NCBI RefSeq assembly: GCF_009729855.1
Contig: NZ_WODA01000022.1
Location: 124,001-188,000, forward strand
Source of the DNA: Agromyces luteolus
GTDB lineage: Bacteria; Actinomycetota; Actinomycetes; Actinomycetales; Microbacteriaceae
Direction: 5' to 3'
DNA: 64,000 nt
The translations under genes and the position numbers were made by a program. Of the stretch, positions 1-64,000 are shown one piece after another (the stretch's first letter is position 1; every line of letters starts with the position of its first letter). Below the pieces are notes generated by a model that saw nothing but the letters and a program-made list of their open reading frames with translations, had not been told where the DNA came from and made no database searches.

Positions 1-219
1 GCCGCGGTTGATCGACGCGTCGTTCGGGTCGTCCGCGACGGTCGGGAGCTCGGGCTGGGACGGGTAGCTCGAGGGCGGTGCGACGAGCGGCGAGACGGGA
101 GTGACGATCGGGACGGCGGGGTCGCCCTCGAGGGCGACCGCGGGGGTGGAACCGGCGACGAGCGTCGCGGCCAGGACGGCCGTGACGCCCGCGCCCGCAA
201 GGGTGCGTTGCATCGACAT
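1..219 (-). CDS. Secreted protein, N-terminal part only (cut by window edge)
   Basis: Open frame of 73 codons from an ATG at 219 running off the left edge without a stop. The first 30 residues form a clear Sec signal peptide: two basic-flanked residues, a hydrophobic alanine/valine/leucine core, and an AxA-like site ending near TPAVAL. The mature part that is visible is rich in proline, valine and serine, and looks like an extracellular linker. A second ATG two codons in (213) could also be used. The function cannot be told from this fragment; it may be a wall-associated protein or peptidase whose catalytic part lies outside the window. Confidence 0.6.
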   Translation of the reverse strand, partial: MSMQRTLAGAGVTAVLAATLVAGSTPAVALEGDPAVPIVTPVSPLVAPPSSYPSQPELPTVADDPNDASINRG

Positions 220-420
220 GGTGCTCCGTAGGGTTGCGGACTCGGATCGGGACCGGCTCGCGCACACGGGGCGGCGGGTCTCGCCGTCGCGGACGAACCG
301 CGCGCGAATCACGGTGGAATCGTGCGCTGGAAAGCGGTACCAGCCAGCCTTGCATGCGAACGCATGCACGCTCCAGAGCGATTCGTTGCGTTCGTGTGAA
401 GAATCCTGCGCGTTTTCGCC

Positions 421-1887
421 CTACTGCAGGGCGGAGGTGAGCCGCGCGAGGTTGTCGAGCACCGTCGAGCGCAGCGGCTGCTGCATCCACTCCTCGAGCC
501 CCAGCTCGCGGCTGTCGCGACGGTACCCGTCCTCCACCGCGCGCATCTCGCGGACGAACGAGGCGCCGCGCACCAGCAGCGACACCTCCATGTTGAGCTC
601 GAACGACCGGATGTCCATGTTGCTCGAGCCGATCACGGCGACGTCGTCGTCGATCGTGAAGTGCTTGGCGTGCAGGATGAAGGGCGCGCGGTACATGTAG
701 ATCCGCACGCCCGCGCGGAGGAGCGCCTCGTAGTACGAGCGCTGCGCGTGGTAGACCAGCGCCTGGTCGCCGATCTCCGACACGAAGAGCTCGACGTGCA
801 CGCCGCGCTGCGTGGCACCGCTGATCGCGCGGAGCATCGCCTCGTCGGGCACGAAGTACGGACTCGTGATGATGATCCGCTCGCGGGCGGCGTAGAGCAG
901 CGCGAGGAAGAGCTTCAGGTTGTTCTCGTTCTGGTAGCCCGGCCCGCTCGGCACGACCTGGCAGTCGAGGTTCTGCTCGGCGGGCGGCTGGGCGAACGGG
1001 ATGAGCTCCTCGCGGGACGGCGCCTCGCCGGTCTCGAGGTACCAGTCGGTCGCGAAGATCGCGTCGAGTCCCGAGACGATCGGGCCCTCGAGCTCGGCGA
1101 CCAGCTCCTGCCACTTGAGGCCGCGGCGGATGTTGCCGCGCTTGTTGTAGCTCCGGTCGATGATGTTCTGCGAGCCCATGTACGCGACCTCGCCGTCGAC
1201 CACGAGGATCTTCCGGTGGTTCCTGAGGTCGGGACGCTGGTACCTGCCGCGGAGCGGCTGCACGGGCAGCATCAGCCGCCAGTCGACGCCCATGCGCGTG
1301 AGCCGGCGGATGGTGCGGCGGTACCCCTTCGAGCGCCGCGAGGCGATGTGGTCGAGGAGCACGCGCACCTCGACGCCGCGCGAGACGGCGTCGCCGAGCG
1401 CATCGAAGAACCGGGCGGTCGTGGGGTCGTAGGCGAAGATGTAGAACTCGACGTGCACGTACCGGGTCGCGCGCGAGATCGCCTCCGCCATCGCGTCGAG
1501 CGACGCCTGGTAGTCGCCGATGAGCCGCGCGCTGTTGTGGCCGATGAGCGGCATCGCGCCGAGGTTGCGGTTCAGCCGCACGACCCCATCGAACCAGTCG
1601 GGCCAGTCGCGGTCGTCGCTGACCTGCTCGACGCCGTGGGTGCTCTCGCGGATGAAGCGGTCGACCTCCGCCTGCTTGGCCCGACGCGCCTTCGGCAGCT
1701 TCGGGTTGCCGATCAGCAGGAAGAAGAGCACGCCGAGGTAGGGGATGAAGAAGATCGCGAGCAGCCACGCCATTCCGGCGGTGGGCCGGCGATTGCGCGG
1801 AACGACGATGATCGCGATCACGCGCACGACGATGTCGACGACGATCACCAGCAGGGCGATGATCGCCGTGACCTGCGCCGTCGTCAT
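421..1887 (-). CDS. cls: Cardiolipin synthase (phospholipase D family)
   Basis: 488 residues, the normal size for bacterial Cls. Two N-terminal membrane helices (about residues 5-28 and 40-60) are followed by two phospholipase D domains. HKD motif 1 is at H224-x-K226 with D231, followed by the GS of MGSQN; HKD motif 2 is at H406-x-K408 followed by the GSSN signature. The family condenses two phosphatidylglycerol molecules to cardiolipin and glycerol at the membrane. It is the last gene of the leftward run and follows two tiny membrane-protein genes. All catalytic residues are present. Confidence 0.93.
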   Translation of the reverse strand: MTTAQVTAIIALLVIVVDIVVRVIAIIVVPRNRRPTAGMAWLLAIFFIPYLGVLFFLLIGNPKLPKARRAKQAEVDRFIRESTHGVEQVSDDRDWPDWFDGVVRLNRNLGAMPLIGHNSARLIGDYQASLDAMAEAISRATRYVHVEFYIFAYDPTTARFFDALGDAVSRGVEVRVLLDHIASRRSKGYRRTIRRLTRMGVDWRLMLPVQPLRGRYQRPDLRNHRKILVVDGEVAYMGSQNIIDRSYNKRGNIRRGLKWQELVAELEGPIVSGLDAIFATDWYLETGEAPSREELIPFAQPPAEQNLDCQVVPSGPGYQNENNLKLFLALLYAARERIIITSPYFVPDEAMLRAISGATQRGVHVELFVSEIGDQALVYHAQRSYYEALLRAGVRIYMYRAPFILHAKHFTIDDDVAVIGSSNMDIRSFELNMEVSLLVRGASFVREMRAVEDGYRRDSRELGLEEWMQQPLRSTVLDNLARLTSALQ

Positions 1888-1894
1888 GCCGGGG

Positions 1895-2074
1895 TTACGC
1901 GGCTCTGTGCTGCTGTTCGGCGCGCTTCGCGCGCTCCTCGGCCTCGATCTTGGCGTAGGCGTCGCGCTCGCTGCGGTCGGCGCGCAGCAGGGAGCGCATC
2001 ACGAACCAGAAGATGAGTCCGATCAGCACGGTCGGCGCGAGCGACCAGATCGCGTTCAGCCAGAAGTCGTCCAT
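1895..2074 (-). CDS. Small membrane protein, 59 aa
   Basis: ATG at 2074 to TAA at 1895-1897. One hydrophobic helix at about residues 8-29 is followed by a highly charged, amphipathic tail rich in Arg, Glu and Ala. It ends 8 bases before the cls start. Similar short one-helix proteins sit near lysS/cls in related actinobacteria as far as I recall, but I cannot assign a function. Frame bias and tight spacing between neighbours support it being real. Confidence 0.6.
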   Translation of the reverse strand: MDDFWLNAIWSLAPTVLIGLIFWFVMRSLLRADRSERDAYAKIEAEERAKRAEQQHRAA

Positions 2075-2101
2075 AGCCGTTCCAGAATACCCGCGGATTC
2101 C

Positions 2102-2251
2102 TCAGCCGGCGGTGATGATGCCCCACACGCCGGATCCGAGCAGGTACAGGCCGACGGCGCCGACGATCACCCAGATCGCGATGCGGGCGAACGAGGGCTT
2201 GCGGGGGTCGGGCTCGGGCTCGAGCTCCTTCTTGGGGAGGTAGTCGTTCAT
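2102..2251 (-). CDS. Small membrane protein, 49 aa
   Basis: Begins with MNDYLPKKELEPEPDPRKPS, a charged cytosolic head, then one membrane helix (about residues 22-47). The start is preceded by GGAGCC about 5 bases upstream. It lies 43 bases after the lysS stop and 27 bases before the next small gene, so it is probably cotranscribed. Function unknown. Confidence 0.6.
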   Translation of the reverse strand: MNDYLPKKELEPEPDPRKPSFARIAIWVIVGAVGLYLLGSGVWGIITAG

Positions 2252-2294
2252 GTGTGGCTCCTGATCTCGATGCGCTCGGCTGCTCGATGCCCGG

Positions 2295-3803
2295 TCACTT
2301 GACCAGCGGGAAGAGGATCGTCTCGCGGATGCCGAGGCCCGTGACCGCCATGAGCAGGCGGTCGATGCCCATCCCCATGCCGCCCGTCGGCGGCATGCCG
2401 AACTCGAGCGCACGCAGGAACTCCTCGTCGAGGCGCATCGCCTCCGGGTCGCCGCCCGCGGCGAGGCGCGACTGCTCGACGAACCGCTCGCGCTGCACGA
2501 CGGGGTCGACGAGCTCGGAGTAGCCCGTGGCGAGTTCGAAGCCGCGCACGTAGAGGTCCCACTTCTCGACGACGCCGGGGATCGACCGGTGCTGTCGTAC
2601 GAGCGGCGACGTGTCGAGCGGGAAGTCCATGACGAAGGTCGGCCGGGTGAGGCCCGACTTCACGTGGTGCTCCCAGAGCTCCTCGACGTACTTGCCGGGC
2701 AGCGGGTGGTCGACCTCGATCTCGACGGCGTCGGCGAGCTCCTTCAGTCGCGACATGGGGGTCTCCGGCGTGATCTCCTCGCCGATCGCCGCGCCGAGCG
2801 AGTCGTACATCGAGAGCCGGTCCCATTCGCCGCCGAGGTCGTACTCGGTGCCGTCGGCCCACGTGACCACGTGCGAGCCCGCGACCGCGTACGCGGCATC
2901 CTGGATGAGCTTCTGGGTCAGGTCGGCGATCGAGTGGTAGTCGCCGTAGGCCTGGTAGGCCTCGAGCATCGCGAACTCGGGGCTGTGCGTCGAGTCGGCG
3001 CCCTCGTTGCGGAAGTTCCGGTTGATCTCGAACACGCGCTCGATGCCGCCGACGACGGCGCGCTTGAGGTAGAGCTCGGGGGCGATGCGCAGGAACAGCT
3101 CGGTGTCGAACGCGTTCGAGTGGGTCACGAACGGCCGCGCCGAGGCGCCGCCGTGCATCACCTGGAGCATGGGGGTCTCGACCTCGACGAAGCCGAGGCC
3201 CGTGAACGTCGAGCGGAGGCTCGCGTTGACCGTGGCCCGGTCGAGGACGTTGCGCCGGGCCTGCTCCCTCGCGATGAGGTCGAGGTAGCGGCTCCGCACG
3301 CGCGTCTCCTCGGAGAGCTCGTTGTGCAGGTTCGGCAGCGGGTTGATGGCCTTGGCCGCCATCCGCCACTCGGTCGCCATGATCGAGAGCTCGCCGCGGC
3401 GGCTCGTGATGACCTCGCCCGCGACGAACACGTGGTCGCCGAGGTCGACGAGCTCCTTCCACGCCGCGAGCGCCTCCTCGCCGACCTCGCCGAGCGAAAC
3501 CATCGCCTGGATCCGGCTGCCGTCGCCCGACTGGAGGGCCGCGAAGCAGAGCTTGCCGGTGTTGCGGAGGTGCACGACGCGGCCGGACACGCCGACGGTC
3601 TCACCGCTCCGCTCGTCGACGCCGAGGCCCACGAACCGCGCGCGCACCTCCGGGATGGTGGTCGTGACGGGAAGCGAGACCGGGTACGCGCCGTCGCCGA
3701 GGTCGGATGCCTCGGCGATGAGCCGCTCGCGCTTGGCCAGTCGCACGGCCTTCTGCTCCGAGATCTCCTCGGCGGTCGGCTCGTGCGTGGTCTCGTCGGC
3801 CAT
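2295..3803 (-). CDS. lysS: Lysyl-tRNA synthetase, class II
   Basis: 502 residues. It charges tRNA-Lys with lysine using ATP. An N-terminal OB-fold anticodon-binding domain is followed by the class II core: motif 2 is seen as FEINRNFRNEG with the downstream FAMLEAYQAY segment, and motif 3 as GMGMGIDRLLM near the C-terminus, which ends ILFPLVK as in most LysS. The ATG at 3803 gives MADETTHEPTAEE, a short acidic leader. The frame is open further upstream but that part overlaps panC. It lies 110 bases downstream of panC. Confidence 0.96.
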   Translation of the reverse strand: MADETTHEPTAEEISEQKAVRLAKRERLIAEASDLGDGAYPVSLPVTTTIPEVRARFVGLGVDERSGETVGVSGRVVHLRNTGKLCFAALQSGDGSRIQAMVSLGEVGEEALAAWKELVDLGDHVFVAGEVITSRRGELSIMATEWRMAAKAINPLPNLHNELSEETRVRSRYLDLIAREQARRNVLDRATVNASLRSTFTGLGFVEVETPMLQVMHGGASARPFVTHSNAFDTELFLRIAPELYLKRAVVGGIERVFEINRNFRNEGADSTHSPEFAMLEAYQAYGDYHSIADLTQKLIQDAAYAVAGSHVVTWADGTEYDLGGEWDRLSMYDSLGAAIGEEITPETPMSRLKELADAVEIEVDHPLPGKYVEELWEHHVKSGLTRPTFVMDFPLDTSPLVRQHRSIPGVVEKWDLYVRGFELATGYSELVDPVVQRERFVEQSRLAAGGDPEAMRLDEEFLRALEFGMPPTGGMGMGIDRLLMAVTGLGIRETILFPLVK

Positions 3804-3913
3804 GGCGTCTCCGGTGTGGGGGTGCGTTCGTGGGGTGCGCATCCGAGCGGATGCCACCCACCAGCGTATCCCGCTGCGACGCGCCGACCTGAAGGGCAGC
3901 CGGATGCCTCGGC

Positions 3914-4849
3914 TCAGCCGAGCACGATCCCGGCGTTGTCGATCAGCCGGGTGCCGCCCACGCGCGCCGCGACCAGCACGGTCGCCTTGCCGGTCGCGCC
4001 CTCGTCGACGGGCAGGAAGGTCGCCGGGTCGACGACGACGAGGTAGTCGAGCTCGATGGCCTCGTGGTCGCCGAACGCGGCGGCCGCCTCGGCGAGCACC
4101 TCGTCGAGGCCCTCGCCCGCGGCGGCCTCGGCGGCGGCGAGCGACTCCGACAGCGCGAGCGCCGCCCGGCGCCCGTCGGCGTCGAGGTACCGGTTGCGGC
4201 TCGACAGCGCCAGGCCGTCGGGCTCGCGGACCGTCGGCACCACCTCGACCGCGAGCGGCGCGTTCAGGTCGGCCACCATCCGGCGGACGAGGAAGACCTG
4301 CTGCGCGTCCTTCTGGCCGAACACGGCCGTGTCGGGCTGCACGATGTGGAAGAGCTTCGCGACGACCGTCAGCATGCCGTCGAAGTGCCCGGGCCGCGAG
4401 GCGCCCTCGTAGAGCGTTCCGACGTGACCCGCGGCGAGGCTCGTCTCGACGGCGCCCGCCGGGTACATCTCGTCGACGCTCGGGGCGAAGACGAGGTCGA
4501 CGGCCTCGCGTTCGAGTGCTGCGACGTCGGCGTCGAGCGTCCGCGGGTACCGGTCGAGGTCCTCCCCCGCGCCGAACTGCAGCGGGTTCACGAAGATCGA
4601 CACGACCACGGCGTCGGCCAGCTCTCGCGCCCGGCGCACGAGTGCGAGGTGCCCGTCGTGGAGTGCGCCCATCGTGGGGACGAGGGCGACGGTGCGATCG
4701 GCGCGCCGCAGCGTGGCGATCGCGTCGCGGATGCCGGTGATCGTGACATGCACCTCGGGCCCGGTGCGGCGCCCGGTCGCCACGGCTCCGCCCACGGCTC
4801 CCCCCGCGGCGTCGGCCGTGCGACGTGCCCGCTCGTCGTCGCCCGTCAC
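3914..4849 (-). CDS. panC: Pantothenate synthetase
   Basis: Joins pantoate and beta-alanine with ATP to make pantothenate (vitamin B5/CoA pathway). Signature segments are PTMGALHDGHL (HxGH-type nucleotidyltransferase motif), FVNPLQFG, DLDRYPRTL, FGQKDAQQV and LALSSRNRYL. The GTG at 4849 overlaps the upstream TGA (GTGA) and has GGAGGTGG six bases upstream, so I chose it. This gives 311 residues, about 30 more than usual, with a charged Ala/Arg-rich head before HVTITGIRDA. An internal GTG just before that core would give the classical length. Confidence 0.93.
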   Translation of the reverse strand: MTGDDERARRTADAAGGAVGGAVATGRRTGPEVHVTITGIRDAIATLRRADRTVALVPTMGALHDGHLALVRRARELADAVVVSIFVNPLQFGAGEDLDRYPRTLDADVAALEREAVDLVFAPSVDEMYPAGAVETSLAAGHVGTLYEGASRPGHFDGMLTVVAKLFHIVQPDTAVFGQKDAQQVFLVRRMVADLNAPLAVEVVPTVREPDGLALSSRNRYLDADGRRAALALSESLAAAEAAAGEGLDEVLAEAAAAFGDHEAIELDYLVVVDPATFLPVDEGATGKATVLVAARVGGTRLIDNAGIVLG

Positions 4850-5607
4850 GCGCCACCTCCCGACGGCCGATCGTCGTCGGCCCCGTCGATCGTAGCCGCC
4901 CCGTCGATCATCGGACCGGGATCGTGCCGGGCGAGGGCGTTCTCGACCGCGCTGCGAACGAGGGGCGCGAGCACGGCGCCGGCCCGCGGCATCCCGATGC
5001 CCTCGAGGATGCCGGTGGCCTGGTCGACGATCGCCGTCGAGAACGAGACCGCGGTGTCGATCGCCTCGGCGTACGCCGGCCGGTCGGCCTCGGCGACGAC
5101 GAACGGCTCGCCGCCCATCTCGACGACGAGCGCCTGGGCGATCGGGAGGACCGGCGCGGGAGCGGTGACCGCGAACCACGTGCCGGCGAGTCGGCCGAGG
5201 TCGACGCTCGTGCCGGTGAACGACATCGCGGGGTGGACGGCGAGCGGTATCGCACCGGCCCGCATCGCGGGCTCCAGCACGCCGACGCCGTGGCCCGCCG
5301 CGGTGTGGACGACCAGCTGCCCGGGTCGCCACGCGCCCGCGGTCGCGAGGCCCTCGACGAGCGGCCCGAGCTCGTCGCCCGGAACGGCGAGCAGCACGAG
5401 CTCGCTCCGCTCGACGATCTCGGGCAGGGCGAGCACCGGCACCCCGGGCAGCATCGCGGCGGCGCGCTCCCGGCTCTCCTCGGACACCGCGGCGATGCCC
5501 GTGAGCGCGTGGCCGGCACCGCCGAGCGCCGACGCGAGCACCGCGCCGACCCGGCCCGCTCCGATCGTGCCGACCCCGAGGCGCCCGGCCCGCTGGTCAG
5601 GACGCAT
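4846..5607 (-). CDS. Rossmann-fold/DUF2520 oxidoreductase, panC partner
   Basis: 253 residues. The N-terminal NAD(P)-binding fold has the GTIGAGRVGAVLA glycine loop, followed by a DUF2520-type helical domain with the HPAMSFTG segment. In actinobacteria this family typically sits directly upstream of panC, which suggests a link to pantothenate synthesis, for example a ketopantoate reductase-like step. That role is an inference. The stop overlaps the panC start by 4 bases and its own start overlaps the upstream PH-domain gene by 11 bases, so the three are probably translationally coupled. Confidence 0.8.
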   Translation of the reverse strand: MRPDQRAGRLGVGTIGAGRVGAVLASALGGAGHALTGIAAVSEESRERAAAMLPGVPVLALPEIVERSELVLLAVPGDELGPLVEGLATAGAWRPGQLVVHTAAGHGVGVLEPAMRAGAIPLAVHPAMSFTGTSVDLGRLAGTWFAVTAPAPVLPIAQALVVEMGGEPFVVAEADRPAYAEAIDTAVSFSTAIVDQATGILEGIGMPRAGAVLAPLVRSAVENALARHDPGPMIDGAATIDGADDDRPSGGGA

Positions 5608-7240
5608 GCTCGGCCCCCCACCGGTCGGTCCGATCGCGGAGCGCGCGCTCGACCGCCTCGGCCGCGATGGCCCCGAACGCGGCGGTCGCGTCGGCGCGGT
5701 CGAGCGCGGGGACCTCGGGCGCGATGGGCCCGGCCACCGTGTGGATGCGCAGCGACTCGAGCCGGAGGCCGCGCCGCACCGGCCCGGCCGCGACGGCGAC
5801 CGACTGCATGCGGGCCAGCGGGACGAGGGCGAGTCGGCGGAGCAGCCAGCCGCTGCGGAGCACGGCGGTGCCGCCCTGCACGGCGAGGCCGATGCGGCGC
5901 CACGAGAAGGGCCGGATCCACGCCGCGCGTCGCGGCGCCGACGTGAAGCCGGGTGCCGGGCCGGTGCCGGCGAGGCCGGCGTCGAGCAGCGGGACGAGGT
6001 CGTCGAGCGCGTCGGGCGCGAGCAGTCCGATCACGCGGCGGACGTCGTCGGCGGTGCCGACCGGCAGTACGAGCGTGCGTCGTGCGGCGTCGCCGGCCTG
6101 GGTGATCGACTGGCCGGCGACGTTGACGCGCACCGTCCACCAGCCGAACGCCCGCCATAGGAGCCACTGCGAGGCCTCGATCGCGTGCACCCGACCGGGC
6201 GGGATGGTCTGGTTCGCGGTCGAGAGCAGCCCCGACCCGATCCGGACGCCGTCGCGCGTGCCGGCGATCGAGTAGCGGAGCGACCCGGTGATCCGAGACC
6301 ACAGGTAGCTGATCACGCCGATGGCGGCGGGGATGAACGTGAACAGCATCCACAGCGTGCCGGTCGTCAGCGCGATCACGATGATGACGATGATCACGAC
6401 GAGCCAGATCATGGATCCGCCGAGGAGCGCCGCGGCGATCGCGCGCGGCAGCGGGAGCCGCACGACCGATTCGGGCGGTGCGAGGTCGGGATCGAGCTCG
6501 GGCGCGAGGAACTCGTCGACGCGGCGACCGACCACCGCGCCGGCGCGATCGGCCGCCGACGGCGCGCCCGGTCCGAGCTGCGCGGTGCCCGCGGCATCCG
6601 CCCCTGCCGCGACGACCGAGTCGCCGTCGCCCGTCGCGACCGGCTCCTGGCGTCGGGCGCCCGAGGCCAGGCGCAGCAGGTCGCCGCGCAGCCGATCGGC
6701 CTGCGCCGAGCCGAGGTACGACAGGTCGACGTTGCCCGACTGCCCGGCCACCGAGACGTCGAGCTTGGCCGCCCCGAAGAGCCGGGCGAACACCGGCCTG
6801 GCGATGTTGATGCCCTGGATGCGGTCGAGTCGCGCACTGCGGTGGGAGCGGAACAGGATGCCGCTGCGCACCTCGAGCGCCTCGTCGGTCACGCGGAACG
6901 TGTGCATCCGCCACGCGAACCAGAACCCCAGGATGACGAGTGCGATGACGACCGCGAACGCGAGCAGCGCCCAGCCGACGAGCCCGTTCGCGACGATCCC
7001 GGTCACGGGGTCCTCCGCCCAGTCGCCGCCGAACCCGGGCGCCTCGCCGCCGCCCGCCTCGCCGGGTGCGAAGAACAGCACGAACACCTCGACGACGCGC
7101 TCCCGCAGGTTCGCCAGCACGAAGCCGAGCACGGCGAGGAACACCAGGCCGCCCCGCAGCAGCGGGCTCGCGGGATGCAGCCGGTGCCACTCCCCGTCGG
7201 CGAGCGGGCCGATCGGTGCGCGGGGCGCGGGCTCGGTCAC
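5597..7240 (-). CDS. PH domain-containing membrane protein (YdbT-like)
   Basis: 547 residues. Two N-terminal membrane helices (about residues 28-45 and 80-105) precede a bacterial PH-like domain (bPH2) in which the FRVTDEALEVRSGILFR strand pattern is typical. A second helix pair and further PH-like repeats follow, with the GSLRYSIAGTRDGVRIGSG segment. The GTG at 7240 overlaps the TGA of the preceding gene (GTGA). This protein pairs with the smaller PH protein just upstream, as YdbT pairs with YdbS in Bacillus. Membrane stress protection is reported for that pair, but the role here is not established. Confidence 0.82.
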   Translation of the reverse strand: MTEPAPRAPIGPLADGEWHRLHPASPLLRGGLVFLAVLGFVLANLRERVVEVFVLFFAPGEAGGGEAPGFGGDWAEDPVTGIVANGLVGWALLAFAVVIALVILGFWFAWRMHTFRVTDEALEVRSGILFRSHRSARLDRIQGINIARPVFARLFGAAKLDVSVAGQSGNVDLSYLGSAQADRLRGDLLRLASGARRQEPVATGDGDSVVAAGADAAGTAQLGPGAPSAADRAGAVVGRRVDEFLAPELDPDLAPPESVVRLPLPRAIAAALLGGSMIWLVVIIVIIVIALTTGTLWMLFTFIPAAIGVISYLWSRITGSLRYSIAGTRDGVRIGSGLLSTANQTIPPGRVHAIEASQWLLWRAFGWWTVRVNVAGQSITQAGDAARRTLVLPVGTADDVRRVIGLLAPDALDDLVPLLDAGLAGTGPAPGFTSAPRRAAWIRPFSWRRIGLAVQGGTAVLRSGWLLRRLALVPLARMQSVAVAAGPVRRGLRLESLRIHTVAGPIAPEVPALDRADATAAFGAIAAEAVERALRDRTDRWGAEHAS

Positions 7241-7767
7241 AGGCCCGCCCGGCGGGTCTCGGCGAGCGCGACGAGCTCGTCGCGCAGCCGCTCGGCGTCG
7301 TCGAGCGGAAGCCCGGGCAGCGTCACGGCGGTCGCCGCGGCGGCGGTCACGAACTTCAGGTCGGCGAGGCCGAGCGCACGCGAGACGGGGCCGCGCGTGA
7401 TGTCGACGAGCTGCATGCGCCCGTAGGGCACCGCGACCTGGCGCTGGAACATGATGCCGCGGCGGAAGACGAGGTCGTCGGCGCGCCGCCGGTACCCGAT
7501 CGATCGGACCCGGCGGGGCTCGAACGCGATCGAGACGAGCGCGATCGCGCCGACCGCGATGCCGCCCCACGTCGCCCACGGCAGCTCGAACCACCACCCG
7601 ACGACGAGCAGCACGGCGACCGTGATGCCGGCGCCGATCACGGATCCGACGACCTCGACGACCACGTGCTTGGGCGAGACGCGACGCCAGTCGTCGTCGA
7701 CGTGCGCGGGGGCCTCCGGGACCGGCGCCTCGGGTGCGTCGGATGCGGCGTGCTCGGGGTCAGGCAT
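7237..7767 (-). CDS. PH domain-containing membrane protein (YdbS-like)
   Basis: 176 residues: acidic proline-rich N-terminus, two membrane helices (about residues 37-82), then one bPH2 domain with the typical RRADDLVFRRGIMFQRQ and PYGRMQLVDITRGPVSR segments. The start overlaps the end of the DUF3180 gene by 8 bases and its stop overlaps the next PH gene by 4 bases. It probably forms a complex with the larger PH protein. Cellular role unknown. Confidence 0.82.
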   Translation of the reverse strand: MPDPEHAASDAPEAPVPEAPAHVDDDWRRVSPKHVVVEVVGSVIGAGITVAVLLVVGWWFELPWATWGGIAVGAIALVSIAFEPRRVRSIGYRRRADDLVFRRGIMFQRQVAVPYGRMQLVDITRGPVSRALGLADLKFVTAAAATAVTLPGLPLDDAERLRDELVALAETRRAGL

Positions 7768-8227
7768 GCGCCGAACCCTCCTCTTCGGGGTCGTCGGGCG
7801 GGAGCGTGCAGAAGTGTTCGGCCACGAGTCCGCCGGTCAGCAGCAGCGCGGCTCCGATCGCGGTGGCGGCGGCCATCCAGATCGTGCCGGCCGGCGGAAG
7901 GACGCTGCGAGTGAGCAGGAAGAGCGTGATGCCGATGCCGACGCCGAGCACGAGCGCGCCCGTGACGCTGCTCGCCTTGGCGAGCACGGCGATGCGGGCC
8001 GCGCGGAACGGGTCGACCCGGCGGCTCCGTTCGCCGCGCACGGCCTGCCGGATCGGCCAGGCCACGAGCACGACGATCGCGCCGATGCCGACGAGCGTGA
8101 CGGCGAGCGAGATCGGCGGCACGAGCGCGGTCGCTCCCCCCGCGACGAGCGCGAGCTCGCCGAGGTAGGCGACCGCGAGGCCGACCACCGCGAACGCGAG
8201 CAGGGTCGAGGCGTGCGTGCGCTTCAC
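7760..8227 (-). CDS. DUF3180 membrane protein
   Basis: 155 residues with four predicted membrane helices (about residues 7-28, 36-58, 82-104, 115-137) and an acidic C-terminus. It belongs to the actinobacterial DUF3180 family by content and by its usual position directly after folK. The GTG at 8227 overlaps the folK stop (GTGA), which decides the start. Function unknown; conserved linkage to folate genes is the only clue. Confidence 0.78.
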   Translation of the reverse strand: MKRTHASTLLAFAVVGLAVAYLGELALVAGGATALVPPISLAVTLVGIGAIVVLVAWPIRQAVRGERSRRVDPFRAARIAVLAKASSVTGALVLGVGIGITLFLLTRSVLPPAGTIWMAAATAIGAALLLTGGLVAEHFCTLPPDDPEEEGSAHA

Positions 8228-8709
8228 CGGCGGATCACCTCGTCGGTCGCCTCGGCGCGGAGGACGGCGATCGCCCCGCGGCCGGCGATCTCGGCATCGG
8301 GCTCGACGTCGAGCCACGGCTGCAGCACGAAGGCCCGCTCCCACGCCCTGGGATGCGGCAGTTCGAGCCGGTCGTCGGCGAGGCGGACGCCGCGGACGTC
8401 GATGAGGTCGAGGTCGAGCGTGCGGTCGCCCCACCGGGTCTCGCGCGTGCGCCCGTGCTCGTCCTCGATGCGCTTGAGCCGGTCGAGGAGCACGTGCGGC
8501 TCGAGGTCGGTGTCGACGACGATCACGCCGTTGAGGTACCGCGGGGCGTCGGGGTCGACGCCGTCGAGGCGGACGGCCGGGCTCTCGTACACCGGCGAGA
8601 CCGCGACGAGAGAGACGCCCTCGGTCTCGGCGATGGCGCGCGTGGCCGACGCCACGGTCGCCTCGCGGTCGCCGAGGTTCGCGCCGTACGCGATCACGGC
8701 CCTGGTCAC
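8224..8709 (-). CDS. folK: HPPK: 6-hydroxymethyl-dihydropterin pyrophosphokinase
   Basis: 161 residues. It transfers pyrophosphate from ATP to 6-hydroxymethyl-dihydropterin, the step before FolP. Family motifs are visible: YGANLGDRE at the N-terminus, the VSPVYESPAV loop, the central RWGDRTLDLDLI signature with the metal-binding Asp pair, and the PHPRAWERAFVLQPW stretch. The start is a GTG at 8709 that overlaps the folB stop (GTGA). Length is normal. Confidence 0.94.
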   Translation of the reverse strand: MTRAVIAYGANLGDREATVASATRAIAETEGVSLVAVSPVYESPAVRLDGVDPDAPRYLNGVIVVDTDLEPHVLLDRLKRIEDEHGRTRETRWGDRTLDLDLIDVRGVRLADDRLELPHPRAWERAFVLQPWLDVEPDAEIAGRGAIAVLRAEATDEVIRR

Positions 8710-9086
8710 GCGCGGCTCCGCACGATCGTGACGGCGACGTCGTCGAAGGGCACCTCGATGGGCGCCTGCGGCTTGTGCACGGTGACGGTGGCCTCCTCGA
8801 CGGCGTCGAACCCCAGGGCGACCTCGGCCACGCGCTCGGCGACCGTCTCGATGAGGTCGACCGGGTCGCGCTCGACCGCCCGGGCGACGGCGACCGCGAG
8901 GTCGCCGTAGTGCACGGTGCGGGCGAGGTCGTCGCCGGATGCCGCGGCCGCGAGGTCGACGGCGACGGAGACGTCGATCACGAACTCCTGCCCCTGTTCG
9001 CGTTCGAAGTCGAACACGCCGTGGTGTGCGCGCACGCGGATGCCGGTGACGGCGATCCGATCACGAGTGCTGGCCACGTCGTCCAC
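8706..9086 (-). CDS. folB: Dihydroneopterin aldolase
   Basis: 126 residues. It splits 7,8-dihydroneopterin to 6-hydroxymethyl-dihydropterin and glycolaldehyde. Typical features are GIRVRAHHGVFDFEREQGQEFVIDV split over the N-terminal strands, the VHYGDLA segment, LIETVAERVA and the C-terminal VTVHKPQAPI. The GTG at 9086 overlaps folP by 26 bases; a second GTG four codons in is possible. Tunnel-fold enzyme, cytosolic, presumably a homo-octamer as in the family. Confidence 0.93.
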   Translation of the reverse strand: MDDVASTRDRIAVTGIRVRAHHGVFDFEREQGQEFVIDVSVAVDLAAAASGDDLARTVHYGDLAVAVARAVERDPVDLIETVAERVAEVALGFDAVEEATVTVHKPQAPIEVPFDDVAVTIVRSRA

Positions 9087-9912
9087 TCTGCCATGCGCGG
9101 GCGACGTCGAGCGCGACGCGCGTTCCCGCGACGTCGTGCACGCGGACGCCCCACGCCCCGGCCTGCGCGGCGAGCACGCTCACGACCGCCGTCGGCAGGT
9201 CGCGGTCGCCGACCGGCGCCCCCTCGGGCAGCAGCGCCCCGAGGAACCGCTTGCGCGAGGCGCCCACGAGGATCGGGAGTCCGAGCTCCGCGAGCACGTC
9301 GAGGTTGGCCAGCAGCTCCCAGTTCTGCTCGCCGCGCTTGGAGAACCCGAGCCCCGGGTCGAGGATGAGCCGCTCCGTCGGGACGCCCGCCGCGACGAGC
9401 TCCTCGACCCGCCGCGCGAGCTCGTCGCGCACGTCGCGCGAGACGTCGACGTACTCGGCGAGGTCGTCCATCCGGTCGGAGTGGCCGCGCCAGTGCATCG
9501 CGACGTAGGTCGCGCCGGAGTCGGCGGCGATCCGCGCCATGGCCTCGTCGGCGAGCCCGGCGGAGACGTCGTTGATGATCTCGGCGCCGGCCTCGACCGC
9601 CGCCCGCGCCGTCGAGGCGCGCATCGTGTCGACGCTCACGCGGAGCCCGCGGCCGGCGAGCTCGCGGATGACCGGGACGACCCGGCGCAGCTCCTCGTCG
9701 GGATCGACGCGAGCGGCGCCGGGCCGAGTCGACTCGCCGCCGACGTCGAGCACGTCCGCGCCGTCGGCGACCAGCTCGAGCGCGTGCTCGATCGCGGCAT
9801 CCGCATCGAACCATCGCCCGCCGTCGCTGAAGGAGTCGGGGGTGACGTTGACCACGCCCATGATGAGCGGCGCTGCGGCCGCCGTCGGCACGGCGGGCGT
9901 CGGCTCAGGCAC
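9061..9912 (-). CDS. folP: Dihydropteroate synthase
   Basis: 283 residues. It joins dihydropterin pyrophosphate with p-aminobenzoate and is the sulfonamide target. Motifs in order: IMGVVNVTPDSFSDGG, DVGGESTRPGA, EIINDVSAG, LILDPGLGFSK, LVGASRKRFLG, and a C-terminal RVHDV segment. The start is GTG at 9912, overlapping the folE stop by 8 bases. The motifs look wild type; no sulfonamide-resistance insertion is evident. Confidence 0.95.
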   Translation of the reverse strand: MPEPTPAVPTAAAAPLIMGVVNVTPDSFSDGGRWFDADAAIEHALELVADGADVLDVGGESTRPGAARVDPDEELRRVVPVIRELAGRGLRVSVDTMRASTARAAVEAGAEIINDVSAGLADEAMARIAADSGATYVAMHWRGHSDRMDDLAEYVDVSRDVRDELARRVEELVAAGVPTERLILDPGLGFSKRGEQNWELLANLDVLAELGLPILVGASRKRFLGALLPEGAPVGDRDLPTAVVSVLAAQAGAWGVRVHDVAGTRVALDVARAWQSGRRGQHS

Positions 9913-10501
9913 CGCGCCCCGATCCGATCAGCGCGATGATCTCGGCCCGCGCCGCGGGCTCGGCGAGCGCGCCGCGACTGGCGACCGTGACCGTCGAGCT
10001 GCGCTCCTGCCGCGCGCCCCGAGCCGTGACGCACCCGTGGACGGCGTCGATGACCACGAGCACGCCGCGCGGGTCGAGCCCGGCGACCAGCGCGTCGGCG
10101 ACCTCCTCGGCGATGCGCTCCTGCAGCTGCGGGCGGCTCGCGATCGTGTCGATCACGGCGGGGATGCGGCCGAGGCCGACAAGGCGGTCGCCCGGCAGGT
10201 AGGCGACGTGCGCGGTCCCGATGAAGGGCAGGAGGTGGTGCTCGCACACCGAGCGGAAGGCGAGGTCGCGCAGCACCACGGCGTCGGAGGTCGCCGGGAC
10301 GCCCGCGGCCGTGTCGCCGGAGGCGACGGTGTCGGCGAGGTGCACGAGCGGGTCGGCGCCGACGCCGCTGAAGTAGTCGGCGTAGGCCTCGGCGACGCGC
10401 TGCGGCGTGCGCTCGAGCCCCGGGCGATCCGGGTCCTCGCCGATGGCGAGGAGCAGCTCGCGCACGGCGCGCTCGATGCGGTCGGCGTCGACCCCCGTCA
10501 T
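9905..10501 (-). CDS. folE: GTP cyclohydrolase I
   Basis: 198 residues. It converts GTP to 7,8-dihydroneopterin triphosphate, the first folate step. Seen motifs: LERTPQRVAEAY, the zinc/active-site segment SVCEHHLLPFIG, the glycine-rich YLPGDRLVGLGRIP, and GVLVVIDAVHGCV near the C-terminus. The order folE-folP-folB-folK covers four consecutive folate steps except the phosphatase. It starts 35 bases after the ftsH stop, with GAGGAGGGTGCC upstream of the ATG. Confidence 0.95.
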   Translation of the reverse strand: MTGVDADRIERAVRELLLAIGEDPDRPGLERTPQRVAEAYADYFSGVGADPLVHLADTVASGDTAAGVPATSDAVVLRDLAFRSVCEHHLLPFIGTAHVAYLPGDRLVGLGRIPAVIDTIASRPQLQERIAEEVADALVAGLDPRGVLVVIDAVHGCVTARGARQERSSTVTVASRGALAEPAARAEIIALIGSGRGA

Positions 10502-10536
10502 GGCACCCTCCTCTGCGCGCTCCTCCGTGCCGCGGC

Positions 10537-12552
<2,016 letters not shown>

Positions 12553-12637
12553 GGTGCTAGCAGGCTACCCCGGCGGCGCTGGACACCCGCTGCCTGTTCG
12601 CTGAAAGCGGTCAGCGCCCCGCGCCAGGGTCCGCGGC

Positions 12638-14320
12638 TCAATCGGACTCCTCGTCCGGCTCCCCCGGCTCGTACTGCGCCATGATCCCGTCGACGGTCGC
12701 CGTGGCCTGGACCGCGCTCGGCGTGTACCCGAGCACGACGGGGAGGAAGCGGTCGGAGGTCAGGGCCTGGAGCCGGAGGTCGGACCTCGCCACGACGGTC
12801 GCCATCCGGCCGGTCGGCCGGAGGAGCGCGATCTCCCCGAAGCCCTCCCCCTCGCCGAGCTCGGCGACGACGCGCCCGTCGCGGACCACGTCGACCTCGC
12901 CGGACTCGATGACGTAGTACCGGTCGCCGACGTCGCCCTGCGCGAAGACCTTCGCGCCGGACGGCACGGCGACGGGTTCGAGCCCGCGCGCGAGCTGCTC
13001 GATCGAGGGCAGCGGCAGCATGCACAGCATCTCGACGCGGCGCAGCACCCCGATCTCGCGGTCGAGGGCGGCCACGGCGCGGTCGAGTCCCCGCAGCCGC
13101 CACCACGAGGCCGCCGCGAGCACCGGGCAGAGGAGGCCGATCGCGACGAGCGCGGGCTGGATGCCGAACCATCCGATGAGCGTCGACGCGACGACGCCCC
13201 CGATGCCGACGAAGATCGCGACCGTGCTCTCGAGTACGCCGAAGACGCGCGCGAGCACTTCGTCGGGCGCGATCCGGCCGATGAGCGTGAACCCGGTGAT
13301 GTCGATGAGGGCGTTGCCGACGCCCACGAACGACAGCAGCACGAGGGCCACGGCCTGCTCGGGGAACACGCCGACGAGCGCGATCGGGAGCCCCCAGAGG
13401 GCCACGCCGACGGCGAACCAGGCCCCGAGCCGACCCGTGCCGATGAGCAGCGAGGCCCCCAGCGAGCCGAGCACCGCCCCGACCCCGACGGAGGTCATGA
13501 GGGCGCCGACACCGGGCTCGCCGGTTCCGATGAGCTCGATCGCCACCACCACCGAGAGCACGGTCAGGGCGCCACGGGTGAGCGACTGCGCCGCCGCGAG
13601 GCCGAGGATCAGCACGAGGTCCCGGTCGCGCCCGACCGCGCGCAGCCCCTCGACGGCCTCCCGGCCGATGTTCGGCCGCTCGGGCGCCGACGGGCGCGGC
13701 GGGGCGTCGTACTGCAGCCCGACGAGCAGCGCGGCGGCCGCGAACGAGGCCGCGGCCGCGACGGCGAAGACGACGTCGACCCCGGTGAACTGGAGCAGCA
13801 CCGCGGCGAGCAGCGGGCCCGCGACGGTCGCCGCCGAGTCGAGCAGCCCGCGCACCATGTTGGCGCTGGCGAGCTCGTACCCCGTGCGGCAGAGCGACGG
13901 CAGCAGGGCGGAGTGGGCCGGACGGTAGAGCGTCGCGGCGATCGTCGACACCACCGCGAGCGCGTAGACGACCGCCGCGGGACCGGCGACCGCCACGACG
14001 ACGCCCGCGCCCGCCGTCGCCGCGCCGCGCACGACCGACACGAGGATGAGGACCCGCTCGCGGCGACCGCGATCGGCGATCGGCGAGAGCAACGGTGCGA
14101 GCAGCGCCGACGGCAGCATGCGCAGCAGCCCGACGAGCCCGACGGCCGCCGCCCCGCCGTCGCGGTACGCGACGATCCCGAGCGCGACCGTGAACGCCCA
14201 CTCCGCGGTCCACGCGCCGAGGAAGCTGAGCTGCGCACGGCGCAGGTCGGTGTTCCGCCAGTTGCTCGCGAAAGCGGCGCCCGCGTCCCGCAACCTGTTC
14301 CGGCGTCCGAGCTCAGCCAT
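12638..14320 (-). CDS. MFS transporter fused to cyclic-nucleotide-binding domain
   Basis: 560 residues. The N-terminal 400 residues form a 12-helix MFS fold of the MFS_1/MFS_3 kind, with an ADRGRRERVL loop between helices 2 and 3. Roughly residues 420-520 form a CRP/cNMP-type beta barrel: GAKVFAQGDVGDRYYVIESG followed by the phosphate-cassette-like GFGEIALLRPTGRMATV. It ends with an acidic tail. The fusion suggests transport gated by a nucleotide, but ligand and substrate are unknown. It sits between hpt and ftsH, which are usually adjacent. The same architecture exists in other actinobacteria as far as I know. Confidence 0.85.
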   Translation of the reverse strand: MAELGRRNRLRDAGAAFASNWRNTDLRRAQLSFLGAWTAEWAFTVALGIVAYRDGGAAAVGLVGLLRMLPSALLAPLLSPIADRGRRERVLILVSVVRGAATAGAGVVVAVAGPAAVVYALAVVSTIAATLYRPAHSALLPSLCRTGYELASANMVRGLLDSAATVAGPLLAAVLLQFTGVDVVFAVAAAASFAAAALLVGLQYDAPPRPSAPERPNIGREAVEGLRAVGRDRDLVLILGLAAAQSLTRGALTVLSVVVAIELIGTGEPGVGALMTSVGVGAVLGSLGASLLIGTGRLGAWFAVGVALWGLPIALVGVFPEQAVALVLLSFVGVGNALIDITGFTLIGRIAPDEVLARVFGVLESTVAIFVGIGGVVASTLIGWFGIQPALVAIGLLCPVLAAASWWRLRGLDRAVAALDREIGVLRRVEMLCMLPLPSIEQLARGLEPVAVPSGAKVFAQGDVGDRYYVIESGEVDVVRDGRVVAELGEGEGFGEIALLRPTGRMATVVARSDLRLQALTSDRFLPVVLGYTPSAVQATATVDGIMAQYEPGEPDEESD

Positions 14321-14352
14321 GGCGACGTCCGGTCCGCGGGCCGGTCAGGACC

Positions 14353-14904
14353 TCAGCTGTAGACGTGCGGGGCGAGGATCGCGACATCCCGCAGGTTGCG
14401 GTACCGCTCGGCGTAGTCGAGCCCGTAGCCGACGACGAACTGGTTCGGGATGTCGAAGCCGAGGTACTTCACGTCGATCTCGACCTTCGCGGCATCCGGC
14501 TTGCGCAGGAGGGCGCAGATCTCGATCGAGGCGGCGCCGCGCGAGGCGAGGTTGCCGAGCAGCCAGCTGAGGGTGAGGCCGGAGTCGATGATGTCCTCGA
14601 CGATGAGCACGTCGCGGCCCGACAGGTCGGAGTCGAGGTCCTTCAGGATCTTCACGACACCGGATGACGCGGTGCCCATGCCGTACGACGACACGGCCAT
14701 CCAGTCCATCGTCACGTGCGGCCGCAGCTCGCGCGCGAGGTCGGCCATCACCATGACCGCGCCCTTGAGCACGCCGACGAGCAGCAGGTCGCGCCCCTCG
14801 TAGTCGGCCTCGATGCGCCGGGCGAGCTCGGCGAGCTTGTCGCGGATCTGCTGCTCGGTCACGAGCACTTCGGTCAGGTCGGCCTCGATCTCGCGCGAAT
14901 CCAT
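14353..14904 (-). CDS. hpt: Hypoxanthine phosphoribosyltransferase
   Basis: 183 residues. It salvages hypoxanthine/guanine to IMP/GMP using PRPP. The PRPP-binding signature [10 protein letters not shown] is at residues 102-111, [17 protein letters not shown] holds the flexible-loop lysine, and the [25 protein letters not shown] segment is typical. The ATG at 14904 follows AGGAGGAGC with good spacing. It lies 57 bases downstream of tilS. Confidence 0.95.
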
Positions 14905-14961
14905 CCCGAGCTCCTCCTGCGTGCGTCTGGGCGAACGGATGCCACGAGCCTACGCCGCGGC

Positions 14962-16020
14962 TCAGTGGTCGTGCGGCAGCACCTCGGTCGAGCCCGTCGT
15001 GGAGAGCACGACGTGCCCGCCGGCGCGGGTGGCGCGGATGCCGCGGGGCAGGTCGATCGGCCCCTGCCCGTGCCAGTCGGTGACGAGCCGGGCGACCTCG
15101 AGCGTCTGCGCGCGCGTGAGCGACACCCCGAACTCGCTGTCGACGACGTGCCGGATGATCCGCTGCCGGAGCGCCGCCGGATTCGCGGCGAGCGCGGCCG
15201 CCGAGATCGCGATGCCGGCCTCGGCGGGCTCGCAGATCTCCTCGATGAACTCGTCGATCTGGTCGGCGAACGCCTGCTCGTCCTCGCGGAGCTGCTCGGC
15301 GGTGCGCGCGAGCGCCTCGGCGACGCCCGGTCCGAGCTCGGCCTCGAGCACGGGCAGCACCCGCTCGCGCACGCGCACGCGTGCGAAGGCGGGGTCGACG
15401 TTGTGCGGGTCGTCCCACGGCTCGAGGCCCGCGTCGAGGCACGCCTGCCGCGTCGTCGCGCGCCGGATGCCGAGGAGGGGCCGCGCGTAGCGCCCCGAGC
15501 GGGCGGCCATGCCGCCGAGGCTCGCCGAACCCGACCCGCGCGCGAGCCCGAGCAGCACCGTCTCGGCCTGGTCGTCGAGCGTGTGGCCGAGGAGCACGAC
15601 GTCGGCCCCGGTCGCTCGTGCGGCGGCGTCGAGCGCGGCGTACCGGGCGGCGCGTGCGGCGCCTTCGGGGCCGGCGCCACCTGGTGCGGCACCTGCGTCG
15701 ACCCGCTCGACGAGCACCGGGTCGAGCCCGAGGTCGCGGGCGACGGATGCCGCGGCATCCGCCTGCTCGGACGACCCCGCCTGCAGCCCGTGGTCGACGA
15801 TCACCGCGCCGGCGCGCCATCCGCCCCTCGGCGCCTCGAACGCCGCGGCCGCGGCGAGCGCGAGCGAGTCGGGACCGCCCGAGAGCGCGACGAGGAGCAG
15901 CGGTGGTCGAGTCGCCGCCCGCGGCGTATCGAGACCGCGCGACCCGAGCACCCCGCGTACCGCGCGTCGCACGTCGGCGATCGGCGGCGTCAGGCGGGGA
16001 CGGCGCTCTGGGGGCATCAC
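14962..16020 (-). CDS. tilS: tRNA(Ile)-lysidine synthase
   Basis: 352 residues. It converts the wobble C of tRNA-Ile(CAU) to lysidine with ATP and lysine, which makes AUA decoding possible. The PP-loop motif SGGPDS is at 47-52, followed by VDHGLQ and [22 protein letters not shown], the family signature. The C-terminal domain is short, as in actinobacterial TilS. Two adjacent ATG codons are possible starts at 16020. It is divergent from ppa, with 108 bases between them that hold both promoters. Confidence 0.92.
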
Positions 16021-16128
16021 GTAACCTTATTCCGTCGAAAGCGGCGCCCATCGGGCGCGCGTCGACGCCGGTGCCGTCACGGCCCGCGAGACCTTCGAGA
16101 CTCCACCATCCGAAACGAGGAGAACCAC

Positions 16129-16614
16129 ATGGGCGAGTACGCCGCCGTCATCGAGATCCCCAAGGGGAGCCGCAACAAGTACGAGGTCGACCACGAGACC
16201 GGCCGGGTCTTCCTCGACCGCGTGCTCTACACGAACTTCGTGTACCCGACCGACTACGGCTTCTTCGAGGACACGCTCGGCGACGACGGCGACCCGCTCG
16301 ACGTGCTCGTGCTCACCCAGTACCCGCTCTTCCCGGGCGTGGGCGTGAAGGTCCGCCCCGTGGGCGTCTTCAACATGGTCGACGACGGCGGCGGCGACGC
16401 CAAGGTCATCGCGGTGCCCGCGGGCGACCCGCGCTGGGACTACATCCAGGACGTCGACGACGTGCCCGAGTACACCCGCAAGGAGATCGAGCACTTCTTC
16501 GAGCACTACAAGGACCTCGAGCCCGGCAAGTGGGTCAAGACCGAGGGCTGGGCGAACGCCGCCGAGGCCGAGGCGCTCATCGCGAAGGCGATCGAGGCGT
16601 ACCCGGGTCACTGA
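16129..16614 (+). CDS. ppa: Inorganic pyrophosphatase
   Basis: 161 residues. Family I soluble pyrophosphatase: [14 protein letters not shown] at the N-terminus, the [24 protein letters not shown] active-site stretch with metal-binding aspartates (seen in two blocks), and [17 protein letters not shown]. It hydrolyses pyrophosphate to drive biosynthesis. The ATG at 16129 follows AACGAGGAGAACC, a strong ribosome site. Transcription probably ends at the hairpin near 16700. Confidence 0.97.
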
Positions 16615-16683
16615 GCCTGCCGGGCCGCTGAGCCCGCCGGGTCACTGGGCCCGGGCGGATGCCGCGGCATCCGCTGCACGCAT

Positions 16684-16715
16684 CGAGGGGGCGAGCCTGA
16701 CGGCTCGCCCCCTCG
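16684..16715. terminator. Bidirectional terminator hairpin between ppa and the M23 peptidase gene
   Basis: Perfect 14-bp inverted repeat, CGAGGGGGCGAGCC and its complement, with a TGAC loop. It lies between two convergent genes. There is no long T run, as is usual in high-GC actinobacteria. Confidence 0.8.
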
Positions 16716-16748
16716 TCGCGTCTCCGCCCTCGGGCCCGGCGGCTCGGG

Positions 16749-18089
16749 TCAGCCGAGGTAGATGCCGCGCGCGGCCATGAACGGGACCGGGTCGATGCGG
16801 CTCCAGCCGCTGTAGACCTCGAAGTGCAGGTGGCACCCCGTCGACGCGCCCGTCGTGCCGCTCGAGGCGATCACCTGGCCGGAGCTCACCCTCGCCCCGT
16901 AGCCGACGAACAGCCCGCCGGGGCGGATGTGGGCGTACCCGGTCGAGATGCCGCCGCCGTGGTCGATCTTGATGAAGTTGCCGTAGCTGCCCGACCAGCC
17001 GGCGTAGACGACGGTGCCGGAGTTCGCCGCGTAGATCGGGGCCGAGCACCCGGTCGCGAGGTCGGTGGCGTAGTGGAACGAGTTCGAGCAGTACCCGCCG
17101 CTGCAGATCACCTGGCGCGGGCCGTAGCTGCCCGAGATCCAGCCGTAGGCGGGCTTCGACCACCCGGAAGACACCGTCTGGCCGCCTCCTCCGCCGCCGC
17201 CACCGCCGCCACCGCCGCCGGCTGCTGCTGCGGCTGCGGCCGCCGCCGCTGCGGCCGCCGCTGCCGCCGCTGCCGCGGCACGTCGCCGGCGCTCCTCCTC
17301 TTCCTTCCGCTTCCGCTCGCCCTCCTGGTAGGCGGCCGCGGTCTTCGCCTCCTTGTCCCTGAGGAACTTGAGCTGCTGGTCGAGCTCGATCTTCTTCTCC
17401 TCGGACTCGGCGAGCGCCTCCTCGGCGGCCGCCTGCGCGGCCTGCGCCGCGGCGAGCGCCTGCTCCGCGGCGACGCGCAGCTTCTCGCGCTCGGCGCGCG
17501 CCACCTCGGCCTGGTCGGCGAGCGACTGGGCCGTGTTGCCGGCCTCCTTCGCCTGCTCGTAGATGTCGGCGGTGCGCTCGACGAGCTTCTCCATCGACCC
17601 GAGCTTCGCGAGCAGCTCGTCGGTTCGGGTCGCGTCGCCCGCGTCGAACATCAGGTTCACGCCGAGGTCGGACCCGCCGGTCCGGTAGAGCTGGGCCGCG
17701 AGCTGCCCGGCGTTCTTCTCGGCCTCCTCGGCCTCGGCCTTCGCCTCGTCGGCCTGGGCCTGGATCTCGTCGGCGCGCCGCACGGCGTCGTCGTACTCCT
17801 GCTGCGCCACGATCAGCTCGTCGGTGCGGCGCTGCGCCTCGGCGCGCGCCGCTTCGACGTTCGCCTCGAGCTCGGCGATGAGGCCGATGATCTCGTCGAC
17901 GGCCTGGGCCGCGGCCTTCGTGTTCGCCTTCGCCTTCTGCACTTCCTCCCACGTGGGGTAGTCGGCGGCGGTCGCGGCGATCGGGTTCGCGACGACCCCG
18001 GCAGTCGCCGCGAGCGCGATCACGAGGGAGCCCGCGAGCGCGCGCATGCGCGACCCCCACGGGGCTCGGCGTCCTGCGATCCGCGACAT
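16749..18089 (-). CDS. M23-family murein endopeptidase with coiled coil (NlpD/EnvC-like)
   Basis: 446 residues. Signal peptide (residues 1-42), then a long Ala/Glu-rich coiled coil (about 45-310) like PcsB/EnvC/RipC activators. A poly-alanine run and then a poly-glycine run form a flexible linker, followed by a C-terminal M23 lysostaphin-like domain with HYATDLATGC (zinc HxxxD), a GYAHI segment and the closing HLHFEV. The metal ligands are all present, so it should be an active endopeptidase rather than only an activator. ATG at 18089 chosen because it begins the signal peptide; the open frame upstream runs antisense toward the tRNA-Glu region. Confidence 0.9.
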   Translation of the reverse strand: MSRIAGRRAPWGSRMRALAGSLVIALAATAGVVANPIAATAADYPTWEEVQKAKANTKAAAQAVDEIIGLIAELEANVEAARAEAQRRTDELIVAQQEYDDAVRRADEIQAQADEAKAEAEEAEKNAGQLAAQLYRTGGSDLGVNLMFDAGDATRTDELLAKLGSMEKLVERTADIYEQAKEAGNTAQSLADQAEVARAEREKLRVAAEQALAAAQAAQAAAEEALAESEEKKIELDQQLKFLRDKEAKTAAAYQEGERKRKEEEERRRRAAAAAAAAAAAAAAAAAAAAGGGGGGGGGGGGGQTVSSGWSKPAYGWISGSYGPRQVICSGGYCSNSFHYATDLATGCSAPIYAANSGTVVYAGWSGSYGNFIKIDHGGGISTGYAHIRPGGLFVGYGARVSSGQVIASSGTTGASTGCHLHFEVYSGWSRIDPVPFMAARGIYLG

Positions 18090-18224
18090 GGCTCCCCATC
18101 CGCGCGGGCCGTGCGGACCGCGCTCGCGTACCCGCCATGCGGGCAGTGGCCTTGTCACACTAGGTTCGGATCGACCGCGGATCGGGCATTTCCGCCGCGC
18201 GTGGCGCGTCTTGCCCGCGCCGTT

Positions 18225-18253
18225 TTGGATTCTGGGCGAGGTATGCGTATGCT
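18225..18253 (+). promoter_or_regulatory. Likely promoter of the tRNA array
   Basis: TTGGAT at 18225-18230 and TATGCT at 18248-18253 are separated by 17 bases, a good sigma-A type match, about 40 bases before tRNA-Glu in a locally less GC-rich stretch. Confidence 0.6.
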
Positions 18254-18290
18254 TTCTTCTCGGCGGTCGAGCCCCCGGGCGAGACCTTCC

Positions 18291-18363
18291 GGCCCCATCG
18301 TTTAGCGGCCTAGGACACCGCCCTTTCACGGCGGCAGCACGGGTTCGAATCCCGTTGGGGTCA
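18291..18363 (+). tRNA. tRNA-Glu (anticodon TTC)
   Basis: 73-base cloverleaf. The acceptor stem GGCCCCA pairs with TGGGGTC (one G-T), the anticodon loop CCTTTCAC carries TTC, the T arm is GGGTTCGAATCCC, and the discriminator is A18363. CCA is not encoded. It is the first of three tRNAs in an array. Confidence 0.97.
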
Positions 18364-18401
18364 CCCAGCGATGGGTTTACAATTGAACAGCTTCTTTACG
18401 A

Positions 18402-18475
18402 GGCCCTGTGGCGCAGTTGGTTAGCGTGCCGCCCTGTCACGGCGGAGGTCGCGGGTTCAAGTCCCGTCAGGGTCG
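18402..18475 (+). tRNA. tRNA-Asp (anticodon GTC)
   Basis: 74-base cloverleaf. The acceptor stem GGCCCTG pairs with CAGGGTC, anticodon GTC sits in CCTGTCAC, the T arm is GGGTTCAAGTCCC, and the discriminator is G, as expected for tRNA-Asp. It lies 38 bases after tRNA-Glu. Confidence 0.97.
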
Positions 18476-18485
18476 CTCAGGCGAC

Positions 18486-18519
18486 AAGCCCTTTCCCTTT
18501 CGAGAGAAGGGGCTTTCTC
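18486..18519 (+). terminator. Rho-independent terminator after tRNA-Asp
   Basis: AAGCCCTTTC pairs with GAAGGGGCTT (one G-T) over a 10-base loop, followed by TCTCCTTAT. It may end or attenuate tRNA-Glu/Asp transcription before tRNA-Phe. Confidence 0.65.
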
Positions 18520-18547
18520 CTTATCATCGAGGTGTTCCACACCCCGA

Positions 18548-18620
18548 GGCTCTGTAGCTCAGTTGGTAGAGCGTTCGACTGAAAATCGAAAGGTCACCGG
18601 ATCGATGCCGGTCGGAGCCA
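18548..18620 (+). tRNA. tRNA-Phe (anticodon GAA), 3' end supplied by the integrated element
   Basis: 73-base cloverleaf. The acceptor stem GGCTCTG pairs with CGGAGCC (one G-T), anticodon GAA sits in ACTGAAAATC, the T arm is CCGGATCGATGCCGG, and the discriminator is A18620. It is the integration target: bases from the anticodon loop onward are repeated exactly at 30917-30961. The gene stays intact because the element brings an identical 3' part. Confidence 0.97.
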
Positions 18621-18622
18621 CA
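18578..18622. repeat. attL core, 45-bp direct repeat in tRNA-Phe
   Basis: Starts at ACTGAAAATCG in the anticodon loop and ends two bases past the tRNA. It is identical to 30917-30961. The identity stops on the left at G18577 versus C30916. It marks the left end of the mobile element. Confidence 0.93.
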
Positions 18623-18625
18623 ACG

Positions 18626-18651
18626 AAAACCCCCGGTTTACCGGGGGTTTT
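18626..18651. terminator. Element-borne copy of the tRNA-Phe terminator
   Basis: AAAACCCCCGG, loop TTTA, CCGGGGGTTTT: an 11-bp perfect stem with a T tract on both strands. It lies 4 bases after the attL core and nearly matches the hairpin after attR. It can end tRNA-Phe and also the leftward integrase transcript. Confidence 0.9.
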
Positions 18652-18666
18652 CTCGTTGGCGGGATC

Positions 18667-19887
18667 CTACCGTGAGGGTCTTCGCTGAGCTTGGGCCATT
18701 CTTGGGCCATTAACTCTCGCCGGCTTCTTCCTCTGGGCCATTTCGGCAACCTCGCCATCGGCTGCGCCGAGCATCTGGTCGAGCGCCGCGCCGGCACGGA
18801 GTGCGACCCCCTCGCGCGCCCGGGAGTATCGCTCGGTGACCTGCAAGCTCGAGTGGCCGAGGGTCGCCTGCACGTCGGGTGCGCTCGCGCCCGCGTCGAA
18901 GAGGATCGTCGCGAACGTGTGGCGGAGGTCGTGCACGCGCAGGTCGGGCCGGCCGATCGCCTTGCGCAGTTCCTCCCAGTCGACGCCGCGGCGTGCGTTG
19001 TGGTTCGTGAGTCGTCCGCCGTCTGGTCCGGAGAACAGCAGGTCGCTTGGCTGCTTACCGCGTGCGGCTTGCTCGGCGTACGGGCGAAGCGCGTCGATGA
19101 GCGGAACCTCACGGGACTTGTGGCTCTTCGGCGACTGCTCGATCAGCTCGCCCCGCTGACCAGGACTCAGCGAGCGGCTGACACGAATGATGCCGCGCTC
19201 GAAGTCGACGTCACCGACACGAAGCGCGGTCGCTTCACCGGCCCGCATCCCCGTGTAGACGAGCGCGGCGACGTAGCTGCGGTAGGCACCCTCGGGCACG
19301 AGCTCGAGCAGCGTGCGCACCTGGTCGAGCGTGAGCGCCCGCGAGATCGGCGAGACGGATTCGCGCATGCTCGGCCGCTTGACCTCTCGCGCCGGGTTGT
19401 AGTCGATGAACCGGGAGCGGCGCGCGCCATCGAGCAGCCGTGAGAGGACTGCGAGCGCGTCGTTCTTCGCGGATGCCCCGCCCGACCACGCGACCATCGC
19501 CGACTCGATCATCGGTGAGGTGATGTCCTCGAGCCGATGCCGGCCCAGGCTCGGCTTCACCCGCAGACGCCAGGCGACGCCGTAGCCTCGCGCGGTGGCG
19601 GGTCGGACGGACGACTCGATCGCCGGCCAGTACTTCTCGTGCCACTGCTCGAGCGTCATCGATCCGTTCGGGTTGCGGCCGGCGACCATCTTCGCGAGCT
19701 CGCGCTTGGCCTCGGCGAGGGTGAGGAACATGCGGGTGCGCTCGGCCGCTCCCCCATCGACGCTCGGGCCGACGACGCGGATCTGGTACCGCTGCCGATC
19801 GGCGCGCCAGCGGATGCCCTCGGGCAGCGGCCGCCCCGTGCGCGGATCGATGCGCGTCGGGGAGTCGCGGCCCGGCCGTCCGGCCAT
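18667..19887 (-). CDS. int: Tyrosine-type site-specific integrase
   Basis: 406 residues. N-terminal AP2-like arm-binding part (RQRYQIRV, about 25-75), core-binding SAM-like domain (about 77-165) and catalytic domain (about 185-360). Catalytic residues: R215 in YTGMRAGE, candidate K257, H319-x-x-R322 in HDLRHTFAT, H345 in LGHSS, and nucleophile Y354 in ERYSRA. All are present, so it should be active. The ATG at 19887 shares one base with the excisionase stop (TGATG), so the pair is likely cotranscribed and coupled. It points toward attL. Confidence 0.95.
   Translation of the reverse strand: MAGRPGRDSPTRIDPRTGRPLPEGIRWRADRQRYQIRVVGPSVDGGAAERTRMFLTLAEAKRELAKMVAGRNPNGSMTLEQWHEKYWPAIESSVRPATARGYGVAWRLRVKPSLGRHRLEDITSPMIESAMVAWSGGASAKNDALAVLSRLLDGARRSRFIDYNPAREVKRPSMRESVSPISRALTLDQVRTLLELVPEGAYRSYVAALVYTGMRAGEATALRVGDVDFERGIIRVSRSLSPGQRGELIEQSPKSHKSREVPLIDALRPYAEQAARGKQPSDLLFSGPDGGRLTNHNARRGVDWEELRKAIGRPDLRVHDLRHTFATILFDAGASAPDVQATLGHSSLQVTERYSRAREGVALRAGAALDQMLGAADGEVAEMAQRKKPARVNGPRMAQAQRRPSR
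18690..18711. repeat. Arm-type integrase-binding repeats, left end
   Basis: Two adjacent direct copies of CTTGGGCCATT (18690-18700 and 18701-18711), 68 bases inside the attL core and within the 3' end of the integrase gene. The same word recurs near attR at 30792. Paired direct repeats flanking the core are typical arm sites of tyrosine recombinases; binding is inferred. Confidence 0.6.
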
Positions 19888-20084
19888 CAGGTCTCTGTGC
19901 CGCCCCGGGCGAGCAGTTCGTCGATGGTGTCGGCGCTCCAGAGCAGGTGCTTGCCCATGTGGGCGTCGGGCTCGGGGATGAGGCCGTCGCGTCTGAGCTT
20001 GTCGAAGCTCGAGACCGGGATGCGACACCGCTCGGCCGCCTCGGCGCGGTTCAGGTACTCGACCCTCACGGCGATGCCGACCAT
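19887..20084 (-). CDS. xis: Excisionase-like MerR/HTH DNA-binding protein
   Basis: 65 residues. The winged-helix pattern EYLNRAEAAERCRIPVSSFD, then LRRDGLIPEPD and a WSADTIDELLA tail, is typical of AlpA/MerR-type excisionases of actinobacterial elements. Coupled to the integrase by a TGATG overlap. It likely steers excision and may bind the repeats in the divergent promoter next to it. It could start a few codons later at the internal GTG. Confidence 0.75.
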   Translation of the reverse strand: MVGIAVRVEYLNRAEAAERCRIPVSSFDKLRRDGLIPEPDAHMGKHLLWSADTIDELLARGGTET

Positions 20085-20136
20085 GACGAACCCCTTCCGA
20101 CCAGCCGCTCGCGGGTTGCATCGCTACGCGGCTATT

Positions 20137-20151
20137 TGCAGGTACCTGAGA
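20137..20151. promoter_or_regulatory. Repeated operator-like motif, copy 1
   Basis: GCAGGTACCTGAGAT, containing the perfect palindrome CAGGTACCTG. It belongs to the set GCANNWACCTGAGWT, found three times, each time upstream of an element gene. Copy 1 lies between the divergent excisionase and 20208 genes. Confidence 0.5.
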
Positions 20152-20174
20152 TTACCATTACGGTGCATGTTTCG

Positions 20175-20189
20175 GCAACTACCTGAGAT
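20175..20189. promoter_or_regulatory. Repeated operator-like motif, copy 2
   Basis: GCAACTACCTGAGAT, 38 bases after copy 1 and about 18 bases before the 20208 start. The half ACCTGAGAT is identical to copy 1. A repressor or activator binding here could control the rightward gene start. Confidence 0.5.
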
Positions 20190-20207
20190 CGTGGCTAGAC
20201 TCGGGGC

Positions 20208-20897
20208 ATGGCGAAGCCCGTTCCCCGACCCGGTGACCAGTCCTTCGACGGCTTGCTGGTCCCGGAGGACCTTCCCGAGGGCTGGTACCTACCGAACCGG
20301 TTCCCCGGCGAGCGCGACGACGACGCGAGCGCGCAGATCGACGTGGTGCTCGGGTACGACGACCAGGGCGCGCCGGCCGACTCCGACCAGAACGAAACCA
20401 CCGACGGCCGCTGGCGCTACCTCGAGCACGAGGCCACGCACACCCGCGTGATGATTCGCCTGCAACGGCAGCTCTTCGCCGTGCCCGAAGAGGTCCGCAT
20501 CACCGGCGTGATCTACCTCCCCTGGCGCCCGGGCGAACCCATCACAAGCCAGCTCCTCCGCGAGCTGCCTACGGCTCGCATCGAGGCCGCGATCAACAAG
20601 CGCCTGTTCGCGATGAAGCGAACTGAGACGATCGCGGGAGGCAAGATCGTCCTACCGTCAGGCCGCAAGGTCAGCGAGCGCGACCTCCTCAAGCCACTCG
20701 GCGACCCGAAGAAGGTGCCCGACTTCTACGAGCTCGTCGCGCTGCAGCATGGCCGCCTGACGCAGCAGGGCGATTCGAACCCGAGCGCGACGATGGCCCA
20801 ACTCAGCAGCGTCGCACTATCGACCGCACAAGGCTGGATCACGAAGGCCCGCGAACGCGGCCTGCTGCCGCCTGGAAGGCGTGGCCGCGCGGGTTGA
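20208..20897 (+). CDS. Hypothetical element protein with C-terminal helix-turn-helix
   Basis: 229 residues, soluble and acidic in the first half. The N-terminal 65 residues are rich in Asp, Pro and Gly. A beta-rich middle (THTRVMIRLQRQLF to GVIYLPWRPG) follows. The last 40 residues, ATMAQLSSVALSTAQGWITK, look like a helix-turn-helix of the kind in replication or regulatory proteins. It could be the element's regulator that binds the repeats just upstream. I do not recognise the family. A short upstream region with two repeat copies precedes the ATG. Confidence 0.6.
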   Translation: MAKPVPRPGDQSFDGLLVPEDLPEGWYLPNRFPGERDDDASAQIDVVLGYDDQGAPADSDQNETTDGRWRYLEHEATHTRVMIRLQRQLFAVPEEVRITGVIYLPWRPGEPITSQLLRELPTARIEAAINKRLFAMKRTETIAGGKIVLPSGRKVSERDLLKPLGDPKKVPDFYELVALQHGRLTQQGDSNPSATMAQLSSVALSTAQGWITKARERGLLPPGRRGRAG

Positions 20898-21135
20898 GTA
20901 CACAGAGGCGTGTCAGACCATGGCTCGTACGGCGTGGCGGAAAGAGCACGCCACGCGCGGACTCAAGACATCTGATGCTGTCCGAACCACGATTCGGGTG
21001 AACCGGGAAGCCCGGGTGAGCGATACGATCCCTGGCCACGGGAACGTCTGGTCCGAGTGACCCGATTTGGAGCACCCGACTCCGTCAGTAGGTATTCCGC
21101 CCGCCAGCCGATTCAGAACGGATCAACTTCATTCC

Positions 21136-23604
21136 ATGGGACGACGACAGTCACGAGCGAACAATGGGCGAGCCCGGGAAGCGCGCTCGCTTGAAACGCA
21201 GATCGACCGACACCTTCGCGCAGCCGAGCGTTTCGCTATTTTGCAGGGTGACTCCGACGCCGAAACCTTGGTGAACATTGAAACAGCGATCAAGAGAGGT
21301 GTCGCTGAGTTGCTCACCCTGATCGACGGTCATTCCGCGTTCGACGTCATCGCCAACTCATTCATGCAGAACCTTGTCGGCGACCCGGAATCCTATGAGG
21401 AAACAACACACGAAGGCGCACCGATCGTAACGGAGCTAGTCGCCCTCGTGGCCATGAGTTCGGATCACGCACAGCGACCTGCCATCGAACAGGGTTGGCC
21501 TCCTATGGACGAGGTCCAGACTCTGGCACTACAGATCCTGGAACTGGGGCGTTTTCGCCAGGTACTGGGAAAAGTGAATGCCGACGACACGCAGGAGCTT
21601 TCTAGCCAACTCGCCATGCGCGAGTTCACGATTCGCAACGCTGCGTATCCGCACATGATGGAGGAGTTTCTTGACGACCTCACCTCGCGGCTCGATGAAG
21701 CGGAACGCGTCGTCGAGGTGCTCGGATTTCGACCGTCAGATGGGTTTCGGATTGTCCAGCAGATCACTCAGAACCGGCACGACCGGCTGAGTGCCCGCAT
21801 GCATCGTGTCGGCGAGATTCAGGATCAAGCCGAAGCGCTCGCCCGTGTGCTCCCTGAGTCGCAAGATCGGGCTGTCACCGCATCTGACGATGATCAGGTC
21901 TACGAGAATTGGTACGCAATATGGGGAACATTTTGGCGAGACATTGAAGAACTCGGACTTCTGGATGTCGATGAACTTGCTGCCCAAACGGAGATCTCAC
22001 CCACTGTCGTATCTCGAATCATCGCCGCACTGACGATTGATCTTTCGAAACAGAACTCGATGGATCTTGTCGAAAGCTTCCTGGGCGGGCGTAATCCTTT
22101 CCGAGGATCTCCCATACTTCAGGAGTCAGGATCCGGCCGCTTGATGGCGGTGCACGAAGTGGACATCCTCCCTGCGCTCAGGGTCGCCATGGAACGAGTA
22201 CTCATTGGTTCACCCGCGGAGGCCGAGTACACGGAGGTTCGTGCCAAGCTGGTTGAAACCACCGCGTTGGGCTTCCTCGTAGCGATGCTTCCCGGAGCAA
22301 GGATTTTCCCATCGTTCGAGCACTTCGCGCCGACCGATCCCGCCATCAAGGAGGGACCTGAGGCTTACACGCAGCTAGTCGAATGTGACGGACTCTTGCT
22401 CCTCGACGATGTCGCGATCGTTCTCGAGGCAAAAGCCGGAGCGCTGTCTCAGAAGGCCCGCGAAGGCAATCGCGCACGTCTTGGGAGTGACCTTCGGCGC
22501 CTGGTATCGACGGCGTCCCAGCAGGCTGCGCGACTTCGGGATCTCATTCTCACCGACCGACAGGTTGTCCTGCGCGATCGCTCGGTCATGGATCTGAGTC
22601 ACGTCAAGGAGGTGTACTCCATCGTCGTGATACTTGAAGACCTCAATCAGTTGGCAACAGTAACCGACGATCTGGTGCGCACTGGGGTGCTTCGCGGCCC
22701 CCTACTTCCGTGGGTTGTGAATCTGTTTGACCTCCGAATAGTGAGTGAAGTCATTGATCGACCAGCGGAGTTTCTCATCTACTTGCGCCGCAGGACCTTG
22801 CCCGAGCTAACTCGAACTGTGCTCGCGCAAGATGAGCTCGACTATTTCATGTACTTCTTATCCGAAGGCTTGTATATCGAGGTGGACCCGGACGTGGAAC
22901 AGCAAGAATGGAAGCATTCCCGTGTGACGACAGCGAAGCGCCGGAAATTTCGAAATCAATCCGTCACCATCCTCGCGAGCCATACAGTCTCACTCGATTC
23001 CTGGTATTTCTACCAACAGGGCGACCGCCATACACCCGCGCCTAAGCCGCACCTGAACGTCCGCGATGAACTCAAGTCGTTCGTAGATCTCATCGCCGAC
23101 GCTCGGCCCCCGGGCTGGCTGCCGACCGCAGCAGCGCTTCTCAGCGGCGACGCAAGTACTCGACGCGGGGTTCTTGAAATGCCTGCGATCCTCGGCGAAA
23201 TGTCGCACCGCGACGGTTTGCAGCACACCTCGACGATGGTGTTGGGGGATCGGAGACAGAACCGAATGCTGATTGTGTGGCTCGTGGTCCCCGCTCGAGT
23301 ATCTGCTCAAATGCAGGAGGAGCTGATTTCAAGTCACGAACAATACCTCGCGGCGAAGAAGCATCAGTTGGATCTTGAACGCGCCGCCATGATGATCTTC
23401 GACAGCGACGGACAATACCTCGGACTGAGATTCGACAATCGAGACGTTGGGCCGGACGCTGATCTCGACGAAGCCATTGCCTCCCGCGGTCTGCGCGTGG
23501 AGAGCGCACTCACGCCGGCTCAACTCACGATGAGGCTTCGCGCCGAGCGGTCGAAAGCGTCACCATCTCCCTCGGGGAACAAGAACCGGAAGGAGCCGCG
23601 ATAG
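21136..23604 (+). CDS. Large protein with PD-(D/E)XK-like nuclease signature, possible defence gene
   Basis: 822 residues from the ATG at 21136; a TTG at 21067 would add 23. Charged helical N-terminal half. A nuclease-like block lies in the middle: helix with E374 (KLVETTALGFLV), then VECDGLLLL with D418, then AIVLEAKAG with E431-x-K433. This is the spacing of PD-(D/E)XK cores. The C-terminal 350 residues have no motif I recognise. Codon use is much less GC-biased than in neighbours, so it is foreign. No RBS of good quality is seen. Possible restriction or abortive-infection nuclease; function is an inference. Confidence 0.65.
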   Translation: MGRRQSRANNGRAREARSLETQIDRHLRAAERFAILQGDSDAETLVNIETAIKRGVAELLTLIDGHSAFDVIANSFMQNLVGDPESYEETTHEGAPIVTELVALVAMSSDHAQRPAIEQGWPPMDEVQTLALQILELGRFRQVLGKVNADDTQELSSQLAMREFTIRNAAYPHMMEEFLDDLTSRLDEAERVVEVLGFRPSDGFRIVQQITQNRHDRLSARMHRVGEIQDQAEALARVLPESQDRAVTASDDDQVYENWYAIWGTFWRDIEELGLLDVDELAAQTEISPTVVSRIIAALTIDLSKQNSMDLVESFLGGRNPFRGSPILQESGSGRLMAVHEVDILPALRVAMERVLIGSPAEAEYTEVRAKLVETTALGFLVAMLPGARIFPSFEHFAPTDPAIKEGPEAYTQLVECDGLLLLDDVAIVLEAKAGALSQKAREGNRARLGSDLRRLVSTASQQAARLRDLILTDRQVVLRDRSVMDLSHVKEVYSIVVILEDLNQLATVTDDLVRTGVLRGPLLPWVVNLFDLRIVSEVIDRPAEFLIYLRRRTLPELTRTVLAQDELDYFMYFLSEGLYIEVDPDVEQQEWKHSRVTTAKRRKFRNQSVTILASHTVSLDSWYFYQQGDRHTPAPKPHLNVRDELKSFVDLIADARPPGWLPTAAALLSGDASTRRGVLEMPAILGEMSHRDGLQHTSTMVLGDRRQNRMLIVWLVVPARVSAQMQEELISSHEQYLAAKKHQLDLERAAMMIFDSDGQYLGLRFDNRDVGPDADLDEAIASRGLRVESALTPAQLTMRLRAERSKASPSPSGNKNRKEPR

Positions 23605-23675
23605 CAACGCGTGCCGTTCCGAGTGATCGCGCCTGAGAAGCCTTCCGCGTGAATGGACGTATGCTACCGTAGATA

Positions 23676-23693
23676 GTTGCAAGAACCTGAGTT
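23676..23693. promoter_or_regulatory. Repeated operator-like motif, copy 3
   Basis: GCAAGAACCTGAGTT (within AGTTGCAAGAACCTGAGTTA) directly upstream of the relaxase start. It shares ACCTGAG and the GCA spacing with the two copies near 20137-20189, suggesting one regulator for the relaxase and the early genes. Confidence 0.45.
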
Positions 23694-23708
23694 AGCTCGG
23701 AGGGCGGC

Positions 23709-26396
23709 ATGAAGGGCGGCGTGATCCTCTACCGGGGTTCCGGGGCAGACGCGGGTCGCTACCTCGAGTCCGATCGATCGCGGGCTGACGAGTACTACCT
23801 CGAGGGCGGAACATCCCTCGCCGAGTTCTCGGTCGTCGACGACGACGGCGAGTTGATCGGCGAAGGCGCACTGACTCCCGGCGAGTACGGCCAGTGGGTC
23901 GACTGGGTCAATCCGCTCACCGGTGAGACGATGGGCAAGCCCCGCCTGCCCGGCGACGGACGCCACGGGTCGCCGCGGTTCGCGGAGATGGTCGTGAACG
24001 CGCCCAAGTCGCTGTCGATCGCGGCCGCGCTTCATCCTGAGGTATCCCACGCGCTCGACGTCGCGCAGCGCGATGCGGTCGCCGAGATCCGCGCCTGGCT
24101 CGGCCAGCACTCAGTCACCCGCGTCGGACCGCGCGGCGCGCAACGTGTCGTGCCCATCGAGCAGCTCGAGACCGTCGCGGTCTCGCACAAGACGTCGCGG
24201 GCCGGAGACCCGCACCGTCATATCCACCTCCAGGTCGGCACGAGGGTGTGGGCCGCCGACGCGTGGCGCGGCCTCGACACCGCGGCGCTCTTCCGGCAGC
24301 AGGGCGCGATCCGCTCGCTCGGCACGGCCGTCATCGCCGGGCATCCGCAGCTCGCGGCCGCGCTCGACGCGCACGGCCTCACCCTCGACCCGGTCACCGG
24401 CGAGGTCGCCGAGTTACAGCCGTTCAACGCGGTGATGAGCAAGCGGGCCGAACAGGTCGCGCGCAACCTCGCGCGGTTCGAGAAGGAGTGGCGCAGCGCG
24501 CATCCCGACCAGGAGCCCGGCCCGGCGGCGATGACGCGGCTCACGGCGATGGCGTGGGACCACGAGCGACCGCACAAGAAGCCGACGAAGCTCGGATGCG
24601 AGGCGGCATGGCGGTCCGAACTCGAGGATGCCGGCTACCGACCCGACCTCGAGCGTGCGCCGGCCCACCCTCCGATCGCGCTCGAGGAAGTGCGGGTTCA
24701 GGACGTCGCGTCCCGCGCCCTCGACCGTTGCGCCGCGACCGCGTCGACGTGGACGGTGCACGACATCCAGGACCAGGTCACGCGCATCATCACCGAGGCC
24801 GGCGTGCGCGCGGAACCGCGACAATTGCGCGAACGCATCACGCTCGCGACTCGGTTGGCGGCCGACGATTGCCTGTCGGTCCTGCCGCCTGATAGCCCGC
24901 ATCCCGAGCACGTCGCGCACTTGACGAGCGGGCACGTCATCGCCTGCGAGACCCGGCTGCGCGATCTGCTCGCCGCGCGCGCAACGTACACCGGACAGCG
25001 CACGCCAGACCTGCGCCGCATCGCACGCCGGCTCGGTCTCGACCCGGCCCAGGCCCGAGCGGCTGCGGCGATCGCGTCCGTCGATCCGCTGGTCATCGTC
25101 GAAGGCGCCGCCGGCGCAGGCAAGACAACGATGCTGGCCGCTGCCATCGCGGCCGGCGCCGAACACGGTCGCGCAACACGAGTGGTCACCCCGACGAAGA
25201 AGGCCGCGGATGTCGCACACAAGGAACTCGGGATCGCCGCCGACAGCGTCGCGAAGCTCCTCCACGAGCACGGATGGCGCTGGAATCGCGACGGCGTCTG
25301 GACGCGGCTTGCCGTCGGTGAGCGCGATCCACAGACGGATGCCGCGTACACCGGCCCCGCGGCATCCGCTCGGCTCTCCCGTGGTGAGCGCATCGTAGTC
25401 GACGAAGCGGGCATGCTCGACCAGGAGACGGCGCTCGCACTCCTCACCGTCGCCGGCGAGTACGGCGCGACGCTCGCGCTCGTCGGCGATCGAGCGCAGC
25501 TCGCGGCCGTCGGCCGCGGCGGTGTGCTCGACATCGCCGCGGAACTCCTCACCCGGGTGCACAGCATGACCACCGTGCACCGCTTCGCCGATCCCGGGTA
25601 CGCCGCGCTCACCGTGCGGATGCGGCACGGAGACGACCCGACAGCCGTGTTCGACGACTTGCACGCGCGCGGACTCGTCGTGATGCACGAGAGCCCCGAT
25701 GCGATGCGTGCTGCGCTCGCACTCGAGCGTCGCGACGGCGACGCGATCACCGTCGCGACGAACGATGAGGCACGCGAGCTGAATGAGCGGTTCCGCGACG
25801 AGCGGGTACGCGTCGGCGAGGTCGACGACCATCGGACGGCGCTCGGGAGCGACGGGCTGAGCATAGGGCGCGGCGATCCGATCCAGACACGCCGGAACGA
25901 CTCGGCACTGCGCGTGGCGAACCGACAGACCTGGGTAGTTCAGGGCGTCGACGACCATGGGGCTGTGTGGGTGAAGGAAGCCCTCGCCGGCGCCCGACAA
26001 CGTACGGTGCGACTCACGGCCGAGTACGTCGCGGAGCACACCCATCTCACCTATGCGTCAACCGCCTATGGGATGCAGGGCGCGACGGCGCCCGCGTCGC
26101 ACACGGTGCTGACCGATTCGATGGGCGCGGCAGACCTCTACGTGGGGATGACGCGCGGACGGAACGCCAACCGCCTCCACGTCGTCGCGGCCGACCTGAG
26201 CGAGGCGCGCGAGCAGTTCGTGCTCGCGATGGAGAAGGACCGCGCCGATCGCGGAGTCGACCGCGCTGCGGACGCCGCTCGAAACTCTGTGCGCGGTCTC
26301 GTCCCCGCCGCGCATCAACCACAGAACGCTGCCCCTGCTCCATTTGAGCTTGACACGGCTCGGCGCGGCAGGCGACAGCCAGACCTCCGCCTCTGA
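23709..26396 (+). CDS. MobF-type relaxase with TraA/RecD-like helicase
   Basis: 895 residues. N-terminal relaxase: tyrosines in ILYRG and DEYYLEGG near the start, and the HUH metal site in SHKTSRAGDPHRHIH (H160, H169, H171, H173). C-terminal superfamily 1 helicase: Walker A GAAGAGKT at 466-473, Walker B VVDEAGML at 563-570, and the late STAYGMQGATA and VGMTRGRN motifs. It nicks oriT and unwinds the strand for conjugal transfer, using transfer machinery supplied elsewhere. ATG preceded by GGAGGG. Shorter than plasmid TraA, which often exceeds 1000 residues. Confidence 0.9.
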   Translation: MKGGVILYRGSGADAGRYLESDRSRADEYYLEGGTSLAEFSVVDDDGELIGEGALTPGEYGQWVDWVNPLTGETMGKPRLPGDGRHGSPRFAEMVVNAPKSLSIAAALHPEVSHALDVAQRDAVAEIRAWLGQHSVTRVGPRGAQRVVPIEQLETVAVSHKTSRAGDPHRHIHLQVGTRVWAADAWRGLDTAALFRQQGAIRSLGTAVIAGHPQLAAALDAHGLTLDPVTGEVAELQPFNAVMSKRAEQVARNLARFEKEWRSAHPDQEPGPAAMTRLTAMAWDHERPHKKPTKLGCEAAWRSELEDAGYRPDLERAPAHPPIALEEVRVQDVASRALDRCAATASTWTVHDIQDQVTRIITEAGVRAEPRQLRERITLATRLAADDCLSVLPPDSPHPEHVAHLTSGHVIACETRLRDLLAARATYTGQRTPDLRRIARRLGLDPAQARAAAAIASVDPLVIVEGAAGAGKTTMLAAAIAAGAEHGRATRVVTPTKKAADVAHKELGIAADSVAKLLHEHGWRWNRDGVWTRLAVGERDPQTDAAYTGPAASARLSRGERIVVDEAGMLDQETALALLTVAGEYGATLALVGDRAQLAAVGRGGVLDIAAELLTRVHSMTTVHRFADPGYAALTVRMRHGDDPTAVFDDLHARGLVVMHESPDAMRAALALERRDGDAITVATNDEARELNERFRDERVRVGEVDDHRTALGSDGLSIGRGDPIQTRRNDSALRVANRQTWVVQGVDDHGAVWVKEALAGARQRTVRLTAEYVAEHTHLTYASTAYGMQGATAPASHTVLTDSMGAADLYVGMTRGRNANRLHVVAADLSEAREQFVLAMEKDRADRGVDRAADAARNSVRGLVPAAHQPQNAAPAPFELDTARRGRRQPDLRL

Positions 26397-26605
26397 ACAC
26401 CCGGTTCGCATCTGTCCGAGCGATACAAACCGAGGAGAAGCGGATCAACGGCCAGATCCGAGTCCCGTTCGGTATCGCGTGCGCATCGCGGAGTCCCATT
26501 CTGGAAGAGTGTCAAGCAATTGCGCTCCCACCGACGCGTGTATCGCTACTCGTCGCGTGGTACCGCGATTCGATGGGCCATTGCAGTTGACGGAGAGGAA
26601 GAACG

Positions 26606-29600
26606 ATGCCGCGGAATCGTCGGCGAGGTAGTGACGGGGAGGCGGCGAGACGGGCGGCGCAACGGATGCAAACCGCCACGACCGCAAGCTCTGAAGCCAC
26701 CCCGGCGGACCTATTCGGCCGGCTCCGGCAGGGCGCACGCAATGTCGCCGGGGTGAGCTACCAGATCGGCTTGTCCGCGGCACTGTTGGTCCGCTCAGGA
26801 ATGGGCGGCTGGCCCGACATTACCGCGGTACGGCCAGAAGGCTTTGAAGACATCGACTGTCGTCTGGAGGACGGCGGCTGGCTGTTCGTTCAATCAAAAG
26901 AACGCTCCCCTGGGAACGCTCTTGGCGCATCTGGTGTCGCCGAAGCCATAAGGCACGCGCTCGAGCTGCGTTCAGTGACGGCAGACGATGGACCGCGAAG
27001 GGTTGCCGTGGTGACGAACGAGCGGTTCGCGTCGAACGTGCCCGTGACCGGCTGGAGCTCCACTCTGTCCGGCCAACTCGGACTCGACAATCTTCGCGCG
27101 GCGCTGATCGCCCAAGGGATGGACGCGGCGGAGACGGAACACGCTTTGTCGCTGACTTCGACTGTGATCGTTCCCGACCCACTCCAGCCCGGCATAGTGC
27201 GCGGCGTGCTGGATGGCTACGGGGTTGCAGACATCGTGGCCCGCGCTGTGCATGCGCACCTCGTCCACGAACTCGCACGGATGGCTGGCGAGCAGCGCTC
27301 ACGTGAGCTGCACGACGCGTTCGTCTTCGAGCGGACGCGCATCGATCGACTTGTGGAGGATGTGCAGCGCGCCACAGACCTTACGCGGCTCTCGCGCGCC
27401 GTCGATGCCGGCGTTTGTGAGTTCGCCGATTTTGCGCACGGGACTCCCGACGACTTGACCACGTTCTTCAGTGGCGTCGCGGTCCTGCCCACGCACATCG
27501 CTTCAGGGCTCGATGTCCTTCGCGTAAGCGAAACCGAGCGGGCGCTCGAGGCCCTGAGCCGTTCTCGTCAAGCGCTGATCGTGGGCCCTAGCGGTACCGG
27601 CAAGTCCGCACTACTTTGGCGGACCGCGTCGATGATCGCAGACGGCTCCCGTGTCATTCGAGTCACACGCGTATCCTCCGATTCCGATGTCGCGCTCCTC
27701 GTGGATCACGTAGCCGCCCTCGCCCCGGACGCCTCTCGTCCGGTGATTGTATGCATCGACGACCTGGGTCGAGCGCGGACCTCTGCGTGGCCAGCTGCCC
27801 GCGACGAGCTTCTCGCTATGACCGGCGTGTCTGTGATCGGTGGCTGCCGTCAAGAGGACTTGACCCCGGAGATTGGGCGGCGCGCAGCGCTCGTGGACTC
27901 GCGGCTGGATGGTGCGTCCGCGCACGCAGTAATTCAGGCAATGCAGACCTCTGGAATCAGTCTCGCGGTCGAGCCGGAGGAAGCAATCGACCGTGGCAAT
28001 GGGCTCATGATGGAGATGATCGCCTTTGCGACAACAGGCCGTCACCTAAACGAGGTGCTCTCGGATCAAGTGGCGATGCTCTCGACCCGGGATGTGCTCG
28101 CAGTCGAGGCCCTCCGCTACATCGCGACGCTGCACACGCTCGGCCACGCCCTGCCTGCCGAGCATCTCGGCCGCATGTGCACTCAGGACGGCGACTTGTC
28201 GCACTCATTGCGGCTGCTTCAGGACGAGCACCTCATTGCAATCGAGGACGCGACTGCGTGGCGAGCTCTGCATGACCTCCGTGCCGAGGTGCTGGTCGAG
28301 GTGCTCCACGCATCCCCGCCGCCCACCCTCGGTGCCACCTATGCCCGCGCCATCGCTGGCGTCCAGCCACGCCTGCGCCCGGAACTCGTCCGCAGGGCGG
28401 CCACACGCCTCACGAGACGGTCGTCAAGTGCTCTCGGCCTCAGCCGTGAGCTTGGTGCCCTCGCCGATATGATCCGCGACCAAGTCCGCCGCGAGATCGA
28501 TCACCCGAGTGAGGCGACGGCGGGCCGGGTCGCCGAGTGGGTTCAGGTCGCGGAGAGACTCGATGCACTGAGCTACGTGCACGCCGCGCTCCGGGTCGTG
28601 AGCAACTCAGTCCCTGACACCGCCGACCCCACCGACGTCCTGCTGTTGGCATACTCCCATCAGGCATCCGACGTGCTCGCCGAGCTGGACCTTCTACGGG
28701 ACATCCGCGACCTCGCGGCCCGACTGCCCCAATGGTCGCCGAGCTCGGTTGAGACCGTCCTCATCGCGCTCGACCCCGGAGGGGTCGACACCGCCTTCGT
28801 CACGGCAGACCTCGAATCGGCGATCGCGCTCGCGGAGGCGATCGAGGGCCGGATACCGGTATCCGCTGCCACCGTCGCCCGCGTCCTCGAATCGCACCCG
28901 GTCGAGCCTGGAAGCCTGAGAAGTGTTGGCCTTCGTGCTCAGCTCGTGGCAGCTCTGTTCTCCGCCAACGATCCAGCACCCGAGGAGGTCGACGGCCTGT
29001 TCGGTGCGGTCGCGAGCCGCGCAACCCTCGCCGTCGCCGCAGACCCCTCCGGATACGAAGCAGTCGTCACAACAATTGCGGCCACGGCCCTGCCCGAATC
29101 CCGAAGTGCGCTCGTCAGGCCGCCCCGCTCGGAAATCGCGACCGTAGCCACCGCGAAGGCGTTTGCGCGCGCAGATCCGAACTACGAAAGCGATAGCTAC
29201 CCGGATCAGCCCGGGACCAACGCAGCGTCGGTCAACGCTCAGGCCGTGCGGTTCGTTCGGCGGCTGTTTGACATGTGCCCCGAACTCGACCTCGTAACGG
29301 TTGATGTTGTGCAAGCCCACGGTGAAACCGACATGATGGGCGTGCCCTCCGACGGGCACAAGTCCATCCGTGCCGGCGTGGTCCCGAGGGCGGTCGAACA
29401 GCGTCGGAACATTGCAGTTCAGGCCGCTGCGATGTCGACACGGAACAACGAGCGCTGGTCTGATCGATGCCGAGAGCAAGCCGCACTCGCGAACGATCTC
29501 GCCACGCTCCTCAATGAACTTCCGCGCCGGTTCGCACCCAACGACCATGCCGCTCGGCGAGGGGATTGGTCACACAGGGTGCGCCAAGTTGCCGCCCGCG

Positions 29601-30736
29601 CAGCCAGGATGCCAGGAATTCCGGCGCCGCGCCCATTCCTCGACGAGGTAGCGACTCTTCTCGGCTCGAACGCGGCCGACCTTGAGCAGCGCGTCAGAGA
29701 GTCCGATAAGGCTAGGAAGTTCTACGACGCTGTCACCGGGTCGCTGTTGCAGGTGGTCCAGTCGGGGTTCGATCAGCATGCTGTCCACGGCGCCGGCCTC
29801 CGGTTGGCGGCGGCCCTCAAACTGTTCGACGAGGCCGAGACAGGGCCCCAGCTCCCGGTGTACGCGGCAATCGGTCCTACACTGCCGAGCGCCCTCCGCG
29901 ATTCAGTCCTAGTCGCCTCACGGATGCTGACCTGTTTCGAGCGCCTCCCTGCCGGCGCCCTCCGCGTCAGCAGCGTCGGCGACCGCGCCTTGACGAACGC
30001 ACTTGACCAGCTGGCAATCGGACAGGCGGCCGCGACCGCGGATGCCGTCATGGCGCAGCTCGAGGCGGCGGGAGTGTCGGATGTGACCGTGGCGACCTAT
30101 GAGGCCGCCGAGCCTGTGCCCGCATGGAATCACCTGGGGGTCAGCGTTGCCGTGGTTCTGGACGACTGGGCCGCGACGGAACGAGCGCTTCGCGAGTGGG
30201 ACGTGCACGCCCGAACCGAAGCTGGCTTTGACAGCGTGGTCGTCGCGTCGGCCCGTGACGGCGGACTGGCGATCCCAATCGGCCTGGTGCTGTTCGGATC
30301 TGGATCACGAGGAACCCCCGCAACCGACGAGTACCTTCAGCTAGCTCGAGTCGTCCATGCACTGGACGAGGTCCCCCACGTCTACCGCGCAAGGATGGGC
30401 ACTTACCTCGACCAACTCATCTCGCTCTCGCAGGCCAAGAATCTGCGCCTTCACCGGCCCGGGCACTGGCCGGCGATCCCCGATCCGCCTCCGCTTCCCG
30501 CGCCGCTGACCGTCTCGGAAGACGACCCCGCAGCATGGAGTGCGGCTGTAGAGCGGGCGGCCGCGCTCGCAACCGAGGTCGGCGCCGACGATACCCGTGG
30601 TGCTCAACTTGCCGTCGACCTCGCCCGGCTCGACATGTACCAGACAGGTTCTGCCCACGCCCAGCTCGCGAGCCTCGTGCTCGAGGTGGGGTTCCTGACC
30701 CTGGAAGCCGATGTCGATATTGCGCGAGCGCACTAG
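26606..30736 (+). CDS. Cap4-like nuclease / STAND-type P-loop NTPase fusion, candidate antiphage sensor
   Basis: 1376 residues. Residues 49-100 show a Cap4/DUF4297-like nuclease pattern: GVSYQIGLSAALLV, then EDIDC (D84) and FVQSKER (Q96-x-K98). Residues 320-420 form the NTPase: Walker A GPSGTGKS at 327-334, Walker B VIVCIDDLG at 380-388, and a sensor-like VIGGCRQEDL. The remaining 900 residues are helical with no motif I recognise, as expected of a repeat-type sensor. Nuclease-STAND-sensor order matches Avs-type antiphage proteins. GGAGAGG lies 7 bases before the ATG. It is the last gene before attR, a usual cargo site. Role inferred. Confidence 0.75.
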   Translation: MPRNRRRGSDGEAARRAAQRMQTATTASSEATPADLFGRLRQGARNVAGVSYQIGLSAALLVRSGMGGWPDITAVRPEGFEDIDCRLEDGGWLFVQSKERSPGNALGASGVAEAIRHALELRSVTADDGPRRVAVVTNERFASNVPVTGWSSTLSGQLGLDNLRAALIAQGMDAAETEHALSLTSTVIVPDPLQPGIVRGVLDGYGVADIVARAVHAHLVHELARMAGEQRSRELHDAFVFERTRIDRLVEDVQRATDLTRLSRAVDAGVCEFADFAHGTPDDLTTFFSGVAVLPTHIASGLDVLRVSETERALEALSRSRQALIVGPSGTGKSALLWRTASMIADGSRVIRVTRVSSDSDVALLVDHVAALAPDASRPVIVCIDDLGRARTSAWPAARDELLAMTGVSVIGGCRQEDLTPEIGRRAALVDSRLDGASAHAVIQAMQTSGISLAVEPEEAIDRGNGLMMEMIAFATTGRHLNEVLSDQVAMLSTRDVLAVEALRYIATLHTLGHALPAEHLGRMCTQDGDLSHSLRLLQDEHLIAIEDATAWRALHDLRAEVLVEVLHASPPPTLGATYARAIAGVQPRLRPELVRRAATRLTRRSSSALGLSRELGALADMIRDQVRREIDHPSEATAGRVAEWVQVAERLDALSYVHAALRVVSNSVPDTADPTDVLLLAYSHQASDVLAELDLLRDIRDLAARLPQWSPSSVETVLIALDPGGVDTAFVTADLESAIALAEAIEGRIPVSAATVARVLESHPVEPGSLRSVGLRAQLVAALFSANDPAPEEVDGLFGAVASRATLAVAADPSGYEAVVTTIAATALPESRSALVRPPRSEIATVATAKAFARADPNYESDSYPDQPGTNAASVNAQAVRFVRRLFDMCPELDLVTVDVVQAHGETDMMGVPSDGHKSIRAGVVPRAVEQRRNIAVQAAAMSTRNNERWSDRCREQAALANDLATLLNELPRRFAPNDHAARRGDWSHRVRQVAARAARMPGIPAPRPFLDEVATLLGSNAADLEQRVRESDKARKFYDAVTGSLLQVVQSGFDQHAVHGAGLRLAAALKLFDEAETGPQLPVYAAIGPTLPSALRDSVLVASRMLTCFERLPAGALRVSSVGDRALTNALDQLAIGQAAATADAVMAQLEAAGVSDVTVATYEAAEPVPAWNHLGVSVAVVLDDWAATERALREWDVHARTEAGFDSVVVASARDGGLAIPIGLVLFGSGSRGTPATDEYLQLARVVHALDEVPHVYRARMGTYLDQLISLSQAKNLRLHRPGHWPAIPDPPPLPAPLTVSEDDPAAWSAAVERAAALATEVGADDTRGAQLAVDLARLDMYQTGSAHAQLASLVLEVGFLTLEADVDIARAH

Positions 30737-30791
30737 TGGGGAGGGCTTCCGGTGACCGCGCTGGGGTTCGAGCGGTCCAAGGTGACTCGAT

Positions 30792-30813
30792 CTTGGGCCA
30801 TTAAAGGGCCATT
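30792..30813. repeat. Arm-type integrase-binding repeats, right end
   Basis: CTTGGGCCATT at 30792-30802 and the shorter AAGGGCCATT at 30804-30813. The first matches the left-end repeats exactly. It lies 115 bases inside the attR core. Confidence 0.55.
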
Positions 30814-30916
30814 AAAGGCCTGAAAACCAACTGAAACCAACTGTGACGATTTCGCGGAATCCCTGATCAGCGCGATATCGCAACCACAAGAACAGTGCCG
30901 AAAACCGCCCAGGCTC

Positions 30917-30961
30917 ACTGAAAATCGAAAGGTCACCGGATCGATGCCGGTCGGAGCCACA
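30917..30961. repeat. attR core, 45-bp direct repeat (displaced tRNA-Phe 3' end)
   Basis: Exact copy of 18578-18622. It is the original 3' end of the chromosomal tRNA-Phe, now separated from its 5' half. It marks the right end of the element. Confidence 0.93.
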
Positions 30962-30965
30962 GCTG

Positions 30966-30991
30966 AAAACCCCCGGTTCGCCGGGGGTTTT
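30966..30991. terminator. Original tRNA-Phe terminator, after attR
   Basis: AAAACCCCCGG, loop TTCG, CCGGGGGTTTT. Same stem and same distance (4 bases) from the att core as the hairpin after attL; only the loop and flanks differ. Confidence 0.88.
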
Positions 30992-31189
30992 CGCGTCTCC
31001 GGAAGGAGATGCGTTCGGCATGGCCGGCCGCCAGAACCACCCTCGACCCGCGGGACGCACAGGCGCCCGGTGAGGTCGCACTCCGCCCCATCCGAGCAGG
31101 CCGAAGGTCTCACGCGGTGCGCGAGCGCTGGTGGTAGCGTCTCGCGCGCACGCACGTCCGCGCCGGCGGGCCCTGCTCACTGAGGAGGC

Positions 31190-31531
31190 ATGATGCGCAT
31201 CACCGACCTCGAGCCGTTCAAGAACGTCCCGTTCTACCTGTGGGTGAAGGACGCGACAGGCACCTACCTCTGGGGCAGCGAGCGGATGGATCGCTTCGCG
31301 GGAGGTTCGGTGCAGGGTAGGACCGACGCCGACTTCGGTCCGGCCGCGGAATCACCGGAGACGGCAGCGACCCTGGAGGCGAACGACCGGCACGTGTTGG
31401 ACAGCGGCGAGCCGCTGTACACGCACGAGCAGATCGAGGGAGCCGGTGACGTGAGCGTCTGCAAGTGGCCCGGCGAACTCGACGGCGAGCCGGTCACCTT
31501 CGGGATCTCGTTCGCGGTTCCCGGCGACTGA
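31190..31531 (+). CDS. Small PAS-like sensor protein
   Basis: 113 residues. The sequence PFYLWVKDATGTYLWGSERM, then GRTDADFGP and NDRHVLDSGEPL, follows the fold of a single PAS_4-type sensory domain without an output domain. TGAGGAGGC precedes the start; the second ATG (31193) is equally likely. It may bind a small ligand or partner kinase. It is the first gene right of the mobile element and is convergent with the next gene across a strong hairpin. Confidence 0.6.
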   Translation: MMRITDLEPFKNVPFYLWVKDATGTYLWGSERMDRFAGGSVQGRTDADFGPAAESPETAATLEANDRHVLDSGEPLYTHEQIEGAGDVSVCKWPGELDGEPVTFGISFAVPGD

Positions 31532-31573
31532 ACGATCGAGTTCTGCGGATCCCCCCGCGAGCCCCTGACAGCG

Positions 31574-31604
31574 ACTGGGCCCGGCGCAGCGCGCCGGGCC
31601 CAGT
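31574..31604. terminator. Bidirectional terminator hairpin
   Basis: Perfect 14-bp stem ACTGGGCCCGGCGC with its complement and a 3-base loop, between two convergent genes. Confidence 0.78.
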
Positions 31605-31617
31605 CGGAAGGCGTGTG

Positions 31618-31974
31618 TCAGTCGAAGAATTCGTTCGCCTTGCGGGACCACAGCAGACCGAGGCCGATGAGGGCGATGATGCCCTGGATGAGCGGACCCC
31701 AGAAGCCGTTCCCGAAGGTGAACACTCCGTAGACGGCGATCGCCGCGTTCAGCACGAAGACGACGGTCATGATGATGCGCGACGTGTTGCTGCCGCGGAA
31801 CAGCCCAAGGCTGACGGCGATGGTGATGGCTCCGATCACGATGGTCAGCCACGCGGGCAACGAGCCGAAGCCCTCACCGAACAGGTGGATGATGCCGCTG
31901 ATGATCGCGATGGCACCGTTGAGCCATGCGAGGACGGCGACGAGTGTGACGCCGCCGGGACGTTGACCTGCCAT
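31618..31974 (-). CDS. Small four-helix membrane protein
   Basis: 118 residues, almost entirely four membrane helices (about 8-30, 38-58, 63-85, 90-108), ending in a charged tail WSRKANEFFD. The ATG at 31974 has AAGGAGGAGAACACC upstream, a strong ribosome site. The family is common in actinobacteria but I cannot name a function. The next upstream gene also encodes a small membrane protein, 35 bases away, so they probably share a transcript. Confidence 0.65.
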   Translation of the reverse strand: MAGQRPGGVTLVAVLAWLNGAIAIISGIIHLFGEGFGSLPAWLTIVIGAITIAVSLGLFRGSNTSRIIMTVVFVLNAAIAVYGVFTFGNGFWGPLIQGIIALIGLGLLWSRKANEFFD

Positions 31975-32009
31975 GGTGTTCTCCTCCTTGGTGTTCAGTG
32001 GTCTGCCGG

Positions 32010-32279
32010 TCAGGCTCCGTCGCCGGAGCGCCATTCGATGTACCGGGCGACGAGCGCGAACATCTGCACGCCGGCCCAGGAGACGACCGCGGAGACCGCG
32101 ATCACGAGCGCCGAGAAGAGCCCGGCGAGGATGCCGACGAGGACGTCGTCGGCGATGATGAGCGCCTGGATGAACCCGATCACCGCCGCGATCGCGCCGA
32201 GGGTGAGGATGACCGCACCGATCACCCCGTAGATGCCGCCGACGGTGCCCGCCCGACGGTTCAGCGTTGCCTTGTCCAT
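32010..32279 (-). CDS. Small two- or three-helix membrane protein
   Basis: 89 residues with hydrophobic segments at about 14-45 and 47-75. The ATG at 32279 has GAAAGGAAAGAGAAGC just upstream. No motif recognised. It probably forms a pair with the following four-helix protein, perhaps in stress or envelope function, but that is a guess from size and linkage only. Confidence 0.6.
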   Translation of the reverse strand: MDKATLNRRAGTVGGIYGVIGAVILTLGAIAAVIGFIQALIIADDVLVGILAGLFSALVIAVSAVVSWAGVQMFALVARYIEWRSGDGA

Positions 32280-32349
32280 GCTTCTCTTTCCTTTCGCGGG
32301 GATGCGCGCGTCACCGCACGCACCGAGGAAGCCTCGACTGCACGTCAAG

Positions 32350-32373
32350 CTGCGATTCGCCTGTGAATCGCAG
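32350..32373. promoter_or_regulatory. Inverted repeat between AIM24 and small membrane protein genes
   Basis: CTGCGATTC and its complement GAATCGCAG around a 6-base loop, in a less GC-rich spacer. It could be a terminator for the AIM24 gene or an operator for the next gene. There is no T tract on either side. Confidence 0.4.
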
Positions 32374-32434
32374 TGGTTCGAAGCATACTCACAGCTTGTC
32401 GCGGAGCGCGAGGACACGCCGCGTTGTGCTGCCG

Positions 32435-33115
32435 CTACGACCCGGAGGAGCGCTGCGGGTTGACCCGCTTGATCCACTCGATGAGATCGAAGCTCGATCG
32501 TGTCTGCAGCCACACCCTGCCGGGGCCGGTGAAGTCGGTCACGAGGCCCTCGCCGCCGAGGATGGTCGACTTCCAGCTGCCCGCCTTCCGAACCGCGTAC
32601 TGCACGGTCTCGTCGAACGCGACGACGTGGCCGGTGTCGAGGGTCATGGTCTCACCGGCGGCGAGTTCCGCGGGCACGATCGCCCCGTAGGTCGAGAGCA
32701 GCAGGTCGCCGGTTCCGGTGCAGCGGAGCAGGATCAGCCCCTCGCCGCTGAAGAACGACTTGCCGCCGCCCCACTTCGAGTCGACGTCGATCGTCGGGTC
32801 GGATGCGGCCCAGGAACCCGATTGGACGAGCAGCGCCGTCCCACCGTCCAGCGCGACCTTCGTCATGTCGCCGGGCAGGGTGGCGGCGACGCCGACCTGG
32901 CCGCCGCTGCCGGAGTGGAAGTCGTTGACGAAGAAGCTCTCGCCGCCGAGGCTCCGCCGCAGCCCCTTCATGAAGCCGCCCCGCGTCGACGTCTCGATCG
33001 TGATGTCGCCGCGGGTCATCGCCATGGCCCCGGCCTCGACCCGGACGGACCCGCCCGGCGGAAGCGTCACGACGCCCATCGCGAAGGCCGGTCCTGAAGA
33101 GATGTCCACGTCCAT
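32435..33115 (-). CDS. AIM24/TIM-barrel-like (DUF124) family protein
   Basis: 226 residues. Beta-rich single domain of the AIM24 type: VRVEAGAMAMTRGDI near the start, the GGESFFVNDF segment, TLDTGHVVAFDETVQYAV and a final GRVWLQTRS. Bacterial members are soluble, and the role is uncertain (reported links to tellurite/stress clusters and mitochondria-like assembly in yeast). ATG at 33115; monocistronic by appearance. Confidence 0.8.
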   Translation of the reverse strand: MDVDISSGPAFAMGVVTLPPGGSVRVEAGAMAMTRGDITIETSTRGGFMKGLRRSLGGESFFVNDFHSGSGGQVGVAATLPGDMTKVALDGGTALLVQSGSWAASDPTIDVDSKWGGGKSFFSGEGLILLRCTGTGDLLLSTYGAIVPAELAAGETMTLDTGHVVAFDETVQYAVRKAGSWKSTILGGEGLVTDFTGPGRVWLQTRSSFDLIEWIKRVNPQRSSGS

Positions 33116-33237
33116 GCGTTCCCCCGAATGCTCGTCACGTTCGCCTGCGCCACACCCTACTGGTACCGGACTCTGCCGTCCGCTACGGTGACCGTAATTT
33201 CGTGTTGGCCGGCACCCCCGACGGAAGGATCCCCCGC

Positions 33238-34059
33238 ATGTTCTTCTGGACGATGCTCGCGCTGTCCGCGGCATCCGGGATCTTCGCGATCATCTGGTAC
33301 GCCCGCCACGACCGACCGGTGTGGCGGAGCATGGGCATCACCGTCACGAGGTGGACACCGCTCGACATCCCCGTCGGCCTCGTCATCCCGTTCGTCGCGA
33401 TCACGCTGGTGTTCCTCGCCGAACTCGCGCTCGGCGCGATCGAGGTCGCGGGCGCCGACACGGACTGGTCCTCGATCGGCGGCGTCCTCGGCGAGATCGC
33501 CGGGTTCGCGCTCTTCGAGGAGGTCGTGTTCCGCGTGCTGCTGCTCAGCGGAGCGATCATCCTGCTCCGGAAGGTGCCCGCCGGACGGTGGATCGCGGTC
33601 GCAGCGACCGCGCTGATCTTCGGCGCCATCCACCTCACCAACGAGAACGCGACCCTCATCGGCGCCTTCGGCACCGCACTCGGCGGCGTGATCTACGGCG
33701 TCGCGTTCGTGGCCACCCGATCGATCTGGCTGCCGCTGTTCCTGCACATCTCGTGGAACCTCAGCCAGGCACTGTGGGGCTTCCCGGTCAGCGGCAACAC
33801 GCAGTGGCCCGGATGGCTCACCTCCGAGTCGATCGGGAACGAACTGCTCAACGGCGGCGCCTACGGGCCCGAGGGCGGCATCCCCGGCATGCTCTCCCGC
33901 GTCCTCATCGTCGCCCTCGTCCTCGTCTACGTGAAGCTGATCTGGCGGGACGGCAGTGCCGCCACGCTCGTCTACGCACCGGACCCGGTGAGGCGCGACC
34001 GCTCCCCCGCCGCCGGGAACGAGCACGCGACCGCACCGTCGCCGTCGCACACCCCCTGA
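33238..34059 (+). CDS. CPBP family intramembrane metalloprotease (Abi-like)
   Basis: 273 residues, about eight membrane helices. The CPBP/Rce1 motifs are present: E94-E95-xxx-R99 in FEEVVFR, H132 in FGAIH, and H170-xxx-N174 in HISWN. Family members cleave or process lipidated or bacteriocin-linked substrates in the membrane. The ATG at 33238 with GGAAGG eight bases upstream is preferred over a GTG at 33202. It is followed after 25 bases by a second CPBP gene, suggesting an operon. C-terminal tail is polar. Confidence 0.85.
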   Translation: MFFWTMLALSAASGIFAIIWYARHDRPVWRSMGITVTRWTPLDIPVGLVIPFVAITLVFLAELALGAIEVAGADTDWSSIGGVLGEIAGFALFEEVVFRVLLLSGAIILLRKVPAGRWIAVAATALIFGAIHLTNENATLIGAFGTALGGVIYGVAFVATRSIWLPLFLHISWNLSQALWGFPVSGNTQWPGWLTSESIGNELLNGGAYGPEGGIPGMLSRVLIVALVLVYVKLIWRDGSAATLVYAPDPVRRDRSPAAGNEHATAPSPSHTP

Positions 34060-34084
34060 AGCAGCGAAACGACAAGGAGCCCCG

Positions 34085-35023
34085 ATGTCGATCCGTTCCC
34101 TCGCCTTCGTCCAGGATGCCGCGGCAGGCAATCGCGTCACGCGCTGGTGGCTCGCCTACATCCTCGTCCTCGTCGCCGGGATCTTCGGCGTCCAGGCCAT
34201 CTCGGTCGCGGCCCTCGACAGGCAATGGCCCGTCGAGGAAGGTTCTGCCGCCGCGCAACTCCAGGAGGCTGCCGCATTCGCGGCGCTGCTCGGCGCCATC
34301 TTCCTCTGGGTCTGGCTGTTCGAGCGTCGCCGACCCAAGACGCTGGGCCTTCGCCGACCCGGCAGGGGGATCCTCGTCCTGCTGATCGGCATCATCGGCG
34401 GCATCCTGCTCCAGTCGATCCCCATCGGCTTCCTGCTGCTCACCGGCAACCTCGAACCGGTCGACGGGCCCTCCGGCGGCGCGTCAGGTGGCGGCGCGAT
34501 CCCGCTCCTCCTGCTCATCGTGGTGTTCGTCACCGTGCAGGCCGGCACGGAGGAGGTCGCGACCCGCGGATTCCTGCTCCAGAACTCCGCGTACCAGCTC
34601 CCCGGCTGGCTCGCGGTGCTCCTGCCCGCGCTGCTCTTCACTGTGGTGCACTTCGCGTTCGACCCCCTGCCGTTCGCGACGATCTTCCTCTGGGCCCTCT
34701 TCGCGTCGTTCGTCGTGCTCCGGCTCGGCTCCCTGTGGCTCGTGATCGGCATCCACACCGGCTGGAACTTCGCGATGGGCAACCTGTACGGCATCTCCGT
34801 CAGCGGCCTCCCGGCGCACTCGAACTCGCTCACCTACCTCGCCCCGACCCCCGGCGCGCCCGACTGGCTCACCGGAGGCGAGTTCGGCACCGAGGCGGGC
34901 GTGCCCGCGGTGATCGTGCTGGCGCTGTCCACCCTGATCGCGTTCCTCGCGTTCCGCGGCGCCCTGAAGCAGCGGGGACGCGGCGAAGGCCAGGCCGAGA
35001 CCGCGCCCGCCCGCTCTCACTGA
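34085..35023 (+). CDS. CPBP family intramembrane metalloprotease, second copy
   Basis: 312 residues. Motifs: E156-E157-xxx-R161 in GTEEVATRGF, H189 in FTVVHF, and HTGWN further on. It shares the same fold as the preceding gene but is clearly diverged, so this is not a recent tandem duplication. A long loop follows the last motif. GACAAGGAGCCCCG precedes the ATG. The two proteases may have separate substrates. Confidence 0.85.
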   Translation: MSIRSLAFVQDAAAGNRVTRWWLAYILVLVAGIFGVQAISVAALDRQWPVEEGSAAAQLQEAAAFAALLGAIFLWVWLFERRRPKTLGLRRPGRGILVLLIGIIGGILLQSIPIGFLLLTGNLEPVDGPSGGASGGGAIPLLLLIVVFVTVQAGTEEVATRGFLLQNSAYQLPGWLAVLLPALLFTVVHFAFDPLPFATIFLWALFASFVVLRLGSLWLVIGIHTGWNFAMGNLYGISVSGLPAHSNSLTYLAPTPGAPDWLTGGEFGTEAGVPAVIVLALSTLIAFLAFRGALKQRGRGEGQAETAPARSH

Positions 35024-35049
35024 CGGCGGCGGCGGTCGTCGTCAGTTCG

Positions 35050-35077
35050 GGCGGGTGCAGCGGGCTTCGCACCCGCC
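35050..35077. terminator. Terminator hairpin between CPBP and SulP genes
   Basis: GGCGGGTGC and GCACCCGCC around a 10-base loop, between two convergent genes. Confidence 0.55.
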
Positions 35078-35101
35078 GACGTGACGACATCCCTAAATGC
35101 G

Positions 35102-36811
35102 TCAGTCGCTCGCGGCGACGCCGGCCACCGCGGCCCGGTTGGTGTCGTACACGGCGACGCCGTCGAGCAGGCCGAACCGGTCGAGCAGGCGCCGGACGCT
35201 CGGACGGACGCGGCTGTACGCGAGCGTGACGTCGTGCTCGTCGAGCCAGCGTTGCACGCCCCGAAGCGACTCGGCGCCCGTGACATCCAGGTCGGTGATC
35301 GCCTCGCAGTCGAGGACGAGGTGGCGCACGGGGGTCGCAGCATGCTCGACCGCGGCCTTCGCGGCATCCGAGAACGACGACGCGTTGGCGAAGAACAGGG
35401 GGGCTCCGAGGCGGACGACGACCACGCCGGGCGCCGTCACCGCCCCCGCCGGTGCGGGATCGAGCAGCGAGTCCGTCGGGTGGTCGTCCTCGGCGAGGAC
35501 GTCGAGCGAGGGGCGCGCGGCCCGGCGTGCGAGGTTCACCAGCGCGAGCACGAACGCGACGAGGATCCCGGGGATCGCCCCGACGAACAGCGTGACGGCG
35601 AAGCACGCGATCGCGATCGCGAACTCGAAGCGGGCGGAGCGCCAGAGCCCGGCGAACTCCCGCACGCCGAGCAGGGGAACGACCGCGACCGCGACGACCG
35701 CGCCGATCGCCGGCGACGGGATGTCGGCCAGCAGCGCCGTGCCGAACACCAGCAGCAGCAGGGTGCCGACCGCGGCCACCACCGCGGGAAGCTGGGTCCG
35801 CGAGCCTGCGAGGTCCATCGCCGCGGTCCGCGACGCGGACGCCCCGACGACGTACCCGCCGGTCGCGCCGGCGGCGAGGTTGCCGAGGCCGAACGCGAGC
35901 AGGTCGCGGTTCGGCGCGTCGCGGTAGCCGTGCCGCTCCGCGTAGGCGCGCGCCACGAGCAGCCCCTCGGCGATCGTGACCAGCACGAGCGCGAACGCCG
36001 ACGGCACCAGCGCGACCCAGGTCGTCCAGTCGAGCACCGGCCAGGTCAGCGTCGGCGGGCCTGCGGGCACCTCGCCGAGCACGTCGACGCCGGCCCCGTC
36101 GAGGTCGAGCAGCACCACGGCGATCGTCGACGTGACGAGCACGACGAGCGCCCACGGCACGAGGCGCGCCACCCGGCGGCCGACCACCAGGATCAGGATC
36201 GACACGACCGCGATCCCGACCGACCAGGCGTCCGTCTCACCGAGGTTCGCGCCGAGCTCGGCGAGCTTCTCGACGAACTCCTTGCTGGAGTCGATCGAGA
36301 CCCCCAGCATCTTGGCGACCTGGCTGACCAGGATGTCCAGCGCCAGTCCGGCGATGAACCCCACGAGCACCGGCTTCGACAGGAAGCTCGCCAGGAACCC
36401 GAGCTTGAACACCGCGCACAGGATGAACACGACCGCGCAGATGATCGCCTGCGCGAGCGCCATCGTCGCGTAGTCCGCGTCGCCCGCGACCGCGAGTCCG
36501 CCGATCGATGACGCGACCAGGGCGGATGCCGCGGCATCCGGCGACGCGACCAGCTGGCGCGACGACGCGACCAGGGCGAACACGATCGCCGGGACGACCA
36601 GCGCATAGAGCCCGGCCGTCGGGGGAAGGCCCGCGATCTGCGCGTACCCGATGTTCAACGGCACCGCGATCGCGAGCAGCGTCACCCCCGCGCCGACCTC
36701 ACCGGCGACGTTGCGACGCGTCAGGCCGGCGAAGGGCCGAGACATCCGTCGCCGTCGCCCGCTGACCTGCTCCTCACCCTCGGGCGTCGTCGCGTGCGAG
36801 TCCTCCCCCAT
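35102..36811 (-). CDS. SulP family anion transporter with STAS domain
   Basis: 569 residues. About 12-14 membrane helices with the SulP opening PFAGLTRRNVAGEVGAG and IAVPLNIGYAQIAGLPP, then a cytosolic STAS domain (about 440-560) with VRHLVLDCEAITDLDVTGAE, the region that in anti-sigma antagonists holds the conserved helix. It transports sulfate, bicarbonate or a similar anion; the substrate cannot be read from the sequence. It starts 30 bases after the DUF1254-type gene and may be cotranscribed with it. Confidence 0.88.
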   Translation of the reverse strand: MGEDSHATTPEGEEQVSGRRRRMSRPFAGLTRRNVAGEVGAGVTLLAIAVPLNIGYAQIAGLPPTAGLYALVVPAIVFALVASSRQLVASPDAAASALVASSIGGLAVAGDADYATMALAQAIICAVVFILCAVFKLGFLASFLSKPVLVGFIAGLALDILVSQVAKMLGVSIDSSKEFVEKLAELGANLGETDAWSVGIAVVSILILVVGRRVARLVPWALVVLVTSTIAVVLLDLDGAGVDVLGEVPAGPPTLTWPVLDWTTWVALVPSAFALVLVTIAEGLLVARAYAERHGYRDAPNRDLLAFGLGNLAAGATGGYVVGASASRTAAMDLAGSRTQLPAVVAAVGTLLLLVFGTALLADIPSPAIGAVVAVAVVPLLGVREFAGLWRSARFEFAIAIACFAVTLFVGAIPGILVAFVLALVNLARRAARPSLDVLAEDDHPTDSLLDPAPAGAVTAPGVVVVRLGAPLFFANASSFSDAAKAAVEHAATPVRHLVLDCEAITDLDVTGAESLRGVQRWLDEHDVTLAYSRVRPSVRRLLDRFGLLDGVAVYDTNRAAVAGVAASD

Positions 36812-36841
36812 GCGAACTCCTCCCCTCCGTCGCCGTGCGGC

Positions 36842-38245
36842 TCAGGCGCGGACGATGGCGGGCGGGTTCCACGATCCGTCGAGGATCGCGTCGTCGGGCC
36901 AGTACGCGCGGAGGTAGAGCGTGAACTCGTCATCGGGCGCGGGCAGCCAGTTCGCGAGCGTCGCCGGGTCGGCGGGCGCCGCGCCGCCGACGGTGATGGT
37001 GAGCGAGCCGTCGGCGTCGAACGTGAGGTCCTGGTTCTTCGTGCCGAGCGAGTACCGGTCGAGGTCGTTCGGGTGGAAGAAGTGGTGACGGTTGTAGACC
37101 GTGAGCGACCAGAATCCGCGCACCGGAGGGAGTTGGTCCGCGTCGAACCTGACCCTGTACCCGTGGGCCCCGTGCAGGCGCCGCCCATCGGCGTCGAGGT
37201 CCTGGTAGAAGTACGAGGTCTCGTTCGGCGTGTTGACGAAGATGTTCGACTTCCCGACCGCGGTGCGCAGGAGGTACTCGGTGCCGAAGCGCGCCCCCGA
37301 TCGCTGCGTGGTCCAGTTGTGGTCGACGGGGATGCCGTAGTTGCGGAACTCGAACAGCTCCTTCACCGTCACGTCGGCGTCGAGCGCGGCCTGCCCGAGC
37401 GCCGCCGCGATCTCGGGATCGCGGGCTGCACCCTCGAGCACCGTCCGGAACCAGGCGTAGAGCGATTCCTCGCCCGGGAGGGGCGGGATCTCGTCGAGCA
37501 CGGCCGGGAACACGTCGAAGAACGTGTTCGGGTCGACCCACTGGGTCTCCTCCTGGTCGCCGGTCGCATCGGCGTTGCCGAAGCTCGGCACGTTCGCCCA
37601 GTCGGTCACCTTCATCGTGCCGTCGAACTTCTCGAGCGGATAGACGCAGATCCGGTTGACCACAGGCGCGACTGCGGCCCGGTCCTCCGCCGTGTCGTCG
37701 AGGAAGACCCGCGGGATGACGATCCCGATCCGCGTGTCGTACCTGAACACGCCTGCGATCCCCTCGGGGACCTCGCCGTCCCAATCCTCATGGGCCAGGA
37801 GGTAGTGCCCGGGCTTCGTGCCGTACATCTTGCCGAGCTCGACGAACGAATCGGTGCGCTGGTTCACGATCTGGTAGACCCAGAACCGGTCGCCGAAGTC
37901 GGGCACCTGCACGACCGCCGGTCCGCGCTCGGCGTCGAGCGCACCGAAGCCGTACACGACGTCCTGGTTCGGGCAGGCGACCACGCGCTCCTCGGGGCGG
38001 ATGTAGTCGTGCAGCATGCCGATGTGGTTCGGCGGCCCCGCGGGGACGATCCCCACCAGCAGGCCCGGCTCAGGAACCTGCTCCATGATGCTCAGTCGGT
38101 TGTGCATGTTGACGAGGGGCCAACCCCAGAGGTAGGCGGTCCTCCCGACCTCAGCCGCGTACGCCGTCGTGATCCTCTGTCCAGCCTGCTCCACCACGAA
38201 TCCCCCATCCGTCGGGCCGCCCGCGACCTCGCGAGCCGTCGCCAC
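36842..38245 (-). CDS. DUF1254/DUF1214 domain protein
   Basis: 467 residues. The N-terminal DUF1254 part has YLWGWPLVNMHNR and CPNQDVVYGFGALD. The C-terminal DUF1214 part has ARFGTEYLLRTAVGKSNIF and GFWSLTVYNRHHFFHPND. Proteins of this family are often exported, but no signal peptide is evident here. Function unknown in the family. An internal ATG would shorten the N-terminus slightly; the ATG at 38245 is used. Confidence 0.82.
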   Translation of the reverse strand: MATAREVAGGPTDGGFVVEQAGQRITTAYAAEVGRTAYLWGWPLVNMHNRLSIMEQVPEPGLLVGIVPAGPPNHIGMLHDYIRPEERVVACPNQDVVYGFGALDAERGPAVVQVPDFGDRFWVYQIVNQRTDSFVELGKMYGTKPGHYLLAHEDWDGEVPEGIAGVFRYDTRIGIVIPRVFLDDTAEDRAAVAPVVNRICVYPLEKFDGTMKVTDWANVPSFGNADATGDQEETQWVDPNTFFDVFPAVLDEIPPLPGEESLYAWFRTVLEGAARDPEIAAALGQAALDADVTVKELFEFRNYGIPVDHNWTTQRSGARFGTEYLLRTAVGKSNIFVNTPNETSYFYQDLDADGRRLHGAHGYRVRFDADQLPPVRGFWSLTVYNRHHFFHPNDLDRYSLGTKNQDLTFDADGSLTITVGGAAPADPATLANWLPAPDDEFTLYLRAYWPDDAILDGSWNPPAIVRA

Positions 38246-38356
38246 TTCCGGAGTCTATGGTCCGGTCCACGCGGATGACCACCTCGCTGCGCGTCCTTCG
38301 ATGGGGGATTGCCCGGATGGTTCGCGTACCGTCCTCACGGCACGGCGCCGAAGCCC

Positions 38357-38386
38357 GTCGGGGCCGACCGAACGGCCGGCCCCGAC
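38357..38386 (-). terminator. Terminator hairpin after the YHS-like gene
   Basis: GTCGGGGCC and GGCCCCGAC around a 12-base loop, 10 bases past the stop of the minus-strand gene at 38396. It ends the copper cluster on this side. Confidence 0.6.
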
Positions 38387-38395
38387 GGACCTCGG

Positions 38396-38644
38396 TCAGG
38401 CGACCGCGTACTTCGCCGGCTCGGCGTCGAAGAGCGGACCGCAGGCGGCGCAGCAGAACCAGTACCGCTGGCCGTGGTGGTCGCGGAACAGGCCGGCCTG
38501 CTCCGCATCGGCCTTCACGACCATGCTTCCGGGCATGACCGGGCACTCGGCCAGGTCGTCGCCGCCGCGGAGCAGGTCGGTCGCCTCGGCGGGCTTGACG
38601 GCGTGCCCGCGGGCGTCGCCGGTGCCGCAACAGTGTGCACTCAT
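38396..38644 (-). CDS. YHS/TRASH-like cysteine-rich metal-binding protein
   Basis: 82 residues. Cysteine pairs in AHCCG near the start, then ECPVMPGSMVVK and YWFCCAACGPLFDAEPAKY, the last matching the YHS/TRASH metal-binding pattern. It lies 27 bases after the CopA-type ATPase gene and is probably in its operon. Such proteins are often copper or silver binding; a scavenger or delivery role is likely but inferred. Confidence 0.78.
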   Translation of the reverse strand: MSAHCCGTGDARGHAVKPAEATDLLRGGDDLAECPVMPGSMVVKADAEQAGLFRDHHGQRYWFCCAACGPLFDAEPAKYAVA

Positions 38645-38671
38645 GGGTGGTGTCCTTTCAGGTCGCGTGGA

Positions 38672-40999
38672 TCACGCGGTTTCGAGTTCCCGCGCCGGTG
38701 CGGTCGCGGTGGTGGTGGCGCGCGGGGCGCCGTTGGTCCGCGAGCGGAAGGTCCGCAGGCGGAGGCTGTTGCTCACGACGAAGACGCTGGAGAACGCCAT
38801 CGCCGCGCCGGCGAGCATGGGGTTGAGCAGGCCGAGGGCGGCCAGGGGAATCGCGGCCACGTTGTAGGCGAAGGCCCAGAACAGGTTGGTCTTGATCGTC
38901 CCGAGGGTGCGGCGCGACAACCGGATGGCGTCCCCGACGGCCCGGAGGTCGCCGCGGACGAGCGTGATGTCCGCCGCCTCGATGGCCGCGTCGGTGCCGG
39001 TGCCCATCGCCAGGCCGAGGTCGGCCTGCGCGAGCGCCGCGGCGTCGTTGACGCCGTCGCCGACCATCGCTACGACCTTGCCCGATGCCTGCAGGTCGCG
39101 CACCACCGCGACCTTGTCGGCCGGGAGCACGTCGGCGATGACCTCGTCGATGCCGACCTCGTCGGCGACGTGCCGCGCGACCGTGGCGTTGTCGCCGGTC
39201 AGCAGCACGGGCGTGAGGCCGAGGCGGCGCAACTCCGCGATCGCGTCGCGGCTGGTGTCCTTGACACGTTCGGCGACGACGAGCACGCCGCGCGCGACGC
39301 CGTCCCAGGCGACCAGCACCGCCGTCTGCCCCGCCGACTCGGCGTCGGACTTCGCCTCGCGGAGTTCCTCGGGGACCTCGACGGCCCAATCCGCGAGCAG
39401 CGACTCGCGGCCGACCACCGTCAGGTGCCCGACGACGATGCCGTGGACGCCCCGGCCCTCGTGGTTCTCGAACGACTCGACCGTTGCGAGCTCGCCGACC
39501 CGGGCCGTGGCGCCGGCGGCGATCGCCTGGGCGATGGGGTGCTCCGAGGCATCCTCCAGGGCTCCCGCGATGCGGAGCACGTCGGCCTCGGTCTCCCCGG
39601 TCGCCGCGAACACCGCGAGCAGGGTCATCCGCCCGGTCGTCACGGTTCCGGTCTTGTCGAGCACCACGGTGTCGACCTTCCGGGTCGACTCGAGCACCTC
39701 GGGTCCCTTGATCAGGATGCCCAGCTGCGCGCCTCGACCCGTGCCGACGAGCAGCGCCGTCGGCGTCGCGAGGCCGAGCGCGCACGGGCACGCGATGATC
39801 AGCACCGCAACCGCCGCGGTGAACGCGGCGGCCGCCGGGAATCCGGCGCCGAGCCAGACGCCGAGCGTTGCGGCGGTCAGGGCGAGCACGATCGGGACGA
39901 ACACCCCGGAGATCCGGTCGGCCAGGCGCTGGACCTGCGCCTTCCCGGACTGTGCGTCCTCGACGAGCTTCGCCATCTGCGCGAGCTGGGTGTCGGAGCC
40001 CACGCGCGTGGCACGCACGACGAGCCGGCCGCCGGCGTTGACGGTCGCACCGACCACCGGGTCGCCCACGGTCACCTCGATCGGCACCGACTCGCCGGTG
40101 AGCATCGACTGGTCGACGGCGCTGCGGCCCTCGACGATCACGCCGTCGGTGGCGATCTTCTCGCCCGGGCGCACGACGAACTCGTCGCCGACGCTGAGCC
40201 GCTCGATCGGGATCCGCTCCTCCCGACCGTCCTCGACCACGGCGACGTCCTTCGCACCCAGCTGGAGCAGGGCGCGCAGGGCGGCACCGGCGGTGCGCTT
40301 CGACCGCTTCTCGAAGTACCGCCCGGCGAGCACGAACATGGTCACGCCGGCGGCGACCTCGAGGTAGATGTTCGCGGCGCCGTCGGTCGGCGCCACGGTC
40401 AGCTCGAACGGATGCGTCATCCCGGGCGTGCCCGCGGTCCCGAAGAACAGGGCGTACACCGACCACAGCAGCGCGGCGGACGTGCCCACCGAGACGAGCG
40501 TGTCCATGGTCGCGGCGCCGTGTCGCAGGTTCACCGCGGCCGCCCGGTGGAACGGCCAGGCCGCCCAGACGATGACCGGCCCGGCGAGCGCCAGCGACAG
40601 CCACTGCCAGTACGGGAACTGCAGGACCGGAATCATCGCCATCAGGATGACGGGGACGGAGAGCACGACGGATCCGATCAGCCGATGCCGGAGGGTCCGC
40701 AGCTCGCCGTCCTCGGCCTCGTCGGCCGGGTCGGCGTCGGCGCGCGCTGCCGTCGGCGGCGTCGGGGCCTCGGCCGTGTAGCCGGTCTTCCGGATCTCCG
40801 CGATCACCGCGTCCGCGGTGAAGCCGGGCGGGACCTCGACGCGAGCCTTCTCGGTGGCGTAGTTGACGGTCGCGCTGACACCGTCGAGCTTGTTGAGCTT
40901 GCGTTCGATCCGCATCGCGCAGGATGCGCAGGTCATCCCGCCGATGTCGAGTTCGATCACGTCGGTCGGCGGTGCCGCCTGCTGGGTGCTGTCGTTCAT
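38672..40999 (-). CDS. copA: Copper-exporting P-type ATPase, CPC type
   Basis: 775 residues. N-terminal heavy-metal domain with GMTCASC (C24, C27), eight membrane helices, TGES at 301-304 (actuator), CPC at 404-406 in the transport helix, DKTGT at 448-452 (phosphorylation), the SEHP nucleotide motif and GDGVND. This is the P1B-1 pattern for Cu(I) export. ATG at 40999 is preceded by AACCGGAGATG. It sits between the exported copper protein (upstream) and the YHS gene (downstream); all are likely one leftward operon controlled by the operator near 42271. Confidence 0.94.
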
Positions 41000-41028
41000 C
41001 TCCGGTTCCTTTCGTCGGTCACGTCGTC

Positions 41029-42027
41029 TCAGTGACCGTCGGCGTGCTCGCCGTCGTCGCCGTCGCCGTGTGCATCCGGCCCCGCAGCGGCGAGCGCAGC
41101 GTCGACGGCGAAGGCGGCGGTGTGCACCTGCCCGTCGACCTTGAAGTCGACGTAGAGCAGGTAGGCGCCCGCGGTGGGCGGGGTGGCGGCGAAGCGGATG
41201 TCGGGACCGAGGCCGGATGCCCCGGCGGTCTCGGCCTCGTCGAGGGGGTGGGCGTGGAGGTACCCGAGATCGCCCGCTCGGAGCATCACGAGGTGCCCCG
41301 CAGCGCCCAGGTACGGCTCGATGGTGGTCACGGGGCGTCCGTCCCGTCGCACGGTGAACTCGAGCTCGGCCTCCGCACCGGCGGCGAGGTCGCCCGCGAG
41401 CTCGACCGTGAACGGCCCGGCCTCGGCGACCCGGGAGCCCGGCGCGGGCGCGTCGGACGGGGCCACGAGGCCGTTCGTGCTCGCGGTGGTCGTGAGCGTG
41501 AGCGTCTCGCTGTGCCCGGTCGGACGGAAGTCCGCGAAGAGACGGTACGTTCCCGCAGCCTCCCATTCCCAGGGGATGCTCCAGTGCCCGTCGTGCTCGA
41601 GCTCGGGGTGCACGTGGCGGAACTGCGCCCCGTCCGAGCGCACCACGATCAGGTGCAGCGGCCGTTCATGCGTCTCGTCGAAGGCCGTCACCGCCTCGCC
41701 CTCGGCGTCGAGGATGCGGAAGTGCAGCGACTCGGCGCTGCCCGCCTCGTCGGGCGCGTGCAGGTCGGCCAGGCGGTACCCGTCGGCCTCGATCGACAGG
41801 CCGGGGACCTCGTGCGGCATGGATTCCCCCTCGGGTGCGTCGGGCGCCTCGTGCGGCCCGCCGTGCGACGGTCTACTGTTCTCGCTCTGCTCCGCCCACG
41901 CGGCGACGCGGTCGGGCGGCACGATCAGGGAACCTGCGGCGATCGCGAGGCCGAAGACGCCCGCGACGCCCGCTCCGAAGAGGCCGAGCCGAAGGGCGGG
42001 GCCCATCTCACCGCGGCTGCGCGACAT
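41029..42027 (-). CDS. Exported copper-associated protein, His-rich ends
   Basis: 332 residues. One N-terminal membrane helix or signal anchor (about 13-38), then an outer-face region with many histidines ([32 protein letters not shown]) and a C-terminal Asp/His tail. Two Ig-like beta modules. The ATG at 42027 has a perfect AGGAGG seven bases upstream and overlaps the copZ gene by 20 bases; an ATG at 42048 is less likely. It lies in the copper operon, so extracellular Cu binding is the natural guess. Family not named with certainty. Confidence 0.75.
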
Positions 42028-42217
42028 AGCCGGCCTCCTGAACGGCATCGATCACGGCCCGGTGGTCGAGCTCGGTGTCGGAACCCACGACCAGGCGGCC
42101 GGTCACGGCCGACACGTCGACGCTCCGCACACCGGCGATCCCGGAGACCTCTTCACGCACGGACAGTTCGCAGTGCCCGCATGTCATTCCGCTCACCTGG
42201 TACTCGTACACGCTCAT
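42008..42217 (-). CDS. copZ: Copper chaperone, heavy-metal-associated domain
   Basis: 69 residues, a single HMA ferredoxin-like fold. The metal motif is GMTCGHC (C13, C16). It hands Cu(I) to the ATPase domains. Start ATG at 42217 with AAAGGATGAGG upstream. First gene of the leftward copper operon, divergent from the FAD oxidoreductase. Confidence 0.9.
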   Translation of the reverse strand: MSVYEYQVSGMTCGHCELSVREEVSGIAGVRSVDVSAVTGRLVVGSDTELDHRAVIDAVQEAGYVAQPR

Positions 42218-42239
42218 CGCCTCATCCTTTCGATAGGGG

Positions 42240-42249
42240 GTAGGGGTAT
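42240..42249. promoter_or_regulatory. CsoR-type half-site
   Basis: GTAGGGGTAT, one half of the repeat family described at 42271, next to a further G run. It lies 23 bases upstream of copZ and may be a weak or partial operator. Confidence 0.4.
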
Positions 42250-42270
42250 TACGGTATGCTGGACAACCAT

Positions 42271-42287
42271 ATACCCCACTGGGGTAT
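42271..42287. promoter_or_regulatory. CsoR-type operator, copper divergent promoter
   Basis: Perfect inverted repeat ATACCCC-ACT-GGGGTAT. It lies in the 89-base spacer between copZ (minus) and the FAD oxidoreductase (plus), so it can serve both. CsoR-family repressors bind such G/C tracts flanked by TA. A TGGACA at 42260-42265 could be the -35 of the rightward promoter. Confidence 0.75.
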
Positions 42288-42306
42288 TCCGCACACGGAG
42301 GTGGAC

Positions 42307-43476
42307 ATGACTTCAGGACACGCAGTGATCGTCGGGGCGGGCGCCGCCGGCTGGTCCGCAGCCGACACGCTCGTACGATCGGGCTGGCCGGGCCGGGTGA
42401 CGATCGTCGACCCCGCCGGGGCGACGAACCGCACGCTCGTGAACACGGGCGTGCTCACGGGGCTCCTGAACCGGGAGCAGCTGAGCCGACCGATCCCGAC
42501 GGGAACCGAGCTGCTGCAGGACGAGGTGGAGGCGATCGAGGAGGTCGGGACGGTGCGCCTGCGGTCCGGCGGCCGGCTCGCACCCGACGCCGTCGTGATC
42601 GCGTCCGGCAGCGTCCCGCGTCCGGCGTCCTTCGAAGCGGATGCCGGTGCTCCGCGCTCACGGATCCTGCCCCTGCACTCGGCGGAGGATGCGGAACGGA
42701 TCCGCGGCCTCGTGCCGTCGAACGGCGCAAGCGTCGTGATCCTCGGCGCCGGCCTCGTCGGCTCGGAGACCGCGTCGCTGCTCGCCGACGCCGGCGTCGA
42801 CGTGACGCTCGTCGCCCGATCGACACTCCCCCTGCGCGAGCAGCTCGGTCCGACCGTCGCATCGGAGCTGCTCCGGCGCCATCGCGACCGCATCCGGGTC
42901 CGCACCGGGCGCAGCGTCGCGCGCGCCACGACCCGGTCGAGCTCGGCCGTCATCGAACTCTCCGACGGCGAGACCCTCGAGGGCGACGCCGCTATCGTGG
43001 CGCACGGCACGCTCGCGCGTCGCCCGGCATCCGGCTCCGACCGGGGCGCGATCACCGTCGACGCCCGACTGCGGACCGGGCTCCGCGGGGTCTACGCCGC
43101 CGGCGGCGTCGCGTCGATCCTCGCGCACGGCACCGTCATCCGCGTCGACCACTGGGATGATGCGGCAGCCCAGGGAGCCCACGCCGCCCGCTCGATCCTG
43201 CACGATCTCCTCGGCGGGCCGGATCCCGGCGAGTACCGGTTCGAGTCCGGGTACTCCAGCCGGATCCACGGTTCGATGCTCACCGCGTGGGGCGTGGCCA
43301 CCGATCGAACGGAATGGTCGCGACACGTCGACGGCGCGACCGTGGGCGTCGGGCGCCACCTCGGACACGTCACCGCGGTCACCGGCCTCGACGCCCCGCT
43401 CGTCGTGCGCGACCTCGCGGCGTCGGCGAGCCGGGACCTCCGCGACTCGTTGTCACTGTACCCCACAGGGGTATAA
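42307..43476 (+). CDS. FAD-dependent pyridine-nucleotide oxidoreductase, cysteine-free
   Basis: 389 residues. Two Rossmann glycine loops: GAGAAGWSAA at the N-terminus (FAD) and LGAGLVGSETASLL in the middle (NAD(P)H). Then VYAAGGVA and the VDHWDDAAAQGAHAA helix, like ferredoxin-reductase or BphA4-type enzymes. There is no cysteine in the protein, so it cannot be a mercuric- or disulfide-reductase. The ATG at 42307 has GGAGGTGG upstream. The stop overlaps the promoter of the next gene. Substrate unknown; copper link by position only. Confidence 0.8.
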   Translation: MTSGHAVIVGAGAAGWSAADTLVRSGWPGRVTIVDPAGATNRTLVNTGVLTGLLNREQLSRPIPTGTELLQDEVEAIEEVGTVRLRSGGRLAPDAVVIASGSVPRPASFEADAGAPRSRILPLHSAEDAERIRGLVPSNGASVVILGAGLVGSETASLLADAGVDVTLVARSTLPLREQLGPTVASELLRRHRDRIRVRTGRSVARATTRSSSAVIELSDGETLEGDAAIVAHGTLARRPASGSDRGAITVDARLRTGLRGVYAAGGVASILAHGTVIRVDHWDDAAAQGAHAARSILHDLLGGPDPGEYRFESGYSSRIHGSMLTAWGVATDRTEWSRHVDGATVGVGRHLGHVTAVTGLDAPLVVRDLAASASRDLRDSLSLYPTGV

Positions 43477-43477
43477 T
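43450..43477 (+). promoter_or_regulatory. Promoter with embedded CsoR-type operator
   Basis: TTGTCA at 43450-43455 and TATAAT at 43472-43477, 16 bases apart, give a strong sigma-A match. The inverted repeat TACCCC-ACA-GGGGTA occupies 43459-43473, between and over the two boxes, so a bound repressor would block the polymerase. It also overlaps the last codons of the upstream gene. It drives the CPH-type ATPase gene. Confidence 0.8.
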
Positions 43478-43540
43478 CGCTCGTGCTGGCGCCGACGAAC
43501 GGCGATCGCCGTTCGCCTGGCGATGCGGAAGGGCGAGACG

Positions 43541-45871
43541 ATGGACGAGCACGCGCGGAATCACCCGAAGTCGACGACTCCGGCCGGTCACGAACTCGAC
43601 GAGCACGGCGGCCACGCCCACCACCACGAAGCGGATGCCGCGAGTCCCGCGATGCAGATGCACGGGTCGCACGGCGACCACGACGCGCACGGCGAGCGCG
43701 ACGACTCAGAGCACGCAGGGCATGCCGGCCATGCCGGCCATGCCGGCCATGCCGGCCACGCTGAGCATGCCGAGCACGACGCACATGGCGGTCACGCCGA
43801 GCACGACGCGCACACCGGCCACGCCGGTCACATGGGCCACGCCGGCCACGGCGACCATGTCGGCCAGTTCCGCAGGCTCTTCTGGATCAACCTCCTCCTC
43901 GCCGTTCCGGTCGTCGCCTTCTCGCCGATGTTCGCCATGATCATCGGCTACGACCTGCCCGAGCAGGCCTGGGTCGGGTGGATCTCGCCGGTGCTCGGCA
44001 CCGTCATGTACGTCTGGGGCGGTCGCCCCTTCCTGACGGGCGCCGTGAGCGAACTCCGCGCGCTGAAGCCGGGCATGATGCTCCTCATCGGGCTCGCCAT
44101 CACGGTGGCGTTCGTCGCGAGCTGGGGCGCGACCCTCGGGCTGCTCGACCACGAGCTGGACTTCTGGTGGGAGCTCGCCCTCCTGATCGTGATCATGCTC
44201 CTCGGGCACTGGCTCGAGATGCGCTCGCTCGCGCAGACGACCTCCGCCCTGGACTCGCTCGCCGCCCTGCTGCCCGACGAGGCCGAGCGCGTCGAGGGCG
44301 ACACGACCGTCACGGTCGACCCCTCCGAACTCCAGGTGGGCGACGTCGTCGTCGTCCGTCCCGGAGGCCGCGTGCCCGCCGACGGCGTGGTCGTCGCCGG
44401 TTCGGCGAGCATGGACGAGTCGATGATCACCGGCGAGTCGAAGACGGTCCGACGGAGCGACGGGGACCACGTCGTCGCCGGCACGGTCGCCACCGACTCG
44501 GGGATCCGGATCGAGATCTCCGCCGTCGGCGAGGACACGGCGCTCGCCGGCATCCGTCGTCTCGTCGAGGACGCGCAGAACTCGTCGTCACGCGCCCAGC
44601 GGATCGCGGACCGCGCGGCAGCCTGGCTGTTCTGGTTCGCGCTCGGCGCGGCCGTGATCACCGCGACCGTCTGGGGCCTGCTCGGGCTGCCCGACGAAGC
44701 CGTCGTCCGCACGATCACGGTCCTCGTGATCGCGTGTCCACACGCGCTCGGCCTCGCGATCCCGCTGGTCGTCTCGATCGCCACGGAGCGCGCGGCGCGC
44801 GGCGGCGTGCTGATCAAGGATCGGCTCGCGCTCGAGAGCATGCGGACCGTGACGAGCGTCCTCTTCGACAAGACCGGCACCCTCACCAAGGGGCAGCCGA
44901 CCGTGATCGCGATCGAGCCGGCCTCCGGTCGCGACCCCGAGCAGGTGCTCTCGCTGGCCGCCTCCGCCGAGATGGACTCGGAGCACCCGCTCGCCCGCGC
45001 GATCGTCGGCTCCGCGACCGAGCGCGGCCTCGATCCCGCTGCCGCGACGGACTTCGAATCCGCTCCGGCCGTCGGCGTCACCGCGCGCGTCGGCGGGGAC
45101 ACGATCCGCGTCGGCGGGCCGCACCTGCTCGCCGAAGAGGGCGTCGACGAGCTCGCCGTCGCCGATGAGTGGCGCGCCGACGGCGCGATCATCCTGCACG
45201 TGCTCGAGAACGGGTCGGTGATCGGCGCCCTGAAGCTCGCCGATGCGATCCGGGACGAGTCCCGCGACGCGGTCGACGCGCTGCACGAGCTGGGCCTGGA
45301 GGTCGTCATGATCACCGGCGACGCCGACGCGGTCGCCCGGTCCGTGGCATCCGACCTCGGCATCGACCGGTACTTCGCCGGCGTGCGCCCCGAGGACAAG
45401 TCGGCGAAGGTCCAGGAACTGCAGCGCGAGGGCCGGAAGGTCGCGATGGTCGGCGACGGCGTGAACGACGCGCCCGCGCTGGCGCAGGCGGATGTCGGCA
45501 TCGCGATCGGTGCGGGGACGGATGTCGCGATCGCGTCGGCCGGCGTCATCCTCGCCAGCGACGACCCGCGTTCGGTGCTGTCGGTGATCGAGCTCTCGCG
45601 GGCGAGCTACCGCAAGATGAAGCAGAACCTGTGGTGGGCCGCCGGGTACAACCTCATCTCGGTGCCGCTCGCCGCCGGCGTGCTCGCCCCGATCGGGTTC
45701 GTGCTGCCGATGTCGGTGGGCGCCATCCTGATGTCGCTCTCGACGATCATCGTCGCCGGGAACGCGCAGCTCCTCCGCCGCCTCGACCTCCGCCCCGAGA
45801 CGAGCACCCGCGAGCTCCTCGGCGACCGCGCGTCGCGCGGCGCCGACGAGCCGGTGCACGCCCACCACTGA
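43541..45871 (+). CDS. copB: Copper P-type ATPase, CPH type, with His-rich N-terminus
   Basis: 776 residues. The first 106 residues contain 29 histidines; from 58 to 106 every third residue is His. Then eight membrane helices, TGES at 297-300, CPH at 399-401 in the transport helix, DKTGT at 443-447, the SEHP motif and GDGVND. CPH marks the P1B-3 class (Cu(II)/Ag type). The ATG at 43541 follows GGAAGGG; an ATG six codons earlier is possible. The His domain takes the place of the Cys-type HMA domain and probably binds copper. Confidence 0.92.
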   Translation: MDEHARNHPKSTTPAGHELDEHGGHAHHHEADAASPAMQMHGSHGDHDAHGERDDSEHAGHAGHAGHAGHAGHAEHAEHDAHGGHAEHDAHTGHAGHMGHAGHGDHVGQFRRLFWINLLLAVPVVAFSPMFAMIIGYDLPEQAWVGWISPVLGTVMYVWGGRPFLTGAVSELRALKPGMMLLIGLAITVAFVASWGATLGLLDHELDFWWELALLIVIMLLGHWLEMRSLAQTTSALDSLAALLPDEAERVEGDTTVTVDPSELQVGDVVVVRPGGRVPADGVVVAGSASMDESMITGESKTVRRSDGDHVVAGTVATDSGIRIEISAVGEDTALAGIRRLVEDAQNSSSRAQRIADRAAAWLFWFALGAAVITATVWGLLGLPDEAVVRTITVLVIACPHALGLAIPLVVSIATERAARGGVLIKDRLALESMRTVTSVLFDKTGTLTKGQPTVIAIEPASGRDPEQVLSLAASAEMDSEHPLARAIVGSATERGLDPAAATDFESAPAVGVTARVGGDTIRVGGPHLLAEEGVDELAVADEWRADGAIILHVLENGSVIGALKLADAIRDESRDAVDALHELGLEVVMITGDADAVARSVASDLGIDRYFAGVRPEDKSAKVQELQREGRKVAMVGDGVNDAPALAQADVGIAIGAGTDVAIASAGVILASDDPRSVLSVIELSRASYRKMKQNLWWAAGYNLISVPLAAGVLAPIGFVLPMSVGAILMSLSTIIVAGNAQLLRRLDLRPETSTRELLGDRASRGADEPVHAHH
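43721..43756 (+). repeat. 9-bp tandem repeat within the CPH ATPase gene
   Basis: Four perfect copies of CATGCCGGC, encoding His-Ala-Gly units, with degenerate copies continuing on each side. Replication slippage could change the His number by whole triads without a frameshift. Confidence 0.9.
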
Positions 45872-45878
45872 ACGCGAC

Positions 45879-45908
45879 GGAGGCGCGGGCCGCACGGCCC
45901 GCGCCTCC
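45879..45908. terminator. Bidirectional terminator hairpin
   Basis: 13-bp perfect stem GGAGGCGCGGGCC with its complement, loop GCAC, between the convergent ATPase and MFS genes. Confidence 0.78.
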
Positions 45909-45923
45909 TCTCCCGATCGGACG

Positions 45924-47366
45924 TCAGGCGTCCACCGGGACCTGCTCGTCGGCGACGGCCTCGGCCTCGCCCGCCCGCTTCGCCGCGCGAAGCGTGACTG
46001 CGGCGATGAGTCCACCGACCACCGCGATGGCCGCGGCGCCGATGAAGGCGGCCGAGTACCCCGAGGTCAGCGCCACCGGCCCGGTGCCGGTCCCGACCAC
46101 GGCCGAGCTGAGCGCGGTCACGGCGGCCAGGCCGACCGCGGAGCCGATCTGGTAGCTCGTGTTCACGAGCCCCGAGGCGACACCGGTCTCCTCGGGCCGG
46201 GCCACGCCGATCGCGGTGCCGAGCGACGGGATGAACGCGAGCGCCATGCCGAACGCGGCGACCAGCGACGCGGGGAGCACGTCCACCACGTAGTTGCCGT
46301 CGGGCCGGACGAACCCGAGCCACACGAGCCCGGCGGCGAGGAACGCGAACCCGGCGATGATGAGCGACTTCGCGCCGAAGCGCGCCAGGAGTCGCGGGGC
46401 GACCGTGGTCATGCCGAGCACGATGAGCACGGTCATCGGCAGGAGTGCCGCACCCGCGGCGAAGGAGCTCGCTCCGAGCACCTGCTGCAGGTAGAGGTTC
46501 AGGAAGAACCACATCGGCACCCATGCGGCGCCGAGCAGCAGCTGGGCCGTGTTGGCGGCGCCGAGCTGCGGCGTGCGGAAGATCCCGAGGCGCAGCAGCG
46601 GCTGCCGGGCGGCGCGCTGCACGATGAAGAACAGGCCGAGCAGGATGACGCCTGCCGCCAGCGCGATGAGCACCTCGAGCGAGGCCCAGCCGATCTCCGG
46701 CGCACGGACGATGCCGTAGACCAGGGCGGCGAGACCGGCCGTGCCGGTCACGGCGCCGAGGATGTCGACGGAACCGCGCTGACCGGCGACCCGCGGGAGG
46801 GCGGCGGGAGCGAGCAGGATGACCGCGAGCGCGATCGGGACGGTGATGTAGAACACCCACGGCCAGCTCGTGTACTCGGTGAGCACGCCGCCGAGGAAGA
46901 CGCCGGCGGTGCCGCCCAGCGGGGCCGCGGCGCCGTAGACCGCGAACGCCTTCGGCAGCTGCGGCGTTCCGCCGAAGAGCGCCATCAGCAGGCTCAGGGC
47001 GGCCGGCGCGATCAGCGCGGCGCCCGCGCCCTGGACGGCACGACCGGCGATCTCCATGCCGACGCCGGTCGCCGCACCGGCGAGGACCGAGCCCAGCGCG
47101 AGGACGCCCCATCCGGCGAGGAACACCTTCCGGGCGCCGAAGAGGTCGGACAGTCGCCCGCCGAGGAGCAGCAGGCCGCCGAACGCGACCACGTAGGCGT
47201 TGAACACCCAGGAGAGGGACTCGGGCGTGAACCCGAGCTCCGCCTGCATCTCGGGGAGGGCCACGCCGATGATCGACGTGTCCATGATGACGACGAATTG
47301 GGCTGCCGCGATGAGCGCGAGCCCGAGCCAGCGGCGCCGTGATGCGGCCGCGGTTGGTTGGGACAT
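45924..47366 (-). CDS. MFS multidrug-type exporter (DHA2-like)
   Basis: 480 residues with about 14 membrane helices. The N-terminal IMDTSIIGVALPEM, the loop 2-3 GGRLSDLFGARKVF, and the motif C region LGGTAGVFLGGVL are typical of proton-driven drug exporters. The start at 47366 has GGAAGGAGAAAG upstream. Two CsoR-type operators lie 27-66 bases upstream, so it looks like part of the copper regulon, but its substrate cannot be read from the sequence. Confidence 0.88.
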   Translation of the reverse strand: MSQPTAAASRRRWLGLALIAAAQFVVIMDTSIIGVALPEMQAELGFTPESLSWVFNAYVVAFGGLLLLGGRLSDLFGARKVFLAGWGVLALGSVLAGAATGVGMEIAGRAVQGAGAALIAPAALSLLMALFGGTPQLPKAFAVYGAAAPLGGTAGVFLGGVLTEYTSWPWVFYITVPIALAVILLAPAALPRVAGQRGSVDILGAVTGTAGLAALVYGIVRAPEIGWASLEVLIALAAGVILLGLFFIVQRAARQPLLRLGIFRTPQLGAANTAQLLLGAAWVPMWFFLNLYLQQVLGASSFAAGAALLPMTVLIVLGMTTVAPRLLARFGAKSLIIAGFAFLAAGLVWLGFVRPDGNYVVDVLPASLVAAFGMALAFIPSLGTAIGVARPEETGVASGLVNTSYQIGSAVGLAAVTALSSAVVGTGTGPVALTSGYSAAFIGAAAIAVVGGLIAAVTLRAAKRAGEAEAVADEQVPVDA

Positions 47367-47392
47367 GATCTTCTTTCTCCTTCCGGGGCCGA

Positions 47393-47409
47393 ATACCCCT
47401 GCCGGGTAT
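47393..47409. promoter_or_regulatory. CsoR-type operator near the MFS start
   Basis: ATACCCC-TGC-CGGGTAT, one mismatch from a perfect inverted repeat of the copper operator family. Upstream of the minus-strand MFS exporter. Confidence 0.65.
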
Positions 47410-47415
47410 CAACGT

Positions 47416-47432
47416 ATACCCCTATAGGGTAT
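47416..47432. promoter_or_regulatory. CsoR-type operator, second copy near the MFS start
   Basis: ATACCCC-TAT-AGGGTAT, one mismatch. It lies 6 bases from the previous operator, giving a tandem pair. Confidence 0.65.
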
Positions 47433-47508
47433 TCCCGTGCAACCGCGGTCCCCGTCCTTCCCAGCGGCGTCGCGCCCACGAGGGCGAAGTCGGATGGATG
47501 GATCGGGA

Positions 47509-47525
47509 ATACCCCCTAGGGGTAT
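47509..47525. promoter_or_regulatory. CsoR-type operator upstream of the frameshifted MFS gene
   Basis: Perfect inverted repeat ATACCCC-CTA-GGGGTAT, 48 bases upstream of the plus-strand MFS gene and followed by a TTGACA at 47530. A further CGGGTATCCCG palindrome follows. Confidence 0.72.
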
Positions 47526-47572
47526 CAGGTTGACACGGGTATCCCGACCCCGGTCCTCGCAGGAGGAAGACC

Positions 47573-48884
47573 ATGCGACTGTTCAAGATCCGCGCCTACC
47601 GCCACCTCTTCAGTGCGCAGGTCATCGCCCTGTTCGGCACCGGACTGACGACGGTCGCCCTCGGCCTGCTGGCCTACGACCTCGCCGGGCCGCAGGCGGG
47701 TCAAGTGCTCGGCACGGCGCTCACGATCAAGATGGTCCTGTACGTGGTCATCGCCCCGATCGCGGCCGCGTACATCGACCGGCTCCCCCGGCGGGCGTTC
47801 CTCGTCACCCTCGATGCGTTGCGTGCCGGGGTGGTCCTCGCGCTGCCGGTCATCACCGAGGTGTGGCACGTCCACGTCCTGATCGGCCTCCTCCAGGCAT
47901 CCTCGGCGGCGTTCACTCCGACGTTCCAGGCGGTGATCCCGGACATCGTGACCGACAAGGCCGACTACACGCGCGGGCACTGTCCGCCTCGCAGGTCGCG
48001 TACACCATGGAGAGCCTGCTCAGCCCGGTGCTGGCCGCCGTCGCACTCAGCTTCATGAGCTTCAGCTGGCTGTTCCTCGGCACGTCGATGGGCTTCATCC
48101 TGTCCACGCTGCTCGTCCTCTCGACCCGCATCCCGAACGCCCGCCGAGGCGCACGTTCCGGCGCGTGGGACCGTGCGACCTCCGGGATCAGGACGTTCCT
48201 GCGCACACCGAAACTCCGGGGCGTGATCGCCCTCAACCTCGTCGTCGCGGCCGCCGGCTCGATCGTGATCGTCAACACCGTCACCTACGTGCGCGACGAG
48301 CTCGGCGGCACGCAATCGGCCGTCGCCTGGATGCTCGCCGCGTCCGGCACCGGCTCGCTGGTCGCCGCGCTCACCCTCCCGCGCGTGCTCGATCGGATCG
48401 CCGAGCGCACGGTCATGCTGACCGGCGCCGCAGCCCTGTCGGTCGCCACGATCACGGCCGCCGGTCTCACCGCCGCGGGGATCATCACGTGGGCCGGCAC
48501 GGCCATCCTCTGGCTCCTGATCGGAACCGGGATGGCGATGATCGTCACCCCGACCGGACGGATCCTGCGCGGATCGGTGGAACCCACGAGACTGCCCCAG
48601 GTCTTCGCCGCCCAGTTCTCGCTGTCGCACCTCGCCTGGCTCATGACCTACCCGATCGCCGGATGGCTCGGCACGACCATGGGGCTCTCGGTGACCTGGT
48701 CCGCACTGGCCGTCCTCGCCGTGGCCGGCGCTGCCGCGGCCCGGTTCCTCTGGCCCCGGGCGATGCACGCGGCACCGAGCACCCAACGGCGGCGCCGCTT
48801 CGACCGCGCGCACCGCTCGCCACGGCCGCGACCGGGCACCCCGCGATGCACGCGTGGACCGCGACCGGCGCGGATCGCGCCTAG
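47573..48884 (+). pseudogene. MFS transporter disrupted by a frameshift
   Basis: The frame opening at 47573 reads a normal MFS start (MRLFKIRAYRHLFSAQ, AGAGGAAG-type RBS upstream) through the YIDRLPRRAF loop to about residue 135. There the conserved DYTRALS turn is broken: TACACGCGC is followed by an extra GG, after which the correct protein (ALSASQVAYTMESLLSP) continues in another frame to about 48780. No stop follows in that frame before the next gene, so the 3' end may hold a second shift; 48884 is where a stop occurs in a third frame. Either a recent pseudogene or a sequencing error. Confidence 0.75.
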
Positions 48885-48909
48885 GGTGTGGCTAGCGGAG
48901 GGAGACTCG

Positions 48910-49611
48910 ATGTCAGAGGCATCCGAATCGATCTCGTCGGCGCTCACGGTCGTGCAGGTCGCCCTCGAGTACATCGGCACGGTGGCGTTCGCGATCTCGG
49001 GCGCCGTCGCCGCGGGCCGGAAGAAGATGGACCTCGTCGGCGTCGTGGTGCTCGCCTGCATCGTCAGCGTCGGCGGCGGCACGATCCGCGACCTCCTGCT
49101 CGGCGCCACCCCCGTCTTCTGGGTGAGCAACCCGACGTTCGTGCTGGTCGGCGCGGTGACAGCGCTCATCGTCGTCCCGCTCTCGCGGACGCGGGCGCTC
49201 GACCTCCTCCAGCAGTTCCGCATCGTGCAGGTCTCGGATGCCGCGGGCATGGCCCTGTTCGTGGTGGTCGGCACCAACGTCGCGATCGCCGCAGGCGCCG
49301 ACCCGATCGCCGCGGCGATCGTGGGCGTCATCGCGGGGGTGGCCGGCGGGATCATCCGCGACATCCTGGCGAACGAGGTCCCCGACGTGCTCCGCGGCGG
49401 GCAGTTCTACGTGACCGCCGCCCTCGCCGGCGCGCTCGTGTACGTGCTGCTGCTCGGGTTCGACCTCGACGAGATCGTGGTCTTCTGGGTGCCGATCGTG
49501 ATCATCCTCGCGATCCGCATCGCCTCGGTGCTCCTGGGATGGGGCGTGCCCACGTTCCGGTACGGCGCGCCGCCCACCGGCCCGATCTCCACGCGCGACC
49601 GCGACGTCTGA
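48910..49611 (+). CDS. TRIC-type cation channel (UPF0126)
   Basis: 233 residues, about seven helices in two pseudo-repeats, each with a glycine/RD signature: VGGGTIRDLLLG and AGGIIRDILA. Bacterial TRIC homologues conduct monovalent cations. The ATG at 48910 follows CGGAGGGAGACTCG. In frame with the end of the upstream MFS remnant without an intervening stop, which is accidental. Confidence 0.88.
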   Translation: MSEASESISSALTVVQVALEYIGTVAFAISGAVAAGRKKMDLVGVVVLACIVSVGGGTIRDLLLGATPVFWVSNPTFVLVGAVTALIVVPLSRTRALDLLQQFRIVQVSDAAGMALFVVVGTNVAIAAGADPIAAAIVGVIAGVAGGIIRDILANEVPDVLRGGQFYVTAALAGALVYVLLLGFDLDEIVVFWVPIVIILAIRIASVLLGWGVPTFRYGAPPTGPISTRDRDV

Positions 49612-49709
49612 TCGCTCGACGACGGGACCCACGTCCCTTGCGCCGGACCCGGCAGACACGGTTGGCTGGTCGGGTCGCCTCGCGACGCGCGAGGGGGAGG
49701 GGGACCCCG

Positions 49710-50321
49710 ATGAGCCGCACCGACACCGCCGCCGAGACCGCCTGGAAGCCGCCGTGGTACCTGCGGCTGCTGAAGATCGCGACCTGGATCCTCTACCTCT
49801 GGGTGCTCATCGGCGTCATCGCGCTCTCGCTGCGCGTGTTCCTGCTGCTCTTCGCCGCGAATCCCGACGCCGGATTCGCGGCGTTCGTCTATCGCGTCTC
49901 CGACGCCTACCTGCATCCCTTCCGCGACATCTTCCCGACGCGCGACCTCTCCGACGGCGGCTACCTCGACGTCTCGGCGCTGTTCGCGATCATCATCTAC
50001 GCCCTCATCGCGGGCGGGATCGGTGCCGGGGTGGCCGCGATCGGCCGTCGGATCGAGCGGTCCGAGCGGCAGCACCGCGAGGAGATGGACCGGATGGCGC
50101 GCGCACAGCAGCAGGCGCAGGCCCAGCAGGCACAGGCCCAGCAGGCCCAGCGGGCGCAGGGCGTCGGGACGACCCCGTCGGGCGCCCAGGCCATCGTGGG
50201 CGGGTATCCCGCCGGCCAGATCCCGACCGGCGGAGCGGGCTATCCACCGCCGCCGGGTGCGGCACCCGGCGCGGCACCGGGCGGAACCACGGCTCCCCCG
50301 GGTCCGCTGCCGCCCTACTGA
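49710..50321 (+). CDS. YggT-like membrane protein with Q/A-rich tail
   Basis: 203 residues. Two membrane helices with the YggT pattern: VFLLLFAANPDAGFAAFVYR, then YLHPFRDIFPT and a LFAIIIYALI helix. A charged helix with Gln-Ala repeats (QQAQAQQAQAQQAQ) and a Pro/Gly/Ala-rich C-terminus follow. YggT proteins are implicated in osmotic stress and membrane roles, but not firmly. GGGGGAGGGGG before the ATG supports the start. Confidence 0.75.
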   Translation: MSRTDTAAETAWKPPWYLRLLKIATWILYLWVLIGVIALSLRVFLLLFAANPDAGFAAFVYRVSDAYLHPFRDIFPTRDLSDGGYLDVSALFAIIIYALIAGGIGAGVAAIGRRIERSERQHREEMDRMARAQQQAQAQQAQAQQAQRAQGVGTTPSGAQAIVGGYPAGQIPTGGAGYPPPPGAAPGAAPGGTTAPPGPLPPY

Positions 50322-50346
50322 GTGCCGGTCGCCGAAGCAGACCCGC

Positions 50347-51639
50347 TCACACCCGCGCGAGCGCCTCGATGTCCTCGAGGAAGGCGGCGGTGGTCTCCGG
50401 CGAGACGGTGGTCCGCGTGCCGGCGATCGCCTCCAGGTAGTCCGACGTCGTCGGCCCGGGGCGCTCGGACGCGCCATCCGTCCCGCCCGAGAGCGCGGCC
50501 TCGAACGCGCGCTGCGATGCGCTGCGCGCGGCGAACTCGATGTCGGCCGGCGAGAACCCCGCCGTCCGCTCGACGAGCACGTCGAGGTCGACCTCGTCGG
50601 CCACGGTCTCCGGGACGTAGCGCTGCCAGATCGCCGTCCGCGCCGTCTCGTCGGGCAGTCCGATGGGGATCACGTAGTCGAACCGGCCGTGGCGGAGGAA
50701 GGCGCTGTCGAGCGCCCGGATGAAGTTCGTGGCGCACACGAGCAGTCGGCCCGGCTGCTCGCGGAAGGCCGGGATGATCTTCAGCAGCTCGTTCGTGACG
50801 CCCTGGAGGGGCGAGGGCGGTTCGCCTGAGCGCTGCGCCGCGATCTCCTCGACCTCGTCGATGAACACCACGGCGTGCTCGAGCTCCGCGATCTTGGTGA
50901 AGGTCTCGCGGAGCGCCCCGGCCAGCCCGCCCGGATCGGCCGCGAGCCGCGACGGGAACACCTCGACGAACGACCACTCGAGCCGTGACGCGATGGCCTT
51001 CGCGAACGTCGTCTTGCCCGTCCCGGGCGGGCCGAAGAGCACGACCGCGCGCGGCGGAACGACCCCGAACCGTTCCGCGAGGTCGGGCTCGGAGAGCGGC
51101 ATGACGAGCCGCTGCTCGAGGATCTCCTTCTCGCGCCGCATGCCGGCGACGCCCTCCCACAGGTCGCGCGGGAGGATGCGGCCGCCGAGCTCGGCGAGCG
51201 AGCTGAGCTCCTCGCGCTGCACGGGGATGCGGCGTTCGTAGTAGCGGAGGTGCTGCCGGAGGTCGAAGCCCTGGCGCCGGAACGCGTCGACCCGCGTCTC
51301 CTCCGCCTCGGGCACGAGTGCCGACAGCTTGCCGAGGCCGTGCGGCTCCATCTTCTTCTCGAGGGCGGCGAGCAGTGCGGTGCCGATCCCGCGCCCGCGC
51401 CATTCCGGGGTCGTGGCGAGGAAGACGATCCAGCCCTGGTTGTGGGCGGCCCGGCCGACGACGGCGCCGACCACCTCCTCGCCGTGCACGGCGACCAGCG
51501 CGTCGTCCTTCTCGCACGAGGCGAGCACCTCGCTCAGGCCGTAGACGGGCTCGATGGGCGAGTCCGTCGCGTGCTCCCAGAGATGGAGGATGCCGTCGAG
51601 GTCATCCCGATGGAACTCCCGAATCCGCCACCCGGTCAT
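50347..51639 (-). CDS. GNAT acetyltransferase fused to AAA+ ATPase
   Basis: 430 residues. Residues 5-138 form a GNAT domain with the acetyl-CoA loop RGRGIGTAL at 81-89. Residues 185-400 form a classical AAA+ module: Walker A GPPGTGKT at 203-210, Walker B VVFIDEVEE at 257-265, and ATNFIRALDSAFLRHGRFD with the sensor 1 Asn and arginine finger. ATPases of this type occur in contractile-injection and phage-tail-like clusters. It lies beside spike-like genes but 101 bases away. ATG at 51639. The precise job is unknown. Confidence 0.82.
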   Translation of the reverse strand: MTGWRIREFHRDDLDGILHLWEHATDSPIEPVYGLSEVLASCEKDDALVAVHGEEVVGAVVGRAAHNQGWIVFLATTPEWRGRGIGTALLAALEKKMEPHGLGKLSALVPEAEETRVDAFRRQGFDLRQHLRYYERRIPVQREELSSLAELGGRILPRDLWEGVAGMRREKEILEQRLVMPLSEPDLAERFGVVPPRAVVLFGPPGTGKTTFAKAIASRLEWSFVEVFPSRLAADPGGLAGALRETFTKIAELEHAVVFIDEVEEIAAQRSGEPPSPLQGVTNELLKIIPAFREQPGRLLVCATNFIRALDSAFLRHGRFDYVIPIGLPDETARTAIWQRYVPETVADEVDLDVLVERTAGFSPADIEFAARSASQRAFEAALSGGTDGASERPGPTTSDYLEAIAGTRTTVSPETTAAFLEDIEALARV

Positions 51640-51740
51640 CCGCCGTCCTCCCGCCGATGCGTCTCCGGCGTCGTCGCCGTCCCGCCAGCGTACGGCGGCG
51701 GCGCCCAGCGGGAGAATTCCGTGACGCCGCGGGGCCCCGA

Positions 51741-52052
51741 TCACCCGGCGCGGACCCGGTCGCCCCGGACGACGACCGTCAGGTCGGCGCCCGACGGGTC
51801 GCCGACGAACCGATCCGATGCCCGGACGACCGGCACGCCCCCGATGCTCACCCGGCTCGAGCCGCCGATGCCGTGCGCGGTGACGCAGCCGTCCGGGCCC
51901 TCGCCGCGGCATCCGCTCATCGCCCATCGGGTCGCGACCGTGACCGCCGGGAGACCGTCCACTCGCACGCGCGCCTCCGCGACGAGCGGCGCGGCGATCC
52001 CGCCGTGCGGGCAGCGCACCTGCGTCCCTGCGTCGACGATCGGCTCGGTCAC
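51741..52052 (-). CDS. PAAR-like spike-tip protein
   Basis: 103 residues. Pattern VDAGTQVRCPHGG, then SGCRGEGPDGCVTA and SSRVSIGGVPVV, with cysteines and histidines placed as in PAAR-like (DUF4280-type) metal-binding spike tips. GTG start at 52052, 11 bases after the gpV-like gene stop. The family caps VgrG/gpV spikes of T6SS, eCIS and contractile phages. No sheath or tube genes are in the window. Confidence 0.68.
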   Translation of the reverse strand: MTEPIVDAGTQVRCPHGGIAAPLVAEARVRVDGLPAVTVATRWAMSGCRGEGPDGCVTAHGIGGSSRVSIGGVPVVRASDRFVGDPSGADLTVVVRGDRVRAG

Positions 52053-52063
52053 GGGGCGTCGCC

Positions 52064-52522
52064 TCAGGTGACCGTGAGGCCGCCGCGGTTGACGTCGACC
52101 GACGGACCGGAGAGCGTGATGATCGCACCTCGACCCGTGTCGATGGAGATCCCGCTCTCGGACAGGGTGACGGCGGCCCCCGTCGAGGTGGTGATGCGGA
52201 TGTCGCCGGGCCGGAGCCCGTCCGCGCCGGCCGGGTCGAACCATCCGCCCACCCAGATCGGGCGGGCCGGATCGCCGCCCTCGAACTCGACCCACACGGA
52301 TGCCCCGACGGACGGGATCCAGGCGATGCCGCCCGCGCCCGCCGCCGCCGGGAGGCAGGGCATCGCCCACGGCGTCTCGACCTCGCCGAGCACGGCCGGC
52401 ACGGACACGCGGATCCGACCCATCGCCTGCGGGTCGGTCGCGTCGACGCAGGTGCCCCGGTACTTCCCCCAGTACGGCGCGCCCACCAGGTCCTCCGCCC
52501 CCGACGTCCGCGCCGCCCTCAT
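52064..52522 (-). CDS. gpV/VgrG-like baseplate spike protein
   Basis: 152 residues. An OB-fold part (GKYRGTCVDATDPQAMGRIRVSVPAVLG, in two strands; VGASVWVEFEGGDPARPIWVGGW) is the Gp5/Vgr/gpV signature, followed by a short beta-helix-like stretch with repeated Thr-Gly-Ser steps (DIRITTSTGAAVTLSESG). The ATG overlaps the upstream stop (ATGA). Together with the PAAR-like protein it would form a puncturing spike. Confidence 0.78.
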   Translation of the reverse strand: MRAARTSGAEDLVGAPYWGKYRGTCVDATDPQAMGRIRVSVPAVLGEVETPWAMPCLPAAAGAGGIAWIPSVGASVWVEFEGGDPARPIWVGGWFDPAGADGLRPGDIRITTSTGAAVTLSESGISIDTGRGAIITLSGPSVDVNRGGLTVT

Positions 52523-53337
52523 CCGGGCCGCACGATCAGGGGCTCCTCTTCGAGCGGCGGGGCCTGCTCCTCGATTGCCTCGTTCACGGCCTGCTCGATG
52601 TCCATGGAGTCGTTGACCCGCCCGACGAGCCGCTTCGCGACGGCCGCCGCGAACGCCTGGGCGTCGAACGGCGGCGAGCTCGGCGAGAGCTTCTGCAGGT
52701 ACTGCCGGATGATGCTGACCTGGCCCTTGGTGATGTCGCTGATGTCGCCCGTCCGGAACTTCTGGAGGAGCACGAGATCCGCGGGGTTGCTGATCTTCAC
52801 CCACCGGCCGGAGTCCGAGAGCGCGTACAGCGCGTTGTCTCCCGGGTCGGTCGGGTTCACGATGCGGAAGGTCATGTCGTCGTCCCTTTCATCGTCGGGC
52901 CTCGGACGCCCGAGGGCGTCCACGCCGGCCAGCGTCTCCGATCCCCACCTCATCGACCAGCCGCGATAGCTCGGCAGGCCGTAGTCGGCGAACGCGATCG
53001 TCCCGATCGCGGTGCCGAAGTTGTCGACGCGGGAGGACGCCATGAGCAGGGTGTGGTTCCCGCCGCCGATGTCGATGGCCGTGTGCCCGCATTCCACGCC
53101 GTCGATGAACACGCCGGCCCAGTAGTGGATGGCGCCGCGCGGCGCCGCACGCCAGTCGGCGTGCAGCGAGCCCGAGGACGACCCCGCCTCCAGTGCGGTG
53201 CCGAACGACCGCCCGAAGCCGCCCGCCCAGAACACGAGCGCGGCGCACCATCCGGCCCACGACAGGTCGAACTGGCCGACGTCCTTCGTCGGATGCGCCT
53301 TCGCGAACGCGATGGCCTGTTCGACGGTGTTCGGCAT
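52519..53337 (-). CDS. CHAP-like peptidoglycan hydrolase
   Basis: 272 residues. The first 140 residues look like an NlpC/P60 or CHAP fold: nucleophile C31 in WAGWCAALVFW and H85 in ECGHTAIDIGGG, with a following Asp/Asn-rich turn. The C-terminal 100 residues, after DDDMTFRIVN, look like a separate tail-associated module with LYALSDSGRWVKI. It overlaps the gpV-like gene by 4 bases, so the three genes form one operon. Possibly a lytic tail protein. Membership of the family is moderately certain; catalysis not shown. Confidence 0.62.
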   Translation of the reverse strand: MPNTVEQAIAFAKAHPTKDVGQFDLSWAGWCAALVFWAGGFGRSFGTALEAGSSSGSLHADWRAAPRGAIHYWAGVFIDGVECGHTAIDIGGGNHTLLMASSRVDNFGTAIGTIAFADYGLPSYRGWSMRWGSETLAGVDALGRPRPDDERDDDMTFRIVNPTDPGDNALYALSDSGRWVKISNPADLVLLQKFRTGDISDITKGQVSIIRQYLQKLSPSSPPFDAQAFAAAVAKRLVGRVNDSMDIEQAVNEAIEEQAPPLEEEPLIVRPG

Positions 53338-53451
53338 GCCTTCCCCCGACTGCCGTGGCGCGGAATCCCCCGGTCCCCCGAACCGGCTTCCGCTCCGCCC
53401 GGCGCGAATGCTACTCCGGTGACGGGGGCGCGGCAACGGACGGTGTCGGGC

Positions 53452-54426
53452 TCACCCGCGAGCGGTCGAGGACATCGCGCGGCGCCGCACGCCGACGGTC
53501 TCCGAGGGCAGCTCGCCGAACTCGCGGGCGTAGGACTCGGCGAACCGCGAGAGGTGCACGAAGCCCCACCTGCGGGCGACGGCGGCGATGCCCTGGGCGG
53601 GCGGAGCGAAGCGCAGCTCGTCGCGAACTCCGGCGAGGCGGATGCCGCGCAGGTGCTCCGACGGCGACTGTCCGAGCTCCGCGGCGAACGCGGCGTGGAG
53701 GCCGCGCACCGAGATGTGGAGGGCAGTGGCGATCCCCTGCACCGTGATGGGTTCGGCCGCGTGCGCGTGCATGTGGTCGACGGCGGTCCGGACGACCGCG
53801 GACCTCGCGCCGACCGACATCAGTCGCCCGTCGAAGTCGAGCCGGACGACCTCGAACGCGTACACGTAGGCGACCGCGAGCCGGTTGAACGCGGCTTCGG
53901 CGACGAGCGGCTCGGTGAACGCCTCGGGGGCGACGAGCATCGCCGACCGCACGCGGTCGGCGATGCGCTCCCAGTTCCGGCCGAGTTCCGGGCTCCGCGG
54001 CGCGACCGTGACGAATCCGGGCTCGGCCGCCGGGTCGCCCGTGATCGCGCGCGCGACGGCGGTGACGCCCGCGCGGTCGAGCATGATGGCGCGCGCGGCG
54101 ACCGCGCTCCACCTCGCGGCCATGCCCTCGGGTGCCTGCAGGTACGGCAGTGACGTGTCGATGGGGGCGCGACCGTGCCGCAGCTCGAAGCCGCGACCCT
54201 TGGCAGAGATGACGACGAGGTCGTCGGAGCCGGCGACGGACGCCGCCGAGGCGGAGAAGGCGTACTCGATCACGGTGAACGACGGCGCCGCATCGAACCT
54301 GAGACGGACCCGGAACTCGGCGGGGTCGGCGCGACCGAAGGCGAGCCGAGGGACCATCGGCTCGAAGGCGCGGCACGCCGCTTCCGGGTCGCGCGTGTCG
54401 ATCGCGGACCGGGCGAGTCCGATCAT
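53452..54426 (-). CDS. AraC-family transcriptional regulator
   Basis: 324 residues from ATG 54426, with AGGGAG upstream; an ATG at 54447 lacks a ribosome site. The C-terminal 100 residues hold two HTH motifs: ITVQGIATALHISVRGLHAAF and the ending VARRWGFVHLSRFAESYAREFGELPSE. The N-terminal domain resembles the cupin-like sensor of AraC/XylS regulators. Its target and ligand are unknown. The genes on each side look unrelated. Confidence 0.85.
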   Translation of the reverse strand: MIGLARSAIDTRDPEAACRAFEPMVPRLAFGRADPAEFRVRLRFDAAPSFTVIEYAFSASAASVAGSDDLVVISAKGRGFELRHGRAPIDTSLPYLQAPEGMAARWSAVAARAIMLDRAGVTAVARAITGDPAAEPGFVTVAPRSPELGRNWERIADRVRSAMLVAPEAFTEPLVAEAAFNRLAVAYVYAFEVVRLDFDGRLMSVGARSAVVRTAVDHMHAHAAEPITVQGIATALHISVRGLHAAFAAELGQSPSEHLRGIRLAGVRDELRFAPPAQGIAAVARRWGFVHLSRFAESYAREFGELPSETVGVRRRAMSSTARG

Positions 54427-54657
54427 GGAGCTCCCTGCTCCCGGCATCGGGGGAATGCCGGGTCCGGCAAGTGTACGGTGCGGATCCCCGTCCGCCTATC
54501 CGGATTCGGCAGAGTTCGCCGCCATCGGCCCGGCGCGCCGTCCCCACGGGCGTAGCGTTCGGAGAGCGGGCGGTGCTCGGAGTCGGCGGAGGGGGACCGC
54601 GACGATGGCACCGCTCGCGAATCCCCACCAGCGACCCGTCGGAAGGAGTCGGCCGAG

Positions 54658-55068
54658 ATGGGTTCCCTCGTCTACGACAGTCGGCTGTCGATCCCCATGG
54701 ATGACCGCACGCTCCTCCACCTGCAGGTCGTGATCCTCGGCAAGCTCCGGCGCCGCGAGCACTTCGGCCTCACCGCGACGGTCGACGGCCGCGAGGTGAG
54801 CCTGTGGCTCGGCCCGTCGGTCGCGCTGGAGTTCCGGTACGCCGATCGACGCCGGCCCGCCCTGAGCCGCGCCTGGCTCGAACTGCTGGCGGATGTCGCG
54901 GCCTCGCGCGACGGCCTGGTGATCGCTCCCGAGCCGGTCGACGAGCCGGACGAGCGGTCGATCCCCCGCACGCCCCGCACGCCCCCGGCGACGCCGGTGA
55001 CGCCGGTGACGCCGGCCCGGAGGCCCGCGCGCCGGCCGCGGCCGGCGCCGCTGCCCGACGTCGCCTGA
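54658..55068 (+). CDS. Small Microbacteriaceae-type protein (DUF7882-like)
   Basis: 136 residues. The N-terminal part (GSLVYDSRLSIPMDDRTLLH, then LQVVILGKLRRREHFGLTA) matches a small family common in Microbacteriaceae, often misnamed ATP-dependent DNA ligase in databases. The second half is Pro/Thr/Arg-rich, with a TPVTPVTPARRPARR repeat. No catalytic motif is visible. GGAAGGAGT lies about 10 bases before the ATG. Function unknown. Confidence 0.7.
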   Translation: MGSLVYDSRLSIPMDDRTLLHLQVVILGKLRRREHFGLTATVDGREVSLWLGPSVALEFRYADRRRPALSRAWLELLADVAASRDGLVIAPEPVDEPDERSIPRTPRTPPATPVTPVTPARRPARRPRPAPLPDVA

Positions 55069-55078
55069 TCCCCGGCGC

Positions 55079-56122
55079 CTACAGCTCCACGACCGTCATG
55101 CCGGAGCCGGCTCCCCCGGCGCGGCCCATCGCCGAGAGGGCCTCGGGCACGGCGTCGAGGGGGATGGTCCGGCCGACGAGCTCGATCGGGCGGAACGCCT
55201 CCGACGCGACCGCGCCGAGCATGTCGGGGTACTCGTGCGCGGCCATGCCGTGGCTGCCGAGGATCTCGAGCTCGCCGTCGATGACCGCGTCCATGGGCAT
55301 GGCTGCGGTCGCGTCGTCGGCGAGCATGAGGCCGATCTGCACGTGCCGGCCCCGCTTCTTCAGGCTCCGCACCGACGCGAACGAGGTCGCGGGGCTGCCG
55401 AACGCATCGACCGACAGGTCGACCCCGCCCCCGCTCGCCTCGCGCACCCGATCGGCCGCGCCCTCGCCGCCCCGGATCGGGGTCGCGCCGAGCTCGGCGG
55501 CCGCGGCGAGCGCGGCGTCCGAGACGTCGACGCCGTAGACCGGGACGCCGGCCGCGACGGCGATCATGATCGCGGAGAGCCCGACCCCGCCGCATCCGTG
55601 CACCGCCACCTGCTCGCCGGGGTGCAGGCGGCCGCGGGTGATGATCGCGCGGTACGCGGTCGCGAACCGGCACCCGAGGGAGGCCGCCTCGACGAAGCCG
55701 AGCGTGTCGGGAAGCAGGATGAGGTTCAGCGCGGCCTCGTCGACGACGACGTACTCGGCGAACGAGCCCCAGTGCGTGAAGCCGGGCTGGCGCTGGGCGT
55801 CGCAGACCTGCTCGTTGCCCGCCAGGCACTCGGCGCAGCGCCCGCACGCGCAGATGAACGGCGCCGTGACGCGGTCGCCCACTTCCCAGCCGGAATCGAC
55901 CGGCACCTCGGATCCGAGCTCCGCGATCTCGCCGGCGAACTCGTGGCCGGGCACGTGCGGCAGTTCGATGCCGGCGTCGTGGCCCATCCACCCGTGCCAG
56001 TCGCTGCGGCACAGCCCGGTCGCGCGCACGCGCACGACCGCGCCGCGCGGCGGGCAGGCCGGACGATCGACGTCGACGAGTTCGGGTTCGTCGCCGAATC
56101 CGCGGTACATGACGGCGCGCAC
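55079..56122 (-). CDS. Zinc-dependent alcohol dehydrogenase
   Basis: 347 residues. Medium-chain dehydrogenase: catalytic zinc ligands in TGLCRSDWHGW and PGHEFAGE, a structural zinc site in CACGRCAECLAGNEQVC, and the NAD loop GCGGVGLSA. The GTG at 56122 is chosen for the GGAGGAGG five bases upstream; an ATG four codons later is also possible. Close to the family of alcohol/threonine-type dehydrogenases, but the substrate is not clear. It converges with the gene at 54658. Confidence 0.88.
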   Translation of the reverse strand: MRAVMYRGFGDEPELVDVDRPACPPRGAVVRVRATGLCRSDWHGWMGHDAGIELPHVPGHEFAGEIAELGSEVPVDSGWEVGDRVTAPFICACGRCAECLAGNEQVCDAQRQPGFTHWGSFAEYVVVDEAALNLILLPDTLGFVEAASLGCRFATAYRAIITRGRLHPGEQVAVHGCGGVGLSAIMIAVAAGVPVYGVDVSDAALAAAAELGATPIRGGEGAADRVREASGGGVDLSVDAFGSPATSFASVRSLKKRGRHVQIGLMLADDATAAMPMDAVIDGELEILGSHGMAAHEYPDMLGAVASEAFRPIELVGRTIPLDAVPEALSAMGRAGGAGSGMTVVEL

Positions 56123-56312
56123 AGGTCCTCCTCCGGATGGTGGCCGGCCGCCGGCCGAGCGGCACCGTGCGCCGGGTCGCGCGCCCCCTCGGCGATGACG
56201 TGACGGATGCCGCGGCGAGGCGACCCACGGAATCCTATCGGGCGCGGCGGCTCCCGCGGCGGCGCGCCGTCGCCACTTCCACCGTGGACCAGATTGTGTA
56301 ACAATCCTTCCC

Positions 56313-57302
56313 ATGCGTTCCGTCATGCTCGTGCTCGCCGCCGCCGTGTGCTTCGGCACGACCGGCACCGCCCAGGCGCTCGGGCCGGCCGCCGATCCGG
56401 TCTCCGTCGGCGCGGCGCGCATCCTGATCGGCGGCGGCGCCCTCGCCGCGGTGGCGTTCGCACTGCAGGCCGCCGGACGTCGGAGCGGTGCGACCGGGAC
56501 ATCCGTCGCCCCGTCGTCGGGCGGCCGCGCACCGCGCCTGCCCGCGTGGGTCGCCGTGGCCGTCGGCGCGGCCGGCGTCCTGGCCTACCAGCCGGCGTTC
56601 TTCGCGGGCACCGCGGCGAACGGCGTCGCCGTCGGCACGGTCGTCGCGCTCGGGTCGGCACCGGTGCTCACGGGGCTCCTCGACTGGGCGCTCCGTCGTC
56701 GGTTCCCCGGCGGCACCTGGGTCCTGGCGACCGCGCTCGCGACCGTCGGGGTCGCGGTGCTCGCGTCGGCGAGCGGCACCGGGCCGAGCTCGGTCGACCC
56801 GCTCGGGGTCGCGGCATCCGTCGGCGCGGGCGCGTCGTACGCCGTCTACACGCTCGCGGGCAAGTCGCTGCTCGACCGCGGATGGTCCTCACCGGCGAGC
56901 ATGGGCGCCATGTTCGGCGTCGCCGCCGCGGTGAGCCTGCCCGTGCTCCTGTCCACGGACACGCGCTGGCTCGCGACGGGCGCGGGCCTCGCGATGGCGC
57001 TCTGGCTCGGCCTCGTGACGACGACGGCCGCGTACCTGCTGTTCGGCGCCGGCCTGAAGCACCTCGCCCCCGCGACGGTCTCCACCCTGACCCTCGCCGA
57101 ACCGCTCACCGCGACGCTCCTCGGCGTGCTGCTGCTCCAGGAGCGCCTCCCCGCGTCGGCCGTGCTCGGGCTCGCGGTGCTCGCCTCCGGCATCGTGCTC
57201 CTCGCCGCCTCGAGCGGTCGACGGATGCCGCGGCGCACGACGCCGCGCACGGCTGCCGCGACCTCCCGGGGCGTCCCCGTCGACGTCGGAGGCACCCCGT
57301 AG
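56313..57302 (+). CDS. DMT-superfamily transporter (EamA family)
   Basis: 329 residues with ten membrane helices in two EamA repeats. The repeat signs are FGTTGTAQALGP in helix 1 and, in the second half, LGLVTTTAAYLLFGAGLKHLAPATVSTLTLAEPL, which is the family's usual segment. Exporter of amino acids or metabolites is the common role. Short spacing of 11 bases to the next gene suggests cotranscription. Confidence 0.88.
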   Translation: MRSVMLVLAAAVCFGTTGTAQALGPAADPVSVGAARILIGGGALAAVAFALQAAGRRSGATGTSVAPSSGGRAPRLPAWVAVAVGAAGVLAYQPAFFAGTAANGVAVGTVVALGSAPVLTGLLDWALRRRFPGGTWVLATALATVGVAVLASASGTGPSSVDPLGVAASVGAGASYAVYTLAGKSLLDRGWSSPASMGAMFGVAAAVSLPVLLSTDTRWLATGAGLAMALWLGLVTTTAAYLLFGAGLKHLAPATVSTLTLAEPLTATLLGVLLLQERLPASAVLGLAVLASGIVLLAASSGRRMPRRTTPRTAAATSRGVPVDVGGTP

Positions 57303-57312
57303 CGTCCGGGGA

Positions 57313-58011
57313 ATGGACGTCATCCTCATCCCCGGTTTCTGGCTCGACGCGAGTTCGTGGAACGAGGTGACCCCGGCTCTCGACGAGGCCGGCCACCGCA
57401 TCCACGCCGTGACCCTCCCCGGGCTCGAGGCACCCGACGCGCCGCGCGCGGGCATCGGCCTCGTCGACCACGTCTCGGCGGTCACCCGGCTGGTCGACCG
57501 GCTCGGCGAGCGCGTCGTGCTCGTCGGACACTCCGGCGGCGGCACGGTCGCCCAGGCCGTCGCCGACGCGCGACCCGACCGCATCGCGAGGGTCGTGTAC
57601 GTCGACGCGGCGCCCATGGGCGACGGCGACACCATCAACGACGAGCTCCCCGTCGTCGGCGACGAGATCCCCCTGCCCGAGTGGTCGGTGTTCGGCGAGG
57701 GCATGCTCGCCGGCCTCGACGACGACGCGCGGCGCCGCTTCCGCGAGCGGGCGATCCCGGAGCCCGCCGCCGTCGCGAGCGACCCGCTGCACCTCACCGA
57801 CGAACGCCGACTCGACGTGCCGACCACGATCATCACGTGCGAGTACCCGAGCTCGCAGATCCGGGCCTGGGTCGCCGACGGCGCTCCGTTCGTCCGCGAA
57901 CTGGCCGCGATGCGCGACGTCGACTACGTCGACCTGCCCACGGGGCACTGGCCGCAGTTCTCGCGACCGGTCGAGCTCGGTCGCATCCTCGTCCAGACCC
58001 TCGAGCGCTGA
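57313..58011 (+). CDS. Alpha/beta hydrolase
   Basis: 232 residues. Nucleophile elbow GHSGGG, N-terminal LIPGFWLDASSW for the oxyanion hole, and a late histidine in LPTGHWPQF. It looks like the EstA/HNL-type small hydrolases. It follows the transporter by 11 bases. Substrate unknown. Confidence 0.85.
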   Translation: MDVILIPGFWLDASSWNEVTPALDEAGHRIHAVTLPGLEAPDAPRAGIGLVDHVSAVTRLVDRLGERVVLVGHSGGGTVAQAVADARPDRIARVVYVDAAPMGDGDTINDELPVVGDEIPLPEWSVFGEGMLAGLDDDARRRFRERAIPEPAAVASDPLHLTDERRLDVPTTIITCEYPSSQIRAWVADGAPFVRELAAMRDVDYVDLPTGHWPQFSRPVELGRILVQTLER

Positions 58012-58036
58012 CGCGCCGGGAGCACGACCGATCGGG

Positions 58037-58798
58037 TCACTCGGCGTCGCCGCGATCCGCGAGGAACTCCGCCACCGCGGTCGAGATGTCGTCGCGGACC
58101 GTCTGCCGATCGGCCGTGGCGACGCCGTCACCGGGCTGCGGCCCGTAGTCGCCGAACGAGGCGTGGTTCGCGCCCTCGAGGAGCACCGATTCCGCATCGG
58201 CCGGCAGGAGGTGCGCTGCGCTCGCGACCTTCTCGGGCGTGCTCAGCCCGTCGTGCTCGCCCACGAGCGAGAGCACATCGAGCTCCGTGCCCGACAGGTC
58301 GTTCGCGCAGTAGCTGCCGAAGAGCATCAGGCCGACGACGCTCGGACCGCCCGCGGCATCCGTCGACCCCTCGGCCAGTTGGCACGCCCGCACCCCGCCG
58401 AGGGAGTGCCCGCCCACGAACCACTGCGCGACCTCGGGCGCGTCGTCGGTGAAGGCCGACAGGGGGCGGGTGTCGAAGAACGCGAGGTTCAGCGTGGGAT
58501 GCGTGATCACGACGGTCATCCCGGTCTCCTCGACGATGCCGCTCAGCTTGTAGAGGTAGGCGCTCGGCTCCACCTTCGCGCCGGGGATGAACACGAGCCC
58601 CGCGTCGGAATCGCCGGAGGTCGACTCGATCAGGAACCCCTCGTCCGTCCGGCTGATCTCCACGGAGTCGGAGCGCCAGGCGTCGAGCGACGGCTCCCGC
58701 TCGCCCTGGAACAGGATGTTGGCCCAGACGAGGAACACGACCACGGCGAGCGCGAGGATCGCGACGATCCCGGCGACGGCCGCGACGGCGCGCCGCAT
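58037..58798 (-). CDS. Membrane-anchored alpha/beta hydrolase
   Basis: 253 residues. One N-terminal membrane anchor (about 5-28), then the domain with VFIPGAKVEPSAY, GGHSLGGVRA (serine nucleophile) and a late ANHASFGDYG with the histidine. The pattern fits the PF12695-type hydrolase family. It shares one base (TGATG) with the upstream zinc peptidase gene, so they are coupled. Confidence 0.82.
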   Translation of the reverse strand: MRRAVAAVAGIVAILALAVVVFLVWANILFQGEREPSLDAWRSDSVEISRTDEGFLIESTSGDSDAGLVFIPGAKVEPSAYLYKLSGIVEETGMTVVITHPTLNLAFFDTRPLSAFTDDAPEVAQWFVGGHSLGGVRACQLAEGSTDAAGGPSVVGLMLFGSYCANDLSGTELDVLSLVGEHDGLSTPEKVASAAHLLPADAESVLLEGANHASFGDYGPQPGDGVATADRQTVRDDISTAVAEFLADRGDAE

Positions 58799-59679
58799 CA
58801 GAGCTGCGATCCGTCGACCTGGAACGTGTTGCAGGCGCCGACGCCCTCGTCGTATCCGGCCGCGAACCAGCGGACACGCTGCTCGCTCGTGCCGTGGGAG
58901 AAGGTGTGCGGGGTGACCTGGCCCTGCGTCGCCTCCTGGATGCGGTCGTCGCCGACCGCGGCCGCCGCGTCGATGGCCTGCTGGTACTCGGCGGGGCTGA
59001 TCGGCCGGAGGAAGGTCTCGCCGTTGGCGTCCTCGGTCGTCGCCGCGGCGCCGGCCCACGCACCGGCGAAGCAGTCGGCCTGCAGCTCGACGCGCACCGC
59101 GTTCGAGGTCGGACCGGTCTGCCCGTCGCGCGTCGACTCGAGCACGCCCGCGATGTTCTGGATGTGGTGGCCGTACTCGTGCGCCACGACGTACATCTCG
59201 GCGAGGGGCCCGCCCTCCGCGCCGAACCGCTGCTCGAGCTGGTCGTAGAACGAGGTGTCGATGTAGATCGTCTGGTCGGGCGGGCAGTAGAACGGGCCCG
59301 TCGCCGACGACGCGTTGCCGCATCCGGTCGCGACCGCGTCGCTGAAGAGGATGAAACCCTGCGGCCGCACGTAGTCCACCCCGATGCTCGACGACACCTC
59401 CGACCAGTAGGCGTCGAGCGAGGCATCCGCGCCCTTCATGCGGCAGTCGATCTGCTCGTTCGCATCCTGACCCGTCTGGCACTGCTCGAGGGAGGAGTCC
59501 TCGCTCGTGGTGCCGCCACCCGTTCCGCCCCCGAGGAGCCCGGTGAGGTCCACGCCGAGGAACGAACCGACCAGGACGAGCGCGAGCACGCCGAGCCCGC
59601 CGCCGACGGCGATGCCCGTGTTGCGTCCGCGGCGCGAGGTCTTGCCGCCGCCGATATCGGCCTTGGGGTTGAACGTCAT
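58798..59679 (-). CDS. Neutral zinc metallopeptidase (YpfJ-like)
   Basis: 293 residues. Cytosolic head FNPKADIGGGKTSRRG, one membrane helix (about 22-42), a Gly-rich linker, then the peptidase with HEYGHHIQ (HExxH) and QADCFAGAWAG. It is the PF04228 family found in many bacteria; substrates are unknown. The start ATG is at 59679. Coupled to the downstream hydrolase by a one-base overlap. Confidence 0.88.
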   Translation of the reverse strand: MTFNPKADIGGGKTSRRGRNTGIAVGGGLGVLALVLVGSFLGVDLTGLLGGGTGGGTTSEDSSLEQCQTGQDANEQIDCRMKGADASLDAYWSEVSSSIGVDYVRPQGFILFSDAVATGCGNASSATGPFYCPPDQTIYIDTSFYDQLEQRFGAEGGPLAEMYVVAHEYGHHIQNIAGVLESTRDGQTGPTSNAVRVELQADCFAGAWAGAAATTEDANGETFLRPISPAEYQQAIDAAAAVGDDRIQEATQGQVTPHTFSHGTSEQRVRWFAAGYDEGVGACNTFQVDGSQL

Positions 59680-59688
59680 GGCACGAAA

Positions 59689-61134
59689 CTACCGCGCCGC
59701 GTCGCCGCCGGGCTCCGCCTTCCGCTCCGGGTCGCCGGGGGCTACGCTCGTCGGTCGGTCGGAGGGCGCTCGCGCGTCCTCCTCCTCTTCCTCCTCCTCG
59801 ACGTCGTCCGCGGCGTCCTCCTCGTCATCGTCGTCGTCATCGACGTCGTCGTCGCTGTCGTCGTCGGCCGCGTCGTCGTCATCGTCATCGTCATCGTCGT
59901 CGTCGCTGTCGTCGTCGGCGTCGGCGTCGTCCGCGTCATCCTCGTCGTCGTCATCGACGTCGTCGTCGCTGTCGTCGTCGGCCGCGTCGTCGTCGGCGTC
60001 GTCATCGTCGCTGTCGTCGTCGTCATCCTCGTCATCGCCGTCGCCCTCGAGGTCCTCGCGCTCCTCGTCCTCCACGTCCTCCTCGTCGGAGTCGTCCGAG
60101 TCGTCGTCGACGGCCTCCTCGCCATCGGCCTCCTCGCCCTCGGCCTCCTCGGCGAACGCATCGCGGGGGCCGTCGACCTCGGCGGCGAACCGATCCGTCG
60201 CCGCGATGAGCGCGTCGAGGATCCCCGGCTCGTCGAACGCGTGCCCGGCGTCGTCGATGATGCGGAACTCCGCCTCGGGCCAGGCCCGGTGGAGATCCCA
60301 CGCGGTCATCACGGGCGTGCACATGTCGTAGCGGCCCTGGATGATCACGGCCGGGATGTCGCGCAGCCGATCCGAGTCGCGGATGAGCTGCCCCTCGTCC
60401 CACCACCCGCCGTGTCGGAAGTAGTGGTTCTCGATCCGCGCGAACGCCGTGGCGTACTCGGGCGACGTGAATCGCGCGATGGTGTCGGCCTGCGGCAGGA
60501 GCGTGATCGTCGAGGACTCCCACCGCGACCATGCGATCGCGGCCGGCTGGTGCACGGCAGGGTCGGGGTCGGTCAGGAGCCGGTGGTACGCCTCGATGAG
60601 GTGCACGCGCTCGCCGATCGGGACGGGCGCGAGGAAGTCCTCCCAGAGGTCGGGGAAGATCGCCGACGCGCCGCCCTCGTAGAACCAGTCCAGCTCCTGG
60701 CGACGCAGAGTGAAGATGCCGCGCAGCACGATCTCGGTGACGCGCTCGGGGTGGGTCTCGGCGTAGGCGAGGGCGAGCGCGCTGCCCCATGAGCCGCCGA
60801 GCACCTGCCAGCGCTCGATCCCGAGGTGCTTGCGCAGTCGCTCCATGTCGGCGATGAGGTGCCAGGTGGTGTTGGCCGACAGCACCGCACCGGGTTCCGA
60901 GGCGTGCGGGATCGAGAGTCCGCAACCGCGCTGGTCGAACAGCACGATGCGGTACTTCGAGGGGTCGAAGAGGCGCCGGTGCGCCGGCGACGTGCCCCCG
61001 CCCGGGCCGCCGTGGAGGAACACGACCGGCTTGCCGTCCCGATTGCCCGACACCTCCCAGTAGATGTGCTGGCCGTCGCCCACGTCGAGCATCCCGGTCT
61101 CGAGCGGCTCGATCTCCGGATACAGTTCCCTCAT
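59689..61134 (-). CDS. pip: Proline iminopeptidase with a very acidic C-terminal tail
   Basis: 481 residues. The first 320 are a normal S33 proline iminopeptidase: HGGPGGGTSP (oxyanion), GGSWGS with nucleophile S115, D270 in GRYD and H298 in DAGHAF. It removes N-terminal proline from peptides. Residues 328-453 form a tail of nearly only Asp, Glu, Ala and Ser, absent from standard family members. The tail DNA is a GAC/GAA simple repeat on the coding strand. The frame is kept to the stop at 59689. Function of the tail unknown. Confidence 0.88.
   Translation of the reverse strand: MRELYPEIEPLETGMLDVGDGQHIYWEVSGNRDGKPVVFLHGGPGGGTSPAHRRLFDPSKYRIVLFDQRGCGLSIPHASEPGAVLSANTTWHLIADMERLRKHLGIERWQVLGGSWGSALALAYAETHPERVTEIVLRGIFTLRRQELDWFYEGGASAIFPDLWEDFLAPVPIGERVHLIEAYHRLLTDPDPAVHQPAAIAWSRWESSTITLLPQADTIARFTSPEYATAFARIENHYFRHGGWWDEGQLIRDSDRLRDIPAVIIQGRYDMCTPVMTAWDLHRAWPEAEFRIIDDAGHAFDEPGILDALIAATDRFAAEVDGPRDAFAEEAEGEEADGEEAVDDDSDDSDEEDVEDEEREDLEGDGDDEDDDDDSDDDDADDDAADDDSDDDVDDDDEDDADDADADDDSDDDDDDDDDDDAADDDSDDDVDDDDDDEEDAADDVEEEEEEEDARAPSDRPTSVAPGDPERKAEPGGDAAR
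59776..60153. repeat. Low-complexity Asp/Glu codon repeat in pip
   Basis: Coding for residues 328-453 of the iminopeptidase. Reads as imperfect TCGTCG/TCATCG repeats on the plus strand, with two longer near-identical blocks (about 59840-59880 and 59955-59995). Prone to slippage. Confidence 0.85.
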
Positions 61135-61256
61135 CGGTTCCCCCTTGTCCGCTCACGCTAGCGAACGAGCGGATGCCCCGCTCGCGGCGCGCCGCCGCGG
61201 CATCCCCGGTCGCGTGGTGTCGGTGCCTTCCCAGCGTCGCCGCCTAGCGTGCGGGC

Positions 61257-61751
61257 ATGCATCCGATCCGAGAACCGGTCGGGCCCGGCCAGGAGTCCGT
61301 GTGGGACTACCCGCGACCGCCCCGGGCCGAGCAGGTCGACGTGCGGGTCGCGATCGACCTGGGCGGGCGGCGCATCGTCGACACCCGCGACGTGGTCCGC
61401 GTGCTCGAGACCAGCCATCCGCCCGTCTACTACCTCCCGATCGACGCCTTCGCGCAAGGCGCGCTCGTCCCGACGGCGGGATCGTCGTTCTGCGAGTTCA
61501 AGGGCGCGGCGCGGTACTTCGACGTGCGCGGCGGGGATCGCTCCGCCCACCGCGCCGCGTGGACCTATCCGACCCCGTCGCCCGGATTCGAGGTGCTCCG
61601 CGACCGCGTCGCGGTCTACGCGGGCCCGATGGACGCCTGCACCGTCGACGGTGAGACGGCGCTCCCGCAGCCCGGCGGCTTCTACGGCGGGTGGATCACG
61701 TCGATCGTGGCGGGCCCCGTCAAGGGCGCGCCCGGCACCATGGGCTGGTGA
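61257..61751 (+). CDS. DUF427 domain protein
   Basis: 164 residues. Core pattern VDVRVAIDLGGRRIVDT, HPPVYYLPIDAF, GSSFCEFKGAARYFDV and AAWTYPTPSPGFEVLRDRVAVYAG is the DUF427 family. The fold is a small beta-barrel; the function is unknown. Divergent from pip. Confidence 0.85.
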   Translation: MHPIREPVGPGQESVWDYPRPPRAEQVDVRVAIDLGGRRIVDTRDVVRVLETSHPPVYYLPIDAFAQGALVPTAGSSFCEFKGAARYFDVRGGDRSAHRAAWTYPTPSPGFEVLRDRVAVYAGPMDACTVDGETALPQPGGFYGGWITSIVAGPVKGAPGTMGW

Positions 61752-62789
<1,038 letters not shown>

Positions 62790-62881
62790 CGGCGACGGAT
62801 GCCGCGGCGCGCCGCGAGGCATCCGTCGCCCCCTGCTCGGACGATCGCGGCTGTCGCGACGACACCGCCTACGCTGGCAGC

Positions 62882-63088
62882 ATGGCCGCACGCGAACCGC
62901 TCTCGCCCGCACGTCGACGCCAACTCGTCGTCGGCATCGTCGTCGGGCTCATCATCGGACTCGTCGTGAGCCTCTGGACCGGGTTCTGGCTCTGGCTCGC
63001 CGCGGGACTCGCGGTCGGACTCGCCGCCGGCGCCATCATGAAGCCGCCCGGCGACGACGAGGGCTCGCAGCGCACGTCGCGGCGCTGA
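62882..63088 (+). CDS. Small two-helix membrane protein
   Basis: 68 residues: two hydrophobic stretches (about 15-32 and 37-53) separated by a short turn with a tryptophan-rich WTGFWLWLA segment, and a basic N-terminus. GCAGC lies before the ATG. Function unknown. Confidence 0.6.
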   Translation: MAAREPLSPARRRQLVVGIVVGLIIGLVVSLWTGFWLWLAAGLAVGLAAGAIMKPPGDDEGSQRTSRR

Positions 63089-63104
63089 GCCCGCCGCACA
63101 CGAC

Positions 63105-63135
63105 GACGGGCCGGGCGCTGCGCGCCCGGCCCGTC
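63105..63135. terminator. Bidirectional terminator hairpin
   Basis: 14-bp perfect stem GACGGGCCGGGCGC and its complement with a 3-base loop, between two convergent genes. Confidence 0.78.
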
Positions 63136-63148
63136 TCCCCCATTCCCG

Positions 63149-64000
63149 CTATCGCTTGGACTTCTCCGACTTCTCCGGCGTCGGCAGCGTGCCCGCCTCG
63201 CGCTGCGCGGCGTAGTATGCGCGCGCCTCGTCCTGTCGCTGCTGCTCGGCGCCCGACGCGATCGACGCGCGCAGGTGCTCGGGCGCGAAGCCGAACGCGT
63301 CGACGAGGTCGAGCGCGTAGGGACGGAGTCGCTCGACCAGGCGGTCGATGTACGCGGTGATGGCCTGCGCGCGCTGCGGCGAGAGCCGGCCGTGGATGAG
63401 GTACCACGACAGGTGGGTCTCGAGGAGGCCGAGCCCGAACAGGTCGCGGAGCCAGGTGAGCACCTGCTTCGTGCCCGCGTCCTCGGTGCGCGCGATGCCG
63501 CGCGTGAACGCCTCCCACTGGAGCAGCTCGCCGTGCGCGCGAGCCGCCTCGATGAGCTCGTTCTGGTTGCGGTTGAACAGCGCCGCCTGCTCGGCCTTCG
63601 AGAGCTTCCGCGCGTCGCGGAGGCGACCGGCGATCTCGCTGATCATGGTCTCGACCCGGTCGGTGAGGAGCTCCCGCTGCGTCTCCTCGTCGCGGAGCTC
63701 GTGCACCGAACGCGCGGTCGAGCCGAAGTCGGAGACGATCTGCGCGAGGCGGCGCAGGCCCGTGCCGTGGTAGGCGCGGTCGGCGGCCTGCGCGACGACG
63801 TATCGCGCCATCGCGCCGGCATCCGCCTTGGCGAACTGCTTCGAGAAGTCGGTCAGCAGTCGCTTGGCGACCAGCTGGAGGAGGACGTTGTTGTCGCCCT
63901 CGAACGTGACGTAGATGTCGAGGTCCTGGCGGAGCCCGACGAGGCGGTTCTCCGCGAGGAAGCCGGCGCCGCCGCAGGCCTCGCGGGCCTCCTGCAGGGT
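63149..64000 (-). CDS. Acyl-CoA oxidase/dehydrogenase, C-terminal part (cut by window edge)
   Basis: 284 codons visible; the start is beyond the right edge. Signature [21 protein letters not shown] followed by [20 protein letters not shown] is the acyl-CoA oxidase family. It ends in a Lys/Ser-rich tail. It would oxidise acyl-CoA in fatty acid breakdown. No stop or shift in the visible part. Confidence 0.85.

What the first reader, a model, noticed from the sequence alone, without database searches (positions are those of the whole stretch)
26606..30736. 1376-residue Cap4-like nuclease + STAND-type NTPase with unrecognised sensor domain
The order nuclease (EDIDC...FVQSKER), P-loop NTPase (GPSGTGKS, VIVCIDDLG) and a 900-residue helical C-terminus matches Avs-like antiphage sensors, but I recognise no known sensor domain in the C-terminus. 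It is the last cargo of a mobile element. This is the best candidate for an undescribed defence system.
Basis: partly seen in the sequence, partly recalled or inferred. Interest (0 to 1): 0.85.

Follow-up and report, generated by a model that had tools for sequence, protein, structure and literature searches.

The report
Mobile Cap4-nuclease STAND immune sensor
A bacterial mobile element carries a single large gene that looks like an immune alarm protein: a DNA-cutting domain, an ATP-driven switch and a long detector region of unknown kind, most likely used to destroy DNA when a virus infects the cell.

Summary
Window 26606-30736 (+) encodes an intact 1376-aa protein: Cap4/DUF4297-type nuclease (about 38-257), STAND switch (258-640) and a C-terminal region (641-1376) with no recognised family. 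It is the last gene of a 12.4-kb integrative mobilizable element in tRNA-Phe, bounded by a 45-bp exact repeat. In 14 of 20 relatives' loci scanned, a neighbour matches a defence profile (Avs2, Gabija, Qat, Lit, restriction). An 83%-identical copy in the same genus lies away from any such element, so the gene moves alone; dN/dS is 0.21 (0.12 in the switch, 0.32-0.34 in two C-terminal parts). The N-terminal 605 residues match Avs3 best (Foldseek 2.3e-12); the switch aligns best with SAMD9 (Z 21). No Avs profile matches. Verdict: an Avs-like family that I could not find described; defence likely but untested, trigger unknown. At least 8 of 31 relatives have a second large NTPase-like gene in tandem, six of them HNH-NACHT: a possible bacterial receptor pair.

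The parts
18578..18622 (+). attL: 45-bp repeat formed by the 3' end of tRNA-Phe (18548-18621)
18667..20121 (-). integrase of the element (484 aa), tyrosine-recombinase type
   Evidence: ORF; integrases 80-96% identical beside tRNA-Phe in G693, G699, G711 (L069, L094, L080); the name is from sequence and context, not from a family scan
20208..20897 (+). 229-aa element gene, function unknown
   Evidence: no Pfam match at E<=1 and none in PADLOC or NCBIfam; matches in 9 of 17 related loci compared, several of which are cut short
21067..23604 (+). 845-aa second cargo gene with an EAK motif at residue 454; perhaps nuclease-like
   Evidence: no family match; plasmid relatives include proteins annotated SEC-C or NERD; motif
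23709..26396 (+). MobF/TrwC relaxase-helicase (895 aa)
   Evidence: TrwC 7.8e-40, NCBIfam MobF 8.8e-36; strong matches in 20 of 60 genus genomes, own genome included
26525..26605 (+). about 80 bp upstream shared with the lone copy in G716 (probable promoter and ribosome-binding site; inference)
   Evidence: DNA match begins at 26525
26606..30736 (+). Cap4-STAND protein, 1376 aa (the finding)
26717..27376 (+). Cap4/DUF4297-type nuclease domain, residues about 38-257 (E78, D82, Q96, K98 invariant)
27377..28525 (+). STAND switch, residues 258-640: Walker A K333, Walker B D385, R415, winged-helix H556
28526..30733 (+). C-terminal candidate sensor, residues 641-1376, mostly helical with two alpha/beta modules
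30917..30961 (+). attR: exact copy of the 45-bp repeat, followed by a near copy of the tRNA terminator

Best explanation
A single-gene, NLR-like anti-phage protein of the same working type as Avs3. Resting state: the STAND switch holds nucleotide and keeps the nuclease apart. On infection the C-terminal region (641-1376) binds a phage product (or a product of infection), the switch exchanges nucleotide and the protein oligomerises, bringing Cap4-type nuclease domains together so that they degrade double-stranded DNA of host and phage, an abortive response. Shown here: the gene, the domain order, the invariant catalytic and switch residues, mobile and defence contexts, selection. Inferred: trigger, oligomerisation, DNA cleavage, protection.
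For: Nuclease: Cap4_nuclease (PF14130) in 19 of 32 members, best 2.3e-8 (not in the window protein itself); profile matches to LmuA 2.1e-6 and AbpA 0.0017, in which E78, D82, Q96 and K98 fall on E, D, Q and K; model aligns with HerA-DUF4297 Z 15.6 (rmsd 3.4, 185 aligned), LmuA Z 14.5 (3.3, 196), Cap4 Z 14.1 (3.8, 175). Switch: nSTAND_NTPase5 in 31 of 32 members, best 8.6e-9; the Avs3-terminase complex is the top Foldseek match, 2.3e-12; SAMD9 Z 21.0 (rmsd 4.2, 332 aligned). Context: 12.4-kb element in tRNA-Phe; 16 of 26 neighbouring genes scanned, from 20 of 31 homologue loci, match PADLOC models, including Avs2 2.7e-291, GajA 7.1e-193, QatA (E printed 0), Lit 4.7e-14, type III REase 1.2e-187, against 1 of 10 large ORFs of the window outside the element. 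Rare: 2 of 60 genus genomes; on 9 of 72,556 plasmid records. Selection against the G716 copy: dN/dS 0.209 overall, switch 0.124, C-terminal parts 0.337 and 0.322. HerA-DUF4297, with this nuclease type, degrades dsDNA and aborts infection (PMC11291478, passages).
Against: No phage test exists. The window protein does not reach Pfam's cut-off for nSTAND_NTPase5 (27.9 bits whole, 29.6 for residues 36-640, cut-off 34) and has no Cap4_nuclease match of its own. No Avs profile matches it. The Foldseek Avs3 match has TM-score 0.25 and rmsd 20.6 over the whole model and Avs3 in VIA has rmsd 16.6: domains match, the overall arrangement is not shown to. 10 of 26 neighbours scanned had no PADLOC match; the neighbours were picked for size or closeness, some matches (RecD-like helicase at L022) are generic, and the control is small and not matched. 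The C-terminal model is of middling confidence (mean pLDDT 77.6).
Confidence: 0.82

Rival explanations
1. It guards the element itself: a nuclease-STAND that destroys DNA when a competing plasmid or integrative element enters (anti-plasmid or exclusion), not phage.
For: Carried by a mobilizable element and, in relatives, by 9 plasmid records of which 6 are typed conjugative; Lamassu, which holds the nuclease relative LmuA, is called anti-plasmid/phage (PMC10586767, abstract start in listing).
Against: A chromosomal copy without the element's genes in 19.9 kb of G716; PADLOC-matching neighbours of relatives are mostly genes known, from recall, as anti-phage.
Confidence: 0.2
2. It senses damage or loss of a host process (guard model) rather than a phage molecule, for example through a host chaperone or DNA ends. 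This overlaps with the best explanation, whose trigger is left open, so the odds do not add up to one.
For: Our searches show no similarity of the C-terminus to Avs sensors (inconclusive); bNACHT25 senses phage through DnaJ (PMC12169576, title and abstract start); AbpAB, with the same nuclease type, responds to phage SSB or host DNA damage (PMC10732053, title).
Against: Two C-terminal parts evolve faster than the switch (dN/dS 0.32-0.34 against 0.12) and there are local variable patches (L032 versus L004: 42-55% at 721-804 inside about 90%), which fits a changing foreign ligand; relaxed constraint would look similar, and the patches in L032 and the fast windows in G716 are not at the same places.
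Confidence: 0.3
3. Not defence: a regulator or DNA-repair factor of the element.
For: STAND proteins include transcription regulators (a maltose-system regulator structure, 8bob, appears); no experiment excludes it.
Against: Nuclease active site invariant in 31 of 31 rows that have it; no copy near the relaxase in 16 related loci of 11-20 kb nor in the same-site element of G693, so related elements do without it; it is found apart from the element in G716.
Confidence: 0.05

Closest known systems
Avs3 (AVAST type 3; 8dgc, bound to phage terminase)
   Same: Same order: Cap4-type nuclease, STAND NTPase, long C-terminus; top Foldseek match of residues 36-640, 2.3e-12. That Avs3 has a cap4 domain is stated in a figure legend of PMC11291478 (passage).
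   Different: No PADLOC Avs model matches; chain of 2,028 residues against 1,376; no match found between our C-terminus and an Avs sensor (inconclusive).
SAMD9 / SAMD9L (animal antiviral STAND-like proteins)
   Same: Switch region 258-639 aligns over 332 residues, Z 21.0. Avs5 is also reported to resemble SAMD9 (PMC12931631, passage), and bacterial SAMD9-family proteins are reported in actinomycetes (PMC5445408, passages).
   Different: SAMD9 has an AlbA-domain tRNase effector and a Walker A in which Gly replaces Lys (PMC13245274, passages); here a Cap4-type nuclease and Lys333 in 32 of 32 rows.
HerA-DUF4297, LmuA (Lamassu), AbpA, Cap4 (CBASS)
   Same: Nuclease domain, Z 13.4-15.6.
   Different: There the nuclease is controlled by a separate ATPase, SMC or helicase protein or by a SAVED domain (partly from recall); here by a STAND switch in the same chain.
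Bacterial NACHT proteins (bNACHT)
   Same: NLR-like logic; a HNH-NACHT gene is the tandem partner in six relatives.
   Different: The window protein's switch matches nSTAND5, not NACHT, and no partner gene follows it before attR.

Membership tests
Avs (AVAST), type 3 in particular | N-terminal Cap4-type nuclease | tested here: met
Avs (AVAST), type 3 in particular | central STAND NTPase with Walker A/B and winged helix | tested here: met
Avs (AVAST) | match to a PADLOC Avs profile | tested here: not met
   E up to 1: only PDC-S68, E 0.014, over 30 residues at the P-loop; the Avs2 neighbour in L006 does match Avs2 models, so such models work. Only the window protein of the family was scanned.
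Avs (AVAST) | C-terminal sensor related to an Avs sensor | tested here: inconclusive
   no match at E<=0.001 for residues 565-1376 (50 of 291 rows shown); VIA rows are generic helical repeats; hhalign to one Avs2 gives nothing for the C-terminus
Avs (AVAST) | activation by terminase, portal or another phage protein | not testable with these tools
   needs binding or phage escape experiments
SAMD9 family | STAND-like switch of SAMD9 fold | tested here: met
   Z 21.0; by sequence, the profile of residues 342-640 finds no SAMD9 chain among its 5 PDB matches
SAMD9 family | AlbA-type effector domain | tested here: not met
   the effector is a Cap4-type nuclease; no AlbA match for the window protein nor among the 25 of 32 families shown
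CBASS Cap4 | SAVED domain after the nuclease | tested here: not met
   no SAVED match in Pfam or PADLOC for the window protein; residues 258-640 are a STAND switch
Lamassu | LmuA nuclease with an SMC-like LmuB partner gene | tested here: not met
   no SMC-like match among the four element genes scanned; the integrase was not scanned
Integrative mobilizable element | integrase, att repeats, relaxase, no own conjugation machinery | tested here: met
   five large genes between the repeats, four of them scanned, none a conjugation channel gene; transfer itself untested

The most novel reading that the evidence does not exclude
The family is a further Avs type whose sensor has a fold not seen in Avs1-5 and recognises a phage product not yet known as a trigger; in part of the family it works as half of a translationally coupled receptor pair with a HNH-NACHT protein, a bacterial counterpart of sensor-helper NLR pairs, while the window's version works alone.
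Probability: 0.35. Interest if true: 0.75.

Novelty: new variant of a known kind. Interest (0 to 1): 0.58.

Why it matters
Avs-like proteins are bacterial counterparts of NLR immune receptors, and each new sensor points to a viral feature worth detecting. The window protein matches no Avs model of the defence library used here (PADLOC 2.0.0); its family spans four phylum-level groups, can move as a single gene, and has a large sensor region without a recognised relative. At least 8 of 31 relatives are followed in tandem by a second large NTPase-like gene, yet L019, 98% identical to L013 over the switch, lacks the HNH-NACHT partner and has Qat genes instead. That makes the question whether bacteria use paired receptors directly testable. 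The carrier belongs to a common element family (relaxase in 20 of 60 genus genomes) that carries other defence genes as well.

Tried and rejected
Known-family labels: NCBIfam gave only P-loop noise; PADLOC gave no usable match; phmmer against the PDB gave one chance match, E 2. C-terminus: Pfam scan of 30 members gave 16 families, each in one member, best E 0.034; PDB profile search none; Foldseek best 0.13, BFVD best 0.16; VIA best Z 9.3 to a helical repeat, which for helical repeats is not informative. Absence of Avs sensors from those lists is not evidence that the folds differ.

SAMD9 by sequence: the profile of residues 342-640 found five weak matches, three of them winged-helix or Z-DNA-binding chains (E 0.32 and worse). 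Partner versus family: the HNH-NACHT partner is not a paralogue (hmmsearch; hhalign of the C-terminus).

One search shows that the first 146 residues of the partner follow it, 100% identical, up to the end of the record, and that the first 6 kb of the record hold no continuation: a cut gene or an artefact of the record, not a partnerless copy. L019 is used instead.

Phage carriage: no match in 50,697 phage records and none of 600 candidate stretches in viral contigs confirmed.

Weak genome hits: 43 of 396 phylum genomes match A1 at E<=0.001, but apart from G000 and G349 the matches are short, mostly around the P-loop, with E of 5.8e-7 or worse; I did not count them as family members. dS between the window gene and L008 is large or saturated, so the G716 pair was used.

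Rows: 32 aligned rows are the window and 31 relatives. L030's nuclease is a separate frame, hence 31 rows for the nuclease. L003 (624 aa, ends by an IS21) and L015 (first of two frames) hold only the N-terminal part, hence 30 rows for the C-terminus. L002 ends early beside IS21 genes. L002-L007 (plasmid records) were left out of the structure alignments. Three genomes with partial relaxase matches (G698, G704, G139) were left out of the 16 element loci.
Full report
OBSERVATION. The open frame 26606-30736 (+) is intact, 1376 aa. Its ATG follows a GGAGAGG sequence that is also present before the copy in G716.

ELEMENT. tRNA-Phe is at 18548-18621. A 45-bp stretch that includes its 3' end (18578-18622) recurs exactly at 30917-30961, followed by a near copy of the terminator. 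The 12.4 kb between hold an integrase (-), a 229-aa gene, an 845-aa gene, a MobF/TrwC relaxase (TrwC 7.8e-40) and the gene in question, last before attR. G+C is 0.655 inside against 0.725 and 0.719 outside. None of the five large genes is a conjugation channel gene (four were scanned), so I call it an integrative mobilizable element.

RELATED ELEMENTS. In G693, of the same genus, both flanks match at about 91-93%, and an element with a related integrase but other genes and no copy of this gene sits at the same tRNA-Phe. The relaxase has matches at E<=1e-100 in 20 of 60 genus genomes, the own genome included. Of the 19 others I took 16: in the 11-20 kb read around each relaxase none has the 1376-aa or the 845-aa gene. 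Two of the 16 (L080, L094) show tRNA-Phe and both att-like ends, 14.5 and 10.1 kb apart; for most others the element ends were not mapped. Of nine large genes near the relaxase that I picked from seven of these loci, four match PADLOC models: Dsr1 1.3e-41 (partial), QatA 3.2e-149, type I restriction 1e-160, Hachiman HamB (E printed 0); five do not. Two of those five match Pfam NACHT weakly, below its cut-off (3.8e-5 and 5.3e-4). The element family thus often carries defence genes; these genes were picked for size, not at random.

FAMILY. tblastn found 9 plasmid records of 72,556, below 60% identity and covering about 40% of the query, residues 35-586, and no phage record of 50,697. Whole-genome searches: 1 of 297 genomes of the order with the protein (the own genome), two convincing matches of 396 in the phylum with profile A1, 2 of 60 in the genus with profile A2. 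The loci L002-L032 are the 31 relatives used below (six from plasmids, 25 from genomes). The tree of residues 36-640 joins the window protein with the Rhodoglobus copy (70% identical; 100/100) in a group of actinobacterial rows with one Chloroflexota row; other groups are proteobacterial, with one Dadabacteria row and three separate actinobacterial rows. Long branches make deep joins unsure.

CONSERVATION. See the observation check for the invariant columns. D84 is not conserved. From recall, R415 and H556 fit the sensor arginine and the winged-helix histidine of Apaf-1-type switches. The mean share of the commonest residue per 50-residue block is 0.47-0.64 across 201-600 and 0.28-0.46 beyond 600.

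STRUCTURE AND FAMILY MATCHES. Pfam: nSTAND_NTPase5 in 31 and Cap4_nuclease in 19 of 32 members. The window protein scores under the 34-bit cut-off for nSTAND_NTPase5 (27.9 whole, 29.6 for residues 36-640) and has no Cap4_nuclease match. PDB profile search: LmuA 2.1e-6 and AbpA 0.0017; the top row, 2.6e-7, is a 115-residue 'phosphate-loop protein'. AlphaFold model of residues 36-640, mean pLDDT 86.1: Foldseek top matches Avs3 2.3e-12 and 3.5e-11, SAMD9 3.1e-10, Avs4 5.1e-8, Avs5 6.3e-8, all with low whole-model TM-scores (0.22-0.42) and rmsd near 20. VIA: SAMD9 Z 21.0, rmsd 4.2, 332 aligned, model 223-604 (protein 258-639); HerA-DUF4297 Z 15.6; LmuA 14.5; NLRC4 14.2; Cap4 14.1; Avs5 13.7; Apaf-1 13.4; Avs3 12.4 at rmsd 16.6. 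Clp/Hsp104 AAA+ rows at Z 12-14 show that the core NTPase part is common; the SAMD9 rows stand well above them.

C-TERMINUS. Residues 565-1376 were modelled with mean pLDDT 77.6: helical repeats, then two alpha/beta modules separated by helices. No Pfam family beyond single weak rows in 30 members, no PDB sequence, no Foldseek match at E<=0.001 in PDB or BFVD. Identity to the window is as low as 9-15% for most relatives, but G800 is kept in 30 of 30 rows, P892 in 29, N935 and L1097 in 28, so I take the C-termini as homologous. They vary locally: L032 against L004 falls to 42-55% at 721-804 within about 90%; L016 against L019 falls to 38-52% at 1231-1349. Against the G716 copy dN/dS is 0.124 in the switch, 0.190 in the nuclease, 0.337 (641-815), 0.197 (816-1060), 0.322 (1061-1376), 0.209 overall. 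The fast windows there (641-720, 801-880, 1281-1360) are not the L032 patch. This fits a constrained engine with a faster-changing detector; relaxed constraint would look similar.

MOBILITY OF THE GENE. In G716 an 83%-identical copy has DNA similarity to the window from 26525 to 30730 only; the element's integrase, 229-aa, 845-aa and relaxase genes and any tRNA were not found in the 19.9 kb examined. The gene therefore occurs, and is kept, without its element neighbours, which argues for a single-gene system in this clade.

NEIGHBOURS. Of 26 neighbouring genes scanned in PADLOC, from 20 of 31 loci, 16 matched: 4 of 6 (E<=0.001), 5 of 10 (E<=1e-5), 7 of 10 (E<=1e-5); they lie in 14 of the 20 loci. 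They include Avs2 (L006), Lit (L026), QatA (L019), type III and type I restriction (L028, L029), GajA (L025), PD-Lambda-4 (L020) and a protein with ThsB and PDC-S60 matches (L018). Control: 1 of 10 large ORFs of this window outside the element, a partial AAA match; the control is small and not matched.

TANDEM PARTNERS. Clustering 334 neighbour ORFs within 8 kb gave one cluster found in more than three loci: a gene of about 1470 aa downstream in L004, L013, L014, L015, L017 and L032. L013's protein matches PADLOC effector models named endonuclease and SAVED_HNH at its N-terminus, and L013 and L004 match NCAB2 (2.1e-30, 3e-29) and, weakly, NACHT. Five aligned copies are 80-86% identical to that of L013; L017's is in two frames, and L015's follows the second frame of a split first gene. 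In L004 its start codon lies inside the end of the first gene (14 bp overlap). The Ruegeria plasmid L005 holds only its first 146 residues, at the end of the record. L022 has another large gene (LmuA-like start 1.9e-6, AAA_16 1.7e-5) overlapping the stop by 4 bp, and L016 one of 1438 aa at the stop with a P-loop seen in its sequence only. So at least 8 of 31 have a second large NTPase-like gene in tandem. The others were not all tested for other kinds of NTPase: L019 and L025 are followed by QatA and GajA, which belong to other named systems. L019 is 98% identical to L013 over the switch and has no HNH-NACHT partner. The window has no partner gene.

MECHANISM AND NOVELTY. The parts support an Avs3-like mechanism (see best explanation). 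HerA-DUF4297 shows by experiment that this nuclease type cuts dsDNA and aborts infection (PMC11291478, passages). I found no description of this family in 10 paper searches over an open-access library, judged from listings and passages; two main Avs papers are not held, so a listing in them or in supplements cannot be excluded. The protein fails the Avs profile test but by its parts works like an Avs: a new variant of a known kind.

Noticed in passing
window 21067-23604 (+): 845-aa second cargo gene of low G+C (0.578), with an EAK motif seen in nuclease folds; relatives on 35 plasmid records, listed names including SEC-C, NERD and SecA. It may be another defence gene.
   Followed up: partly
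L004, L013, L014, L015, L017, L032 directly downstream of the homologue; also L016, L022: Tandem pair of NLR-like genes: Cap4-STAND followed by HNH-NACHT (or another NTPase-like gene), start overlapping or abutting the stop where checked; L019, nearly identical to L013 in the switch, lacks the partner.
   Followed up: partly
L080-L095, and L069:3400-10620: A family of integrative mobilizable elements with shared MobF relaxase and, in part, integrase and 229-aa gene, at tRNA-Phe where the ends were seen, with Dsr1, Qat, type I restriction, Hachiman and NACHT-like genes beside the relaxase: a source of further defence candidates.
   Followed up: partly
L002:13378-15415 and L003:9875-12301: Two plasmid copies of the gene end early next to IS21 istA/istB genes; the L015 and L030 copies are split into two frames.
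   Followed up: no
L082:522-4805, L089:15060-19412: 1427- and 1450-aa NACHT-like proteins upstream of the relaxase without a PADLOC match at E<=1e-5.
   Followed up: no
L026:13844-14764, L027:8508-9428: Lit-like peptidase (PADLOC Lit 4.7e-14 for L026; L027 by similarity) starting within a few bases of the homologue's stop in two proteobacteria.
   Followed up: partly
L005:11797-12234 and L099: The partner gene breaks off at the end of the circular Ruegeria plasmid record without a continuation at its start: a truncated gene or a record artefact.
   Followed up: no
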